Below are positions 1 to 64,000 of a DNA stretch of 64,000 nucleotides, piece after piece. The stretch is from the NCBI GenBank assembly GCA_005518205.2, contig RFFC02000002.1, positions 62,001 to 126,000 of the forward strand, given 5' to 3'. A model generated the notes under the pieces. It had not been told where the DNA came from, did no database searches, and worked only from the letters and a program-made list of their open reading frames with translations. Source of the DNA: Hormoscilla sp. GUM202 (GTDB taxonomy: Bacteria; Cyanobacteriota; Cyanobacteriia; Cyanobacteriales; Desertifilaceae). The position numbers and the translations under genes were made by a program. The stretch's first letter is position 1; each line of letters begins with the position of its first letter.

Positions 1-41
1 TCGTGTGGAAATCACTCCCCACCAACATATTGAGCAACTTC
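1..41. mobile_element. Terminal piece of an IS66-type element, cut by the window edge
   Basis: These 41 bases are the exact reverse complement of the left end of the complete IS66-type element at 47894-49918, so they are the end of a second copy whose body lies outside the window. The element end is at 41, and the next eight bases (TCGAGATC, 42-49) would be the target duplication, with the partner copy off-window. The insertion lies 32 bp past the stop codon of the helicase gene at 74-1438. Identity with the other copy is seen directly; the TSD is inferred. Confidence 0.85.
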
Positions 42-73
42 TCGAGATCGACTGTCTCTATTGCGGCGAGCAG

Positions 74-1438
74 TCACCCGCGTCGGCGCTGGGAGGTGCG
101 TTCTTCCGCCGTGTTTTCGGCCACAACTTCATATAAAATCGCCTGTTTATTGTCGAACGAACCTTTGCGCAAAACCCTTCCCAAACGCTGAATATATTCT
201 CGCTGGGATCCCGTACCCGATAAAATAATGGCGATCCTGGCGTCGGGAACATCAACACCTTCATTCAAAACATGGGAAGCTACCAGGGTTTTGTATTCTC
301 CCTGGCGAAAGCGAGTTAAGATTTCGTGGCGTTCTTTGACAGGAGTGTGATGGGTAATGGCGGGAATGAGTAATTCCTGAGAAATGCGATAAACAGCGGC
401 GTTATCAGCAGTAAAAATTAGGATACGTTCTGTAAAATGCTGGGCGAGTAAGTCCGTTAGCAACCGCATTTTTGCATCAGTACCCAGGGCAATTTCCTTG
501 GCTTTCCGATGCGCTAACATGGCTCTACGTCCCTTTACAGAACGACAACTGGCTTGCACGAACATCTGCCAACCTTTGATGCTACCTAGGAAAATGTTCG
601 CTTGTTGGAGAAAGTCGTTGCGTAGGGCGATCGCCCTATTATAACGATCGCGCTCTTGTTTGGACAACTTCACCTTGATCTGCACCACCTGATGTGAGGC
701 GAGGCAGGTGCCCTGCAAGTCTTCAACAGTTTTATGATATACTATTTTTCCCAGCAGACTTGTCAGATCCCGATCGCGTCCATCCGATCGATCGGGAGTA
801 GCAGTCAACCCCAGGCGATAGGGAGCAATAGTATATTCAGCGATCGCGCGACTAAACTCCGTAGGCAAGTGATGACATTCATCGCAGATCAACAGAGCAT
901 ACTTAGCTCCCAGGGCCTCGGCATGAATAGCCGCACTATCGTAAGTAGCCACTAAAATGGGGGTTCTGTCTCGGGAACCGCCGCCCAGTAACCCGACTTC
1001 AGCATCTGGAAAAGCCGCCTTCAGGTGAGCATACCATTGATGCATCAAATCTAGGGTAGGCACGACAATCAGGGTAGTGCGAGGAGTCGCTTGCATGGCC
1101 AGTTGGGCCAGATAAGTCTTCCCCGCCGCCGTGGGTAACACCACCACCCCTTGACGCTTGGCCTGCTTCCAAGCTGCCAGTGCTTCTTGCTGATGGGGGT
1201 AAGGTTCTATTCCCACAGCCCGAACCAGTTCCACTGGATGAAAATCCTTGGCCTCATCGATAAAATTCGCCCCTTCCGCCTGCAACGCTTCCACCAGCGG
1301 GCGGTAGTGAAGGCCCAAAATGCGGAACTTCTCGATCCTGTCATCCCAGGTAGCATAATCTATCCAGGCTTTCCCCCTGGGTGGTGGATGCAGGATTAAC
1401 GTGCCGCGATCGAATGATAAAGTCGGGGTGCGAGCCAT
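74..1438 (-). CDS. XPB/Rad25-like DEAD/DEAH-box helicase
   Basis: Superfamily 2 helicase of the XPB-like group common in cyanobacteria, 454 residues, predicted cytoplasmic ATP-dependent DNA helicase/translocase. Motifs appear in order: Walker A (LPTAAGKTYLAQ, about residue 100), the DECH box (LLICDECHHLP), the SAT-like motif (LGLTATPDR), motif IV (LIFTADN), and motifs V/VI (NEGVDVP, then QRLGRVLRKG) near the C-terminus. Both RecA-like lobes are therefore complete. The frame ends in ERTSQRRRG, 32 bp before an IS66-type element end, so any native C-terminal extension or terminator has been cut away. I cannot tell whether the stop is native or a late frameshift. It is read away from the giant protein gene at 1756-6492 and appears monocistronic. 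Confidence 0.85.
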   Translation of the reverse strand: MARTPTLSFDRGTLILHPPPRGKAWIDYATWDDRIEKFRILGLHYRPLVEALQAEGANFIDEAKDFHPVELVRAVGIEPYPHQQEALAAWKQAKRQGVVVLPTAAGKTYLAQLAMQATPRTTLIVVPTLDLMHQWYAHLKAAFPDAEVGLLGGGSRDRTPILVATYDSAAIHAEALGAKYALLICDECHHLPTEFSRAIAEYTIAPYRLGLTATPDRSDGRDRDLTSLLGKIVYHKTVEDLQGTCLASHQVVQIKVKLSKQERDRYNRAIALRNDFLQQANIFLGSIKGWQMFVQASCRSVKGRRAMLAHRKAKEIALGTDAKMRLLTDLLAQHFTERILIFTADNAAVYRISQELLIPAITHHTPVKERHEILTRFRQGEYKTLVASHVLNEGVDVPDARIAIILSGTGSQREYIQRLGRVLRKGSFDNKQAILYEVVAENTAEERTSQRRRG

Positions 1439-1536
1439 CGCTAGTGAGTGTCAGTGATTAGTAATCGTAAAATCGGTTATCTGGAATTATTTATAGATAG
1501 CCGGGTGCATTGATGATGCGTACACCGTAGCCCCTG

Positions 1537-1581
1537 CACGCTCCAGGCCCCTTCCGCTGCGAGGAGGGGGCCTGGAGCGTG
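1537..1581. repeat. Large palindrome, 15-bp perfect stem
   Basis: CACGCTCCAGGCCCC (1537-1551) pairs perfectly with 1567-1581 around a 15-nt loop. A partial relative (GCACGCTCCGGGCCCC) lies near 44498 inside the pilin remnant, so this is a dispersed repeat and not a gene-specific terminator. It lies in the 317-bp gap between the helicase and the cadherin-like gene, which holds nothing else except the palindromes listed at 1608 and 1667. Confidence 0.8.
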
Positions 1582-1607
1582 GGCTTTGTTCCTGTAGCCG
1601 GACCCCT

Positions 1608-1633
1608 CGTTCCCTGGCTCCCGCCTGGGAACG
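1608..1633. repeat. Dispersed palindrome of the CGTTCCC...GGGAACG family
   Basis: CGTTCCCTGGCTCCCGCC followed by TGGGAACG forms an imperfect hairpin. Relatives occur at 22158-22183, about 32430-32525, 32651-32679 and 44922-44946. These are short intergenic repetitive palindromes; none encodes protein. Confidence 0.75.
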
Positions 1634-1666
1634 GGTTCGGGCGGCGAGGCCTCCTAACATATAAAC

Positions 1667-1700
1667 AAACCGGTTTCTGCTGCTACACAGAAACCGGTTT
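1667..1700 (-). terminator. Hairpin downstream of the 1578-aa protein gene
   Basis: AAACCGGTTTCTG (1667-1679) is perfectly complementary to 1688-1700 around an 8-nt loop. It lies 56 bp past the stop codon of the minus-strand gene at 1756. There is no strong U-tract, so termination function is inferred from position and stem strength. A similar AAACCCGGTTTAT hairpin lies after the Kef-type gene at 32566-32611. Confidence 0.55.
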
Positions 1701-1755
1701 TACCTAAGGCTGAAGCTCAACTACGAGCCGATCGTAGATCGAGCAGCCAGTCTAA

Positions 1756-4700
1756 TTATGAACCGAATTGGATCGCCCTCATGATCTCGTCTTCGTCGGT
1801 TATTTCTGGGTCTGTCAGGATGTTCAGGTTGAAAGACATGTCCGCGATCGTCAGATTAAACAAGGCACTACCGCCGGACCTCGTCACCGATACACCAGTG
1901 GAATTATCTTGGAAAGCAAGCCTGATAGTATCCTCCTCAGTAAAGTCCAAAATAAAATCTTGCTCACTCATGGTGCTGTCAGAGTCGGCCAGGAAGTGGA
2001 ATTCATCAGCACCTGCACCTCCGGTCAATTCATCGGGGCCGCCCCCGCCAATGAGGGTGTCATTACCGCTTCCACCATTCAATTCATCCTTAGTAGCTGT
2101 GCCATTGCTGCCAACGATGACGTTCGGATAGTCATTGCCAGTTATTTCACGAGGGGTGTTAGCGTCATCAGCAAACACCCTGACAGTCACCATTGCTGTG
2201 TCCATACCTTCGTTACCATCGCCGATGGTGTAAGTGAAGGTCTCTGTCCCAGCAGTGGCGTTGGCAGTATAGATGATCTGGTCATCGTTGATGACGGCGT
2301 TGCCATTAGTTGGGCTGCTGACGCCAGTGATACTCAGAGTATCGCCATTTGGGTCGGAGTCGTTTAGCAACACCGGAATGGTGATCATTTGACTCATGAT
2401 GGCGATCGCATAATCATCGTTGGCCATCGGGGGTTGAGGGCCACCGACTGTCACCGTGACAGTGCTCGTGGCCGTATTTCCGGCTAGATCGCTGATGGTG
2501 TAAGTGAAGCGGTCATTAGTAGCGGTGGCACCAGTAGCCGCCGACTCATGCGGGCTGTAGATGACATTACCGCTCCTTAAGGACACTGTACCCGCAGCCA
2601 TAGCGTTAGTTTGGCTTCCTACGCCAGTAACTGAGAGGGTATCGCCAGTATTTGGATCATTATCGTTGTCCAGAACATTGATTGTAGTAGTTGCCACCAA
2701 GGAGGTACTGTCAGGAGCCGCAGTCGGTGCATTATTGTCCAGCACCGTCACGTTCACTGTTGCCGAGTCCATGCTGCCCCGATCGTCTTGGATGGTGTAG
2801 GTGAAGCTATCGTTACCAGTGAATGTGCTAGCGGGAGTGTAGAGCACCATGTCATCGCTGATGGCGACAGTGCCATTTGTGGCCCCGCCCACGCCAGTCA
2901 TCGAAAAAGTGTCATTAGATGAATCTGGATCGGAGACGTTTTGCAGAACATCGATCATTACCGGAATCGCCTCAATCGCAGTTGCCATGACATTATCAGC
3001 GACTGGGGGCTGGTTCCCTCCTACCCTCACATCCACTGTTGCTGATGCCGTTCCTCCAAAACCGTCGGTGACGCTGTAGGTAAAGCGGTCTACCCCCACG
3101 AAGTCGGGGTTGGGAACGTACATGACATTGTTGCCATTCTGCTCGGCATCCCCGTTGATTGGTTTGCTCAGGCCCACCAGTTGCAGGATGTCAGTGGGAC
3201 TATCTGGATCTTTGTCATTCTCCAGAACCATTACCGTAGCAGTTCCTCCCTCTTGGATGGTGGTAGTGTCATTCTCAGGCTCCGGTGCTTGGCTGGGTTC
3301 GATTTTCACCATGACTGTGGCAGAATCTGTACCTGTACCATCAGCAATGCTGTAGGTGAAGGTATCCGTTCCCATAAAGGTATCCGTTCCCGCAGTGTAG
3401 ATCACCTGACCTGAATCGACGGTGGCCGTACCGCCGTTAGCAGGAGTACCAACGCCGACGATTGAGAACGTATCGTCTTCCGGGTCCCTGTCGTTGTCCG
3501 TCAGTGCCGAGAGGGTTGTAGTCCTGTTGACGATCGTGACAGAATCAGCCTCAGCTATTGGAGGCTGAGGACCCCCGACCGTCACCGAGACAGTGCTCGT
3601 GGCCGTATTTCCGCTCAGATCGCTAACCGTGTAAGTGAAGCTGTCAGTGGCCGTGAAGTTCTCCGTGCTCCCGCTGGATGTGTATATCACCTGACCATCA
3701 GTCAAAGCAACATTCCCCGCATCATCGTTGGTTTGACTTCCTACGCCAGTAACAGAGAGGATGTCACCCATATTGGCATCCGTATCGTTGCTAAGAACGT
3801 CGATGGTAGAAGAACCTGTCGGCAGGGCCGTTGCAGTGTCAGGCATCGGAGTCGGTCCATCATTCGCTACTACTGTCACATGTACTGTCGCCGAGACAGT
3901 AGCCCCGCTTGTGCCATCACCATCAGTGACGCTGTAGACGAAGCTGTCAGTACCAGTGAAGGTCGTATTGGTTGTGGTGTAGATCACCACATCATCATCA
4001 GATATAGTCGGCGTACCATTGTCATGGATAGTGACCGTACCATTTGCCGCCCCGCCCACGCCAGTAATCGAAAGGGTGCCACCATTTGGAGATGAATCTG
4101 GATCAGAGTCATTGTTCAGAACATCGATCGTTACCGGAATCGCCACAACCGCAGTAGTCGTATCATTGTCAGCATCTGGGGGCTGGTTACCACCGATCGT
4201 CAAAGTGACAGTAGCACTGTCCGCAACGCCAACTGAGTCTTGGATGGTGTAGGTGAAGCTATCCGTGCCTATGAAGCTCGGACCCAAGTTTGGATTAGGG
4301 GTGTAGATCGCTTCGCCATCCGTGACCGTGACGCTGCCAAAGGGAGAAATAGCATTCCCGCTCACGCCAGTAATCGAAAAACCGTCACTCGCATTCGGAT
4401 CGGAGTCATTGTCCAAAACATCGACCGTCGAAGAACCCCTTAATGGAATAGTCTCAGTATCGTTAACCGCTACGGGTGGCAGGTTTTCGCTGACTGTTAC
4501 AACCACATGAGCCGAGTCACTACTACCCTGACCATCGGTAATGCTGTAGGTGAAGATTTCTGTCCCCACAAAGGTTGAGTCGGGCGTGTAGACTATCCGG
4601 TCATCAGTGGTGTTGGCAGTGCCATTGTTATTTATGCTAGCGCTGCCGTTGGCGGGATCGCTGACACTAGTAATTGACAGGGTGCCACCATCCATATCCC

Positions 4701-6492
4701 TGTCATTGACCAGAACGGGGATCGTGACAGCAAATCCCCGCAAGGTCATGGTCGTGTCATTTTCAGCCCTAGGTGGCTGCGGGCCACCGAGATTCAAGGT
4801 GACCATTGCTGTGGAAGTCGCCCCAGTTGCATCCTGGATGGTATAGGTAAAGCGATCGGTACCAGTGAAGTTCTCACCTAAGTTCTGATTTGGAGTATAG
4901 ATCGCGTTGCCATTGACGACTGAGAGAGCGCCCAGACTTGGAGAATTGCCCCCTGCACCAGTAACAGAAAGCCTGTCACCTCTCGTTATATTCGGGTCGG
5001 AGTCGTTGGACAGCACGTTGATGGTGGAAGTGCCTGTTATCGGGATGGTCTCATTGTCATTAGCAGCCGTCGGTCCCTGGTTGGCTATCACCGTTACGCT
5101 GACTGTGGCTGAGTTATTACCTCCTTGACTATCGGTGATGCTGTAGGTGAAGCTGTCTGTGCCACTGAAAGTTGCCTCTGGCGTGTATACTATCTCGTTG
5201 CCACTGAGGCTGAGGGTACCTCCATTTGGGGTTTCGGTGCCGATGGATGGTATGGAAAGGCTATCTCCATCTGGGTCAGTATCGTTAGCTAGCACGTCGA
5301 TAGTGACATCAGTTGCTGAAGTCGTGACTGCACTGTCATCCGCTGCTACTGGAGGTTGGGGACCGCCCACTGTCACGGTCACCCTGGATGATACTACCCC
5401 CTCGTTCCCGTCATCGATCGTATAGAAAAATGTATCTACACCCGCGAATGCGCTTCCTGCTGGATTCCTGCCTGGGGTGTATATCACCTGGTCTCCACTA
5501 ATCTCCGCGCTACCATTGAGAGGGTCGCTGATACCTACAATACTCAATCGATCGCCATTCGGGTCGCTGTCGTTCTCTAGCACTGAGATCGAGGCCGTCC
5601 CTTCTACTGGGATCGTGGTCATGTCTGGGGCCGCGATCGGGTGTTGGTTTTCCCCCACCGTCACGTTCACCGTCGCCTGGTCCGTACCGCCATTGTTGTC
5701 AGTTATGGTGTAAGAGAAGCTGTCCGTGCCAGCGAATGTCGCTTCATTGGGGGTATATACTACCTGGGAGTCAACAATCCTCACAGTGCCGTTGGCACCA
5801 TCGCTGACGCTAGCGATCGAGAGAGTGTCGCCATCGGGATCGGTGTCATTTGCCAACACGTCGATACTGTTGGCAATACCCGCGATCGCCTCTACCGTAT
5901 CCGCCACTGCATCAGGAGGCTGGTTGCCACCGACCGTCACCGTTACCGAGGCTGTTCCTGTCTCACCACGACTGTCAGTTATCGTGTAGATAAAGCTGTC
6001 TACCCCTGAGAATGTTGACTCTGTGGGGTTGTAGACCAAAGTATCGTCACTAATTTCCACAGTCCCGTTTGCTGGACTGGTTACGCCAGTGATTGAGAAG
6101 GAATCTCCATCCGCATCCGAGTCATTGGCCAAAACTGGGATTACTGCTGTCCCACCCTCTGCGATCGTCGTCGAGTCTGGTACTGCCTCCGGGGGACTGG
6201 CAAAGATAAAGTTATCTTCACTCAGCTGTCCGCGAGTGATTCCGGCCAGAGTGAGAGTGAATAATGGAGTCTGAAACCTCACCCCGCCAATTATTGGGAT
6301 TGCTGCTTCTAGCATCTGTGCAGCGGTCAGTCCTGGAAATTCTCTAAGATCCAGAGCGTCTGACGTTTCAAACCCGATCGCCAGGTAATTAGTTGCTGGT
6401 TCGTCGCTCCGAACTATCCGCACTATATCGTCTTCAGCTAAGGTATCTAGCAGATTTAAGGGTTCCTCTGCTGTGAGATTCAAAGTTGCCAT
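1756..6492 (-). CDS. Giant cadherin-like repeat protein with C-terminal RTX repeats
   Basis: A 1578-residue repetitive protein, probably secreted by a type I system and acting as a surface adhesin or sheath protein. After a unique N-terminal region of about 100 residues I count 14 tandem bacterial cadherin-like (tandem-95/VCBS type) units of 90-110 residues. Each opens with a PPxAxxD motif, then VLxNDxDPxGD, then FxYTIxD. Residues from about 1430 carry RTX nonapeptides (GGSGNDTLIGG, GGAGADEF), which bind calcium. The tail ends in EDEIMRAIQFGS, closely matching the tail of the neighbouring 1027-aa protein. No classical signal peptide is visible, as expected for type I export; no ABC/HlyD exporter genes are in the window. 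Repeat 12 has VLQNVSD instead of VLxNDxD, a degenerate calcium-ligand motif. No exact function can be assigned. Confidence 0.85.
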   Translation of the reverse strand: MATLNLTAEEPLNLLDTLAEDDIVRIVRSDEPATNYLAIGFETSDALDLREFPGLTAAQMLEAAIPIIGGVRFQTPLFTLTLAGITRGQLSEDNFIFASPPEAVPDSTTIAEGGTAVIPVLANDSDADGDSFSITGVTSPANGTVEISDDTLVYNPTESTFSGVDSFIYTITDSRGETGTASVTVTVGGNQPPDAVADTVEAIAGIANSIDVLANDTDPDGDTLSIASVSDGANGTVRIVDSQVVYTPNEATFAGTDSFSYTITDNNGGTDQATVNVTVGENQHPIAAPDMTTIPVEGTASISVLENDSDPNGDRLSIVGISDPLNGSAEISGDQVIYTPGRNPAGSAFAGVDTFFYTIDDGNEGVVSSRVTVTVGGPQPPVAADDSAVTTSATDVTIDVLANDTDPDGDSLSIPSIGTETPNGGTLSLSGNEIVYTPEATFSGTDSFTYSITDSQGGNNSATVSVTVIANQGPTAANDNETIPITGTSTINVLSNDSDPNITRGDRLSVTGAGGNSPSLGALSVVNGNAIYTPNQNLGENFTGTDRFTYTIQDATGATSTAMVTLNLGGPQPPRAENDTTMTLRGFAVTIPVLVNDRDMDGGTLSITSVSDPANGSASINNNGTANTTDDRIVYTPDSTFVGTEIFTYSITDGQGSSDSAHVVVTVSENLPPVAVNDTETIPLRGSSTVDVLDNDSDPNASDGFSITGVSGNAISPFGSVTVTDGEAIYTPNPNLGPSFIGTDSFTYTIQDSVGVADSATVTLTIGGNQPPDADNDTTTAVVAIPVTIDVLNNDSDPDSSPNGGTLSITGVGGAANGTVTIHDNGTPTISDDDVVIYTTTNTTFTGTDSFVYSVTDGDGTSGATVSATVHVTVVANDGPTPMPDTATALPTGSSTIDVLSNDTDANMGDILSVTGVGSQTNDDAGNVALTDGQVIYTSSGSTENFTATDSFTYTVSDLSGNTATSTVSVTVGGPQPPIAEADSVTIVNRTTTLSALTDNDRDPEDDTFSIVGVGTPANGGTATVDSGQVIYTAGTDTFMGTDTFTYSIADGTGTDSATVMVKIEPSQAPEPENDTTTIQEGGTATVMVLENDKDPDSPTDILQLVGLSKPINGDAEQNGNNVMYVPNPDFVGVDRFTYSVTDGFGGTASATVDVRVGGNQPPVADNVMATAIEAIPVMIDVLQNVSDPDSSNDTFSMTGVGGATNGTVAISDDMVLYTPASTFTGNDSFTYTIQDDRGSMDSATVNVTVLDNNAPTAAPDSTSLVATTTINVLDNDNDPNTGDTLSVTGVGSQTNAMAAGTVSLRSGNVIYSPHESAATGATATNDRFTYTISDLAGNTATSTVTVTVGGPQPPMANDDYAIAIMSQMITIPVLLNDSDPNGDTLSITGVSSPTNGNAVINDDQIIYTANATAGTETFTYTIGDGNEGMDTAMVTVRVFADDANTPREITGNDYPNVIVGSNGTATKDELNGGSGNDTLIGGGGPDELTGGAGADEFHFLADSDSTMSEQDFILDFTEEDTIRLAFQDNSTGVSVTRSGGSALFNLTIADMSFNLNILTDPEITDEDEIMRAIQFGS

Positions 6493-6686
6493 GTTTTTGT
6501 TAACTCGCTAACTGCAATATCTCTTAGATGCATAAGTAATGCATCTTTTTGATTGCCATTTTTTTACTTATCTACCGAACACCGGTCATCTGCCACCAAC
6601 TTTTCTGGGGCCTTCAAAGGGGGTTTAACCCCTTTGCTTCCCCATTTTAAGACCCATGACTCCCTCTGTGCAGAGTCGGTTCTCAA

Positions 6687-9600
6687 CTATACAGTTCCGA
6701 ATTCAATACTATCACGGATTTCATCCTCAGTTGTCTGCTCTAAACCGCTCCTCACACTTAAGCCGATCACAAAATTTTCAGGCATAAAATCAGGCTCTGT
6801 ATTAGCATTGTTCAGACCTATTGTAAAGAACCCCGGAACGCCGAAAGTTCCAATTGCAACATCACCCTGGACAACCTGCGTTCCAGGAGATACCTCAAAA
6901 TCAAGCAGAATCCTATCCATTCTCGGGTCAAAATTAATAATCGTATCTCCCGCCATGGTAGTCGTTTCCAAGCTCCCGTATACGAATGTATCGGCCCCTT
7001 CGCCTCCATCCAAAATTTTCGGACCCACTCCGCTAATGATGATGTCATCGCCGGCATCGCCATTGATCCTTTGCGACTCAAGATTATCGCCACCCCGATC
7101 GCTAGCAATCAGCAGGTCATTACTGTCTGTCCCATTCAAAGCATCGTCATCTGGCTCAAAATTTATCGTCACCATTGCCGCAGATGTCTCACCCTGGCTA
7201 TCAGTAATCGTATACAGGAAGCTGTCAGTATCGCCAGTGAAAGTTGAACTTGGCGTGTATTGCACCTGCTGGTTATCGTTAACGATCGTAACAGTGCCGC
7301 CGTTCTCGGGAGTGCTAATGCTCTCTACGGTAATTGTATCACCAGCGTTGGGGTCTGAATCATTAAGCAGAACTGGGATGGTCAAGGTCTGTAGATCCTG
7401 ATTAACCATGACCATGACCTGGTCATCCTCCGCGATCGGGGGTTGATTATCCGGTTCCACTGTCACTGTTACCGTTGCCGTGTCCGTCAACTCACCGTCC
7501 GAGAGCGTGTAGGTGAAGCTATCCGTTACTAGCGCATCTACTGCGGGCGGCGTATAGATCACTGTCTCTCCATCCAGGCTAACTGCCCCGCCTGCTGTCG
7601 TTTCTGACAGTCCCGCGATCGCCAGCGGCGCGTTCTCCGGATCTGAGTCATTATCCAGAACCGCGATCGTCGCTGGTGTTCCTTCTGTAGCTGTCGCTGT
7701 GTCATCCTCCGCGATCGGGGGTTGATTATCCGGTTCCACTGTCACCGTTACCGTTGCCGTGTCCGTCAACTCACCGTCCGAGAGCGTGTAGGTGAAGCTA
7801 TCCGTTACTAGCGGATCTACTGCGGGCGGCGTATATATCACTGTCTCTCCATCCAGGCTAACTGCCCCGCCTGCTGTCGTTTCTGACAGTCCCGCGATCG
7901 CCAGCGGCGCGTTCTCCGGATCTGAGTCATTATCCAGAACCGCGATCGTCGCTGGTGTTCCTTCTGTAGCTGTCGCTGTGTCATCCTCCGCGATCGGGGC
8001 TTCGTTAGGTACTGGCTCAACCGTGACAGTAACTGTAGCAGTGTCTGTCAACTCGCCATCACTGATGGTGTATGTGAAGCTGTCAGTACCTGTGAAACCA
8101 GAAGCGGAAGTATAGACCAGAAAGTCATCTGTTAAGTCCAAGAATGTGCCGTTGCGATCGAGTGTTATAATACCACTCTCTGTTGTTGAGGTTGGGAAGT
8201 CTGTCAGGGATATCTCGTCACCATTCGGGTCAGAGTCGTTGTCCAGCACCACGATCGGTGTTGCAATTCCCTCAGTAGCGACGATTGAGTCCTCCACCGC
8301 TGATGGCGGTTCGTTACCCGGTTCTACTATCACTGTCACTGTCGCCGTGTCCATCAAATCCCCATCGCTGATGGTGTAGGTGAAGCTGTCCGTCGTCGTT
8401 TCGGACAGTTCTGCTAGTTCATAGACCAGAACATCATCATCAATGTCGAGCGTTGCGCCCAACTCTGTCGTTGCTGGTGCTCCCGCGATCGACAGCGGGT
8501 CGCCATTGATGTCAAAGTCATTGTCCAGCACGGATATGGTCGCTGCTATTCCTTCTGTGGTGGTGGCTTCGTCATTCGTTGCCACCGGGGCTACATTTCT
8601 CCTTTCTACTGTCACCGTCACCGCTGCCGTGTCGGTCAATGACCCATCACTGATGGTGTAGGTATAGCTTTCGGTTCCGGTGAAATCTGCGGCTGCGGTA
8701 TACACTAGGGTATCATCTGTCGGGTCAAATGGGGTACCGCTGTTGTCGATGGTAACTGTTCCACCTTCTGTTGTCTGGGGAAAACCGACTATAGAGATCT
8801 CGTCGTTATCTGGGTCCGAGTCGTTCCCTAGGACATTGATTGTTACTGCTTCTCCTGCGATCGCTAAGGTCGAGTCATCTATTGCGGTTGGTTCGTTCCC
8901 TTCTACCGGCACTATTGGTCCTATTGGCGGGCGATCGGGCGTTTCTGGCAATACTGGATCTGAGATTGTTGGTTTTTGCTGCTGTCCCGTTGGCAGAGTC
9001 GGCGCTATAACGAAATTCGCTGCATTGTCCAGTTGGTCCAGGGTCACTTGTTGCACTACGGCTAAATACGATCCTGTCTCTGAGTGGACGATCGCTATTC
9101 CTTCTGTGACTTCCTCGAACTCCAGATCCTCAAAAGTTAAGCCGCCATCTAGACCGATCGAGTCTTCGTCTAACATAAAATCTGCGAATAGGTCTGCATC
9201 CGTGACTTCATCCCCTTCGCTGGTGCCATCACCTATAACCGCCACCACAAATATATCCGAGCCGTCCCCACCAGTTACGGTATCTGATCCTAGGTCTCCA
9301 AACAGCGAGTCATTCCCTTCGCCACCGTATAGGCTGTCATTGCCTTTACCTCCAAACAGGATATCATTGCCTAGGTCTCCAAATAGGCTGTCATTTTCCT
9401 GGCCTCCAAACAGCCAGTCATTCCCTCGGCCACCGTAGAGGATGTCGCTGCCTAAGTTGCCCCAGAGAGAGTCATCGTCCTGTTGACCCCATAGGCTGTC
9501 ATTGCCTCGACCACCAAAAAGGCTATCGCTACCCTGGTCTCCAGATAGGCTGTCCTCATCTTGGTTGCCATACAGGATGTCGTTGTCCATGCCGCCGAAT

Positions 9601-9770
9601 AGGATGTCGTTCCCTTCGTCTCCTACCAGCTGGTCATTACCTTGGTTCCCCTGTATATTGTCATCACCCTCCATACCACCTAAGGTGTCATTCCCCTCCA
9701 AGCCACGGATTATGTCTGGGTCTGGGGTGCCCTGGAGAAATTCAAAGCCAGCTGTGCCTGTTAATGCCAT
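6687..9770 (-). CDS. RTX/cadherin-like repeat protein, N-terminal RTX block
   Basis: A 1027-residue relative of its downstream neighbour with reversed architecture. The RTX block comes first (roughly residues 10-170, repeated GGxGNDxLxG units), then a linker, then six cadherin-like units from about residue 290 to 860 (PPIAEDDTATATEGTP and similar), then a C-terminal domain with one further RTX-like motif (DGGEGADTFVYG). Units 4 and 5 are almost identical, reflecting a 279-bp in-frame duplication at 7432-7989. The last residues, TTEDEIRDSIEFGTV, resemble the tail of the 1578-aa protein and may be the secretion signal. The 194-bp gap to the next gene holds a small palindrome (6526-6546). The two genes share orientation and may be co-transcribed. 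Likely extracellular and calcium-binding; ligand unknown. Confidence 0.85.
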   Translation of the reverse strand: MALTGTAGFEFLQGTPDPDIIRGLEGNDTLGGMEGDDNIQGNQGNDQLVGDEGNDILFGGMDNDILYGNQDEDSLSGDQGSDSLFGGRGNDSLWGQQDDDSLWGNLGSDILYGGRGNDWLFGGQENDSLFGDLGNDILFGGKGNDSLYGGEGNDSLFGDLGSDTVTGGDGSDIFVVAVIGDGTSEGDEVTDADLFADFMLDEDSIGLDGGLTFEDLEFEEVTEGIAIVHSETGSYLAVVQQVTLDQLDNAANFVIAPTLPTGQQQKPTISDPVLPETPDRPPIGPIVPVEGNEPTAIDDSTLAIAGEAVTINVLGNDSDPDNDEISIVGFPQTTEGGTVTIDNSGTPFDPTDDTLVYTAAADFTGTESYTYTISDGSLTDTAAVTVTVERRNVAPVATNDEATTTEGIAATISVLDNDFDINGDPLSIAGAPATTELGATLDIDDDVLVYELAELSETTTDSFTYTISDGDLMDTATVTVIVEPGNEPPSAVEDSIVATEGIATPIVVLDNDSDPNGDEISLTDFPTSTTESGIITLDRNGTFLDLTDDFLVYTSASGFTGTDSFTYTISDGELTDTATVTVTVEPVPNEAPIAEDDTATATEGTPATIAVLDNDSDPENAPLAIAGLSETTAGGAVSLDGETVIYTPPAVDPLVTDSFTYTLSDGELTDTATVTVTVEPDNQPPIAEDDTATATEGTPATIAVLDNDSDPENAPLAIAGLSETTAGGAVSLDGETVIYTPPAVDALVTDSFTYTLSDGELTDTATVTVTVEPDNQPPIAEDDQVMVMVNQDLQTLTIPVLLNDSDPNAGDTITVESISTPENGGTVTIVNDNQQVQYTPSSTFTGDTDSFLYTITDSQGETSAAMVTINFEPDDDALNGTDSNDLLIASDRGGDNLESQRINGDAGDDIIISGVGPKILDGGEGADTFVYGSLETTTMAGDTIINFDPRMDRILLDFEVSPGTQVVQGDVAIGTFGVPGFFTIGLNNANTEPDFMPENFVIGLSVRSGLEQTTEDEIRDSIEFGTV
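7432..7989 (-). repeat. Recent 279-bp tandem duplication inside the RTX/cadherin gene
   Basis: Two consecutive 279-bp (93-codon) units are nearly identical; by eye I find three base differences (for example GCGCATC versus GCGGATC in the middle of each unit). Each encodes one cadherin-like domain. The period was confirmed by GGTTGATTATCCGG starting at 7441 and again at 7720. Confidence 0.9.
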
Positions 9771-10142
9771 TCCTTCACTACCTCACTAAACCTCGTTCAT
9801 TTTACACTACATGCTATTACCCAAAAAAATAGCTATTTTGCTCGCCACCTAATTTTTAGGCTCATTTGGCTGTTTTGGCAGCCACCATTCTAGTTGTCAT
9901 ATTTCCATATTTGTCCAGTATCCTCAAGAACATGGGGCCTGAGTCTAGATTGAAACGCGAATTAATCTGTACATACAGTTTTTTTTTTCCATTCCGCACG
10001 AGTTCAGTTCAATTTGTTTTTTTTCTCCTCTAGACAATTTAGCTTTTGTTCTATTTAACTATCTAGTGATTATACTTGCTTTTATGCTTGCAATATTGAT
10101 GAAAAATGGGACTACTCAGGCGGGTTTTATTCTGCATTCAGG
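9771..10142. other. AT-rich gap between the RTX gene and aat
   Basis: No gene is seen. The region is AT-rich with runs of T (9980-9988, 10018-10023) and should hold the minus-strand promoter of the giant protein gene. At 9990-10001 the 12 bases CATTCCGCACGA match the inverted repeat of the IS1634 element at 50596-52586; this could be a solo end remnant or chance. Confidence 0.5.
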
Positions 10143-10721
10143 TTAAGTTAAAGAGCAGCGGTGCAATAAGACTTGTGTCAGCAAAAGATGATATTGTTGC
10201 TGGTTGACGGTGTAGGCGCCAAAGCGGGCCAGATGAGAGTTCATGATTTGGGCATCGAACATGAGAAACCGGCGATCGCGCAGCCTTTGCACCAGTTTCA
10301 CCATTGCTACTTTGGATCCTTCGGGGATGTGAAAGAACATGGATTCGCCGATGAAGGCCCCGCAGATGGCAATGCCCAGGATGCCGCCAGCAAGGCGATC
10401 TCCTTGCCAAGTTTCAAAGCTATAGGCCCATCCAGCCTGATGGAGGGCTTTGTAGATTTCTTGGAGTTGGGGGGAGATCCAGGTGGATTCTCTGTCGGCA
10501 CAACCGGCAACTACTGCATCAAAGTCCCGGTTAATGGCGACGCTGAAGCGTTCTTGCTTGAGCACTCGCTGGAGGGATTTGGGATAGCGAAAGCTTTCGT
10601 CTAGGGGAATGATAGCTCGAGATCGACTAGTATGCCAATCTAAACTATCTCCATCCTCATTGGCCATGAGGAACCAGCCTTCGGCATACCTTCGAATAAT
10701 CAAGGGAATGTCAATTTGCAT
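10143..10721 (-). CDS. aat: Leucyl/phenylalanyl-tRNA--protein transferase
   Basis: Transfers Leu or Phe from aminoacyl-tRNA to N-terminal Arg/Lys of proteins, marking them for ClpS/ClpAP degradation (N-end rule); cytoplasmic. The 192-residue product carries the family signature GGILGIAICGAFIGESMF with its GESMF core, the following SKVAMVKLVQRL helix, and MFDAQIMNSHLARFGA, which matches the conserved [LM]xDxQxxxxHxxxLG block. I chose the start at 10721 (MQIDIPLIIRRYAEGWFLM) because homologues begin near there. The 28 codons upstream run through a palindrome (AAGCACGCTTCGTGCTT, about 10740) and look non-coding. Monocistronic; divergent from 10884. Confidence 0.93.
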   Translation of the reverse strand: MQIDIPLIIRRYAEGWFLMANEDGDSLDWHTSRSRAIIPLDESFRYPKSLQRVLKQERFSVAINRDFDAVVAGCADRESTWISPQLQEIYKALHQAGWAYSFETWQGDRLAGGILGIAICGAFIGESMFFHIPEGSKVAMVKLVQRLRDRRFLMFDAQIMNSHLARFGAYTVNQQQYHLLLTQVLLHRCSLT

Positions 10722-10883
10722 TGTATGGTAAGTTTGTAGTAAGCACGCTTCGTGCTTGCCTGGGCTAGCGCAGCGACATATCTGTTGGATATATGTAAAA
10801 TACATTTGCTACAGATTGAGCGAAAGGGCTTCCTACAGATATTTATTCGCATTATTTAATATAACATAAAATTAAAATGTCTT

Positions 10884-11213
10884 ATGTCTGAACCGATTCG
10901 GCCTGTCGCCCTGCCTCCTGCGACAGATGCCCAGCAGGAGGGGGAATGGTTAAAACAGACCTTGCACCGGTGGCTAGATGCCGAGTTCCTTCCAGAACCT
11001 ATTAATCGGCAAATTGCTCGCCGGGCCGCAATGGTGTTTGTCCGCCAGCGCCTGGAAGGGGAAAACGATCTTGGATCTCTGGTGATTGCTATTGTGACTG
11101 AAATGCAGGCTTTCGATTTTTCCCAGAGTTTCTATAGTGAGTTCGCGATCGCCAATGCTGTGAGCGATCTACTATTACAGAGTCTGGGCATCAATACCTG
11201 CTGTGGTCAATAA
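10884..11213 (+). CDS. Conserved hypothetical protein, 109 aa
   Basis: A small acidic protein with no signal peptide, membrane segment or motif that I recognise. It reads as mostly helical (HRWLDAEFLPEPINRQIARRAAMVFVRQRL) and ends in LGINTCCGQ. Codon use and the abundance of Glu, Gln and Ala look native. It starts 160 bp from the divergent aat gene and converges on rpsN, with a shared hairpin terminator between them. I do not assign a function. Confidence 0.7.
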   Translation: MSEPIRPVALPPATDAQQEGEWLKQTLHRWLDAEFLPEPINRQIARRAAMVFVRQRLEGENDLGSLVIAIVTEMQAFDFSQSFYSEFAIANAVSDLLLQSLGINTCCGQ

Positions 11214-11251
11214 TTGTTTTTGATAGTCACATACTGTCACATTGATAGGGC

Positions 11252-11280
11252 AGGTTGGGTTTCGTGCCTCAACCCAACCT
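11252..11280. terminator. Bidirectional hairpin between 10884-11213 and rpsN
   Basis: AGGTTGGGTT (11252-11261) pairs perfectly with AACCCAACCT (11271-11280) around a 9-nt loop. It sits between two convergent genes, so it can end both transcripts. The GTTGGGTTTCGTGCCTCAACCCAAC type is also a repeat family known in cyanobacterial genomes. Confidence 0.7.
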
Positions 11281-11298
11281 ACGGTATGCTACATTTAG

Positions 11299-11601
11299 TT
11301 ACCAGCTGGACTTGACTACTCCTGGTAGCAGCCCTTGGTGAGCCATTTCTCGAATCACGTGGCGGGATAGCCCAAAGTCTCGGTAATACCCCCGAGGACG
11401 CCCTGTTACCCAACAGCGATTCCGCAACCGGCTGGGGGCACTGTTACGCGGCAGTCCTTGGATTTGCTGGCGAATATCCATTTTTTCTTGCTGGTTGGTA
11501 GTTTGCCGCAACTGTTCTTTTAATTCTTGTCGCTTGTTTGCGTACTTGTCTACCAGACGCTGACGCTTTTTCTCTCGCTCTATTATGCTTTTTTTGGCCA
11601 T
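11299..11601 (-). CDS. rpsN: 30S ribosomal protein S14
   Basis: 100-residue S14 of the zinc-free long form. It is a primary binder in the head of the small ribosomal subunit. Diagnostic features are the basic N-terminus ([14 protein letters not shown]), the central [16 protein letters not shown] block and the C-terminal [19 protein letters not shown] signature. In cyanobacteria it stands alone outside the ribosomal protein operon, as here. The intact length and clear start leave little doubt. Confidence 0.97.
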
Positions 11602-11791
11602 GTCTTGCCTGAATACCTCTGTTTTTTGACGCTATCCTCCATCTTATACTATTAATGAGGCGATCGCGCGCGTTATATAGGAGTTCGCAAGAACCTCTTC
11701 GATCTACAGCGTAGCGTGCATGGTTGTTGTCCATAATCTTCATATTTTGGTATTCTTGCCAGCAACAACTCAAGAGAAAACTGCATAAATT

Positions 11792-12836
11792 TTGAGCCTT
11801 GCTCGAGCGTTACCACATGTTTATTTATTTGTCAACTACTTCTACAGCGACCAAGCTCTAGGAAAATTAGCTGAAGCTCATGCTCAACAGGATCCAACTT
11901 TTAACAGCACCATCGGCTATACTCGTCTCAGCGCAGCTGAAGCCATTGCACAATTAAAAGAGCTCTTTTTTCCTGGTGAGCAATTACCTTCTGTCAGCAC
12001 TATGGCTGAGGTTCTCAACGGTATGGGCTATCGCCTGCGCCAGTGGTAAAAGCCAAGCCTCAAAAAAAATCCCCGAAACAGATGCGATCTTTGACAATAT
12101 TAAAGCCAAAGCAGAAGAAATAGCTTCAAAATATACATCAGGTCAAGTAGTCTGTCTGTAGATTCAAAAGCCACTGTCAAGATTGGCGAGTATTCTCGTG
12201 GGGGCTTGACGCGAGGAAATTATCAAGCCGCAGACCATGATATGGATATTGGGCAATTTTCATTACCTTTGGTAGCGACTATAAAACTAGCGACTCGTGT
12301 CCGAGAGCGCCCACCCATGTCGCTGCCGGGGAGGCGAGCGACAGGGTGGGCGTCTCTGGACACGACTTCATTGTTGATTGTCTTGAACAATGGTGGCAAA
12401 ACCTGTCCAGAGCCAAAAGAGAGTGAAGTGATTCAAATAAAAATTGATAATGGTCCCGAAACTAGCTAGTGGTGTTAGGACACAATTTATCAAGCGAATG
12501 GTGGAATAAGGTGACAGCATTGGCAAGACAATTCAATTACTCTACTATCCCCCCGATCGTAGCAAGTATAATCCTATTGAAAGCTGTTGGGGCATTCTCG
12601 AACTTCATTGGAATGGAACTGTCAGACGTTGAAACTATGCGCTTCTTGGGCTAAGAGCATGACATGGAAGGGACTTCATCCAATTGTTAACTTGAGTCCG
12701 ATCGCGCAGCGTGGCGCAGCCATAGGTTTACTAAAAAGGAATTTCATTATCCAAGAAAGCGATGCGTCATATTGAAAAAAGGCTTGAACGTAATCCCCTT
12801 TTGCCTAAATGGGACATTTCGATCCGTCCAGCCTAA
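11792..12836 (+). pseudogene. Decayed ISAzo13-family transposase
   Basis: A transposase reading frame can be followed across at least four frame changes. The N-terminal part (11792-12049) ends near GMGYRLR. It continues with KKIPETDAIFDNIKAKAEE, then SKATVKIGEYSRGG (about 12170), then IDNGPE (12450), then RTQFIKRMVE. After that come the YHSKYNP-like and ERCW-like blocks around 12565-12600, SMTWKGLHPIV (12655) and the family's typical ending LPKWDISIRPA (12800-12836). This order matches ISAzo13-type DDE transposases (recalled, not searched). A 71-bp palindromic repeat has inserted at 12295-12365, and the fragment GCGCAGCGTGGCGCAGCCAT lies near the 3' end. It is non-functional as read. Confidence 0.8.
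12295..12365. repeat. Complex palindrome inserted in the ISAzo13 pseudogene
   Basis: Outer arms TCGTGTCC...GCCCACCC (12295-12316) and 12344-12365 pair over about 16-17 bp with small bulges; an inner TGTCGCT/AGCGACA hairpin stands between. A second copy lies at 19578-19645 between sqdB and sqdX, with a nearly identical core but a different outer arm (CGTTTCC/GGAAACG). Both copies keep their arms complementary. Confidence 0.85.
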
Positions 12837-13271
12837 CAGGTACCTTCTTACTGGAAATCACCTAAGCCTTATCAGGTCTGCATCCTAGCCTTCATGTCGC
12901 CCCCCCAGGTTAAAACCGACTAATCCCATAACTGCTTAAATAATTATAACATTGCTTATACAAAATGGTATAACTGGAGAGTGCGAAGTTCTCTGAAAAT
13001 AGGACATATCCTAAAAGCTGAACCCCTTGTTCCTATAGGAGCCCGGAAAAAGCGAGCGGGCCCAAACCCGCTTCCAATAAGAGCAGTTACCCAAAGAAAT
13101 TCGCACTGGACAGTGGTATAAAATATGCTAATAAATCAGGTTTATAAAGTTTTACAAATAATTTATAATTGCTATAAAATTAATGCAAGCAGCTTATTTA
13201 CCTCGCCGCGCTCAATTTTCAATAGATAATACATAATTTACTGGCTTGGGCGGGGGCAAAGCCGGTAGCCC

Positions 13272-13306
13272 AGAAACCATATTTTTTTTGAAAAAATATG
13301 GTTTCT
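13272..13306 (-). terminator. 16-bp perfect hairpin downstream of cpcT
   Basis: AGAAACCATATTTTTT (13272-13287) is complementary to 13291-13306 with a 3-nt loop. On the minus strand it follows cpcT by about 210 bp, so it could terminate read-through. Its perfection and AT-rich inner stem also suit an IS-related palindrome. Confidence 0.45.
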
Positions 13307-13390
13307 TAATACAAAATGGAGATTAAACTATCGGGACTTTGAGATTTTATCAGGCAAAAAACGGCTTCTTAGCTTACGTGGGTTTTACGT

Positions 13391-13510
13391 CGCGGGTTAT
13401 CAAATGGCTGAAACCATGAGCCTGGGTCGAGCGAGACCAAGCGCATCCTCTCCGCACGAGAGGAGAGCAGACCCAACTGTGGCTCTGTGAAAGGGTTTGA
13501 TGCCATTTTA
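13391..13510. repeat. Dispersed ~100-120 bp repeat, copy 1
   Basis: Shares GTCGCGGGTTATCAAATGGC, then CCTGGGTCGAGCGAGACCA, then ACTGTGGCTCTGTGAAAGGG and TTTGATGCCATTTTAC with copy 2 at 22979-23076. This copy has about 24 extra bases with a small palindrome (CTCTCCGCACGAGAGGAGAG) in the middle. No clean terminal inverted repeats or target duplication were found. Confidence 0.8.
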
Positions 13511-13519
13511 CATTTTTTC

Positions 13520-14116
13520 TCAAAGTACCGCTATTACCTCGCGAGCAAAACTTGCCCAGCGGACAAACTCAAATGGTCCGGCGATCGAACCCCACAGCCG
13601 TTCGTTTGTTTCCGGGTCGCGCCCCCTGTCCAGACTGATAAGTTTCTGTTCGTAAACTTCAAATTCACTGTCGAGATAGCTAGTTTTACCTTCGCGAACC
13701 ACGATGCAAGCTTTTCCTGGTTCTACCTGGGCTTTGAAACTGTGACCTGTCCATTCTACCAAGAAGTTACAGCCCGGGAGTTTCTCTAGTTGGTCGGCGG
13801 TTAGGGCTGACAGGCGATCGCGATCGCGGCAAGCCCCGTAAAACTTCTCTTCCTCTTTAATCTTATAGTTTTCCAGTTCAATGCTTTCTCCCGTATTGAC
13901 GAATTTCAACACTCGGGTCCGATAGGGTTGTTTGAGCATGATATCATAGGCTTGTTCTAGATACAAACTCACTCCGTCTAACAATTCTAGGGGCAAAGGA
14001 CGCATGCAAACGCGAATGTGGGCAAACAATGGAGGATTTTCAAAGGTTTGCTCTTGGTTGCTGAAGTCGGCTGCCATCCAGCGAGCTAGGGTGGTAATAT
14101 CGGTAGAATGAGTCAT
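13520..14116 (-). CDS. cpcT: CpcT/CpeT-family phycobiliprotein lyase
   Basis: Chromophore lyase of the CpcT/CpeT family, which attaches phycocyanobilin to Cys-153 of CpcB or Cys-153-type sites of other beta subunits; it acts in the cytoplasm during phycobilisome assembly. At 198 residues the length is the family norm. Typical features are LARWMAADFSNQEQTFENPPLFAHIRVCMRP split across the N-terminus, then LYLEQAYD, the PYRTRVLKF strand, ENYKI, the conserved GCNFLVEW and the closing GPFEFVRW. It is divergent from the ADP-ribosylglycohydrolase remnant at 14152 across a 35-bp gap rich in GTAAATTGTCAGTTGTAAATT. I cannot separate CpcT from CpeT specificity by eye. Confidence 0.9.
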   Translation of the reverse strand: MTHSTDITTLARWMAADFSNQEQTFENPPLFAHIRVCMRPLPLELLDGVSLYLEQAYDIMLKQPYRTRVLKFVNTGESIELENYKIKEEEKFYGACRDRDRLSALTADQLEKLPGCNFLVEWTGHSFKAQVEPGKACIVVREGKTSYLDSEFEVYEQKLISLDRGRDPETNERLWGSIAGPFEFVRWASFAREVIAVL

Positions 14117-14499
14117 GTCAGTTGTGAATTGTAAATTGTCAGTTGTAAATTATGAATGATATTGAACGCATGCAGCTTTCTTTGACGGGGCTTTCCGTTG
14201 GAGATGCATTTTGGGAAACGCTTTCTCGGCTTTCGTCGCTTTTATGGAGACTAGAACTCCGCGAGGCTCCTCTACCGCCTGGGCATTATACTGATGATAC
14301 AGAAATGTCTCTCTCGATCGTGGAAGCTCTTTGCCGTTGCTCTCAGATAGCGGGACTTAAACAAAAACTTCCCGCTAAAGCGGCTGAACTGGCTGCCTGA
14401 CACAAGTGGCTCAAAGCTCGCAATCACGTCCTTTGCGAGAAAAGGGGCAGAGTGCTATGCTTGCGCTAGAGTCACTACACAACTAGCTCAACAGCAAGC

Positions 14500-14815
14500 A
14501 TGTCTTACTCTACCCAACTTTATAATCAGCTATTAAACTTTTTGCGTCAATACAGCCGCTACCGCGATCTGCGCCATCTCAGAGCATTGGTAACCGCCTT
14601 AATCTGTAGTGGTCAGTTGAGCCTTCCAGCCTGGGAGCCTTATGTCCCGAGCCGTGCAAAACTTGCCCAAAGCTTTGAACGCCGGTGGCATCGCTTTTTT
14701 GGTAATACGCTGATTTGTGTGAATTCGCTCTATATCCACTGGTACTACTAGCCTTGAAGGGTTGGCAGTCGCACCGTCTGCATCTTGCCATCGATACCAC
14801 AGTGGTATGGAATCG
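14500..14815 (+). pseudogene. IS4-like transposase, N-terminal fragment
   Basis: The frame begins MSYSTQLYNQLLNFLRQ and includes LRHLRALVTALICSGQLSLP. It continues past a stop at 14749-14751 as ALKGWQSHRLHLAIDTTVVW, where IDTT would hold the first catalytic Asp of a DDE transposase. It ends where the antisense IS1634 fragment begins. The family label is from memory of IS4/IS701-like proteins; the fragment is dead. Confidence 0.65.
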
Positions 14816-15412
14816 CTGCTAGCATCCGGTTTGCAAGTAAAATCCTGCTTGCTTAAATCTTTCAATTTCCTTTCGATAACACCTAACTCTTTTTTAAATT
14901 TTTTCTCTAAATTATTCAGATCCGCTTCTCGACGTTTTTGGCTTTCAACAACTAACCATCTTTGTTCTATGCCTCCATAATTTTGCTTAACTTCTGCATA
15001 ACCATATCCCACGGCTGCTAAAGTCTTTGTATCCATCTCTCTGACTAGCTTTTGGGCTACTTTTACTGTCAGTGGTACTCTCGTCAGCCACTCAATATTA
15101 CCTAAGTATTGTAAATTGTCTTGCGTGTATAATGCTGCTGCATCGATGTCTCTGGAGAGCGCTACTCGCACTACTCCAGAGACATCGAAAGCTACCATCA
15201 AACCTGAAAACTCAAAATTTTTTTTGAATTCTTTTATTGTTTCAGCAAACTGACGCAAGCTCTGATTGATTTCCATCTCCCATTTTCATCCATAAGGGAA
15301 TATCGCCATCTCCTGAACAAATCAACTCCATTGTAAATTGTTTCAAATCAGGTCTCTCGAGTATCCATGAGTTATCTTTATTGGTCTCGGCTCGACAACT
15401 TCATCGTCTGAC
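14815..15412 (-). pseudogene. IS1634-family transposase, central fragment
   Basis: On the minus strand this reads VVEPRPIKITHGYSRD, then FKKNFEFSGLMVA, ALYTQDNLQYLGNIEWL, TRVPLTVKVAQKLV and NYGGIEQRWLVVESQ. This is the same protein as in the IS1634 element at 50596-52586. Both ends are missing and one frame break lies near 15280. A 44-bp palindrome (15144-15187) interrupts it in frame. The next 124 bp (15413-15536) encode a piece of another unidentified protein (EPTYQQWRTYVQHKPAVWC). Confidence 0.8.
15144..15187. repeat. 44-bp palindrome inserted in frame in the IS1634 fragment
   Basis: CGATGTCTCTGGAG (15144-15157) pairs perfectly with 15174-15187 around a 16-nt loop. The full IS1634 copy lacks it: there GLMVADAALYTQD is continuous, while here 14-15 extra residues separate GLMVA from AALYTQD and the frame is kept. 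Confidence 0.85.
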
Positions 15413-15852
15413 AATTTATACTCGTCCACACACCACACCGCAGGTTTGTGTTGTACATAAGTTCGCCACTGTTGATAAGTTGGCTCTAAACTTTCTGTAA
15501 ACCACCCTATCTCAACAGCAGAGTTTTTCCACATTGTCCTCGAAAATGTGCCAGAATGTGAAACCTATCGCGGTATAGAACAGGCTGCTAATATTCCTTT
15601 TGCTACAGATACCGAGCAGGTGGCGATGTTACTCGGTTCCGGTATGAGGGTTTCTGCTCAAGATACCGTTCCTTTCGCCCTCTGGTGTGCCGCCCGCCAT
15701 CTCCAAGATTATCTAGCAGCTTTGTGGACAACTGCGATCGGTCTGGGGGACATGAATATGAATTGCGCGATCGTGGGTGGGATAGTTGCCCTCTCGGCAG
15801 GAGAGCGTGCCCACTGCTTGGATCGAAGCGCGGGAACCTTTGCCAGATGATT

Positions 15853-17007
15853 TTAATTTTTCAGTCCCTGGAGGCTAAATAAGAGAAATTGAGTTACTTG
15901 GTCATCTCGGAAATTGTCGTCGCTGACGAGAATCAAACTTTTGCTGCCATCTGGCAAGCGCGGTCCCAGGGTCATGCCTTCTAGGTTATCTAAGGTGATG
16001 CCCAGAGTATTTAAGTCTAGCAGCAGTTGTTTGCGGATGGGGTTAAGTCCTGTCAGATCGCCTTTGAGACTGGTAACGCCAGAAATATCACTTGCTGCAC
16101 CAGTAGCTACCTGAAATATTTTGGCACTGAAACCTAAAAAGCCAAAGGAACGCTCTAAGCTGAGAAAATGACCGCCTCGATCGATTGCTACGATCTCAGC
16201 TAACCCATGAAATAATGCTCCTGGAGGTGGGGGGTCTAATAGATAGAAATGTTCGGAAAGCACTTGGGGTCGTCCATAGCCAACCAAATAATGCAGCCAA
16301 CGGCTTCTGGCATTCACCATCCCGACGGCATCTGGATCCCGGTCTTGTGCTAATGCTGACTCTGTGGCGACAAACAGGCGCAATGGTTCTCCTGCACTGG
16401 GGACTGTACCAGTGGGATTTATGGTTAAGGCTTCAAAGCCGCGATTCTCTTGGACCCCTTGCTGTTGCTTGTCTCCCACGCCATCGGGGATATAGCGCTT
16501 TGGAATTGGCAAACGCCTTTGCCAACGCCCAGTTTGTATGTCAAATTCTTCTACAGCAGGAGCAATATCAGTGCCAGCAATGCCTTCTGTGGAGATAAAT
16601 ATGGTTTTATCTGGAGTGATGGTGATTCCTTCTGGATCGATCGCGCCCCAGGGATAGTAATTCCCATCCGGACCGATCGGAAATGTGACCTTTTCGATTT
16701 CGATATCCGGTTTTTCCGGATCCAGCCTCAGGGTGTAAAACCGGGCTGGGGCTCCTTCGCTGCGATCGTCCGATAATGCGTAGATGCGATCTAACCTGCG
16801 ATCGTAGGCGATCGCAGATATTCCGCTAACGGGAGTATCTGCAAAATTCGTCTTGGGCAATTCATAGGATCCCAGGAATTCCAGGGATATGCCTAAAAAT
16901 ATCCGCTCTTCCGCACTCACCTGGGGCAATTCACATCTGGGAAGCAGACTCGACAGCGCAATCGCGATCGCCAATAGCCAGAGCAAATATTTACCCTTAC
17001 CACTCAT
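15853..17007 (-). CDS. Phytase-like esterase (esterase-like activity of phytase family)
   Basis: A secreted or membrane-tethered protein of the phytase-like domain family (PF13449 type), found in cyanobacteria and proteobacteria; the substrate is unknown. From the chosen start (17007, MSGKGKYLLWLLAIAIALSSL) there is a hydrophobic signal segment. A beta-propeller-like body follows, with the family features ISAIAYDRRLDRIYALSDDR, DPEGITI, ENRGFEALTIN, and near the end NLEGMTLGPRLPDGS and LILVSDDNF. An alternative start seven codons upstream (17028) is possible. The DPEGI and LEGMTLG blocks are the family hallmarks. It converges on the broken ADP-ribosylglycohydrolase, ending 3 bp from its stop. 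Confidence 0.88.
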   Translation of the reverse strand: MSGKGKYLLWLLAIAIALSSLLPRCELPQVSAEERIFLGISLEFLGSYELPKTNFADTPVSGISAIAYDRRLDRIYALSDDRSEGAPARFYTLRLDPEKPDIEIEKVTFPIGPDGNYYPWGAIDPEGITITPDKTIFISTEGIAGTDIAPAVEEFDIQTGRWQRRLPIPKRYIPDGVGDKQQQGVQENRGFEALTINPTGTVPSAGEPLRLFVATESALAQDRDPDAVGMVNARSRWLHYLVGYGRPQVLSEHFYLLDPPPPGALFHGLAEIVAIDRGGHFLSLERSFGFLGFSAKIFQVATGAASDISGVTSLKGDLTGLNPIRKQLLLDLNTLGITLDNLEGMTLGPRLPDGSKSLILVSDDNFRDDQVTQFLLFSLQGLKN

Positions 17008-17028
17008 CACCCGTTCCTTCCTCAACAT

Positions 17029-17639
17029 TGCACATTTTGAAGACGATACACTTTTTGCACCAGCAAAACGCTACTGAAAGTTGCTTATAGTCTAGCGCTC
17101 GCTAGCATAAATAACCACCCAGTCTGACAATAATTGCCTCAGAAGGAGCAAAAGCCGCCTTGCAACAGTAGCAGACAACGCTCACCGCAGCCTCCTATAA
17201 ACGGCTAGCCCTCAATGAGCATCCTTTGGGATTATTTATTTCCATGTTTGACCTCGAGCAGACTTTGATTAAATCACACCCTCGCTACCAGAAGCCTCTT
17301 ACCTACGGGGCTATAGCCTCCTAATTATGTCCAGAGTAGAGGTCAATAGGGATAGGTAAAATTTTGGTAGGTGGCCAGTGTTCGGTAGTGTCATGAGGAT
17401 GCTATGGCCAATGCTGCCGGTGGCTAGACCTGACGGCGATATACTCGGGGTAGTGCTCCTACGATGTCTCGGGAGTAGTGCGAATAGCGCGTCCCCAGAG
17501 GATTCTGTTGGCGAATTAACTGGGGGGTATCACCCCCATGCTGCTCACACTAGCTCAGAAGAGTTACAATGGATAGAAAAACTCACGACTCAAGACCACC
17601 AGAGTGAGCTGTATACCGCATAACCGTATAATTACTTAT
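17029..17639. other. Gene-free region upstream of the phytase-like gene
   Basis: About 610 bp. The part next to 17028 should hold the minus-strand promoter. An 81-codon frame at 17378-17623 has composition unlike its neighbours and no recognisable features; I do not call it. Nothing else is recognised. Confidence 0.4.
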
Positions 17640-18187
17640 TCATCCCTCACAGCAATGGATTGTGCCCCCAGAAACAGTCGCGGTGGCTAAAGCATCGTTT
17701 CCCAAAGGGAACATATACATAAAAATGTTAGAACAATTAGGACAGCTATACACAGACAACTACTTTGAGTCTCTTTATCCCAGATCTGGACAATCAGCCA
17801 TGTCAGAGCGCAAAGTTAGCCATAGTCACAGTCATGCAATTTGCCGAAGGGTTAACAGATCGACAAGCAGCCGATGCAGTTCGTTCCCGCATTGATTGGA
17901 AGTATGCTTTAGGGTTAGAACTAACTGACTCTGGCTTTGACCATACAATATTGAAGGAATTTCGGGAGCGACTAATTGCCAAAGAAAAAGAAAATCTACT
18001 GCTGGAAAAAATGCTCTTAATATTAAGCTCCCAAAAGCTGGTAAAAGCAAGAGGACAAGCGCGGACTGATTCTACCCACGTTTTGGCAGCCATTCGACAC
18101 CTTAATCGCTTAGAGTTAGTCGTCCAAACCTTGCGCCAGGCGTTAAATGAACTCGCCACCCACGCTCCGACATGGCTGCTTACATAG
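17640..18187 (+). pseudogene. IS1182-family transposase, N-terminal fragment
   Basis: Reads HPSQQWIVPPETVAVAKASF, then PKGNIYIKMLEQLGQLYTD, with a frame change near 17800. It continues as KLAIVTVMQFAEGLTDRQAA, RIDWKYALGLELTDSGFD and the RTDSTHVLAAIRHLNRLE block, which contains the first catalytic Asp (TDST). It stops at ATHAPTWLLT; the remaining two thirds of the protein are missing. No ATG is seen at the expected start. Confidence 0.85.
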
Positions 18188-18218
18188 TCGGAAACTGCCC
18201 TGCTGCTTTCGTGGAAAC

Positions 18219-18257
18219 TTGACAGGGGCGATGGGAATATCATACCACCCCTGTCAA
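18219..18257. repeat. TTGACAGGGG palindrome, copy 1
   Basis: TTGACAGGGG (18219-18228) pairs with CCCCTGTCAA (18248-18257). A second copy with the same arms and a similar loop (TGATATTC versus CGATGGGAATATC) lies at 22415-22452. It sits in the 222-bp gap after the IS1182 fragment. Confidence 0.85.
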
Positions 18258-18409
18258 TGAGACAGGATGCTTTGATTTTAAGGCGATCGCCTGACTTAAT
18301 CCACCAGTGAGAACCCGGAAGCTGACAAGACTGGCGCCATCGTCTTCACCAATTTATCCCACCATTACCTGACCTGCAAGTAATCAGGGACACAAAAGCC
18401 AGAAATCTT

Positions 18410-19537
18410 TCAGGCTGCTAATAGCTGCTGCCCCATTATCCCTTGATAGTACCGGCGCAACTGCCTAGTCGCGGCATCCCAACCCCAGCGTTCTGCTTCG
18501 GCCCGGGCATTGCGCCGCAGGGTTTCTCGTTGTTCCCCATTTTCTAGGAGACGCACTGTGGCTGAGATCGCCCCTTGTGCGTCCGTTGGATCGAATAGAT
18601 AACTGTTCACCCCATCGGTGACAATATCGATTATCCCACCAGTACCGGCGGCCACCACGAGACACCCAGCGGCCATTGCTTCTAATAGCACTAATCCTAA
18701 GGTTTCCGTGCGGGAGGGAAAGATAAAGGCGTCTGCTGAGGCAAAGGCTGAGGCCAGTTCCACACCGTGGAGATAACCGACGAAATGAGTGGGCGTATCG
18801 GCAAAATGGGCTTCCAGGGCCAGGCGATGGGGGCCATCTCCGACTAATGCCAGTCTGGCCTGAGGAATTGCTTCTAAGACTGGTTTGATCCGATCGATTT
18901 CTTTTTCCGCACCCAGACGTCCTACATATAGTAGCAAGGGACTTTCAGGATGTCCTTGGCTGAGGCGCGATCGCATTTCCTTTGATGCCAGTTCCGGATC
19001 GAACAATTCTGTATCCACGCCCCGCTGCCATAGGTCTACTCGTTCTATCCCGTGCGATCGCAGTTCTGATACCATTGCCGTTGAGGTACATAAATTCAGG
19101 TCAGCTTGATTATGGGCCCCTTTGAGCATTTCCCAGAGCACTTGTTCTAGCATTCCTAAACCATAATGCTGTAAATATTTTGGTAGATGGGTATGGTAGG
19201 ATGCTACCAGGGGAATATTCAGGGTCTTGGCATAATATATCCCGCCTAATCCCAATATTGCTGGGTTGGCTACATGCACGATATCAGGCTGAAACTTCTC
19301 CAGGACTTCGCCAATTTCTGGGCGCGGAAACGCCATTTTTAACTCCGGATACCAGGGTAGGGGCATCCAGGATAATCCATGAACTTGGGCCCCTTTGTAT
19401 TCCGTCAGCCCTCCTTCGGGACAGAATATCAGTACCCGATCGCCGTTACGTTGTAAGTGGTCTACTGTATGACGCAGGCGCGTCACTATGCCGTCTACTT
19501 TGGGCAGAAATGTTTCAGTAAAAAGAGCGATGCGCAT
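18410..19537 (-). CDS. sqdX: Sulfoquinovosyltransferase SqdX (GT4)
   Basis: Transfers sulfoquinovose from UDP-sulfoquinovose to diacylglycerol, the last step of sulfolipid (SQDG) synthesis, at the thylakoid/cytoplasmic membrane. The 375-residue GT4 protein starts MRIALFTETFLPKVDGIVTR, contains the acceptor-side HVANPAILGLGG and SYHTHLPKYLQHYGLG, and the GT4 donor block RTETLGLVLLEAMAAGCLVV (E-x7-E). Assignment rests on the SqdX-like N-terminal sequence plus the adjacent sqdB, 156 bp upstream in the same orientation, as in other cyanobacteria. A dispersed palindrome sits in the gap and might affect co-expression. Confidence 0.92.
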   Translation of the reverse strand: MRIALFTETFLPKVDGIVTRLRHTVDHLQRNGDRVLIFCPEGGLTEYKGAQVHGLSWMPLPWYPELKMAFPRPEIGEVLEKFQPDIVHVANPAILGLGGIYYAKTLNIPLVASYHTHLPKYLQHYGLGMLEQVLWEMLKGAHNQADLNLCTSTAMVSELRSHGIERVDLWQRGVDTELFDPELASKEMRSRLSQGHPESPLLLYVGRLGAEKEIDRIKPVLEAIPQARLALVGDGPHRLALEAHFADTPTHFVGYLHGVELASAFASADAFIFPSRTETLGLVLLEAMAAGCLVVAAGTGGIIDIVTDGVNSYLFDPTDAQGAISATVRLLENGEQRETLRRNARAEAERWGWDAATRQLRRYYQGIMGQQLLAA

Positions 19538-19577
19538 AATTGGTTATCGGTCATTTTCTATCGTGTCCAGAGACTTT

Positions 19578-19645
19578 CGTTTCCAGAGCGCCCACCCATG
19601 TCGCTGCCGGGCAGGCGAGCAACAGGGTGGGCGCTCTCGGAAACG
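19578..19645. repeat. Complex palindrome between sqdB and sqdX
   Basis: Second copy of the 12295-12365 element: CGTTTCC...GCCCACCC (19578-19597) pairs with GGGTGGGC...GGAAACG (19625-19645) around the shared core ATGTCGCTGCCGGG. Just upstream at 19561 stands TCGTGTCCAGAGAC, which resembles the outer arm of copy 1. Confidence 0.85.
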
Positions 19646-19693
19646 AGTTGGTCATTTGTCAGTTACCCAGGACAAATGACCAAATACAAAGGA

Positions 19694-20881
<1,188 letters not shown>

Positions 20882-21370
20882 TTAATTGCTTGCCAATCTT
20901 CGGTCAATTTAGCAGGTTTGGGTCACCTTTGGGAAAACTTGCTTTTCCTTTTATAGCATAAATGCCTATAAAATTTAGCTTCTCTTTTCTGCAACTGCTT
21001 CAGTAGGACTGGCGTCCTTTTGGGTCTGCTTTCTACCGGTGACATATTTAATTTATACCAGTGATATGGATTAACTACCGGCAGTAGCATGATTGAGCGC
21101 ATCCCGAAGCCAGACCAGAAAGATGGCAGCATAGCGGCGGCGGTCCTTTGACACGCCCTAGTTAAGTAGTATGACAAAATTAATTACACATAATTGATGC
21201 GCTCCAACCAGATACTGCAAGAAAGTAATGTGTAAATATTTCTGTCCAGGTACTTAACATAACTTAACATAAAAAATCAAAAATATAAAAAATATATAGA
21301 TCAGAGATTACAAAAAAGTCTATTATCTTTGAGTACGTCAGGCTAGTATTAGCCTAGCACCTCAAAATCA
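20882..21370. other. Gene-free divergent promoter region
   Basis: 489 bp between the divergent sqdB and the RTX gene at 21371. An 84-codon frame (20923-21177) lacks recognisable features. The right half is very AT-rich (21270-21330) with direct repeats ACTTAACATA at about 21251 and 21261. Promoters for both genes should lie here, but I cannot place -10/-35 boxes with confidence. Confidence 0.45.
21163..21190. mobile_element. Solo end of the IS630-type element
   Basis: TAAGTAGTATGACAAAATTA and the following bases match the right terminal repeat of the IS630 element at 53161-54339 (TAAGTAGTCAGACAAAATTA as reverse complement) with two mismatches over the first 26 bases. The body and opposite end are absent, so this is a remnant or an excision scar. 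Confidence 0.65.
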
Positions 21371-21976
21371 ATGAGCGCACAACAGACACCTACTAACTCC
21401 TCACAGGAACCTCAGTCGGGCATTCTCCGGCGCGGAAGAAGGTCGAATGACAGCCTCCACGGCGGAAATGGGAACGACACCCTCCACGGCGGAGATGGAT
21501 ATGGACACGACACTCTCTCGGGCGGAGAGGGAGACGACTATCTCGACGGCGGAAAGGGACACGAATCTCTCGCCGGAGGACATGGAGAAGACTCTCTCGA
21601 CGGCGGACATGGAGAGGACACCCTCTACGGCGGAAAGGGGAACGACACCCTCCACGGCGGAGATGGATATGGACACGACACTCTCTCGGGCGGAGAGGGA
21701 GACGACACTCTCATCAGCGGAGAGGGGAACGACTCTCTCATCGGCGGAGGGGGCGCCGATATATTCGTTATCCATGGGGATCACCGTGGTCAGGATACCA
21801 TCATGGACTTTACCCTTGGCGCGGACTCCATCATGCTAACAGGAGGTGTGACTGCCCCAGATCTGCGGTGGCATTTTACGCTAGAAGGTATCTCCATTAA
21901 AATCGAAGGATACTCCGTTGACCTACCTGGCATCGTTGGTTACGGTGTGGCGTCCGTACCGGTGATTGTAGCGTAA
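21371..21976 (+). CDS. Small RTX calcium-binding protein
   Basis: 201 residues. After a 25-residue polar leader there are about ten glycine/aspartate-rich RTX nonapeptides ([22 protein letters not shown] and so on), which fold as a calcium beta-roll. A short C-terminal domain follows ([20 protein letters not shown], then [11 protein letters not shown]), typical of RTX modules exported by type I systems. A 68-bp stretch is duplicated exactly (21471-21538 and 21639-21706), encoding [20 protein letters not shown] twice. Many His residues (YGHD, GHGE) stand in loop positions, unusual for RTX. A strong hairpin terminator follows. No exporter is nearby; the role is unknown. Confidence 0.82.
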
Positions 21977-21992
21977 CGTAATATTCTTTTAT

Positions 21993-22047
21993 AGGCGTTG
22001 CACAATTACGGGACGATGGGCATTCATCCCCAAAATGTGCAACGCCT
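21993..22047 (+). terminator. Hairpin terminator after the small RTX gene
   Basis: AGGCGTTGCAC (21993-22003) pairs perfectly with GTGCAACGCCT (22037-22047), followed by CTTTATATT. A smaller GGGACGATGGG/CATCCCC hairpin lies in the loop. It starts 17 bp after the stop codon. Confidence 0.8.
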
Positions 22048-22082
22048 CTTTATATTCCAGGTAACTGCTAACTGTGTTTACA

Positions 22083-22329
22083 ATGGCACTCGTTCAACCA
22101 GACGCTATTCAGACACCAGCCTTTCCTCTAGACCTGTTTGAGGCGATCGCCGCCCCTCGTTCCCACGGCTCTGCCTGGGAACGGGATGCACCGGTTGAGT
22201 CTCCGGACGAAACCCAACTTACGCACTGCCCATCATGGTGGTAATAAACCGGTTCGCTTGCGCCGGTTCAACCAGACGCTATTCAGACACCAGCCTTTCC
22301 TCTAGACCTGTTTGAGGCGATCGCCGCCC
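22083..22329 (+). repeat. 64-bp direct repeat flanking a REP-containing spacer
   Basis: 22092-22155 and 22266-22329 are identical 64-mers (GTTCAACCAGACGCTATTC...). The 110-bp spacer begins with a CGTTCCC...GGGAACG palindrome (22158-22183). The first copy is preceded by an ATG (22083) and reads MALVQPDAIQTPAFPLDLFE; joined to the tail of the second copy it would end AIAALKHD. It may be the 5' end of a lost gene, or a short gene split by duplication plus insertion. Confidence 0.8.
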
Positions 22330-22414
22330 TGAAACACGATTGATTAATTATCGGTTGGTCTTGTGCGTTTCGGTGACGGCAGAAGCGTGTTCCAGAACGA
22401 GAAGGCGATCTCCC

Positions 22415-22452
22415 TTGACAGGGGTGATATTCTATTTATACACCCCTGTCAA
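22415..22452. repeat. TTGACAGGGG palindrome, copy 2
   Basis: TTGACAGGGG (22415-22424) and CCCCTGTCAA (22443-22452) form a perfect 10-bp stem. It is the same family as 18219-18257. Confidence 0.85.
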
Positions 22453-22978
22453 AGGACATCGGGGAGACAACAGGTATTGGAGAAAGTTCAAGTCTTTGAG
22501 GCGAGAAAGTCAGTCGTCAAAATTTAACTTGGGTCGTGGGAGGCGGAGTGCGGTAATCCTTTTCTGCAATGGGTCATGGATACATTGCGCTGGGTTGTTC
22601 TTGTTGTGCTGCGGCCCGAAAAAATTATCCAGTCATCTGGATGCACCGGTTCGTACAGCCATGGAAATTGGGAATTGATTTTTTGGGAACTCCCATACAG
22701 AAAATATTGAGCGCGAAAACAAAGATTGCTCCTACCGCTGGCAGCGGTATTATACTTATAATGAGAACAGCCATATAGCGTTTTTAAATCTGGTGAGGTA
22801 TAGCATAATGATGCTACCACGCTTTGGTGCCAATAACGCTGCGCTGGGAGCGCAGCCATAGAATGTCAACACGACTGTACCTCACGCGAGCGTAAAATCC
22901 GCTCCGGAACCCAGTCAACACTACGCTCGCTCGTCATGAGCGAGAACGGCTAACTCCGGATGCTGCTCTAAACTATTG

Positions 22979-23076
22979 TCGCGGGTTATCAAATGGCAGC
23001 AAACCCGCGAGCCTGGGTCGAGCGAGACCAGGGAGACCCCACTGTGGCTCTGTGAAAGGGTTTGATGCCATTTTAC
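22979..23076. repeat. Dispersed ~100 bp repeat, copy 2
   Basis: Matches 13391-13510 from GTCGCGGGTTATCAAATGGC to TTTGATGCCATTTTAC, minus a ~24-bp internal segment. It ends 52 bp upstream of the deoC start, so it may supply part of the leader. Confidence 0.8.
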
Positions 23077-23127
23077 GCCTATTTTTTCTTCTTCGTCCCG
23101 ATAAGCAGTCACTTTTGTGAGGTAGTA

Positions 23128-23811
23128 ATGGTGCTCGACTATCCCGATATTGACATTACCCAGTATATTGAGCACTCGCTGCTGCATCCTACCGCTACCC
23201 CCCAACAGGTAGCCCAGTGGTGTGAAGAAGCAGAGCAGATGAATTTTATCACAGTCTGTGTAGCTCCTGCCTATGTGCGTCAAGCTGCCGATATCCTCCA
23301 CGGTAAAGCACCCAAAGTCTGTACTGTGATTGGCTTTCCCGCTGGCGCTACTACCGCAGCAGTCAAGCTATACGAAGCTATGGAGGCTGTAGAACATGGG
23401 GCAGTTGAGCTAGATGTCATGCTCAACCTAGGATTGTTGAAAGCCGGGAAATCTGAAGCAGTCCACCGGGAAATTGCCCAAATCTGTGAGGAAACTGGTC
23501 AAACTGTTAAGGCTATTTTGGAAACAACTTTGCTGACAGACGCGGAAAAACGACTGGCAGCGGAAATTTGTTTAGATGCTGGCGTGGCTTTCTTGAAAAC
23601 CTGCACTGGCTGGAATAAAGGGGCCACAGTGGCAGATGTGCGACTTCTCCAGCAATTAACTAAGGGACAAGTAGGGATTAAAGCATCGGGGGGTATTTGG
23701 AATCTAGAGCAAGCCTATAACCTAGTTATGGCCGGTGCTACCCGATTGGGAACCTCACGCGGTCCTGATTTGCTGACTGGGTACAAACTCGCTTCAGAGG
23801 CTGATGGCTAA
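23128..23811 (+). CDS. deoC: Deoxyribose-phosphate aldolase
   Basis: Cleaves 2-deoxyribose-5-phosphate to glyceraldehyde-3-phosphate and acetaldehyde in nucleoside catabolism. A class I aldolase with a TIM barrel, 227 residues. Visible signatures are [12 protein letters not shown], the VCVAPAYV strand, [14 protein letters not shown], and [11 protein letters not shown] with the catalytic Asp. KAILETTLL follows, then the Schiff-base Lys in [14 protein letters not shown] and the second Lys in VGIKASGGI, and TRLGTSRG closes the phosphate site. The ATG at 23128 is preceded by GTGAGGTAG. Upstream in-frame codons run into the dispersed repeat and are not native. recO follows 42 bp downstream in the same direction, probably one transcript. 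Confidence 0.96.
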
Positions 23812-23853
23812 TGGTAATGCACGATTAACAATGAACCATTAGCAATAATTAAC

Positions 23854-24831
23854 ATGAGTCGTACTTACAAAGCAACTGGAATTAATCTCAAAGGGATGCC
23901 CCTGGGAGAGTATGACCGGCTGTTAACGATTTTAACCCCTGAGTTTGGTGTAATTCGGGCCGTGGCACCGGGGGCCCGGAAGCATAAATCTCAATTCGCT
24001 GGCCGGAGTGGGTTATTTGTGGTCAATCATCTGCTGATTGCTCAGGGACGTAACCTCGATAAAATTACTCAAGCCCAAACGCTGGAATCCTATCCAGGTT
24101 TGTCTGCAAATCTGACTAAGTTGACCGCTAGTCAATACTTGGCAGAACTGGTGCTGCTTCAAGCTTTGAGTGGCCAGCCCCAAGAGGAACTTTATGAGTT
24201 ACTCAGCGAACATCTCCGACGCTTGGAGAATGCACCAATACATACTGTCATCGCCCACTTAACCCAGGCGGTCTTTCACCTACTGGCGATCGCAGGTATC
24301 GGTCCCCAAGTGCAGTTGTGCTGCATTACCCAACAGCCCCTCACCCCAGATTTTACTAACCCTAACTGGTACGTTGGCTTTAACGTGCTAGCGGGTGGCA
24401 CTGTTATGGCATCAGCGATCGGCCCGCGGACGGTCCGAAAAATCGCAGATCGGCTTCCTGCTGCCAGACCACTCCCGCAGGCGATCGGCCTGCGGACAGT
24501 CCGAAAAATCGGCCCGCGGACGGTCCGAAAAATCGCACAGAGGACCGAGGAGGAAGGGGCTCAAGAGTCGGCTAAGTTAGAGTATGATAACCAAAGTGGC
24601 CAAAAAATGTCAAGCCAAAGGGCGCTACATGCGCGCATCAATGCCACCGAATTAGCCTTGCTCCAGCAGCTAGCTGCTCCGGAATTGCCTAAGCAAAAGA
24701 TAGTAACCAGCAATATATGGCGCAGGTTAGAACAAATTCTGCGCCAGTATGCCGAATATCATTTCGATCGACAGATCCGCGCTGCGGCCTTAATAGATAC
24801 TTGTTTTCCAATATGGTCGGGGGAGGGCTAG
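23854..24831 (+). CDS. recO: DNA repair protein RecO with a repeat-expanded loop
   Basis: Loads RecA with RecF/RecR in the RecFOR recombination pathway. The N-terminal OB fold is clear (YKATGINLKGMPLGEYDRLL, then APGARKHKSQFAGRSG), followed by the helical domain (SQYLAELVLLQALSGQPQEE) and C-terminal ATELALLQQLA...YAEYHFDRQIRA. The normal zinc-finger/linker region around residues 187-230 is replaced or extended by the thrice-repeated peptide IG[PL]RTVRKI. This is encoded by a dispersed DNA repeat (24415-24537) that keeps the frame. The last residues (CFPIWSGEG) overlap the 3' end of an antisense group II intron fragment, so the native C-terminus may be altered. Probably still functional but unusual. 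Confidence 0.9.
   Translation: MSRTYKATGINLKGMPLGEYDRLLTILTPEFGVIRAVAPGARKHKSQFAGRSGLFVVNHLLIAQGRNLDKITQAQTLESYPGLSANLTKLTASQYLAELVLLQALSGQPQEELYELLSEHLRRLENAPIHTVIAHLTQAVFHLLAIAGIGPQVQLCCITQQPLTPDFTNPNWYVGFNVLAGGTVMASAIGPRTVRKIADRLPAARPLPQAIGLRTVRKIGPRTVRKIAQRTEEEGAQESAKLEYDNQSGQKMSSQRALHARINATELALLQQLAAPELPKQKIVTSNIWRRLEQILRQYAEYHFDRQIRAAALIDTCFPIWSGEG
24415..24537 (+). repeat. Three palindromic repeat units inside recO, in frame
   Basis: The unit GCGATCGGCCCGCGGACGGT...CCGAAAAATCGC occurs at 24415-24446, about 24481-24510 and 24510-24537 (the last two overlapping). Its arms GCGAT and ATCGC flank a central CCGCGG. All copies keep the recO frame. Confidence 0.85.
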
Positions 24832-25069
24832 GAATCGCTTCCTAACCCTCCCTTACTGAGGTTTGTAGTGAGGACTTCCGTCCTCACTACAAACCTCAGA
24901 AAAATCGAAACCGGGCTTGCGACTTTCACCGCACCCGGCTACTGGTTGGTAAGCTGTTGTCATCAGTAGGATTGCTTGGGGTTACCCCGGTTGTCCCTTA
25001 CCTCATGAAATTTTTACCCCTTATGATAATGCCTAATTATGGGACCGAAGAACGATTGACACCTCTAGA
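24820..25069 (-). mobile_element. Group II intron A, 3' fragment (antisense)
   Basis: On the minus strand, 24907-24942 reads as group II domain V (GCCGGGTGCGGTGAAAGTCG followed by CAAGCCCGG), and 24821-24852 as the domain VI stem. Between them a 20-bp perfect palindrome (24856-24899) has inserted. The fragment aligns with intron C (25387-26307) for its last ~250 nt only and is cut off exactly where intron B begins. It overlaps the end of recO. Confidence 0.85.
24856..24899. repeat. 20-bp perfect palindrome (GTAGTGAGGAC family)
   Basis: CTGAGGTTTGTAGTGAGGAC pairs without mismatch with 24880-24899 around TTCC. The same family (TTTGTAGTGAGGACTTNAGTC) occurs at 42779-42798 and 43050 onward (split by the MITE), at 43080-43105, and at 47373-47400 in the NTRC gene. 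Confidence 0.9.
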
Positions 25070-26866
25070 GTGCGATTCGTTCTAGCCTAACGTAATCAAA
25101 TACGGAACGCTAGCCCAAGAAATTGGGAACTCTGACAGCATGGGGGTTAAATTCCCCTCCCTCTAGGTACGGGGGTGACACCGGTCCTCGGTGCTGCGAA
25201 GTGACATCATTGTGGTGCTAAGCGAGGACTTAAATGTAGGATAGCTGGCAGCTATCGCCGGTGACGCCGCTAGGAAAGATACCCAAGGTTAGAGCAGGCA
25301 AACATATGCAAGCCTCGTTAAGTAAAACCAGCGGAATAAGGCTATATACGCTGGCCTAAAAAGGAAATGGTAGCTAGTATTAGGTCGGGGTCGAGCTGAG
25401 AGTCTCCTCTCAACCCTCCCATTCGGAACCGGACTTGCGACTTTCACCGCAGTCGGCTACTGGTTGGTAAGCCGATGTCACTGGTAGCCGTTGATTGGAT
25501 TACTCCTTTCTGGCCTTGTCCCATGAAATTTCTCCCCTTCTGGTGGTCGTAATTGACTAAATTTATGCCTAACCCGGGCGGTTCGTGACGGGAGAACTGC
25601 CAAACCCATGAGTGCCACTCTTTATTAACATGAATCCCTATAAAATAGGAATGCGCTAGTTTTTACCTGGTCAGGGCTTTAGTCCATTATATTTACCTTT
25701 CGGATTTCTCCTCCGGCTCTGTATCATGTTTAGGGTTACTTTCTCCCAAGACTTCTTACCATATCCGTCCTATGTCAGCATATCCTCGAGCGTTACCTCG
25801 GGCATTGGCTTTTTAGGACATCCCCCCCCCTGTGGCTTTCGCTTATCATCTAACTTGTCTCCCTCCCTTCCTACCCACCCGGAGACAGCACACAGGAGGT
25901 TATTTCGTTCCTTGATACCATTATTGATGCTTTTAGGCCCCTACAATACCCCGGGAGTTCTTTGAGCACGTTGTTAGCCAGAAGACAAGACTAACACTAA
26001 CTACCATTTCCCTTTTGGGCCAGCGATACAGCCTTATTGCGCTGGTTCATCTTAACGAGGCTTAAATAGGTTCGCTTTTCTAGCCATGAGCATCTTTCCT
26101 TAGCGGATTTACCGGCGATAGCTGCCAGTTCTCCTACATTTGAGTCCTTGCTTCACACCGCAGTGATGTCACTCCGCAGCATTAAGGACCGGTGTCTCTC
26201 CCGTACTTGGAGGGGGGGATTTGGACCCCCATGGTACCAAAGTTACTGGCTAATGGGACCAGCCAGGCTTTCACTGGTTTTTCAGCTTATACCTGAACGA
26301 ATCGCACGTCTTTCTAGATGGCTAGTATAGTACTCAAACAGCTCCCGGGGTAGAGTGTGGACCTCAAGGTATCGTGAAATGTTGTTAGGGAACGAAGTAA
26401 CCTCCCGTGCGCTGTCTGCTCAACCGGGCAGACCAGTTAGATGTTAAGCGTAAGCCACGGGGGGAGGGATGGCCCAAGAAGCGAATGCCCGGGGTAATTC
26501 CTGGGATAACGTCTACAGTAATGTAGATGATGCTGGGTAGCCAGCGCTGACGTGGGTCGGTGATACTAGGAAACTGCTGGAATGAGTAATCCTAAAACGC
26601 CACGGAACTAATCCGAAACGCAAGTGGAGGATAAGGTATGGATAACTGGTAAAACTGACTTGAGAATGGTGATCCTAACGGTTATCAGAAGAACCACTCA
26701 CCAAACCAGGAAAGGGAAGAAAAGACAGGCGGCAAGGGCTAACGGGAGCAATCCCTATAAAGTCTACCTATGATAAGGGCCTAGTACCCAGTAGCCGGAT
26801 GCGGTGAAAGTCGCAAGTCCGGTTCCGAAAGGGAGGGTCGGGAAGCGATTCCCGGCTCGACCCCAG
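25070..26866 (+). mobile_element. Group II intron B, ORF-less, interrupted by intron C
   Basis: The 5' end GTGCGATTCGTTCTAGCC (25070) is the usual GTGCG-type group II start. Domain I elements follow (CCGGTCCTCGGTGCTGCGAA, GCAGCTATCGCCGGTGACGC). The intron is interrupted at 25386/26308 and resumes with GCTAGTATAGTACTCAAACA, then the conserved GAACGAAGTAACCTCC and CGTCTACAGTAATGTAGATG stretches. Domain V is at 26792-26826 (AGCCGGATGCGGTGAAAGTC) and domain VI at 26831-26864. There is no reverse transcriptase/maturase ORF, so excluding the insert it is about 876 nt. It ends a few bases before the start codon of the MFS pseudogene. Mobility or splicing would need a maturase in trans. Confidence 0.9.
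25387..26307 (-). mobile_element. Group II intron C, ORF-less, antisense inside intron B
   Basis: Reading the minus strand from 26307: GTGCGATTCGTTCAGG, then the same ordered blocks as intron B (ACACCGGTCCTTAATGCTGC, GGCAGCTATCGCCGGTAAAT, TTAAGCCTCGTTAAG). Domain V is at 25426-25460 (GCCGACTGCGGTGAAAGTCG) and the domain VI stem ends in GCTCGACCCC at 25387. About 921 nt, no maturase ORF. It lies in a domain I loop of B in the opposite orientation. B flanks match on both sides, so C inserted into B. Confidence 0.9.
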
Positions 26867-26869
26867 CCT

Positions 26870-28203
26870 ATGAGAGAAGCACAACTATCCACTCTGGAAT
26901 TGGACTCTGATGATGAAAAACATGATAATCCCCCAGAGCCAGAACCTCCGACTGGGTTCGGTGCTGTACTGAAAAACCGGAATTTCCTCACACTCTGGAG
27001 TGGTCAAGTATTTTCCCAGCTAGCAGATAAAGTGTATCTAGTGCTGATGATTGCTCTGATTGCAAGCCGCTTTCAAAACGAAAATCAGACAATCAGCGGC
27101 TGGGTATCAGCGATTATGATTGCTTTTACCATCCCAGCGGTGCTGTTTGGTTCCTCGCAGGAGTGTTTGTCGATCGCTGGTCGAAAAAGGCTGTGCTGGT
27201 ATTGACAAATATCCTGCGAGGGATATTGGTGTTGATAGTGCCACTGTTGCTATGGTTTTCCCAGGGGGCAACAGGGGCTTTATCGTGTCCAGACGCAGAA
27301 CAGTCGGCAATTCCACTGATTGTAGAACGCTGTCATTTGCTGCCAGCAAACTCCCTGTACAATACGGGAAGTTGATCTGGTATATTTGTATATGTTTGTG
27401 CCAGTGCGGGATATTCGGTAGAATCACCTCCTCTGCCCATGGACAAAATTACTGGTAACATTGATATTGGTAAAGAACTGGTGGTGGGTGGCTCTTATTG
27501 TGTCGCAGGTCTGCTGCTGTTGCTGCTGAAGACGGGGGAAAAACTGGCCCCAACAGACCAGGAACATCCCCATGTTTGGCAAGATATCCGGTGCGCTATT
27601 TGGGAGAAAACCGGCTCGTCCGCAACGCCCTACTCCAACTGGTAATTTTGTTTTCAGTGTTTGCGGCCTTAGCAGTTTTAGCCGTGCGGATGGCAGAGGT
27701 AATCCCGGAGATGAAAGCCGAACAGTTTGGCTTCTTGCTAGCATCTGCTGGGATCGGGATCTCGCATGGCTGCGCCACGCTGCGCGATCGGTGCGGCCAT
27801 ACTCGGTAATTTTGGTCAGGGCATGGGGCTAAGAGCCCAGCTGAGTCTGATTGGTTCGGTAGGTATGGCAGCATCCTTAATTATCCTCTCTCTATGTACC
27901 CAACAGCTGTGGGCTGCCTTGCTTGTAATTACCTGTTTGGGAGTCTTTGCTGCTATGGTGGGCGTGCCGATGCAAACCACTATCCAGGCACAAACCCCTG
28001 AAGCTATGCGGGGGAAAGTATTCGGACTTCAGAATAATGCTGTCAATATCGCCTTGAGTCTGCCCTTAGCTCTGGCTGGCGTGGCAGAAACTTGGTTGGG
28101 ATTAAATGTGGTGTTTTTGTCTTTGGCTGCCCTGGTACTCGCAGGAGGGCTCTCAACCTGGTATATTGCCAAAGGAGTTAATACTCCAGAGTCCGCTGTT
28201 TAA
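26870..28203 (+). pseudogene. Major facilitator superfamily transporter, frameshifted
   Basis: The frame opens at 26870 (MREAQLSTLELDSDDEKHDN) with TGFGAVLKNRNFLTLWSGQV, the typical first helix of MFS_3-type cyanobacterial transporters. It shifts near 27150 (LAGVFVDRWSKKAVLVLTNI), loses about 100 bp around 27290-27440, and shifts again at 27500-27650 (GENRLVRNALLQLVIL). It is broken once more by the palindrome at 27766-27785 and finishes in frame as GNFGQGMGLRAQLSLIGSVG to KGVNTPESAV. Hydrophobic helices are recognisable throughout, but no complete product is possible. It lies directly downstream of intron B. Confidence 0.85.
27766..27785. repeat. ATGGCTGCGCCACGCTGCGC repeat inside the MFS pseudogene
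   Basis: Exact reverse complement of the copies at 12704-12723 and 44848-44867 (GCGCAGCGTGGCGCAGCCAT); looser relatives at 22836-22859 and 42936-42959. Here it falls between AGIGI and GAAILGN of the transporter and changes the frame. Confidence 0.9.
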
Positions 28204-28270
28204 GTTAGCTTCTAGCGCTCCTATCGTCGCACACTACGTATTAGCAATTAGCGCAACTGGCAAGAGCTGA

Positions 28271-29518
28271 ATGCATATCGCTTGGCTTGGAAAAAAATCA
28301 CCTTTCTGTGGCAATGTTACCTATTCGCGAGAGGTAACCAATGCGTTGCTAGACCGGGGATATCAGGTGAGCTTTCTTCATTTTTCTCAGTCAGAATCCC
28401 CTAGTAGGAGTACCTCAAGCAGGTATGCTTATGCTCGCGCCGATTTTTCCGGAACGGTGCCCAGTCAGCTGCCAAAAACTGCCTCATACAAGGGTAACGG
28501 TAGGGACGACCGCGAGAAAAAGGAAGTTCACGGATGGCCAAACTGGATGGTGGAGGTTTCTCTTCCCTGTTTGTACAAATCCACGATTTACACTATTCCT
28601 ACTCTCAAATCGAGCCAAGTGTTGGCCCGCGCGCTCTGGCAGTTGCAGCCTGATTTAGTACATGCTTCCCTGACTTTGTCTCCTCTGGATTTCCTGCTAC
28701 CGGAAATCTGTCAAGAGCTTTCTTTGCCCCTAGTGGCGACGTTCCACCCGCCCTTTGACCACAAAATGCGCAATTTGAGTTCGGGCACTCAACACCTGAC
28801 TTATCAGCTATATGCCCCCTGTCTGGCGAACTACGATTGTGTAATTGTCTTTTCTCAGATTCAGCGGACTCTCTTGGTGCGCCTGGGTGTCCCAGCCCAG
28901 AAGGTAGCTGTGATTCCTAATGGGGTAGATGAAAAGAAATACTCCCCCGGACCTGCCGATGTGAAGCATTCAATAGCTGCTTCCCGTCTGTTTGTCTATC
29001 AGGGCAGAATCGCTACAGAAAAGAATGTAGAGTCCTTACTTAAGGCTTGGAAGCAATCGGATTTGGGAGATGACTGCAAGCTCTTAATTATCGGGAATGG
29101 ACCATTGGCAGCTTCTTTAAAAATGTCTTATGGCCCAGAACTGGGGATTATCTGGTTGGGTTTCATTGCTGACGAACAAAGGCGGATAGATATCTTGCGG
29201 GGTGCAGATGTATTTATTTTGCCTTCTTTTGTAGAAGGGCTTTCCCTATCTCTGCTGGAAGCAATGGCTTGTGGTGTCGCCTGCATCGCTACAGATGCTG
29301 GTGCTGATGGTGAAGTCTTGGAGGGGGGCGCTGGTGTGATCTTAAATACTAATCGCGTTACTTCTGAGCTGCGAACTCTTCTGCCTCTGTTTCACGACCA
29401 CCCGGAGTTGACTATGCTATTGGGGCAAAAAGCCCGACGCCGCGTGCTGGAACGCTATACTCTCTCTCGCAATATCTCTCAGCTGGAAAAGCTTTATGCC
29501 CAGATATTACAACAGTAG
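28271..29518 (+). CDS. Glycosyltransferase family 4 protein
   Basis: A 415-residue GT-B fold, retaining glycosyltransferase; donor and acceptor unknown. The N-terminal Rossmann domain starts MHIAWLGKKSPFCGNVTYSR. The interdomain part has PDLVHASLTLSPLDFLLPE and VATFHPPFDH. The C-terminal donor domain has VIPNGVDEKKY, LFVYQGRIATEKNVESLLKA, LLIIGNGPL, and the E-x7-E motif in PSFVEGLSLSLLEAMACGVA. Residues 45-85 (SESPSRSTSSRYAYARADFS...) are polar and look like an insertion. No signal peptide or membrane helix. It sits 67 bp after the dead MFS gene. A role in polysaccharide or glycolipid synthesis is likely, not proven. Confidence 0.88.
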   Translation: MHIAWLGKKSPFCGNVTYSREVTNALLDRGYQVSFLHFSQSESPSRSTSSRYAYARADFSGTVPSQLPKTASYKGNGRDDREKKEVHGWPNWMVEVSLPCLYKSTIYTIPTLKSSQVLARALWQLQPDLVHASLTLSPLDFLLPEICQELSLPLVATFHPPFDHKMRNLSSGTQHLTYQLYAPCLANYDCVIVFSQIQRTLLVRLGVPAQKVAVIPNGVDEKKYSPGPADVKHSIAASRLFVYQGRIATEKNVESLLKAWKQSDLGDDCKLLIIGNGPLAASLKMSYGPELGIIWLGFIADEQRRIDILRGADVFILPSFVEGLSLSLLEAMACGVACIATDAGADGEVLEGGAGVILNTNRVTSELRTLLPLFHDHPELTMLLGQKARRRVLERYTLSRNISQLEKLYAQILQQ

Positions 29519-29689
29519 CAAGTACAGCTGACTGGCACTTAAGGTGGAGCATGTTAATGCCTACATTTCGCGCTACAAATATAATATATACAGTGCGACA
29601 TTGGTCTTCTCAAGTCTTACACTATCACAACTATAGACAAATATAAGACTGGTTTCCCTTAAAATACCCGGGTCTCCTGTACTTATGGT

Positions 29690-30812
29690 GATAATTTTTT
29701 CTTATCAGAGAAGCAAGCTAATAAACGTAAACGAAAGTTTTCAAAGTTTGTAAAACCGTATCCTTGACGCTTAATCAGCTTAATTTTATTGTTAATTCCT
29801 GACATTACTCCACTTGTTGCATGACTAATAAAATAATTACAAATCCAGGTGACTGCTAATCATTTGAGCAGACAACTTAGCATAAATTAACCATTTTTTT
29901 AGTTGACGTTTAGCTGACTTCAATGTCTTGCTGGTTTCATAGATAGAACGAATTTCTTCTTTTAGCTGATCTGCAATGTTTAAACAAGGAGATTGTTCTA
30001 AAAGTACTTTGAGTTTTCCCTGGTCTTCAACATCAAGATCTGCACCTATGCTTAACAATAAATATTTACTGCGTCTTTCCGTCACCGGTTCTGCGTAATT
30101 TGTTTAATTCCCGATTTACATGCTGCATAACATGAAATCGATCGTAAACTATTTGCGCATTTGGAAACATTTTTTCTACAACTAAGGGATAACCTCCCCA
30201 CATATCTATACTGACTTCTGTAACTCCTTCGCGAACCTCTAAGTCAGCAAGGGTTTCAATGATTTCATCCTGTTTGTGAGAATTGATTACTTCTAATAAC
30301 TCTCCTGTATCTATATCACTAATTACCGTTACAAAATCTTTGTGTCCTTTGCGTAAACTAATCTCATCAATACTCATACGTTTTGGCCGATCCCATTTTT
30401 TTTTACTAGCACTCAGTAAATCAAAGATACTTTGAACCTGATTTTCCGTCAAATTTTCTTCTCGACTGACTTGCATAACTGTAGTTACTTTAACTCGCTG
30501 ATATATACTCTTGGTATCGACTGGTTTGACGTCTTCGCCAGTCAATAAAATCTAATTGCACCGGAAAAATCGGAAACATAATGTTGACAAGAATGACAAT
30601 AAAATTGCCGATGAGGAATTTTTAAATATCCCTCCAAAAACTGACAAATCTCTAATTAAACTTTGACGTTGTTGATGTATTTTTGTGATAGTTTCTCCAC
30701 AAGTATTTTTTCATTAAGCTAGCGAATTTGAAAATAGTTGATATCAGATAGAGCAACTTTCAACAGTTGCATTGGGAAAATTCAATAATTTATCGAGATT
30801 AAAATCCATTTC
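29690..30812 (-). pseudogene. ISL3-family transposase, degraded
   Basis: On the minus strand from 30809: MDFNLDKLLNFPNATVESC, the usual ISL3 start. A deletion follows, then IPHRQFYCHSCQHYVSDFSG (zinc finger, about 30590-30650), a frame change, and the catalytic part SMSIDEISLRKGHKDFVTVI-like (30350) and EVSIDMWGGYPLVVEKMFPN. It runs through IVYDRFHVMQHVNRELNKLR to the C-terminal RSKYLLLSIGADLDVEDQGK (29837-30085), with tail AFSDKK-like sequence to 29695. At least three disruptions make it inactive. Confidence 0.85.
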
Positions 30813-30819
30813 GTAAATC

Positions 30820-31310
30820 CTCAAACGGTAACACTGTATACATTTTACACCAAGAACCCAGGAGAGCCAAATACCCAAAAATTTATACCAACTAATAATA
30901 AAAAAACATACTTGACATATTATTACTAAAATTTTCCTCTTATTGCTCACTATAAAGCTACTCAGAGATAAAATTTCCCTAAATTATACTCATTACTCTA
31001 TCTTGTGTTTTTACATAATTTACACCAGTAAATAGTACCGCGCTCCATGATGGGGGAAAGAATTTATTGCGTGTGCAAACGCTCCTCATTAATATTTTAA
31101 ATCTGTTTAATGCCGTGATATACATAGATATGTATGGATTGAAAACATTGAAAATGAATACGTAAAGTTGGTTGATCCGTCAGGCGACCTAACTGATTTT
31201 TTACTCCTGAATCTGTCCGTTTAAGCGTCTGCCTTATCTGCCTCTCTGCTACCTTATACACTAACAAAGATAACGCCATAATTAAACCTAAAGCTTCAAT
31301 CCTTTTTGGG
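30820..31310 (-). pseudogene. 3' end remnant of an IS1634 element
   Basis: 31097-31279 encodes MALSLLVYKVAERQIRQTLK and GRLTDQPTLR, the C-terminus of the transposase at 50776-52346. The non-coding tail at 30870-30970 is the reverse complement of 52380-52485 with scattered differences. The outer inverted repeat is not seen and the 5' three quarters are gone. ISL3 debris abuts it on the left. Confidence 0.85.
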
Positions 31311-31556
31311 GGGGGATCAACTTAAGCCGGGAAAGCTAGATTAGGCAAGGGTTGCGGCTGATGTGTCTTTTTTGACCGTCGAGGTAAGGGTAACTCCGGC
31401 ATCCTCGGAGAGGCAAAAATTATCGGGAGAAACCCGGTTTCTTTAATCGAGAACGAGGGAAGATCGGGTAGGAGGTCATCACCTTTGTTTCTTTTCAGCA
31501 GCGGGCGCGGGAAGGCAAAAATTGTCGGGAGAAAGGTTTCTTTAGCTACTGACCTT
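31311..31556. other. Short gene-free region
   Basis: A G-run (31306-31314) and two related stretches (GGCAAAAATTATCGGGAGAA at 31413 and GGCAAAAATTGTCGGGAGAA at 31512) are visible. No gene or terminator is clear. Confidence 0.4.
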
Positions 31557-32387
31557 TTACTCGCTCAACCCAGCCTTCCAGATCTTGATAGTATCGTCCT
31601 TACTGCCACTGACTAAAGTCTTGCCATCGGGCGCGATCGCCACGGAACTGACCGTACCTGAATGTCCGGTGAGGGTAGCGAGTTCTCTGTTGGTCTCCAA
31701 ACTCCAGATCTTGATAGTCTTGTCCGAACTGCCACTGACTAAGGTCTTGCCATCGGGCGCGATCGCCACGGACATGACATAGCTTGAATGTCCGGTAAGG
31801 GTAGCGATTTCTCTGTTGGTCTGGTAACTCCAGATCTTGATAGTCTTGTCCGAACTGCCACTGGCCAAGGTCTTGCCATCGGGCGCGATCACCACGGACA
31901 AGACCGCGTTTGAATGTCCGGTGAGGGTAGCGATTTCTCTGTTGGTCTGGTAACTCCAGATCTTGATAGTCTTGTCCGAACTGCCACTGGCTAAGGTCTT
32001 GCCATCGGGCGCGATCGCCACGGAATAGACCAAGTTTGAATGGCCAGTGAGGGTAGCGATTTCTCTGTTGGTCTGGTAACTCCAGATCTTGATAGTCTTG
32101 TCCGAACTGCCACTGGCTAAGGTCTTGCCATCGGGCGCGATCGCCACAGAATAGACCCAGTTTGAATGACCAGTGAGGGTTTTAACAAGAATCGCCTTTT
32201 TCCAGTCAACCCGTGGGGTGGGGCGATCGGATGGTTGAGTTTGAGTATAATCTTGGGAAGGTCTATTTTCCAGATAAGTCAATACCGCAATAGTTGCACT
32301 AATTATGCCTGAGAAACCAGCGATTATCCCGACAATTATCGCAAATCTCTGAAGGAAAGTCCAAATATCGTTATTGTTTTGAGACAT
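31557..32387 (-). CDS. Membrane-anchored WD40 repeat protein
   Basis: 276 residues. An N-terminal segment (residues 14-42, IIVGIIAGFSGIISATIAVL) forms one membrane helix, followed by a short proline-rich linker (SQDYTQTQPSDRPTPR) and five WD40 repeats of exactly 42 residues. Each repeat runs LTGHS...VYSVAIAPDGKTLASGSSDKTIKIW. The 126-bp DNA units are almost identical, differing mainly at the variable dipeptides after GHS. Five blades are fewer than the usual seven, so the array may be mid-expansion or contraction. Cyanobacterial WD40 proteins often act as scaffolds next to kinases or caspase-like proteins, but no such partner is adjacent. The binding partner is unknown. Confidence 0.9.
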   Translation of the reverse strand: MSQNNNDIWTFLQRFAIIVGIIAGFSGIISATIAVLTYLENRPSQDYTQTQPSDRPTPRVDWKKAILVKTLTGHSNWVYSVAIAPDGKTLASGSSDKTIKIWSYQTNREIATLTGHSNLVYSVAIAPDGKTLASGSSDKTIKIWSYQTNREIATLTGHSNAVLSVVIAPDGKTLASGSSDKTIKIWSYQTNREIATLTGHSSYVMSVAIAPDGKTLVSGSSDKTIKIWSLETNRELATLTGHSGTVSSVAIAPDGKTLVSGSKDDTIKIWKAGLSE

Positions 32388-32400
32388 GACTATCTCCGGG

Positions 32401-32430
32401 CTAATTGCTAATTGCTAATTGCTAATTGTG
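32401..32430. repeat. Heptanucleotide tandem repeat (CTAATTG)n
   Basis: Four consecutive CTAATTG units. Short tandemly repeated heptamers of this kind are characteristic of filamentous cyanobacteria. Shorter runs appear at about 38482-38500. Confidence 0.9.
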
Positions 32431-32565
32431 TTGCTCGTTCCCTTGAGGCTCTGCCTCCAGCTGGACCCGCTGCCATATACTGGAGGCAGAGCCTCGAAAT
32501 TCCGTTCCCAGCCAGAGACGCCAGAGTCAGGGAACGAGAAAGAATGTTGTAATCAGGGAATGAGG

Positions 32566-32611
32566 AAACCCGGTTTATTGGGAGATCGCGTAGTCACCAT
32601 AAACCGGGTTT
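32566..32611 (-). terminator. Hairpin after the Kef-type gene
   Basis: AAACCCGGTTTAT (32566-32578) is complementary to 32599-32611 around a 20-nt loop. It lies 121 bp past the minus-strand stop at 32732. Its resemblance to 1667-1700 suggests a repeat family recruited as terminator. Confidence 0.5.
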
Positions 32612-32731
32612 ATTGTGTAATATTATTAGTCTGTTTTAACCTACTTGGCGCCTCGAAACCTGGCTCCCGCCTGGGAACGCGGGGGTTTGAACCCCCGGCG
32701 GGATGACAGCGAAGCGAGTGAATTACAGGTA

Positions 32732-34969
32732 TTACCCATTCAGGGTTGCCTTAGTAGTCACTTCCTCGATCCGATCGTCCTCTCCCGTTAACAGCAATAC
32801 ATCTTCTGGTTGGAATTTCATGGCGTTATCTACAGGATTATACAGTTTGCCATGTCGGCGCACCGCCCGCACTACTACATTATAATCAGTCTGTATACCT
32901 GCTGGCTGCATTCCCACCAAAGGAGACTCTGCTGCTAAACTCACCCAATGACTAGATTCCTGACTAATTTGACAGCGACCCAACATCAAATCTTGAAAAG
33001 CTGCCAGTTCCTCTGGTTCCCCAACCACCAGGAGTCGATCGGGCGATCGCAAAGTGGTCAGACCTTTGGGATAGTAACTGATGTCATCTCCTTGTTGAAT
33101 TGCCATCACGGTCACCCCGGTCCAGTTGCGGATATCTGCCGTCGTCAATGTACTCCAATCTAAAGGCGATCCTTTCTGTAAAGTTACCCATTCGCCGTGC
33201 AGTTCTGGTGCTGCATCGGTCAAAGCTTGCAGCTGCTTCCTCGGGACGCGATCGGGTCTCACGCTGAGATAATGATCCGTGTGAATAGCCTTAATTACAG
33301 AATGGATGTTGGAGGGATGTTCTCCCAGAGTTGACAGCATATGTGCCCCCATTTCCAGCGCTGCTTCAAATTCCGGTTGCACTACTTCCCGCGCCCCCAA
33401 CTGAATCAGCAGGTCAATTTCATGATTCTGGTGGGAACGGGCCACTACGTCTAGTTCGGGGGCAAATTCTAAGGCCCGTTTCAGTAACAACCGCGTACTG
33501 GCAGGATCCGGGAGGGCGATCGCCAGGGCTTTAGCTTTTTCCAAATGGGCCTTCTCCAATACCAATTCCGAATCAGCATCCCCAAAAATATAAGGAATTT
33601 GCTGATGTCTCAACCTTTGGATGGCTGCTTCGCTATTCTCCATTACTAGGACTTGATGCCCCCGATCTTGCAGGATTTTGACAATCACTTGTCCGACTCG
33701 TCCGTAACCTGCCACTACTATATGATCGCGCATTTTTTCGGGAATTGATAGGGCTTTAGTGTCCCGAAACCGCCGCAGGTAATTTGCCAGAAAGGGCAGT
33801 TTTGCCAGTTCGTCCGCTATCCGGGGAGACCATCTGATCCACAAGGGTGTTAGCACTAAGGTTATACCTGTCGTTCCCAATAGCAGCAGATACTTTTCCT
33901 CAGTTATGAACCCTTGCTGGAAACCGATAACCGCTAAGACAAAGGAAAATTCCCCGATCTGATTTAGTCCTAAACTGACGATCGCAGCCGTTTTGAAGGA
34001 GTAGCCAAAGTTGAGGACGATCGGCAGAATAATCCCGGATTTTCCTACCATGACAATAGCGACTAGACCGAGGATAGCGCCAAAATTATGGAAAATAAAT
34101 ACTGGGTCTATCTGTATTCCGATGGAGGCAAAAAACAGACTAACTAAGGTGTCCCGCAGGGGCAATATTTTTGCTAAAGCTTGGTCTGAGTAATCAATTT
34201 CTGATATCATTAAGCCAGCGACAAATGCCCCCAGTTCCATAGAAAGACCGATCTTTCCTGTCATCAAGGCAACTCCCAAACAAAGAACGATCGCGGTCAA
34301 CAGAAAAAGTTCGCTACTCTCAGTCTGGGCGATGCGTTTAATCAGTCGGCGAACGAGCCACCGGCCAGGGACTAAAGCAGCAGTCAGGAACAGTACCAAT
34401 TTCAGCAAAGTACTCAGGATAGCTGCGGTAATATTTGCCGGATCCTGGAGGGCGGGGAGAATAGCTAACATCATCGCTAAAGTGAAGTCTTGGGCAATCA
34501 AAATTGCCATCATCACTTGACCATGTCGAGTATGGGTTTCTCCCCGTTCCATCAGAGTTTTCAGCACTACAGCAGTAGAAGAGAGGGAGAATATAACTCC
34601 CAGAAATATTCCCTGGGTCAGTCCCTCTGCCCAACCAATGAGGGGGGCGATGAAGGCCACAACAGCGATCGTCAGACCAATTTGCAGTGAACTAGCTTTC
34701 AGAAGAATATCCCGAAAGCGTTTGAGTTCGGTGAGAGAGAATTCGACACCGTAGCCGAATAGCAAGAAGATAATGCCAATATCAGCGATGTGTTTAATTT
34801 CGCTGGCATTATTTAACAGCTTGAGACCAAAGGGGCCTAAAATTAAACCGCTAGCTAAATAACCTAAAAAGACGGGTTGACGCAAGCGGTGGGCCACGTA
34901 GCCTCCCAAAGCAGATGCTCCCAGGACTGTGGTAATATCTAGAAGCAAATTATGTTGTGCTGCTGCCAT
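32732..34969 (-). CDS. Kef-type cation:proton antiporter with RCK domains
   Basis: A 745-residue CPA2-family antiporter of the inner or thylakoid membrane, exchanging K+ (or Na+) for protons. About 12 hydrophobic segments fill residues 10-390, with the conserved GYLASGLILGPFGL and LLFGYGVEFSLTEL. SSTAVVLKTL and AILIAQDFTLAMML (with the QD pair) follow. A cytoplasmic RCK_N (TrkA-N) domain follows (IVVAGYGRVGQVIVKIL, Rossmann GxGxxG; then YIFGDADSE), then regulatory TrkA-C-like modules (about 560-640 and 650-745). The domain layout indicates nucleotide-gated ion transport. Substrate ion and gene symbol cannot be fixed by eye. Monocistronic. Confidence 0.9.
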   Translation of the reverse strand: MAAAQHNLLLDITTVLGASALGGYVAHRLRQPVFLGYLASGLILGPFGLKLLNNASEIKHIADIGIIFLLFGYGVEFSLTELKRFRDILLKASSLQIGLTIAVVAFIAPLIGWAEGLTQGIFLGVIFSLSSTAVVLKTLMERGETHTRHGQVMMAILIAQDFTLAMMLAILPALQDPANITAAILSTLLKLVLFLTAALVPGRWLVRRLIKRIAQTESSELFLLTAIVLCLGVALMTGKIGLSMELGAFVAGLMISEIDYSDQALAKILPLRDTLVSLFFASIGIQIDPVFIFHNFGAILGLVAIVMVGKSGIILPIVLNFGYSFKTAAIVSLGLNQIGEFSFVLAVIGFQQGFITEEKYLLLLGTTGITLVLTPLWIRWSPRIADELAKLPFLANYLRRFRDTKALSIPEKMRDHIVVAGYGRVGQVIVKILQDRGHQVLVMENSEAAIQRLRHQQIPYIFGDADSELVLEKAHLEKAKALAIALPDPASTRLLLKRALEFAPELDVVARSHQNHEIDLLIQLGAREVVQPEFEAALEMGAHMLSTLGEHPSNIHSVIKAIHTDHYLSVRPDRVPRKQLQALTDAAPELHGEWVTLQKGSPLDWSTLTTADIRNWTGVTVMAIQQGDDISYYPKGLTTLRSPDRLLVVGEPEELAAFQDLMLGRCQISQESSHWVSLAAESPLVGMQPAGIQTDYNVVVRAVRRHGKLYNPVDNAMKFQPEDVLLLTGEDDRIEEVTTKATLNG

Positions 34970-35072
34970 GTTCTGTTATGCTGGTTTGTTATGCTGGTTG
35001 TGTCGGTTTATTTATCATAGCGTAAAACCGATCGCCTTGGGGTTACTGACGAACATTTACAATTATCCTTTC

Positions 35073-35528
35073 TCAGCTTTCCCCAGCCAGTCGCAAAGCC
35101 TCCTGGATCAAACTCTCTGACAGCCGAAACCCGGTTTCCTGCAATGAGTACAGCAGCGGCTTAACTTCAGGAATGACCCCTCTTTTCTTACCGCGTAGCA
35201 GCATTCCTACCGTACCAGTCACTTGCAGTCCTAGTTTTTTTGCTACAGCCCTAGCTTTTTTCTCATCCAGAATAACTACCACATCCTTCAGTTCGATCGC
35301 GAGGGCAATAGCTTCGGCTTCCCCAGGATGTATACTCTGCTGCAAAACGGTAACGAATGCGGTATTTTGTACTGCTTGCACCCTCAGCCAACTCAGATTT
35401 ATCCCCACCTCAGTCTGCACGGCTGGAGGTGCAAACACAACTGGAAACACTTGAGGCAGTATTTCCAGTTGTCCAATTCTTTGTAAGCCTATCAAACAGG
35501 TAGAGTTGGTTACAGCTTTGTCTCTCAC
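35073..35528 (-). CDS. DUF3368 protein, PIN-like putative toxin
   Basis: 151 residues of the DUF3368 family, a PIN-domain-like putative ribonuclease paired with UPF0175 proteins in cyanobacteria and archaea. Conserved acidic features: TNSTCLIGLQRIGQLEIL at the N-terminus (the usual first Asp appears as Asn/Ser), HPGEAEAIALAIEL with the central acidic pair, and VVILDEKKARAVAKKLGLQV with the third acidic site, then VTGTVGMLLRGKKRG. Its start overlaps the stop of the upstream UPF0175 gene by 4 bp, a typical toxin-antitoxin arrangement. Toxin activity is inferred from the family; the weakened first catalytic position makes it less certain. Confidence 0.85.
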   Translation of the reverse strand: MRDKAVTNSTCLIGLQRIGQLEILPQVFPVVFAPPAVQTEVGINLSWLRVQAVQNTAFVTVLQQSIHPGEAEAIALAIELKDVVVILDEKKARAVAKKLGLQVTGTVGMLLRGKKRGVIPEVKPLLYSLQETGFRLSESLIQEALRLAGES

Positions 35529-35752
35529 AGGTTCATCTCTCTTTCTAAGTCTTCAGCGGGATAGTCGAACACGGGTATCTCCATTTTACCTAACAACTCC
35601 ATGAAAGTTGGTCTGGAGTACCCTGCTAACTCTGCCGCTTGCCCTAGGGATAGCTTTCCGGTTTCGTAGAGTTTCCCCATCAGCAGCAACTTCGCTTCCT
35701 CGACGGATACATCGTAGGGCAATTTTACTCTCAGTTCGTTATTCATGGTCAA
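35525..35752 (-). CDS. UPF0175 family protein, putative antitoxin
   Basis: 75 residues with the UPF0175 pattern: LPYDVSVEEAKLLLMGKLYE, TGKLSLGQAAELAGYSRPTF (helix-turn-helix-like) and MELLGKMEIPVFDYPAEDLE. It overlaps the DUF3368 gene by 4 bp (translational coupling) and is first in the pair, as antitoxins usually are. It probably binds its own operator as well as the partner; this is inference. Confidence 0.85.
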   Translation of the reverse strand: MTMNNELRVKLPYDVSVEEAKLLLMGKLYETGKLSLGQAAELAGYSRPTFMELLGKMEIPVFDYPAEDLEREMNL

Positions 35753-36381
35753 CTCCTGAAATTAATGGTTGAGTAACTGACATGCCAGCCTTGATTGATG
35801 ATTATATCACAAAAATACAGTTTGCACCCTCAGCCAACTCAAATTCGATCGACAAGAATCTTTATCTCCTGTCTAGTTTGCCGGGGGAAACAATCCGTTA
35901 AACTCATATCTTGCACCAGTCGCAATAACCCGCAGACGGTTAAAACAGAGGCTAAGAGCAAAAGTCCACAAAGCGTGGGCTAAATCCTTTCAGCGACAAG
36001 GCAAGAGAGTGGGTTTTAACTCAGATATTGCACCAGTCGCAACAAGCCGCCTCTAGTTAAAAATAGAGGCTAAAATCGCCAGTCTACACAAAGGAGACTT
36101 AATCCTTTATCTATAAGGCTTTCAGTGGGTTTTAACCCACTTTAGCTATTAGCCCGGGGTTTGAACCCCGGGCGGGCCATGAGGCTTATCGAGAATGGTG
36201 CAAGATCTCAGTTTTAACCCACTTAAGCTATTAGCCGTGGGTTAAAACCCACGGCGGGCAAGGAGGCTAACCGAGAATGGTGCAAGATCTCAGTTAAAGT
36301 AAAGTAAGGTGGGCGGTGCCCACCCTACATTTTGCGGATACAATTTTGGTTGGAAAATTTTAGCTAAAATTTAATTCCGAT
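35753..36381. repeat. Dense cluster of palindromic repeats, no gene
   Basis: 629 bp made largely of repeats. TTGCACCAGTCGCAA occurs at about 35908 and 36027. GTGGGTTTTAACCCAC is at 36124-36140. CCCGGGGTTTGAACCCCGGG is at 36153-36172. CCGTGGGTTAAAACCCACGG is near 36234-36254. GAATGGTGCAAGATCTCAGT occurs at about 36192 and 36272. GTGGGCGGTGCCCACC is at 36310-36325. These look like nested insertions of several REP-type families. A 62-codon frame at 35795-35983 is not supported. Confidence 0.7.
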
Positions 36382-38349
36382 TCATAGACTAATTTCCTCC
36401 ATATCTTCAATATTTTCATTGGTGGAGAAAGATGCCCCGACAATTATGCTCTTCAATGCTAATTTCTCTAGCAAGAAGTTTACCACTTCAGTGATGCTGC
36501 CCCCCCCCATCAATATTTGGATCGGCACATCCACCCCGATTTCAGTATAAATCCTGTTCTTGAGTTCGAGATTCATCAGCGAATTAAGACCCATTTCAAT
36601 TAAGGGCTTCTCTAGATCTAGATTGTCGTCGGGATTGTAGTCGGGCTGGATTTCTAATGCTTTAAGAACTTGAGCTTTAACGTAATCTACCATCAGTTCG
36701 GAACGTTTGCTGCCAGGAGCATCCTCTAATTCTTGCAGCAAATCCAGCCTTTGAGTTGGTAAATCCTCTTTTACAGCTTTCGAGAGCCTGGCCATCTTTT
36801 CCCGTTCTACCAAAATCCGGCGCAAAATTTTGCCCGAGGCTGATTTGGGAATTTTGTCGGTAATTTCCAGCCGACGTATCCTTTTGTAGGGCGCAACTTT
36901 GGCGGCGACAAACTCCATAATTTCCGACGGCGTAGCTTCCCCTTTTAGTACCACAAAAGCTTTTGGCACCTCGCCACTACTCCGGTGAGGGCTGGGAATC
37001 ACCGCTGCATCAGCAATAGCCGGATTTGTCAGCAATACTGCCTCTAGTTCTGCTGGGGCTACCTGATATCCATCACACTTAATTAATTCCTTAATCCGAT
37101 CTACGATATAGAAGTAACCTTCTTCATCGGCATAACCAATGTCCCCAGTGTGGAACCAACCGGAAGAGTCGATCGCCTCTGAAGTTGCTTCGGGATTATT
37201 GAGATAGCCTTTCATCACCTGGGGTCCGCGAATCCAAAGTTCTCCCCGTTCCTTGGCTCCCAAGGGCTTGAGTGTATCGATATCGACAATCTGACATTCC
37301 GTATTGGGTATGCACTGACCTACCGAACCGGGCTTGATTTTGCCGCCTTCATCCAGCACCGCTATGGAGGCCGGGCTTGTTTCCGTCAAGCCATAGCCTT
37401 GCTTGATTTTGCAATTGAGGCGCTCTTCGCATTCTTTGGTAAGTTCATTACTCAGAGGAGCGGCACCAGACATAATCATCCGCAAGCTGGAAAGATCGTA
37501 TTTATCTACTATAGGGTGCTTGGCTAGGGCCAGCACAATTGGCGGCACTAAAGGGGCGCGGGTGACTTTGTACTTTTGGATTATGGTCAGAAAGCTTTCT
37601 AGATCGAACTGCGGCATAGTCACGATTGTAGCACCGCAATACAGGCTGTAATTGAGGAACGTTTGCAAGCCGTAGATGTGGAAGAAGGGCAAAAGACCGA
37701 TAATTGTGTCAGCCTCGCTCATCGGCTCGCAACTTTTGACTTGCTGATTATTGGCTAGAAGATTGTAGTGGGTGAGCATGACCCCTTTAGGCAGCCCGGT
37801 GGTGCCGCTGGAGTATGGCAATACAACCAAGTCTTCCCGAATATCGATCGGCACCTCTGGCAGTTCCCCAAAGTCTTCCGATAGCACTGAAAATGGGGTT
37901 GCACCAGCAGCCTCCCCAAATACGAACAGTTCTTCCACCTTTGACTGACTGGCTGCTGCTAATGCCCGGTCTATTAGAGCCGGCACCGTTAGCAAATATT
38001 TGGCTCCGGCATCATTGAGTTGGTAAGCAAGCTCTTCTGGGGTATAGGATGGATTTACCGTGGTGGTCACTCCTCCCAAAGTAGCCACAGCATGGAAAGC
38101 GATGGGATATTCCGGTAAGTTGTAACTGTACATAGCTAAAACATCGCCCTTCTTAAAACCTCGCGCCGCCAGACTGCCAGCAACTTTACGGATAGAGTCT
38201 GCTAACTGTCCGTAGGTAATCTTATCGTAAGTTAACCCATCAATCAGGGCAGGTTTGTCTGCTAATTCTCTGGCCCGTTGCAAGACAAATTCTGTCAGTG
38301 TCAGATCTTCTCGAATGGGTACATCGGCATAGGGGCTACGAAAAATCAT
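36382..38349 (-). CDS. 4CL-like acyl-activating enzyme fused to an acyl carrier domain
   Basis: 655 residues. The AMP-binding (ANL superfamily) domain fills about 1-530: P-loop YSSGTTGLPKGVMLTH, GYGLTETSP, the hinge HTGDIGYADEEGYFYIVDR, KCDGYQVAPAELE and the catalytic Lys in PKSASGKILRR. It most resembles 4-coumarate:CoA ligases/acyl-AMP ligases. Residues about 560-635 form a phosphopantetheine carrier domain, with GLNSLMNLELKNRI (usual GxDS, here GLNS). Such didomains activate a carboxylic acid and load it on their own carrier for a PKS/FAS or transfer enzyme. No such partner is nearby, so the acceptor pathway is unknown. A nine-C run at about 36500 encodes GGG in MGGGSIT, a potential slippage site. 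Confidence 0.88.
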   Translation of the reverse strand: MIFRSPYADVPIREDLTLTEFVLQRARELADKPALIDGLTYDKITYGQLADSIRKVAGSLAARGFKKGDVLAMYSYNLPEYPIAFHAVATLGGVTTTVNPSYTPEELAYQLNDAGAKYLLTVPALIDRALAAASQSKVEELFVFGEAAGATPFSVLSEDFGELPEVPIDIREDLVVLPYSSGTTGLPKGVMLTHYNLLANNQQVKSCEPMSEADTIIGLLPFFHIYGLQTFLNYSLYCGATIVTMPQFDLESFLTIIQKYKVTRAPLVPPIVLALAKHPIVDKYDLSSLRMIMSGAAPLSNELTKECEERLNCKIKQGYGLTETSPASIAVLDEGGKIKPGSVGQCIPNTECQIVDIDTLKPLGAKERGELWIRGPQVMKGYLNNPEATSEAIDSSGWFHTGDIGYADEEGYFYIVDRIKELIKCDGYQVAPAELEAVLLTNPAIADAAVIPSPHRSSGEVPKAFVVLKGEATPSEIMEFVAAKVAPYKRIRRLEITDKIPKSASGKILRRILVEREKMARLSKAVKEDLPTQRLDLLQELEDAPGSKRSELMVDYVKAQVLKALEIQPDYNPDDNLDLEKPLIEMGLNSLMNLELKNRIYTEIGVDVPIQILMGGGSITEVVNFLLEKLALKSIIVGASFSTNENIEDMEEISL

Positions 38350-38648
38350 CCTAGTTTACTCCTTGCCCAGAGGGCATCTCTAATTTTTAATTGCCGATCT
38401 AGCATAGCACTTTTGGGAAGCTGCACAATCGATTTATGTTAAAAAATGTATACTCTTCCCAGTCAGTGTTTCGCGATCGCTGATTGCTAATTGCTAATTC
38501 TGTAGTCATATATGACAGGCTATTGGTAACTCGTCATGGTACATTTTGGGCCTCATATCAGGTGGGCGGTGGCCAGGGCTGAATATTATTGCTAGGCACG
38601 ACCCTATTGTACAGCCCGAACTTGGCACAAAAGCGCGCTCCGCGATTT

Positions 38649-39212
38649 TTATCGCTTCGGTGCTAGCATTGCGATCGCTGCGATCGCCACTTCCGGAAAT
38701 GCCCATAGGGAAATATTTGCATGATCTTTTAGAATTACTTGGCTTTGATAACCCTTAGGACTCGGTTCGCGAAAAACGTACAATTGACGATTATTAACAT
38801 CTAATACCCAGTAATCAGCAATTCCCGACTTAGCGTAAACTTTGGCTTTTAATTCCCGATCGCTCCTGAGAGTGGTATCCGCGACCTCAATAATCAGATA
38901 AACTTCACGAGGAGTCGGATGGTGGTCTTCATAGTATAATGGATCTGGCATGACCACGGCAATATCTGGTTCGGGTTCCGAATAATCATCTAACCGCACG
39001 GGATCTTGTAGCCGCACCAACACCTGTTCTCCCAGACGAGTTCTCAGTAAGTTATCTGTGCGTGCAACTGCTGCACTATGAGGGGTTCCTTTCACTGGCT
39101 TTTTGATTATCTGTCCTTCAATTAATTCTACCTTTTCGTCTGGATCGATAATTCCCATTTCTCCCAGGCGATGATATTCTTCAACAGTCAAACGACGAAT
39201 ATCTACAAGCAT
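38649..39212 (-). CDS. Uma2 family (DUF820) putative endonuclease
   Basis: 187 residues of the very large cyanobacterial Uma2/DUF820 family, with a PD-(D/E)XK restriction-like fold. It has the typical start TVEEYHRLGEMGII and ELIEGQIIKK. EPDIAVV holds the active-site Asp, LIIEVADTTLRSDRELKAKV the Glu and Lys, and GIADYWVLDV follows. Cellular role is unknown; these genes are scattered, multi-copy and often near mobile DNA. The C-terminus (VAIAAIAMLAPKR) runs into HIP1-like GCGATCGC repeats. Confidence 0.9.
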   Translation of the reverse strand: MLVDIRRLTVEEYHRLGEMGIIDPDEKVELIEGQIIKKPVKGTPHSAAVARTDNLLRTRLGEQVLVRLQDPVRLDDYSEPEPDIAVVMPDPLYYEDHHPTPREVYLIIEVADTTLRSDRELKAKVYAKSGIADYWVLDVNNRQLYVFREPSPKGYQSQVILKDHANISLWAFPEVAIAAIAMLAPKR

Positions 39213-39268
39213 CTTTATCTCCTGTATATTTGGCGGGAAACTATCCGTTAAAGTAAGGTGCCCACCCT

Positions 39269-39496
39269 ACAATTTTAACAATGATCTAGCCCGCGCGGGC
39301 TTTGTTTTTGTAGCCCCAGGTTTTAACCTGGGGGTGGTGGCGGAACAATTTTAACAATGATCTAGCCCGCGCGGGCTTTGTTTTTGTAGCCCCAGGTTTT
39401 AACCTGGGGGTGGTGGCGGAACAATTTTAACAATGATCTAGCCCGCGCGGGCTTTGTTTTTGTAGCCCCAGGTTTTAACCTGGGGGTGGTGGCGGA
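39269..39496. repeat. Three perfect tandem copies of a 76-bp unit
   Basis: Units start at 39269, 39345 and 39421 (ACAATTTTAACAATGATCTA...). Each contains two palindromes, AGCCCGCGCGGGCT and CCCCAGGTTTTAACCTGGGG. I see no base differences between copies. It fills the gap between Uma2 and ftsH, downstream of ftsH on the minus strand. Confidence 0.95.
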
Positions 39497-39537
39497 TTTC
39501 AATCTGGAAGGTGGTGGGCAGTGCCCACCCTACGAGT

Positions 39538-41421
<1,884 letters not shown>

Positions 41422-41794
41422 GATTTTTGCTTATTTTGCAAACATATCCGTAGGGTGGGCAATGTCCACCTGAGTAAATTGTAATCCACCAAGCCACATC
41501 TGCACTAGGGGAGGAAACCGATCGGGAGTAGAGAGATCGCCCCGTTTGTAGTAAGCGCTAAAGCGCTTTCCTGGTGGGCGGTGCCTAGGCTGTTCACTTT
41601 GTCCGATGGCCCGAGCAAAAAGTTCATGCAGTTTTTGTGTAAGGCTATCAGACCGTGGATCGCTTGTTATATATGGATTGTAGGCTATAGACGCGAACGC
41701 GATCCCGGCATGAACGATCGGACCGGAAAAAGCCCCAAAATAAACACCCTAGGCGGTGCCCACCCTACGAGTTACTACGAGTTACTACGAGTTA
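41422..41794. other. Gap between the two ftsH genes
   Basis: 373 bp with fragments of the GGTGGGC...GCCCACC palindrome family (41452, 41573, 41753) and a GTTTGTAGTAAGCGCTAAAG element (41550). About 26 bases at 41587-41614 (CTGTTCACT..GTCCGATGGC) resemble a stretch near the right end of the IS66 element (49840-49866). No gene. Confidence 0.5.
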
Positions 41795-41805
41795 CTACGA
41801 GTTAC
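41766..41805. repeat. Four tandem copies of TACGAGTTAC
   Basis: A perfect 10-bp unit repeated four times across the stop codon of the ftsH pseudogene (TAG at 41795-41797 on the minus strand). It probably arose by slippage. Confidence 0.9.
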
Positions 41806-42760
41806 GGACTTGGTTTAACAGGTTTTCCAGTTCCTCGCCTTCGATGACTTCGGTTTCGAGGATGCGCCCGGCGATCGCCTCCAGCAAGTCCCGATTATTA
41901 TTGAGGATAGCTAAAGCTTGCTGATAGCCAGCTTCCACGATCTCCTTGACCTCATCATCGATCGCTTTAGTAGTTTCATCACTCACCATCCGCCGAGGGT
42001 TCGTGCCGTTTTTCCCCAGGAAGTTCTGTTGATGACCATTTTCGTAAGATAGAGGTCCTAAAACTTTACTCATACCATATGCTGTTACCCTCTGTTCTGC
42101 GATCGCTGTTGCTCGTTCCATGTCATTAGAAGCACCGTTCGTGACATTACCAAAGACAATTTCTTCGGCGGCTCGTCCCCCCAGTAGCATGGCAATTTGC
42201 TCTCTAAATTCCAATTCGTCGGTTAAAAAGCGGTCTTCTGTGGGCAATTTCAGCGTGTAGCCCAAAGCTGCTATCCCGCGCGGGACGATCTATATTTTCG
42301 ATACTTTACCTCCTCCTGGCATCAACGCACCGAAGATCGCGTGACAGACTTCGTGGTAGGCGACAATCTTTTTCTCTTTTTCATTGAGAACCCGGCTTTT
42401 CTTCTCCAAACCCGCCACTACACGTTCGATCGTTTCCTTCAAGTCTTCCTGGGCTACAGCAGCCCGTTCTAGGCGTTGGGGCAAGTCTGGATCGGGAATA
42501 GGAGTAGTAGCCCGAATTTCTACCTGGTTGCCCTCTCTTTTCAGAGCATAGCGGATTTCGCTTCTGCCCCAAAGCACCTCTACCACCTCTCCCCTATCCA
42601 CCTGGCCGAGAAACTCGCTGTAGGGTCTTAGAGGCAATTTGGGACGCCGCAACTGCGGTAAAACCCAGTAATTTACCGCCACTACTATACCTGCCACTCC
42701 TAACAGTAGGATGCCTATTTGCTGCGTTCGGGGTAATTTTGGCTTCTTTTTTATTCCCAT
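41795..42760 (-). pseudogene. FtsH paralogue lacking the AAA domain, with one in-frame TAG
   Basis: On the minus strand the frame starts MGIKKKPKLPRTQQIGILLL (one membrane helix), continues through the extracellular part (YSEFLGQVDRGEVVEVLWGR), then jumps from LPQRLERA directly to AVAQEDLKETIERVVAGLEK. The whole AAA+ module, second membrane helix and hinge are missing but the frame is kept. The protease part has HEVCHA (HEXXH intact). A TAG at 42290-42292 interrupts between GGGKVSKI and IVPRGIAALGYTLKL; after it the same frame runs to the normal end (EVIEGEELENLLNQVRNS). An internal deletion followed by a nonsense mutation is the simplest reading. Confidence 0.9.
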
Positions 42761-42798
42761 ACTTTCTCCATATCTTGTTTGTAGTCAGGACTTCAGTC

Positions 42799-43049
42799 GG
42801 GTGCATCTCATATTGGCGTCGCCCTCACCCTTTAGGGTGAGGCTACCGGAACAAAGCAATGTCATTGCGATTTTTTTCGAGTTTTTCGCTTGCGCAGCGT
42901 GGCAACCTTCCTGCGATGTCTCCTGTGTGCCGATAGCGCTGCGCTGGGGGCGCAGCCATGTCCCCTGGGACAAGAGCTCTGGCAGAGATATCGAAGCGGG
43001 CTAAATTACATATATTATCAATGTACCTTTGCGAAAGTGAGATGCACCC
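42799..43049. mobile_element. Putative 251-bp MITE with 12-bp TIRs and 8-bp TSD
   Basis: GGGTGCATCTCA (42799-42810) and TGAGATGCACCC (43038-43049) are perfect inverted repeats. CTTCAGTC stands directly outside both ends (42791-42798 and 43050-43057), an 8-bp target duplication. The target was itself a GTAGTNAGGACTTCAGTCC palindrome. The interior holds no ORF but several palindromic repeats (CCTCACCCTTTAGGGTGAGG at 42833, GCGCTGCGCTGGGGGCGCAG at 42936). A non-autonomous element mobilised by an unseen transposase is the best reading; no family in the window shares these ends. Confidence 0.88.
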
Positions 43050-43129
43050 CTTCAGTCCTCCACCTGCCTGGCATTTTGAGGACTTTAGTCTTCACTACGA
43101 ACATCGAAATTGAATATCTTAAACTGATT

Positions 43130-44041
43130 TTAGTCTCCTCCGGGCATAGAGAGCAACTGCCACTCTCCTGCTACTTTACCAAAGACTGCCCGATTTTCTA
43201 AGGGACCATATACGTAACGATTGTAGACGTAACCTCTTTCCCCATTGGGTATAATTACTGGAGTCCAACCGTATATCGGGTCAACCTCTCGGCTTTTTTC
43301 TACCTCTTCTTGCCATTGTTTTTCCGCCGCCGGACGGTCAAGCTTGACTACTTCGTTGGAAAGGCTGCTAATCACTTCGCTGTTTAAAGATGGTCGCGAT
43401 CGCACGTTAACGCCTCTACCGACAACTATCGCGTGATTCAATTCCCAGTCCAGTCCCGAGGCGGATGTAGGTGCTGGGTACTGACGATAAAACTCTTTGG
43501 TAACATTAGAACAAATCCAAACCGTCGTCCCAGGGTCTACGGGATAGTTATCGCTAGCTTCTGCCGCACAACTGTTAGCGATCGCCTTTTCCAGCAAGGA
43601 CCAGAAGCGTTCGTCAGGGTTTTCCAGGCCCAGTTCCTCGATCCGTCGCGGACTATTGAATCCCAAGGATATGCCATCTGCTGGTAAAATCGAACGGATA
43701 AAGTAGGCATTCCGTTCTGTTACACCTTGCCGCAGTTCTTGACGAAAACTATAGAACTCGCTACCTGGTTCCACTTCATCATCCAGGTCAATTGGTTTCC
43801 GTCCCAATTCCAGCTTTTCCTCCTTGGGTGTAGCTGGTTTTTCTGCGAAAGCTTCGGGTGCAGGTGTTGGTTTTAACTCAGTCTCTCTCCTGTTGCTGGT
43901 GGCAGCTGGCCGGATCGTCGTAGGATCTTTGTGCAGTATAGTTGCTAGGGTTGCCCCGCCTAATGCTGAGGCCATTATCCCCCCTGCAATCACCAAGTAA
44001 AACTCTTTCTTGATTTCCTTTTGCCACTTATATTCTATCAT
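43130..44041 (-). CDS. Membrane-anchored SH3-domain protein
   Basis: 303 residues. One N-terminal membrane helix (FYLVIAGGIMASALGGATLA, about residues 14-36), then a proline/lysine-rich linker (65-95), a central unknown domain with two conserved-looking Cys (NSCAAEA, VWICSNV), and a bacterial SH3 domain. The SH3 part is IVVGRGVNVRSRPSLNSEVI...GWTPVIIPNGERGYVYNRYV. Such SH3_3 domains usually bind cell-wall peptides, so a periplasmic or envelope role is likely. No operon partner. Confidence 0.85.
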   Translation of the reverse strand: MIEYKWQKEIKKEFYLVIAGGIMASALGGATLATILHKDPTTIRPAATSNRRETELKPTPAPEAFAEKPATPKEEKLELGRKPIDLDDEVEPGSEFYSFRQELRQGVTERNAYFIRSILPADGISLGFNSPRRIEELGLENPDERFWSLLEKAIANSCAAEASDNYPVDPGTTVWICSNVTKEFYRQYPAPTSASGLDWELNHAIVVGRGVNVRSRPSLNSEVISSLSNEVVKLDRPAAEKQWQEEVEKSREVDPIYGWTPVIIPNGERGYVYNRYVYGPLENRAVFGKVAGEWQLLSMPGGD

Positions 44042-44374
44042 TTTTTCCTGACTCTTGCTAACTGTTAATGGTTAATTGTTAATGGTCGATCGCTAGTCGG
44101 CATCTGGCGATTATGGTCTCCTATATCTATTTTATACATAATTTTTCACGCCACGACCTAGCGCCATTTTTTCTATATGGTTTGAATGGCTAGCTAGAGA
44201 TTTGGTTCCTTGGCTGTAGTAATTATCTTAACTGCTAAATTTTCTATTATAACATTTTCAGTAATAGTTAGCCTAGCTTATTTTTTTCCTCAAATGTAAA
44301 GTTTTGTAACCACAAGCCGTTTGCGGTCACAAAAGAGGGGTTTTGCCTGAGTAAGAAATAAAAATCTGCTACAA
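44042..44374. other. AT-rich gene-free region
   Basis: 333 bp between the divergent SH3-protein gene and the pilin remnant. Contains GTTAATGGTTAATTGTTAATGG (44064-44085) near the SH3 gene. Promoters are expected but cannot be placed. Confidence 0.4.
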
Positions 44375-44816
44375 ATGAACGAACTTCTTGCTCAGATAGG
44401 ATTTCCTTTCGTAGTAATTATTCAAAATGGTATAACCTATCTGGCGGCGACGATCGAGGCCCAGCAACCCTTCTACGTGCAAAAAAATAACTATGGCTGC
44501 ACGCTCCGGGCCCCCTCCGCTACGCAGTGCGCGATCAGCACCGATCTCACTGCTTGGGTCTTGGTATTAAACTACCTCAACTGCAAACTTCGATTACGGC
44601 ATTATGGCTACCGATCCTGATACCCATTATGCTGAAGCAACCGGAAATCGGCTAAAGTCCTATCTGACTGACGTAATGGCGATCGCCAATCCCGTCACCG
44701 GTGAAGTAGATATGCCCACAGTCCAGCGCAAAAGCGAAGCTGCTAATGAACCTGCAGTAGAAGTGGTATACTCTCCAACCGGTCCTACTTGTCCCACTGG
44801 ATATGAAAATGGTTAA
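44375..44816 (+). pseudogene. Type IV pilin-like gene remnant
   Basis: Pieces of a cyanobacterial pilin can be recognised by comparison with the intact pilin at 55342-55872. TYLAATIEAQQPFYVQKNNY corresponds to GSMNRAQQAYYLEKGEL. A broken LGLGIKLPQ stretch (about 44553) corresponds to LGLSIQTKT, followed by ANFDYGI-like codons. The C-terminal frame (44604-44816) ends PTGPTCPTGYENG, like TTGPSCPTNYTKI. The prepilin leader and hydrophobic helix are gone, and an ACGCTCCGGGCCCC palindrome piece plus frame changes interrupt the middle. The correspondence is by eye and moderate. Confidence 0.6.
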
Positions 44817-44847
44817 CTTATTTCTGACTCAATGGCTCTCTCTGTTC

Positions 44848-45044
44848 GCGCAGCGTGGCGCAGCCATGAGTTTTGGTTGGAGGCTTTCGGGACTGTGATT
44901 GGAGGCTCTGCCTCCCAGAGGCATTCCCAGGCGGAGCCTGGGAACGAGAGAAACCATTACAGTCCGCGCAGGCGGACTTTGTATGTGTAGCGGCAGGTTT
45001 TAATCTGCCGATTTTTATGTGTAGCGGCAGGTTTTAACCTGCCG
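44848..45044. repeat. Palindrome cluster downstream of the ROK kinase gene
   Basis: Contains GCGCAGCGTGGCGCAGCCAT (44848-44867) and GGAGGCTCTGCCTCC (about 44901). It also contains CATTCCCAGGCGGAGCCTGG (44922 onward) and two copies of a CGGCAGGTTTTAAYCTGCCG hairpin (44991-45010, 45025-45044). The second hairpin contains the stop codon of the ROK gene, so the inserted repeat supplies its end and perhaps its terminator. Confidence 0.85.
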
Positions 45045-45993
45045 ATTTCGTCTGCTGACTGGTACTAGCCGATTTTTGGGAAATCATCTGCCATGCCAAC
45101 TTGGCCGCGCCTACCATTCCCGCCCGGTTGCCCAACTGTGCGACTAACAGCTGCAAACCTTCACGAGAAATCGGCAGTACCCGCTGTTCAATTTCTGATA
45201 ATGTTGCTGGCAAGAAATATTCGGCACTTTCACTAATGCCTCCGCCAATCACGATCGCCTCTGGGGTGAGAATGTAAATTAGGTTAGCCAACCCCGCACC
45301 CAGATGATGTCCGTAGGTTTTCCAGAATTCCAATGCTTGCCTATTGCCCACTTTCGCCATGTGGGCGAGTTCAGCAGGAGTCAAGCTAGTCCGCCTGCGC
45401 ACCGCTGGCACGGAGACATGCTGTTCTAAAGAGCCGCGATTACCACTATTGCATTTGTGACCGTAAAGTTCGATGGTAATTAACCCCAGTTCCCCAGCGG
45501 CACCGCGATGACCTGTAAACAGCTTGCCATCCAGGATAATCCCACCACCCACTCCCGTACCGAGGGTAAGCATAATCAGATTCTGAAACTGGCGTCCGGC
45601 ACCGGTCCAGGCTTCTCCCAAAGCCGCACAGTTGGCATCGTTGGCCAGAATTACTGGCAGTCCGGTTTTTTCTTCTAGCCAGTCCGCGAAAGGAATGTCC
45701 TGCCAAGAAACCAGGTTAATGGCGATTTTCGATATTCTACCAGGGCCATCCACGGGACCGGGTAAGCCCACCCCGATCGCCAGACATTCCTGTTCGGGAT
45801 CCAATTGGGCGATCGCATCTACTATCACCTCCAAAACTGCTTCTGGTAATTGGGGTTTGGGAGTGGCCACCGTCATCGACTGACGACAACTGCCATCGGG
45901 GCCAAATCTACCTAGCTTAATTGCCGTTCCCCCTATATCAATACCGATCGCTTCTAGGCGATTATCGGGGTTGGACAAAACATCTGTTTCCAT
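45034..45993 (-). CDS. ROK family sugar kinase (putative glucokinase)
   Basis: Cytoplasmic ATP-dependent sugar kinase of the ROK family, probably phosphorylating glucose. From METDVLSNPDNRLEAIGIDI the ATP-binding GIDIGGTAIKLGRFG stands at residues 14-28. ANDANCAALGEAWTGAG contains the catalytic Asp; LGTGVGGGIILDGKLFTGHR and GAAGELGL (ExGH-type region) follow. The zinc site is replaced: CNSGNRGSLEQH keeps one Cys where CxCGxxGCxE is usual. I chose the start at 45993; upstream ATGs at 46011 and 46065 only add unlike sequence. The stop codon lies in a palindrome. Confidence 0.88.
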   Translation of the reverse strand: METDVLSNPDNRLEAIGIDIGGTAIKLGRFGPDGSCRQSMTVATPKPQLPEAVLEVIVDAIAQLDPEQECLAIGVGLPGPVDGPGRISKIAINLVSWQDIPFADWLEEKTGLPVILANDANCAALGEAWTGAGRQFQNLIMLTLGTGVGGGIILDGKLFTGHRGAAGELGLITIELYGHKCNSGNRGSLEQHVSVPAVRRRTSLTPAELAHMAKVGNRQALEFWKTYGHHLGAGLANLIYILTPEAIVIGGGISESAEYFLPATLSEIEQRVLPISREGLQLLVAQLGNRAGMVGAAKLAWQMISQKSASTSQQTKSAG

Positions 45994-46134
45994 ACCGATC
46001 CTGTTCATTGCACGTACACATATCCGGGACAAAATTGATGAAGTACGGCAGATTGCTTGCAGCATAAGGGTCGTGGCTGAATCTCACCAGATAACACGAA
46101 GGCAAAAGAGAAATGCTATCTATAAGGTCAGATA

Positions 46135-47019
46135 TCAGAATGCTGTCGCACCTGGGGGATTAACAAACTCATTTAAACCTTCTCCCAGCAAAGATAACCC
46201 GACAACCATTAATGTCATGGTCATGCCCGGAAAGAATGCGGTCCACCAAATGCCAGTGGGCAAGGCATCCAGGGCCAGACGTAGATCCTGTCCCCATTCT
46301 GGCACCTCTGAGGGCAGTCCCAGTCCCAGAAATCCCAAGCCTCCCAGCGTTAGAATAGCATCAGCGGCATTCAGGGTGAACAAAACTGGTACGCTCTGAA
46401 TTACATTCAGTAATAGGTAGCGAGTCAGGACTGTCCAGGTGGAGGCCCCCATTGCTTGGGCCGCTTCGATAAAGAGTTCGGTTTTGACGCTGACTGTGTG
46501 GTTGCGCACCACGCGGTAATATTGGGGAACGTAGGAAATGCTGAGGGCGATCGCGGCATTAAACACCCCCCGCCCCACTACAAATGCCAGAGTCAGGGAA
46601 AGCAGCAGCCCTGGTAGAGTATAGATGGTATCCATCAAGAATAGTAACAGCCGGTCTAATCTACCCCCGAGATAGCCGCTGACTAAACCCAGGGGAACGC
46701 CAACAGCCAAACTCAGGGCCGTCGCCAACAGGACGACCCGCCATGCAGCTTGGGTGCCAAACATGGTACGAGAGAAAACATCGTAACCCTGGCGCGTCGT
46801 GCCAAACCAATGAGACCATGAGGGTGATTCATGTACCGGGTTAATCAAAGATTCCGTCGGATCCTGTATCCATCCCCAGGTCTGGAATAGGGGGACCAAA
46901 AGGGCGATCGCCACAAAAGCTAGAGTAATAGCAGCCCCCACAGCCATCAGCTGCATGGAGAGGCTGGGGCGTCGGGAAATCCGCAAAAGTCTAGTAAAAT
47001 TTATTCTGGTTATGGTCAT
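46135..47019 (-). CDS. Peptide/nickel-type ABC transporter permease (OppC/DppC)
   Basis: 294-residue inner-membrane permease of a dipeptide/oligopeptide/nickel ABC importer. It has an N-terminal helix (AVGAAITLAFVAIALLVPLF) and a periplasmic loop with HWFGTTRQGYDVFSRTMFG, the OppC signature. The BPD_transp_1 core has five more helices, and the EAA loop AAQAMGASTWTVLTRYLL contacts the ATPase. Partner permease, ATPase and binding protein are not in the window; in cyanobacteria such genes are often scattered. It ends 69 bp beyond the ROK gene's far upstream ATG and starts 12 bp after the NTRC stop codon, so it may have been co-transcribed with NTRC. Confidence 0.92.
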   Translation of the reverse strand: MTITRINFTRLLRISRRPSLSMQLMAVGAAITLAFVAIALLVPLFQTWGWIQDPTESLINPVHESPSWSHWFGTTRQGYDVFSRTMFGTQAAWRVVLLATALSLAVGVPLGLVSGYLGGRLDRLLLFLMDTIYTLPGLLLSLTLAFVVGRGVFNAAIALSISYVPQYYRVVRNHTVSVKTELFIEAAQAMGASTWTVLTRYLLLNVIQSVPVLFTLNAADAILTLGGLGFLGLGLPSEVPEWGQDLRLALDALPTGIWWTAFFPGMTMTLMVVGLSLLGEGLNEFVNPPGATAF

Positions 47020-47400
47020 CCGCTAACCAAATTACAAATTGCTTTGGATCGTTTCCCGGTACTGACTCTTTTGCTTGACGCCTTGATATTGATGGATTAA
47101 TTCCTTGTCCTTGAAGAACTGAACGGTGGGAGTACCGGTGACACCAGCATTTTCAGCAATCTCGGGATCTTGTTCGATGTCAATCTCTACATAGTGGATC
47201 TTGTTATCAAACTCATCTACTACCTTACTTAAGATGGGTTTGAGAGTGTGACAAGGACGGCAGATAGGCGTAGAGTATTTTACCATAATCAAGCGATCGC
47301 TCTCATGAAAAAGCTTGCGCAGGGCATAACCCCCCTCATGTCGCGTCGCTGCAATGTCAAAGGTATCAGATTTTTGAGGACTAAAGTCCTCACTACGAAC

Positions 47401-47550
47401 AGAGTTTGTAGTAAGCGCTTTAGCGCTTTCAGTGTTTGTAGTAAGCGCTTTAGCGCTTTCAGAGTTTGTAGTAAGCGCTTTAGAGCTTTCAGTGTTTGTA
47501 GTAAGCGCTTTAGAGCTTTCAGTGTTTGTAGTAAGCGCTTTAGAGCTTTC
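47401..47550 (-). repeat. Five tandem 30-bp palindromic units in the NTRC linker
   Basis: Each 30-bp unit reads TTTGTAGTAAGCGCTTTAGC (or AGAGC) plus GCTTTCAGNG and contains AAGCGCTTTAGCGCTTT-type dyads. They translate on the minus strand as (ES[SA]KALTTN[TS])5 in frame. A related palindrome (TTTGAGGACTAAAGTCCTCA) directly follows at 47373-47400 and encodes the next linker residues. A single relative lies at about 41550. Confidence 0.95.
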
Positions 47551-47893
47551 CCCTTGATGGAACTCCTGGGCCAACCCATTAGCAGAGAGCCATCTTTCTG
47601 CTAACATTGCCCCCATACAGCCGCTACCAGCAGCAGTCACAGCCTGACGAAACTCGCGGTCTTGCACGTCACCGACAGCATAGACCGCCTCCACGCTAGT
47701 TTCCACCGAACCGGGTTTAGTCACAACGTAACCCACCTCATCCAGTTCCAGTTGACCTTGGAAAAGTTGAGTATTGGGGGTGTGACCAATAGCATAGAAC
47801 AGACCGCCAGCAGGTAACTCACTAATTTCCCCCGTCTGGTTATTTTTCACCTTCACCCCTTGCATCTTGCCATTAGCACCGAATACGTCCACT

Positions 47894-49918
47894 GAAGTTG
47901 CTCAATATGTTGGTGGGGAGTGATTTCCACACGAGAGTAGCTCCTGCAGCTTTTTAAACAGGAGCTGATGTCGCACTTAATGAGTCTGTCCTTTATAACA
48001 AGGAGCTGTAACACCCTTGGTGCTTAGGTGGAAACTACACAAGCGAGACTTGGAGTCAATGGTTTATGTTTATGTTGGTTTTGGCGGCTGCATCTGTTGA
48101 ATTAGCGTGGACAACGCTGGCATCTTGAAAGATTTGGAAATTCGATCCTTAATGTACGAATAAAAATTCACTCCGTTTTTGCGGCAGGTGTCAACCAGAG
48201 CCAAAAACACTTCCCACGCCTGAGTCCCCTGTAGAGTGCGGGTTCCATTGGAGATTTTGCGCTTAATCACATACTCCCGGACTGTCCGCTCTGCCTCATT
48301 ATTGTCAAGAGGAACTTCAGGAAAATCTAGAACTAATAGTAAATAAGGCTTCTTCTGTTTTGTTAAATCAATTCTATGATCTAAAGCACTGTATCCGGTT
48401 TGACGGGAAAACAATTTGTCAAATTCGGTTTCAAGCAACAGTTTTTGTTGTCGCTGCTCTTCTGTGCTTTGCTGTTGATAGGCTTTGAGTTGATAATAGT
48501 AAATCCAAAAATAAGAGAGAAATTGTGCCAGGCTTTTTTGATGAGAGGGAACCAGAGGAGTCAGCTTTTCGTAGTGTCGTCCTTCATGAATCCAGCATAA
48601 ACTACGATGGTTCGTCTGGTTGTGAAATTGTCCCGCGTCATCAGCCACCAAAATATCTATGTAGTCCCCGAGCTGCTTTTTCTTCTTGTCAGGCAAAATA
48701 CTGTCAACTAAATCATCTGATTGAACAACTGCTAATTCAGTTGGATCCAACTGCAATTCGTTTAACATTTGGAGAACTGTTTCAGAGTTTTTGCGCTCTC
48801 TGGTAAAAAAACTGCTATAGTAAGGATTGCAGAGTGTGAATACATAGCAATTTTTCCCATTAACCCGCATCCCCGTATCATCAATTTGGTGATAACTGGT
48901 ACTGCCCAGTCCCGCTTCTAAAATAGCATTTCGTTCTTCAGTAAATTCTCTTAAATATTGCCGAGTTATTAAGTTAGATATTTTTCCCGCCGAGATTACT
49001 ATTCCCTGAGACTGCAACAATTTAAGAATCTTTTCTTCTGGCACTCGTAACTGATAATACAAAGTGAGAACAAATGCTTCGAGTTCACTCCCGTAAGATT
49101 TGCCTTTTAATCCTTGCGGCAACTGGGCTTCGTAAAATTTCTCCGTACTAGGTGAATAGAGTCTTTCTAGTCGATAAATAACCGTGTCTGTTTTAAATAT
49201 AATATTTTGAATTGTTACTTCTCGGTAGCCTCTATGGGTGATATCTGACGGCAAGTTACTCCGAGCCAGTTTGATAACCTCTTCTCTGTCAATATGAATA
49301 AGTTGGCGACGTTCCTGGGGGGGGGTTTTCGGTTTTTTCTTTTTTCGCTCTCGACTATTGGGCTGCTCTGGTTTGGCCTCCGCAGAAGTATCAGCTTTAG
49401 AAGTATCAGCTTTGGCTTGAGGTTTGATGTCAGGTTTTCCCTTGTGCCCTTTGAGCGCGGCTATTTCATCTCTCAATCGTTGATTGTCAGCTTTCAATTC
49501 AAGGTTTTGGCTGTATAGGTCTTCTAGGTAATTGAGTAACCGCTGCAAAACTTCCCGACTTTTTGGGTCGAGATTCTCTGTGTCTTGGTCGAGGTCAGCA
49601 AGCCAATTCTTAGTCATGTCTTCCAACTTACTACTTATTTATCGAATTTGTCAACCCTGGGCGCGGGATTTTGAAAAAAATCAGCTGTCGCGCATCTCAA
49701 CTGCATATTCGGGCGCTCGGCTGCCGACTCACCACTTCGAGGTCAAAACCCCCCACCCCGTAAGCATTTGAGAAGTTTTCGCTCCTCAAAAATTGCTCTT
49801 GTCCTGTTAGGCATTCCGAGGCAGTACAAGGGCTGTTCACTCCAGTCCGATGGCCCGAGTAACTATGCAGTACCGGCAGTACCCATATTCCTTCACCACC
49901 AATATCTTGAGCAATTAC
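47894..49918. mobile_element. Complete IS66-type (ISBst12-like) insertion sequence
   Basis: 2025 bp. Imperfect inverted repeats start GAAGTTGCTCAATATGTTGG (left) and GTAATTGCTCAAGATATTGG (right, inward); GTAA is the usual IS66 end. CGTCCACT is duplicated at 47886-47893 and 49919-49926, the 8-bp duplication expected for IS66. It carries a single transposase gene and no tnpA/tnpB, as in the ISBst12 subgroup. A second copy starts at the left window edge, so the element is multi-copy and probably recent. Confidence 0.95.
48070..49626 (-). CDS. IS66-family transposase
   Basis: 518 residues, apparently intact. An N-terminal coiled coil (LNYLEDLYSQNLELKADNQR) is followed by a charged linker (AKADTSKADTSAEAKPEQPN) and a zinc-finger-like region. 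The DDE core has YHQIDDTGMRVNGKNCYVFT (first Asp), ILVADDAGQFHN with CWIHEGRHYEKLTPL (second Asp region) and PEVPLDNNEAERTVREYVIK (Glu), then the IS66 C-terminal block NGTRTLQGTQAWEVF. The CWIHEGRHYEKL variant in place of CWAHxRR is typical of ISBst12-like members. It acts on the element's own ends. Confidence 0.92.
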   Translation of the reverse strand: MEDMTKNWLADLDQDTENLDPKSREVLQRLLNYLEDLYSQNLELKADNQRLRDEIAALKGHKGKPDIKPQAKADTSKADTSAEAKPEQPNSRERKKKKPKTPPQERRQLIHIDREEVIKLARSNLPSDITHRGYREVTIQNIIFKTDTVIYRLERLYSPSTEKFYEAQLPQGLKGKSYGSELEAFVLTLYYQLRVPEEKILKLLQSQGIVISAGKISNLITRQYLREFTEERNAILEAGLGSTSYHQIDDTGMRVNGKNCYVFTLCNPYYSSFFTRERKNSETVLQMLNELQLDPTELAVVQSDDLVDSILPDKKKKQLGDYIDILVADDAGQFHNQTNHRSLCWIHEGRHYEKLTPLVPSHQKSLAQFLSYFWIYYYQLKAYQQQSTEEQRQQKLLLETEFDKLFSRQTGYSALDHRIDLTKQKKPYLLLVLDFPEVPLDNNEAERTVREYVIKRKISNGTRTLQGTQAWEVFLALVDTCRKNGVNFYSYIKDRISKSFKMPALSTLIQQMQPPKPT

Positions 49919-50595
49919 CGTCCACTGACTCGGTATGCCAGTGGACCGTGATTTTGGGGTTATGCAAGACTCGGTCTTGCATGGCCTTAGAAGCCCGCAT
50001 CTGGTCCCGGCGCACTAGCAGATGCACGTGAGATCCATACTTGGTCAGATAGACTACTTCTTCTGCCGCCGTGTCACCAGCACCAATTACCACCAACTCT
50101 ACTCCCTTAAATATAGGACTGGCACCATCACAAATCGCACAAGCCGAGATGCCCTGATTCCAGAACTTTTCCTCAGAGGGCAGTTCCAATCGTTTTGCTG
50201 TGGCACCGGTGGCGATGACAATGCTGTGGGTGAGTAATGCCCGTTCGCGCGATCGGGCAGTAAAGGGACGCTGGCTCAAGTCAACAGATACCACATCTTC
50301 AGTATATAGCTCCGCCCCCCAGCGCACCGCTTGAGCCTTCATTCTGTCCATCAGTTGCGGGCCCGTAATGCCGTCGGGGAAGCCAGGAAAATTCTCCACT
50401 TCCGTAGTTGTCATCAGCTGACCGCCAGGAAGACCGCCCATTTGGTAGCCTTCAAAGACGATCGGTTTGAGGTTGGCACGACCAGCGTAGATCGCCGCCG
50501 TGTAGCCAGCAGGACCAGAACCAATGATTACCAAGTTTTCTACTGTCGGGCTTGCCATAGCAGTTATCCCAACTCATAATGACTACGACTAATAT

Positions 50596-52586
50596 CCCAC
50601 ATTCCGCACGACAAATTGTAATCTATCATGTATTACGAAAAAAATCATTTTGTGCCACAAATGTAGTACGTAGTGAAGAAGGTATCTGAGTATAAATACT
50701 CAGACATGCTCCCGATCTGCCCCAAAATCCCTGGCATTGAGTTATAATGGAACGTGTTTGAAGTTCAGATACAGAATGATGGAAATTACCAATCTAGATC
50801 ATCTGGGATTAGTGGCCGGAATCATCGATGACATAGGAATAGAATTGATAATTAACCGGCGATTGCCAAAACACTCATCAGAGAAAATTAGTTCTGGTCA
50901 AGTTGTTAAAGCAATGATAATAAATGCCTTAGGATTAGTGTCAGCACCATTATACCTGTTTTCCAGATTTTTTGAAGGAAAAGCAATAGAACACTTAATT
51001 GGAGTTGGAGTCAAACCGGAATATTTGAATGATGATAAATTGGGAAGAGTTATGGATGAGCTATATGAAATAGGAATTGGAGAAGTTGAGATAGCGTTAT
51101 CAGTATTAAAAAAATATCAAATCAAAAGGGAAACAGCACATAGAGATTCAAGTTCATTTCATGTTCATGGAGAGTACAAAACATCATCTGTAGTCGAACC
51201 TAGGCCAATAAAAATAACTCATGGATATTCAAGAGACCATAGACCAGATTTGAAACAATATACAATGCAGTTAATTTGTTCAGGAGATGGAGGTATTCCT
51301 TTATGGATAAAGATGGGAGATGGAAATGCCTCAGACCAAAAAGAAATTCCTTTAGCAATAACAGAGTTCAAAAAAACTTTTGAATTTTCAGGGTTAATGG
51401 TAGCCGATGCAGCATTATATACGCAAGACTGCAAATTTTAGGTGATATCAAGTGGTTATCGCGAGTGCCACTTACTATTAAAGCAGCCAAGAAGTTGGTC
51501 ACGGAGGCGGATACAGAGAATTTTATTTCTTGCGAACAGCCAGGATATCGTTACCTAGAAGTAAGGCAAAACTATGGAGATATAGAACAAAGATGGCTAG
51601 TAATTGAAAGTCAGGAGCGTCGGGAATCAGACCTCAAAAAATTGCAGGATAAAATTGACAAAGATTTACGTGTTGCCAAAAATAAATTAAAAGAATTAAG
51701 TTGTCGTGAATTTGCTTGTGCCCCGGATGCTATAGTAGCGGCAAATAAGCTATTAAAAAAATCATTGTATCATCAACTAACGGACATAACAACTCAATCG
51801 ATTTTCACTAAGTCTGAGAGTGGAGAGTCTGATTGCCACTATCAAGTCCAAGCAACTATTAGGGAATGTCTCGAACAAGTGCAAGAGAAAAAAAACCAGG
51901 CAGGACGCTTTATTTTAGCAACTAATCAACTCGATGAATTAGCGCTAAATCCCGAAAAAATGCTCTCCATAAAAACGAGCAGCGTGGAGCGTTGTTTTAA
52001 GTTTTTTAAATCGCCCATGTTTTTTGCTGATAGTGTATTTATTAAATCGCCAAAACGCATTGAAGTTTTAGGTTTAATTATGGCCTTATCTTTGTTAGTG
52101 TATAAGGTAGCAGAGCGACAGATAAGGCAAACACTTAAACGAACAGGTTCAGGAGTAAAAAATCAGTTAGGTCGGCTGACGGATAGACCAACTCTTCGTT
52201 GGATATTTCAATGTTTTCAGTCAATTCATATCTATATCGATCGCGGGAGCAAACAGATTTCCAATATTAATGAGGAGCGGTTGCACTTTTTGAAGTTCTT
52301 TCCACCAGCATGTCAGCGGTACTATTTGCTGGAGTCAATTATGTAAAAATACACATTCAATAATGAGTAGAACTTAGGGATATTCATCTCTGAGTAGCTC
52401 TCTTGTGAGCAATAATAGGGAAATTTTAGGAATTTTATGTCAAGTAAGTTTTTGTTGTTGGTTGGTATAAGCTTTTGGGTATTGTAAGGGACGTTGCGCC
52501 GGATATTTGTCTGTATTTGTGATAGTGTAAGAGTTGAAAAAACCAGTGTTTTATTTATGTAGTACACTTGTCGTGCGGAATGTAGG
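50596..52586. mobile_element. Complete IS1634-family element with 6-bp TSD
   Basis: Inverted repeats CCCACATTCCGCACGACAA (left, 50596) and CCTACATTCCGCACGACAAG (right, inward) bound a 1991-bp element. TAATAT is duplicated at 50590-50595 and 52587-52592, matching the 5-6 bp typical of IS1634. It lies 37 bp upstream of the NTRC start codon and so may remove the NTRC promoter. Its own transposase gene is frameshifted. Confidence 0.92.
50776..52346 (+). pseudogene. IS1634-family transposase, frameshifted
   Basis: The first frame starts MMEITNLDHLGLVAGIIDDI and runs to AALYTQDCKF. Comparison with the fragment at 14815-15412 (ALYTQDNLQYLGNIEWL) shows loss of 4 nt around 51429, after which the second frame (GDIKWLSRVPLTIKAAKKLV) runs to HFLKFFPPACQRYYLLESIM. 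The DDE domain is otherwise complete: HRDSSSFHVHGEY and VADAALYTQD carry Asp residues, and SSVERCFKFFKSP may carry the Glu. Total length would be about 523 residues. Confidence 0.9.
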
Positions 52587-53160
52587 TAATATAGTTCAAT
52601 TGATGAAAAAAAGCAATCAAGACTGTCTGCCCCCGTAGGTTAAACTGTAGGGTAGGCACTGCGGTAGGCACTGCCCACCATCGGGTATAATGCTTTTGGG
52701 GTTTTGGTGAAAAATGCCTAGCAATTAGGAATTATGCAAACGGACAACAAAAATCAAGAAATCCGAGATAAAATACGTCAGCAATTTGACAGCGCTCCTT
52801 ATGGCAACGTACCGCTAGATCTATCTCCCAAAAAAAATGCAGCTTTGCTCTATCTTCACAATCTAGTTACCCCTTACCATCTCAGAAATCAAAAGATTAT
52901 CAACCCAGAAGGGAAAGTAATTCTCGACGCAGGCTGTGGCAGTGGCTATAAATCCTTAGTTTTGGCCACGGCCAACCCCGGGGCCAAAATTATCGGTATC
53001 GATATTTCCGAGGAGTCGCTGAAACTAGCACGCCAACGCTTGGCACACCACGGGTTTGCGGAGGCAAAATTTTATGCTATGCCTTTGGAGGAGTTACCTA
53101 GCCTGGGGATAGAGTTTGATTATATCAACTGTGATGAAGTCCTTTACCTGTTGCCTGATA

Positions 53161-54339
53161 AGTAGTTGGACAAAATTAATTGCACAAAATCGAGAAAACT
53201 TGTTATACTAGATATAGCTACTCGTACATGTAGCAGATTTTTGTCAAACTAACGGGGAGTCGGTTTTCATGCTCATCCCCGGCCAGATATATTTGACATA
53301 ATATGACGATAAATTAGGAGAAATTAAGAAGGATTTTAATGCGCGAAATAAATGAGCTTTCTGCAAAATTGCTCTTACGAATTTATCATCAAAGTCGCCA
53401 TCATCAAGTTCGTCAAAGAGCACATTGTTTACTTTTGCGAGATCGAGAACATAAAAAAGTTAAAGAACTTATGGAAATCTTTGATGTTAGTTATAGAACT
53501 ATCTACAATTGGATTAAAAATTGGGATTCCGAGGGAATGGTCGGACTATATAATAAGTCTGGAAGAGGTCGTAAGCAAACCTTTAGTCTCGAACAAAAAG
53601 AAAAAATTAAAGCCTGGACTGAAGAAGAACCGAGGCAATTAAAAAAAGTGGTGGCTAAAATCAAAGAAGAATGGGGAATTGAAACAAGTGTTAAAACTGT
53701 TCAGAGAATATTGAAAACAATGAATATGAGTTGGCATCGGATGCGTAAAGGGGTAGCTGTCAGCCCCCCAGCTCAAGAGTATGAGGAAAAAAAAGCACAA
53801 CTTGAACAACTGAAACTGTTAGACAATTTGGGGGAAATTAATTTGTATTATTTAGATGAAAGTGGGTTTTATTTAATCCCTTGTGTCCCTTATGGATGGC
53901 AAAATATTGGGGAATATATAGAAGTACCTAGTCGGAGTAGCCGCAGATTAAATGTATTAGGAATAATGAATCGCCACAATCATTTAGAAGCGTATGTATC
54001 TACTCAAAATATTAATTCAGATGTAGTCATAGCTTGTATCGATGCATTTTTTCCCACGAGAATGGAAAAGCAAACAGTAATTGTAGTAGACCAAGCATCT
54101 GTCCATACTAGTGATGCTATTCAAGATAAGATTGAAGAATGGAAAGAACGCAATATTACTATATTCCATCTCCCCACTTATTCACCTCATTTGAATTTGA
54201 TTGAAATCTTGTGGCGGTTTATTAAATACGAATGGATTGAAATCGATGCTTATTCTTGCTGGAAAAACTTAGTTGATTCCGTTGAAACAATCATAAAAAA
54301 TTTTGGAGAAAAATATGTAATTAATTTTGTCTGACTACT
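53161..54339. mobile_element. Complete IS630-family element with TA duplication
   Basis: Inverted repeats AGTAGTTGGACAAAATTAAT (left) and AGTAGTCAGACAAAATTAAT (right, inward). TA stands on both sides (53159-53160 and 54340-54341), the usual IS630/Tc1-mariner target duplication. 1179 bp with one transposase gene. A solo end of the same element lies at 21163-21190. Confidence 0.95.
53339..54334 (+). CDS. IS630-family transposase
   Basis: 331 residues, intact. An N-terminal winged helix-turn-helix (KVKELMEIFDVSYRTIYNWI, then GLYNKSGRGRKQTF) binds the ends. The DDE catalytic core has NLYYLDESGFYLIPC (first Asp), VIVVDQASVHTSD (second Asp) and PTYSPHLNLIEILWRFIKYE (Glu). One continuous frame, unlike many IS630 elements with programmed frameshifts. 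The element may still be mobile. Confidence 0.95.
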   Translation: MREINELSAKLLLRIYHQSRHHQVRQRAHCLLLRDREHKKVKELMEIFDVSYRTIYNWIKNWDSEGMVGLYNKSGRGRKQTFSLEQKEKIKAWTEEEPRQLKKVVAKIKEEWGIETSVKTVQRILKTMNMSWHRMRKGVAVSPPAQEYEEKKAQLEQLKLLDNLGEINLYYLDESGFYLIPCVPYGWQNIGEYIEVPSRSSRRLNVLGIMNRHNHLEAYVSTQNINSDVVIACIDAFFPTRMEKQTVIVVDQASVHTSDAIQDKIEEWKERNITIFHLPTYSPHLNLIEILWRFIKYEWIEIDAYSCWKNLVDSVETIIKNFGEKYVINFV

Positions 54340-55341
54340 TATATCTGTGGGCTTGCAGGCAATGAAGTCCGTGCTGAAACCCGAGGGCATAATTCGCGCA
54401 AATCTCCATAGCAGCTTGCAGCGTCAGCCATTTTTCCGGGCACAGGAATTTTTCCGCATGCTGGGTTTAATGGATGGCGCCCTCCACAAACAAGAGATTG
54501 AACTGGTGCGGGAAACCATGAAAAATGTCAAAGACCATATCTATCTTAAGATCAAGGCTTGGCGCTCAGATTATGAAACCAACGATGAGCTCGTGCTGGC
54601 CAATCACTTGCTTCAGGGTGACAAGGGTTATAACATCCCAGAAATGTTTGCGGCCCTAAGATCCGCTGATTTGGAGTTCGTCAGCATGGTGCAGTGGCCG
54701 GAGTGGGACTTACTGGCTATGTTTAAGGACGTGGATGAGTTACCGATATCCGTGGCCATGGCGTTCGGCGAGATGTCTGCCGAAGAGCAGCTCCATGCCC
54801 ACGAACTGCTACAGTCTGCCCAGCGTCTGCTGGACTTCTGGTGCGGTCATCCAAATGAAGGTCAGTCCTTTATGCCAGTGGAGGAGTGGACCGAGTCAGA
54901 CTGGCGACAAGCACGAGTACATCTACACCCCCAGCTGAGAACTGCCGAACTGAAACAGGAGCTGATGGCTCATCTGACACAGCTCGAGGGACTGAATATA
55001 AATCAGCATCTGCCCATTGCTCAACAGCCCGTCGTTCTCCTAGACAGTGCGGTGGCTGCATGCATCCTACCGCTGCTAGACGGCGGGCTACCGATGATGT
55101 CACTGGTGGAGCGCTGGCTGCAGATGAGGCCGCGAGATCCCGTGACCCTGGAGTCAAGCACGGAACCGGAAGCATTTGCAGTGGTTAAGCAGATGTTGAG
55201 CAGCTTAGCTCAGTTTGGGTATATTCTGCTGGAACGCTGACGGGGAGGGCGTTAGAGATTTTTTTTACGGGAAGTGATATGAAAAGGGAAGAAAGTGGGT
55301 AAGTTAAAAATAAGGAGTTAGAAGCAAAGGAGAGACTACTC

Positions 55342-55872
55342 ATGAAGACTGAATTTAAGACCAAATTCCTGCAACACTTGATCGATAAGAAGCAAGACAA
55401 GGGCTTCACGCTGATTGAACTGCTGGTGGTGATCATCATCATCGGGATTCTGTCCTCCATTGCCTTGCCCTCCTTCCTCGGCCAAGCAAACAAAGCCAAG
55501 CAGTCCGAAGCGAAAGCCTATGTCGGTTCAATGAACCGGGCACAGCAAGCCTACTACCTGGAAAAAGGTGAATTGAGTGACAATCTTGATATTTTGGGTC
55601 TTAGCATTCAGACAAAAACTGCTAACTACACATATGGCATAACTGATGGGGGGACAGGCAGTAGTGCTGTAACGAACTGGGGTACTGCAATTGATAAAAA
55701 TGCAGTACTGAAGTCCTATGTAGGAGGGGTAAATAGAGGCGGAAGCACCGTTGCTGTCGCAACCACGTTTACTGTCTTGTGTGAAAGCGACAAGGCTAAT
55801 GAAGCTAAATCTGCAGCAACATATGACGAAACAACCGGTCCAAGTTGCCCTACGAATTATACAAAGATTTAA
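55342..55872 (+). CDS. pilA: Type IV pilin / pseudopilin (PilA-like)
   Basis: 176-residue prepilin. The class III leader ends in DKKQDKG|FTLIELLVVIII, with the PilD cleavage site between Gly and Phe and Glu at +5. The hydrophobic helix (IIIIGILSSIALPSFLGQAN) follows, then the globular domain with the cyanobacterial SMNRAQQAYYLEKGELSDN block, and a C-terminal Cys pair (VLCESDK, PSCPTNY) likely forming the D-region disulfide. It would be assembled into motility pili. It lies 101 bp after the methyltransferase gene and upstream of two glycosyltransferase genes on the same strand; its Ser/Thr-rich head could be glycosylated. A weak AGGAG-like site precedes the start. Confidence 0.93.
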   Translation: MKTEFKTKFLQHLIDKKQDKGFTLIELLVVIIIIGILSSIALPSFLGQANKAKQSEAKAYVGSMNRAQQAYYLEKGELSDNLDILGLSIQTKTANYTYGITDGGTGSSAVTNWGTAIDKNAVLKSYVGGVNRGGSTVAVATTFTVLCESDKANEAKSAATYDETTGPSCPTNYTKI

Positions 55873-56049
55873 TCTCTAGAGGCTGAGGTTTGAGCTAATA
55901 GATTTTCAAGATTTTTAGAAGCGGGCAAATTACTCTGTTCGCTTCTTATCTATAGCAGTTAAGTTAAATGCTACAAATAAACCAGGAAAAATAGGGAATT
56001 TGTTGTTAATTAATACAGATAGACCATTCTTGATAACTTGAGGATTGTG

Positions 56050-58290
56050 ATGAGTGAGGATGTGGCCACGATTATGGCTCGAGAGCAGCCACCCTTCATT
56101 GAATATATAATAAAAGGAGAATATAGTAAAGCCTGCAAGCTTTATCAGCAGGCAATTGAAGCCGCTCCAGAGGTGAGGTCAAACTATTGGTATTTGGGAT
56201 TGGCGCTGCTACTGGAAGGGAAAGAAGTAGAAGCCCAAGTTACTTGGATGCTAGCCATAGGAGAGGCAGAGGCAGAAGAAGTTGAGGAGTGGACGGCGGA
56301 ATTAGTTGAGGTTTTGCAGACAGAAGCAGAGCGTCGGGAAAGTTTATTAGATTATGAATTAGCCTGGGCAATAAGGCAGCATGTACGGGAAATTAACCCC
56401 AATGACATAAATAACATTTTAAGGCTCGTGCAACTTTCCCTTAAGCAGAAGATGTTAACTGAAGAACAGTTGACCGAGTGGGGAGTAATAGAGACGCTCA
56501 AGTCAGATCCAAAAGCAGAAGTTAAGTACGATCTATTGTTAGAAGTGTTGCAGGTTTTTTTAGAGGAGGCCCCGCTGGATCCCCTGCTAATTGAGTTTGT
56601 AGAAGCCTGCTTGCCTCAGATCCGCGAACCTCTACCTTTCATTAAAATATCGATAGAGGGCTGCGTAAGGATTTCTCAGAATCTACAGCGACCTGACTTA
56701 GCAATAACACTGGGCAAATTATGTTTAAGAATAGCTCCCGAAGATGCAGATATATGCATGCATATATCTGCTTACTATCAGAATGCCGGTCAGTACGATC
56801 GGGGAATAGAAATGGCGAAAAAGGGCTATTCACTCATGCAAACATTACCAGGTAAACTGTACGCAAACCATGTACTAATTCGGGGGTTAATGGGTGCTGG
56901 CGGACGTTGGTCAGAGGCAGTTGATGTCTGGGCTCGACAATTATCATTAGTAATTTCCATGTGCGAGGAAAAAACTTACCTTGATGATTTAGCAATATGT
57001 TTTCACATCTACACTACAACCTATTTCTTCCCCTATTTTAGAGACGCTCCAAGAAATAATCGCCAGCTTCGTAATCAGGTAGCACAGTTGTGCCAAATTC
57101 ATGTAGAACTCCACGAACAAGAGAGAATAGAGCGATACCGCAAAAGATATTTATCTAGCTTAACAACTAATAGTACAAAACCGTTGAGAATTGGGTATTT
57201 ATCTCATTGCTTAAGGTCTCATTCGGTTGGCTGGCTAGCTAGATGGCTATTTGAGTATCACGATCGCGAAAAATATGATATATATGGCTATTTTATAAAC
57301 TATGGAGCGAAGATAAAAGACCCGTTGCAGCAGTGGTTCGTCCAGCACGTGAGTTATGCCCGCAAACTAGGTCTGACATGCGAGGAAGCAGCAGAAAAAA
57401 TTTGTGAGGATGAAATAGATATTTTGGTCGATCTCGACAGCATGACGCTAGACGTTGCCTGTGGGGTGATGGCAATGAAACCGGCTCCAGTCCAAGTGAC
57501 GTGGTTGGGTTGGGATGCTCCGGGCATACCAACGGTAGATTACACGATCGCAGATCCCTATGTGTTGCCCGAGGATGCTCAGGATTACTATAGCGAAACC
57601 ATCTGGCGACTGCCCAAAACCTATATAGCGGTAGATGGGTTTGAGGTGGCGGTGCCAACGCTGCGACGCGAGCAGTTGGAGGTCGAGAGCGATGCTGTGT
57701 TGTATTTGAGTTCACAGAGGGGGTATAAGCGTCATCCAGATACAGCACGACTGCAACTGAGGATTATTAAAGAGGTGCCGAATAGCTATTTCTTGATTAA
57801 AGGTTCGGGCGATCGAGATACAATTAAAAGCTTTTTTATCCAGATGGCGGAAGAAGAGGGGGTGAGTCCCGATCTCCTGCGGTTTCTGTCAGCAGCGCCA
57901 TCAGAAGCAACTCACCGGGCTAACCTAGGGATTGCGGATGTGGTGCTAGATACTTATCCCTATAATGGAGCGACGACGACGCTGGAAACCCTATGGATGT
58001 GCGTGCCCTTGGTGACGCGAGTGGGAGAACAATTTGCGGCTCGTAACAGCTATACTATGATGATGAATGCGGGCATCACGGAGGGCATTGCTTGGACAGA
58101 TGAAGAGTATGTAGAGTGGGGGGTTCGCTTGGGGGAAGATCCAGTGCTGCGACAGCAAATATCCTGGCGACTGCGCCAGTCACGACAGACAGCACCCCTG
58201 TGGAATGCCAAGCAGTTTGCCCGCGAGATGGAGAATGCTTACGAACAAATGTGGCAAAGATATGTGGAATCTAGTAATGGTAATAGGTAG
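56050..58290 (+). CDS. SPINDLY-type O-GlcNAc transferase-like protein (GT41) with TPR
   Basis: About 746 residues. The N-terminal half has TPR-like helices (YSKACKLYQQAIEAAPEVRS, LGLALLLEGKEVEAQVTWML). The C-terminal half is a GT41 catalytic domain: IGYLSHCLRSHSVGWLARWL (His at the position of the OGT active-site loop, about residue 390), APVQVTWLGWDAPGIPTVDY (about 479), YKRHPDTARL (Lys of the UDP site) and DTYPYNGATTTLETLWMCVP (about 633). It probably adds a sugar to Ser/Thr of a protein. The ATG at 56050 is preceded by TTGAGGATTGTG; an upstream in-frame TTG is less likely. Placed 180 bp after pilA, so the pilin or a surface protein is a candidate substrate. Confidence 0.9.
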   Translation: MSEDVATIMAREQPPFIEYIIKGEYSKACKLYQQAIEAAPEVRSNYWYLGLALLLEGKEVEAQVTWMLAIGEAEAEEVEEWTAELVEVLQTEAERRESLLDYELAWAIRQHVREINPNDINNILRLVQLSLKQKMLTEEQLTEWGVIETLKSDPKAEVKYDLLLEVLQVFLEEAPLDPLLIEFVEACLPQIREPLPFIKISIEGCVRISQNLQRPDLAITLGKLCLRIAPEDADICMHISAYYQNAGQYDRGIEMAKKGYSLMQTLPGKLYANHVLIRGLMGAGGRWSEAVDVWARQLSLVISMCEEKTYLDDLAICFHIYTTTYFFPYFRDAPRNNRQLRNQVAQLCQIHVELHEQERIERYRKRYLSSLTTNSTKPLRIGYLSHCLRSHSVGWLARWLFEYHDREKYDIYGYFINYGAKIKDPLQQWFVQHVSYARKLGLTCEEAAEKICEDEIDILVDLDSMTLDVACGVMAMKPAPVQVTWLGWDAPGIPTVDYTIADPYVLPEDAQDYYSETIWRLPKTYIAVDGFEVAVPTLRREQLEVESDAVLYLSSQRGYKRHPDTARLQLRIIKEVPNSYFLIKGSGDRDTIKSFFIQMAEEEGVSPDLLRFLSAAPSEATHRANLGIADVVLDTYPYNGATTTLETLWMCVPLVTRVGEQFAARNSYTMMMNAGITEGIAWTDEEYVEWGVRLGEDPVLRQQISWRLRQSRQTAPLWNAKQFAREMENAYEQMWQRYVESSNGNR

Positions 58291-58292
58291 CA

Positions 58293-58778
58293 CTACCGGA
58301 GTCCCCGATCGCGTAACAGGGCCTCAGCCCAAGCAGCGTCTTCTGCTTGCAGCCTGGGCACCGGCTCCCTACTGTAATCTACTGCTAAGTGATATCTGGC
58401 CCGCTCATATACCCCATTTAACAGAACTTGTAACTCTAAAAGCGGCTCTGCATCTGGTGAGTCCAAAGGTAAGGTAAATGAAGGAATTTCCTCCCGGACA
58501 GTGAAAGTATACAGATCGGCTAGAGGACGGCGATCGCCCCTACAGATCGAAATCCGATAATCTGCCGATGGCATTTCACCTACAATGGGCAGGGGTTTCC
58601 CACCTCTGAGCAAATCAATCTCTACCAAGTGCGTTACAGAAGCCAGCACTTGTTGCCGCTTCAGTTCGTATAGCCGGCGTCCTTCTTTAGATCTTTTATT
58701 GGTAGGGGAAAGAACTTCAATAACCGTTACTACTGCACCGGTTGGTACTTCGGTAATTTCTAAATAGCTTTCTCTCAC
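58293..58778 (-). pseudogene. DUF4058 protein, 5' truncated
   Basis: 161 residues of the cyanobacterial DUF4058 family (VVTVIEVLSPTNKRSKEGRR, ASVTHLVEIDLLRGGKPLPI, YTFTVREEIPSFTLPLDSPD). The usual N-terminal ~100 residues (a MPSPFPGMNPYLE-type start) are absent. The frame begins only with a GTG at 58776-58778, exactly where an unrelated plus-strand fragment starts. It ends 2 bp after the convergent O-GlcNAc transferase stop codon. Function of the family is unknown. Confidence 0.8.
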
Positions 58779-58779
58779 C

Positions 58780-58980
58780 TTTACTGGCGGTAAAGTCGCT
58801 GCTTATGAAGTGCAAAGGTTCGATGCGGTTAATCAGATGTGGCCAAATGTGGCCACTGCGATTGAAACCGAGACTCTGTTAGTGAATCAACCTGTGGAGG
58901 AAACCTTACAGTATCGCGTTATTCCTGTTAACAAAACTGGCGCTGGAACCGCTAGCGATGTTGTTCGGGTGGTTTTGTAA
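58780..58980 (+). pseudogene. Fibronectin type III-like C-terminal fragment
   Basis: An open frame without a start reads FTGGKVAAYEVQRFDAVNQM, then TLQYRVIPVNKTGAGTASDV and VRVVL before TAA at 58978. The YEV...YRVxAxNxxGxGxASxxV pattern is that of a fibronectin type III domain. It is only the last ~67 residues of a larger protein and is joined head-on to the truncated DUF4058 gene, marking a rearrangement breakpoint. Confidence 0.7.
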
Positions 58981-59028
58981 CTGCTTCTGCATGTCTGGGG
59001 CTTTTCAAGATCGCCTATCTCTGGTGAT

Positions 59029-59053
59029 GCCCTCACCCTAAAGGGTGGGGCTA
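59029..59053. repeat. CCCTCACCCTAAAGGGTGGGG palindrome
   Basis: TGCCCTCACCCTAAAGGGTG followed by GGGCTAC resembles GCCCTCACCCTTTAGGGTGA at 42831 inside the MITE; an AGCCCGCCGGCGCGGGCT palindrome follows at about 59063. The gap from 58981 to 59214 contains no gene. Confidence 0.75.
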
Positions 59054-59214
59054 CATGAACTAAGCCCGCCGGCGCGGGCTCTCCTCCTAAAGCGCTCGAC
59101 TTTGAAAGACGATCGCTGCGGCAGCAGGATGGGGTATAATAAATATGAGGCTCGCAGATGAACGGTGAACGATCGCAAATAAAGGGCCCATCAGGTTACC
59201 AAGGTAGGAGAGAT

Positions 59215-59595
59215 ATGTCAGAAAAGCCAATTTGGCATCGGGTTCTTGCTATAGTAGGGGGAGGGGCATTTATCGGCTCGACAGTGTTTGCCATTACATC
59301 CGTATTCCGCGATGCGCTGACACAACCGGTCTCAAGTGAAACGACAGAGCCGACAATAGAGGAAAGACTGGCAACGCAAGAGAGAGGGTATGAAAAAGTT
59401 TTACAGCGAGAGCCGCAAAATCAGGTAGCATTAGAGGGACTGGTGTTCGTGCGGCTCCAGATGCAGGATGCTAGAGGTGCGATCAGACCTTTGTCAAAGC
59501 TAGTGCAGTTGTTTCCCGAACGTAGGAATTATAAAATATTATTAGAGGAACTACAAGAGCAGGTGGGAGAGAGTCAAGCAGAAACAAGATCGTAA
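59215..59595 (+). CDS. Small membrane-anchored TPR-like protein
   Basis: 126 residues from MSEKPIWHRVLAIVGGGAFI. I chose this ATG because GGTAGGAGAGAT precedes it; an ATG at 59158 would add 19 polar residues. One membrane helix (about 9-30), then a short Thr/Glu-rich linker and a TPR-like helical hairpin region (LATQERGYEKVLQREPQNQV, ALEGLVFVRLQMQDARGAIR, PLSKLVQLFPERRNYKILLE). Cyanobacterial proteins of this shape often sit beside glycosyltransferase or secretion genes. The giant glycosyltransferase frame starts 38 bp downstream, so the two are probably co-transcribed. Exact role unknown. Confidence 0.82.
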   Translation: MSEKPIWHRVLAIVGGGAFIGSTVFAITSVFRDALTQPVSSETTEPTIEERLATQERGYEKVLQREPQNQVALEGLVFVRLQMQDARGAIRPLSKLVQLFPERRNYKILLEELQEQVGESQAETRS

Positions 59596-59632
59596 AAGAA
59601 AGGACAGAATTGAGAATTGAGGAAAAAATAAA

Positions 59633-62600
59633 ATGAGCAAAAATATCATAGTATATACAGACGATCATGGACTTGGCGGAGTGGCACAATACAACCACCT
59701 GATTTTAAATGGATTGGCAAAGCGGGGTTACCAGGCAGTTTGCGTCCAAACAAAAACATCAAATCCTCTGGTGACGAGTCAAGTGGAAATGGGAATTAAA
59801 CACATATGGTTAAAATTTGATACAGTTGAAGAGTTTGGGAAAAGTTTAAATAATCACGCAGAAGTTCAAAGTATTTTTAGAAGTGCGCAGCCAAATGCAA
59901 TTATTTTTAGCGACTCCTGTCCTTTTTCAAATTTTGCTGCTAAGCAGGTTGCTATGCAAATGGGAATCCCATATATAGTAGTGATAGGGTTTGTGGCACC
60001 ATACCTAGCAGAAAGGTTTGCTGCCTACTTAGAGCAACTAAATCATCAATATAAGCAAGCAAAAGCGGTTATTGTAAAGTCGAGAGAAAACCTGAAGTTA
60101 TTACATCAGCTATTTAGATTACCACAAGAGAAGGGAAAAGTTATCTATTCAGGACGTCCAGAGGAGTATTTTATCACCGGGTATCCATCAGTTCGCGAAG
60201 GTCTGCGCCAAGAGTTTGGTATACCATTAGATGCAGTGGTTTGTTTTACAGCAGCTCGCTTAGCATCGGTAAAGGGCTACCAATATCAACTAGAGGCAAT
60301 TAAATATCTAAAGGAAAATCCAGTATGGGATAAAATTTATTTTGCCTGGGCAGGTGCGGGAAGTTTAGAAGCTCCACTGAAGAAAGAAGTAGAAGCGCAA
60401 GGGGTAATTGAAAAAGTAAAGTTTTTGGGAGATCGTTGGGATATCCCAAATTGCCTAGATGCAAGCGATATTTTTGTTTTGCCCTCGGAAGCTGAAGGAA
60501 TGCCATTGGCAGTAATAGAAGCAATGGCAAAGGGATTACCAGTTATTGCTTCAGCGGTAAGCGGTATCCCAGAACAGTTGGGCGATACTGGCAAGTTGCT
60601 AACCTCTCCAACAATTGATCCGCGAGCTACAGTAGGAGAGTTAGTCAGGACTATTGAAGCTTGGACTGAGAATGTAGAATTACGTCAAGAAATTGGTCAG
60701 GCTTGCAAGAAGCGAGCAGAAAAGATGTTCAGGGGAGAAAGAATGGTCAAAGAGTACATGGAAGAAGTAGAGCATGCTTTATTACCTGCGGGAGATTATG
60801 TTTCACCAGGGTTGTCAATCATTAGACCCGATGAAAACTTCCCAAACATGATAGCTGTGGACCCTAGTAGTTCGTCCTGGACTTACGCACGTAAAGACAT
60901 TCCACATAACAGATATGTAGACAAGCGAGAGCTAGCAGTAGGATTTACTAATAGAGATGAAGCTCATATTCTTTACAATAGTGCGCTCCAGTTTAAGGGG
61001 AAGAGATGTTTGGAGATCGGCTGTTGGTTAGGATGGTCAGCCTGTCATTTGGCTTCAGCAGGAGTTGAACTAGATGTCATAGATCCATTGTTAGCCAGAT
61101 CGGAGTTTTATGAAAGTGTGAGTAGTTCGCTCAAGGCAGCAGGGGTGTGGGAAAAGGTAAATTTAATAGCAGGCTATAGTCCCAATGAAATAGAAGAATT
61201 GGGGCAGCAACAGCAGCGCAAATGGTCAGTGATTTTTATTGATGGTAATCACGAAGCACTAGCACCTCTGAATGACGCGATCGCATGCGATAAATTTGCA
61301 GAACAAGATGCTTTAATTCTCTTCCACGATCTAGTATCACCAGATGTAGCGCAAGGATTGAACTACCTGAAGGGAAAAGGTTGGAAGACAATGATCTACC
61401 AAACAGCTCAAATCATGGGAGTTGCTTGGCGCGGGGATGTTGAACCAGTTATCCACCAGCCAGATCCACGAGTTCAATGGCACTTGCCAGTGCATCTGCA
61501 AGATTATTATATCAGCGATGGGGAAACTTCACAGTCAATCGGGACAGTAGCAAGGTTAAAGAAATCCAGCAGCGCTAGCGAGGATGAATTTCAGTCGATT
61601 CTTGCGTATATAGCACCCTACAGCCTTTTGAGTAAAGCGCGATTATTCTCGCTCTACTCTTTAGCAAAGCAAATTTGTTTAGAGGATCTACCTGGAAACT
61701 TTGTGGAGTGTGGAACCTGTAAAGGGGGATCGGCAGCACTTTTAGCTGCTGTTATCAAACTATATAGCCAGCGCCCGCGATTGCTATACGCCTTTGACAC
61801 TTTTGAAGGAATGCCAGAACCTATAGATATCGATCGGCATAATGGCATACATGCAAATGTGACCGGGTCTGGTGCAGGGACTCTAAAGGCTCCAATTTCC
61901 GAAAACTTAGATATAGTTTGTCAGTCTTTAAATGTAAGAGATATCGTTGTACCCGTTCAAGGAATATTTGCTCAGACTCTTACAGAATTAAAGTCAGAGA
62001 TAGGCAGAATTGCTTTTCTACACGCTGATGCTGACTGGTACGAGTCAAGAATGGATATATTTAACAATCTGTATGATATTGTTGTTCCTAACGGGATCAT
62101 ACAGGTTGACGATTATGGTTATTGGGAGGGTTGTAAGAAGGCTATCCATGATTTTGAACGTAGTCATGGTGAATCATTTGCTCTTCACGTTATTGATGAT
62201 ACTGGAGTGTGGTTCCGAAAAGAAGATGCTACTACTAGCATTAGAGAGGCAGCGGCGGAATACTCAGCTTCCCAGAGTCATCGGGTTGAAGAGGTGATCG
62301 CCGATCAGTTGTCGTTGCCTTGCGAACTCAATAAGATTCCAGATTGGTTGCTAAATGACTATATTCAGTGCATATTTAAATCTCCAAGCTTGTTTAAGAA
62401 GAAAGGGCAGGTGAATAGATACTACAACCACATGCAGAAATGGGTGAATTACATACACAGCAATGTTGTAGGCAGCCATAATTCAAAGATTTGGCAGCAG
62501 GTGGCGTTATCATTTACTCAAAATGCTAACTTTATTCCTCTATATTTTACAGATAAAAACCTGAAAGAGGTCTATACAAAACGTGCTGACATAATGGAGT

Positions 62601-64000
62601 TTACCCTCAAACAATTCGGCCATCAGGTTGATTACGATTTTCCTGAACTAGCTGCAGATAGAAAAAAAATACGCCTGGGCGTGTTGGTTGTCAAGTTTGT
62701 ATCTGGGACAGAAGTATTTACTATAGTATCTGCTTTTGAGCATCTAGATAGAAATAAATTCGAGATTATTTTATATGCCCTACAACTAGACTCTAATCCA
62801 GTAGAGCAGTATTGTCGAGAGCGTGCAGATCGACTGGTTCAATTACCCAGCGATTTACTTAGTCAAGTACAAACTATACGTGCAGATAACCTGGATATCC
62901 TTCTGGTAGGAACAAATGTTACGGCAGTAACACACCAGATTACTTTACTAGCGTTACACCGATTGGCTCGTCTACAGCTCAGTATATTTAACTCTCCTGC
63001 GACAACAGGTATGCGAACTGTAGATTACTACATTTCTGGTAAATTATCAGAGCCAGTAGCGGATGCACAACAGCAGTATCGCGAACAGTTAGTAACGATT
63101 GAAGGCTGCGGTTTTTGCTTTAACTATACAATCCAACCAACACCTGCAACGCTTCAACCTAATAGAGATAACCTCGGCATAACGAAGCAGGCTGTAGTAT
63201 TTATGTCAGGCGCTAACTTTAATAAAATTATTCCCGAATTAAGGGAGAGTTGGGCAAAGATTATTGCCGAAGTGGCCAATTCTGTTTTAGTCTTATATCC
63301 TTTCAGTCAGAGCTGGAGTTCTTCATATCCAGAAAAATTATTCTTGAACTGTATGAGGAAGATATTTGCAGAACAGGGCATTGAGGAAAATAGACTGATT
63401 TTATTAGAGACTATCCCCAGTCGCTCAGATGTTAAAGAATATTTGAAGCTAGGTGATGTATATCTAGACTCATATCCTCATTCGGGAAGTCACACAGTAG
63501 TCGATCCTTTAGAAGTTGGATTACCTCCTATAGTTAGGGATGGTAATTCTGTAAGATCTAAGCAGGGCGCAGCAATCCTGCGAGAAATAGAGATGCCAGA
63601 GTTGATCGCAGCAGATGAAGAAGATTATATCAGATTAGCGATCGCTCTAGGAAATAACCCAGAATTACGCAAAGAAAAGAGCGACCATATCCAGGAAAGA
63701 ATGCGGGGTAACCCCAGATTTCTGGATAGTCGCGATTACTCTGCTCAAATGGGAGCTTTATTCCAAGAACTACTCCAAAAATACCAGACGGATACTCTCA
63801 ATAAAAACTTCCGGTTAAGGGATATCAACCTGATTATATTTCCTGACTGGAACCAGTCAGAAGAATCCCTCTACCAGGATTTCGCCAGTGTCATTAGCAC
63901 CCTAGTCGCTCGCCCGGATAAAGGTCATGTAACCCTCTTGGTAGACACCACCAACATTTCGGAGGAGGATGCGGATATGGCTCTATCCAGCATAGTGATG
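59633..64000 (+). CDS. Giant multidomain glycosyltransferase/methyltransferase (3' end beyond window)
   Basis: ATG at 59633 after GAGGAAAAAATAAA; I translated 1456 codons to the window edge without a stop. Domains: (1) GT4 glycosyltransferase, about 1-385, MSKNIIVYTDDHGLGGVAQY, donor motif EAEGMPLAVIEAMAKGLP at about 285. (2) Class I methyltransferase, about 425-590, CLEIGCWLGWSACHLASAGV and VIFIDGNHEALAPLNDAI. (3) TylF/macrocin-type O-methyltransferase, about 660-870, FVECGTCKGGSAALL, YAFDTFEGMPEP, IAFLHADADWYESRMD and IIQVDDYGYWEGCKK. (4) GT41/SPINDLY-like domain, about 900-1385, FNSPATTGMRTVDYYISGKL and YLDSYPHSGSHTVVDPLEVG. The His of the OGT active-site loop is not evident in VLVVKFVSGTEVF. 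(5) Start of a further domain, DINLIIFPDWNQSEESLYQD (about 1396). Likely builds and O-methylates a surface glycan or glycoprotein. Confidence 0.9.
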   Translation, partial: MSKNIIVYTDDHGLGGVAQYNHLILNGLAKRGYQAVCVQTKTSNPLVTSQVEMGIKHIWLKFDTVEEFGKSLNNHAEVQSIFRSAQPNAIIFSDSCPFSNFAAKQVAMQMGIPYIVVIGFVAPYLAERFAAYLEQLNHQYKQAKAVIVKSRENLKLLHQLFRLPQEKGKVIYSGRPEEYFITGYPSVREGLRQEFGIPLDAVVCFTAARLASVKGYQYQLEAIKYLKENPVWDKIYFAWAGAGSLEAPLKKEVEAQGVIEKVKFLGDRWDIPNCLDASDIFVLPSEAEGMPLAVIEAMAKGLPVIASAVSGIPEQLGDTGKLLTSPTIDPRATVGELVRTIEAWTENVELRQEIGQACKKRAEKMFRGERMVKEYMEEVEHALLPAGDYVSPGLSIIRPDENFPNMIAVDPSSSSWTYARKDIPHNRYVDKRELAVGFTNRDEAHILYNSALQFKGKRCLEIGCWLGWSACHLASAGVELDVIDPLLARSEFYESVSSSLKAAGVWEKVNLIAGYSPNEIEELGQQQQRKWSVIFIDGNHEALAPLNDAIACDKFAEQDALILFHDLVSPDVAQGLNYLKGKGWKTMIYQTAQIMGVAWRGDVEPVIHQPDPRVQWHLPVHLQDYYISDGETSQSIGTVARLKKSSSASEDEFQSILAYIAPYSLLSKARLFSLYSLAKQICLEDLPGNFVECGTCKGGSAALLAAVIKLYSQRPRLLYAFDTFEGMPEPIDIDRHNGIHANVTGSGAGTLKAPISENLDIVCQSLNVRDIVVPVQGIFAQTLTELKSEIGRIAFLHADADWYESRMDIFNNLYDIVVPNGIIQVDDYGYWEGCKKAIHDFERSHGESFALHVIDDTGVWFRKEDATTSIREAAAEYSASQSHRVEEVIADQLSLPCELNKIPDWLLNDYIQCIFKSPSLFKKKGQVNRYYNHMQKWVNYIHSNVVGSHNSKIWQQVALSFTQNANFIPLYFTDKNLKEVYTKRADIMEFTLKQFGHQVDYDFPELAADRKKIRLGVLVVKFVSGTEVFTIVSAFEHLDRNKFEIILYALQLDSNPVEQYCRERADRLVQLPSDLLSQVQTIRADNLDILLVGTNVTAVTHQITLLALHRLARLQLSIFNSPATTGMRTVDYYISGKLSEPVADAQQQYREQLVTIEGCGFCFNYTIQPTPATLQPNRDNLGITKQAVVFMSGANFNKIIPELRESWAKIIAEVANSVLVLYPFSQSWSSSYPEKLFLNCMRKIFAEQGIEENRLILLETIPSRSDVKEYLKLGDVYLDSYPHSGSHTVVDPLEVGLPPIVRDGNSVRSKQGAAILREIEMPELIAADEEDYIRLAIALGNNPELRKEKSDHIQERMRGNPRFLDSRDYSAQMGALFQELLQKYQTDTLNKNFRLRDINLIIFPDWNQSEESLYQDFASVISTLVARPDKGHVTLLVDTTNISEEDADMALSSIVM

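Follow-up and report, generated by a model that had tools for sequence, protein, structure and literature searches.

The large gene at the end of the analysed DNA of the filamentous cyanobacterium Hormoscilla sp. GUM202 encodes a protein of 1528 residues in which a GT4 glycosyltransferase, a Methyltransf_24-type methyltransferase, a TylF-type sugar O-methyltransferase, a GT41-like domain (GT41L) and a C-terminal domain (CTD) follow each other in one chain. Comparison with related proteins established that the rear module is a constant chassis, while the front modules are exchanged among species. Judging from sequence and gene neighborhood, the protein is probably a modular enzyme, soluble and located in the cytosol, by which a pilin glycan started by an adjoining O-glycosyltransferase (OGT) is extended and O-methylated, with GT41L-CTD holding the substrate. 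The window, i.e., the whole 64,000-nt stretch analysed (G000:C2:62001-126000), contains the following features:

55342..55872, plus strand: type IV pilin of the Pilin_GH type (Pfam Pilin_GH 7.5e-27, N_methyl 1.3e-09)
56038..58290, plus strand: stand-alone TPR-GT41 protein of the OGT/SPINDLY type (Pfam 9.1e-46, residue test)
59158..59595, plus strand: small TPR protein, hydrophobic segment at its N-terminus (ORF list, synteny)
59633..60787, plus strand: GT4 glycosyltransferase module, residues 1-385 (Pfam, EX7E motif, PDB relatives)
60833..61567, plus strand: class I methyltransferase module, Methyltransf_24, residues 401-645 (Pfam, motif I, PDB)
61595..62230, plus strand: TylF/MycF-type sugar O-methyltransferase module, residues 655-866 (Pfam, PDB, motifs)
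62297..63790, plus strand: GT41L, consisting of a helical part of about 100 residues and a GT41 (SPINDLY-like) GT-B domain, residues 889-1386 (Pfam, PDB, model)
63797..64000, plus strand: start of the CTD, residues 1389-1528, continuing to L009:5216 with the stop codon at L009:5217-5219 (L009 ORF, alignment, model)

The original prediction of a single frame (59633..64000) that stays open up to the window end was borne out on the genome contig (L009:633-5219), where it stops 219 nt past the window. The four predicted domains were all recovered by Pfam; the chain is longer than the minimum of 1456 codons given there and carries a fifth module. A frame created by an assembly or sequencing error that fuses separate genes is highly improbable. 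Related modules do occur as separate genes or in different combinations in other species, but independent genomes exhibit the same module order in one frame, which rules out frameshift or misassembly: residues 1-876 align in one piece with a Laspinema protein (L130, 59%), residues 34-863 with one from Rhizonema (L103, 62%) and residues 2-635 and 647-865 with one from Coleofasciculus (L142, 67-69%). In each of these the GT4-methyltransferase-TylF block is followed by GT41L in the same chain, joined by the CTD in Rhizonema and Coleofasciculus, and this recurrence argues against an artefact, as does the G+C content by codon position, the pattern of which is much alike along the frame with the exception of the short last block.

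The identity of the three front modules, also part of the original prediction, is supported by family profiles together with catalytic motifs. In the Pfam search of the window part of the frame (59633-63998), the GT4 module matched Glycos_transf_1 (E 4.7e-33, residues 189-361) and Glyco_transf_4 (residues 15-174); it contains the EX7E motif as EGMPLAVIE (residues 288-296), and its best PDB relative among GT4 enzymes is 2jjm. The Methyltransf_24 match (E 2.1e-23, residues 460-566) includes the class I SAM motif I, LEIGCWLG, at residue 460 and is accompanied by a weak PDB match to the O-methyltransferase 4ymg. For the TylF module (E 8.4e-36, residues 662-863), PDB matches comprise 4cdz (2e-20) and the mycinamicin III 3''-O-methyltransferase MycF (4x7v, 2e-18), and the Asp motifs of the Mg site are present as DADWYE at residue 799 and VDDY at residue 825.

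Among 80 relatives, the best of 149 found and hence weighted to close ones, GT41L stays constant behind differing front modules that include GT2, GT4, FkbM, other methyltransferases and a pyruvyltransferase; a recognised enzyme domain is located in front of it in 70 of these proteins. Median length in this set is 1543 residues for proteins with and 2191 residues for proteins without the CTD, and the longest has 3267 residues. Some related proteins reach five or six enzyme domains per chain. Two relatives (L103 and L157) have a GT41 domain fused within the chain; in the Rhizonema protein L103 it is a second TPR-GT41 placed behind the CTD, in which His-Ser and Lys motifs were recognised by eye. 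Both the five- and six-enzyme relatives and the Rhizonema fusion agree well with the assembly-line character originally proposed for the enzyme. A literature search that took in few subscription papers returned no description of a GT41L-chassis family, which is thus apparently undescribed. We tentatively consider that it might constitute a widespread class of cyanobacterial proteins of about 1000 to more than 3000 residues, in which a rewired SPINDLY paralogue, with or without a GT-B half-domain, would be the universal loading or docking chassis for glycosyl-, methyl- and pyruvyltransferase modules that are shuffled in the manner of polyketide synthases and diversify pilin glycans.

GT41L adopts the GT-B fold of family GT41, as indicated by Pfam (Glyco_transf_41, E 8.2e-26, best stretch residues 1177-1373), by a PDB sequence match to SPINDLY (7y4i, 6e-29) and by a structure model (pLDDT 82) for which Foldseek returned the Arabidopsis enzyme AtSPY (8dti, 2.6e-23) as best hit. 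It forms a separate GT41 clade. In place of an N-terminal TPR superhelix stands the helical part of about 100 residues, and Pfam detected no TPR family in the window part of the chain (59633-63998). Matches to HMW1C/NGT-type enzymes were weak only (NCBIfam NF049992, 29.8 bits vs. a cut-off of 1000; PDB E 2e-5 or worse). The originally predicted lack of the active-site His was confirmed: Gly1025 replaces His495 of SPINDLY (H558 of OGT), and the residue is missing in 78 of the 80 best relatives and present in two, whereas all 30 canonical neighbours possess it. On the other hand, the diphosphate-binding catalytic Lys665 of SPINDLY is retained as Lys1198 and in 80/80 relatives. In SPINDLY, His495 and Lys665 mutants are both inactive (PMC9715652). 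The earlier prediction of acceptor binding without catalysis is right as regards the lost His, but the domain is not simply dead; with the essential Lys in place, it may bind a donor or have an altered catalytic function. The conserved Lys speaks against a mere binding domain also within the pilin-glycan model.

It is conceivable, though less likely, that GT41L functions as a glycosyltransferase whose active site has been rebuilt, in which the kept Lys would bind the nucleotide sugar and transfer to a sugar or peptide would proceed via Glu at SPINDLY position 497 and, usually, His at position 491 in place of the lost His; the protein would then combine two glycosyltransferases with two methyltransferases. 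Besides the invariant Lys, Glu497 in 80/80, His491 in 73/80 and Thr748 in 63/80 of the best relatives are in line with such activity, and the donor phosphate has been proposed as the base in SPINDLY, such that loss of His need not end the chemistry (PMC9715652). GT41L is furthermore under purifying selection and the most constrained part of the chain, with a dN/dS of 0.07-0.24 vs. 0.12-0.28 for the front and the lower value in 14 of 15 close pairs, which rules out simple decay for the family. Against catalysis, the SPINDLY variants H495A and H495F are both dead (PMC9715652), the position of the nucleobase-stacking His728 is occupied by Val, Ile or Leu in 80/80 relatives, and Lys665 is also lost in a sub-branch (G005, G008 and G009) that came from another search and lies outside the 80 relatives. 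Moreover, the Hormoscilla protein itself carries Lys at position 491 and His at positions 744 and 748. Its GT41L deviates at six near-invariant family positions (median of the relatives, one) and, given these departures, this copy may be drifting.

The CTD, a fifth module of about 140 residues (about 1389-1528), was missed in the original prediction, as most of it is located past the window end. It features an FPDW motif (residues 1403-1406), and F, P, W and L are invariant in an alignment of 55 sequences. The model (pLDDT 85) is Rossmann-like and resembles one lobe of GT-B enzymes. Assignment to a known domain is not supported: Pfam, NCBIfam and PDB sequence searches gave no match and Foldseek returned marginal matches only (E 0.002-0.02, TM about 0.5), among them the GT-B lobes of Asp1, trehalose-6-phosphate synthase and XcOGT.

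As originally stated, a pilin gene and a stand-alone SPINDLY-type gene adjoin the large gene, and Pfam identified them as Pilin_GH and TPR-GT41. The pilin gene is next to the TPR-GT41 gene as in pilA-ogt loci, a synteny shared by relatives, and the small TPR gene, 37 nt upstream of the large gene, is conserved at the locus. The catalytic-site His, Ser, Lys, Tyr and Thr of the TPR-GT41 protein are all intact. Protein O-glycosylation, formerly ascribed to the GT41-like domain, is more likely catalysed by this separate enzyme; with its His lost and an intact TPR-GT41 adjoining, GT41L is judged unlikely to initiate pilin glycosylation. The proposed link to pili is corroborated by the conserved pilin-OGT-TPR locus, with pilin or OGT at 22 of the 24 CTD-containing loci longer than 15 kb, and by published work that linked pilA-adjacent Ogt to PilA glycosylation (the Nostoc OgtA result through a review). 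Where the CTD occurs without GT41L, pilin and/or GT41 was present in the stretch taken at 15 of 19 loci. Three genomes of the same family (G005, G008 and G009) harbor GT41L-CTD at the same site, and genes for an epimerase, a DegT aminotransferase, a GT8-like protein and a double methyltransferase were identified at the locus in G009. Since a genome of the same genus (G001) keeps only a CTD remnant there, the large gene is dispensable.

A role of the protein in making or methylating a different surface glycan (a lipid-linked glycan, an exopolysaccharide or hormogonium polysaccharide), with its position beside pilin and OGT genes due to chance or co-regulation, appears unlikely. The GT4 module resembles polysaccharide glycosyltransferases (TIGR03088, EpsE; all scores below cut-off), and the larger branch lacking the CTD is mostly located away from pilin or OGT, occurring near one in 9 of 34 long loci. 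Retention of pilin and OGT synteny across many families and the fusions with GT41 noted above, on the other hand, argue against such a function. The distribution of the CTD-less branch also indicates that the chassis is not restricted to a pilin context.

For the favored role in pilin glycosylation, we infer the substrate, the reaction sequence and the substrate-holding function of GT41L as follows. The adjoining TPR-GT41 would add the first sugar to Ser/Thr of the prepilin in the cytosol, and the constant rear, GT41L with its SPINDLY fold and altered active site plus the CTD, would engage the resulting glycopeptide. The tethered GT4 module would then attach a further sugar, which Methyltransf_24 and TylF would O-methylate, possibly capping the chain. 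With front modules exchanged, the pilin glycan would be particular to each species, and module swapping in front of the conserved chassis thus probably changes the sugar decoration of pili between species.

Cyanobacterial pilA-adjacent Ogt systems (OgtA of Nostoc punctiforme and the pilin glycosyltransferase of Synechococcus elongatus) likewise place a pilin gene beside TPR-GT41, an intact copy of which is also present in the window; they differ in that TPR-GT41 stands alone, and no report of a large modular partner or a GT41L-CTD chassis was found. GT41L shares fold and essential Lys665 with Arabidopsis SPINDLY, a GT41 protein O-fucosyltransferase, but lacks the TPR array and a His495 equivalent, has His728 replaced and is fused to GT4 and methyltransferases. 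Precedents for glycosyltransferase and methyltransferase in one chain are WsaE of Geobacillus stearothermophilus and A064R of chlorovirus PBCV-1, likened here by domain content. WsaE, a soluble trifunctional methyltransferase with two rhamnosyltransferases, includes sugar O-methylation and serves a glycoprotein glycan, but has three domains only, no reported GT41-like module and works on a lipid-linked chain; A064R (GT-GT-methyltransferase) builds a protein glycan by glycosyl transfer and methylation in sequence, but is viral, with three domains and no reported GT41-like chassis. Cyanobacterial pilin glycosylation is known mostly from a single enzyme, Ogt; the family offers a testable candidate for glycan extension and methylation and would tie glycan variation to module exchange. 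As a naturally occurring GT41 clade that lacks one of the two essential residues of the catalytic site but retains the other, GT41L is useful for studying the GT41 fold without its standard chemistry, and the family could supply modular enzymes for glycoengineering.

The neighboring methyltransferase gene, mentioned in the original prediction, is broken by a transposase insertion (52734-53165 / 53339-54334 / 54347-55240, the transposase ORF in the middle); its two halves correspond to a single ORF of 444 residues in L042.

With regard to the gene starting at window position 59633, the predicted single open frame reads through 59633-64000 and, as proposed, continues beyond the window (G000:C2:62001-126000, from a draft genome of 6.87 Mb), where flanking genome DNA places the stop 219 nucleotides further on (1528 codons in total). 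The four expected domains, GT4, Methyltransf_24, TylF and Glyco_transf_41, were all recovered by Pfam far over the cut-off. Catalytic motifs are found in the first three, and solved relatives of the TylF module include sugar O-methyltransferases such as MycF. The final 72 codons lie outside the window and round off a fifth module (CTD, some 140 residues) behind the GT41 domain (GT41L). By its named relatives, the gene comes from a cyanobacterial genome near the filamentous forms.

In a whole-chain query, no second full-length copy occurred among 59 relatives, in which pieces of the protein recur in differing arrangements, the breaks falling close to residues 385, 865-890 and 1390. One frame encodes GT4, Methyltransf_24 and TylF followed by GT41L in L142 from Coleofasciculus (1807 aa), L103 from Rhizonema (2634 aa) and L130 from Laspinema (2674 aa). 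Residues 1-876 align with the Laspinema protein (59%) and residues 34-863 with the Rhizonema protein (62%), each as a single block; both of these genomes have additional modules inserted before GT41L. The fusion is therefore a real architecture common to several genera, of which Hormoscilla carries a short version.

Scanning one genome per species yielded 149 GT41L relatives, and the best 80 of these were analysed. Among these 80, recognised enzyme domains (GT4, GT2, FkbM, TylF, other methyltransferases) precede GT41L in 70, a polysaccharide pyruvyltransferase is present in L054, and the longest protein has 3267 aa. A CTD-containing branch (28/80) is located by pilin and OGT, the intact TPR-GT41 enzyme, while the form lacking CTD (52/80) is mostly found away from both. 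In the one CTD-less example examined (L071:6137-12859), residues 1790-2240 constitute three C-terminal helical repeats that resemble the helical part ahead of GT41L (WLxxDY motif) and are possible docking repeats. The 55 aligned CTD copies share invariant F, P, W and L; CTD starts about 3 residues after GT41L or about 14 after one type of GT4, and modelling predicts a small Rossmann-like domain with marginal similarity to one GT-B enzyme lobe. Two GT41L copies (L087, L116) come from contigs assigned by binning to Desulfonema limicola and Thiomargarita, which may reflect binning errors or transfer; the remaining named records are cyanobacterial.

Phylogenetic analysis placed GT41L in one clade (support 100/100) on a long stem, apart from canonical TPR-GT41 proteins and SPINDLY. 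A third GT41 clade, distinct in the tree from OGT and GT41L, is fused to a modular protein in L103 (aa 2240-2634) and L157 (L157:7264-11223) and adjoins one in L042 (L042:8695-12348). By sequence and fold, the best solved relative of GT41L is Arabidopsis SPINDLY (model pLDDT 82), in which K665 mutants, H495A and H495F are inactive and S496A, Y744A and T748A strongly impaired (PMC9715652). In the protein studied here, SPINDLY positions 495, 665, 728, 744 and 748 correspond to Gly1025, Lys1198, Val1267, His1283 and His1287; the active-site His is missing, as the original prediction had it, with Gly1025 in its place. Position H495 is His in 30/30 canonical neighbours and in 2/80 of the best 80 of 149 relatives, which otherwise mostly have Gln, Met, Gly, Ser or Ala. 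All of these 80 retain K665, carry Glu at position 497 and have Val, Ile or Leu at the nucleobase-stacking H728; a GT41L sub-branch in the cyanobacterial family of Hormoscilla has lost the Lys too. In close pairs, dN/dS amounts to 0.07-0.24 for GT41L vs. 0.12-0.28 for the front enzymes (lower for GT41L in 14/15 pairs). Residue pattern and low dN/dS indicate that GT41L has an important function, though probably not ordinary OGT chemistry. As the Lys is retained, GT41L may be a pure binder or possibly a catalyst too; membership of GT41 as a working OGT/SPINDLY enzyme is not claimed, since the residue test showed that a defining position has changed.

Like the protein studied here, WsaE (PMC2943079) and A064R (PMC7019647) join glycosyltransferases and a sugar methyltransferase in one chain, and OGT-pilin loci are already known. 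In the accessible literature, we found no description of a family such as this one, in which a catalytically altered SPINDLY paralogue is the constant module and the front modules are exchanged.

Features around the gene (window positions)
48070-50558 (-) and 50737-52346 (+), thioredoxin-reductase-like frame and transposase-like ORFs
49893-50558, this frame, seemingly shortened, transposase-like ORFs on both sides
52734-53165 and 54347-55240 (+), halves of a methyltransferase-like gene
53339-54334 (+), transposase ORF between them, 331 aa, IS630-like by eye
55342-55872, pilin
56038-58290, OGT
58293-58778 (-), DUF4058 fragment
59029-59081, repeat of about 50 bases

Pilin and OGT are followed by a small TPR protein and the fusion gene; next come a TPR-like protein of 266 aa, encoded convergently, a TPR protein of 157 aa and a gene resembling glycoside hydrolases. 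The small TPR and 266-aa proteins each have one hydrophobic N-terminal segment. The proposed pilin and stand-alone SPINDLY neighbours were confirmed; the gene of the methyltransferase neighbour is split by the transposase ORF. The two halves match a single intact ORF in L042 (444 aa) and L055 (454 aa). In the family of Hormoscilla, G005, G008 and G009 have the same framework, here surrounding a GT41L-CTD protein and different sugar genes; for G009 the latter are a double methyltransferase, NAD epimerase, DegT aminotransferase and GT8-like gene. Two further members of the genus of these three, G004 and G007, have GT4-CTD proteins without GT41L inside the framework. Within the genus of Hormoscilla, all that is left in G001 is a 148-aa remnant of CTD, and the gene set of G002 is arranged differently. 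This pattern points to a conserved site with turnover of glycan genes.

Most likely, OGT would begin a glycan on prepilin, and the fusion protein, tethered to the acceptor through GT41L-CTD, would add a sugar and O-methylate it. A shared pathway is supported by the Rhizonema protein, in which a TPR-GT41 with His-Ser and Lys motifs is fused to such a chain. Glycosylation is assumed to occur in the cytosol prior to export, for which the HMW1C and serine-rich adhesin systems are precedents.

The DUF4058 fragment between the OGT and small TPR genes covers profile positions 102-253 of 254 and is apparently a truncated copy. The repeat upstream of the small TPR gene has about 50 further genome copies (81-97% identical); its appearance suggests a palindromic element, either mobile or REP-like.
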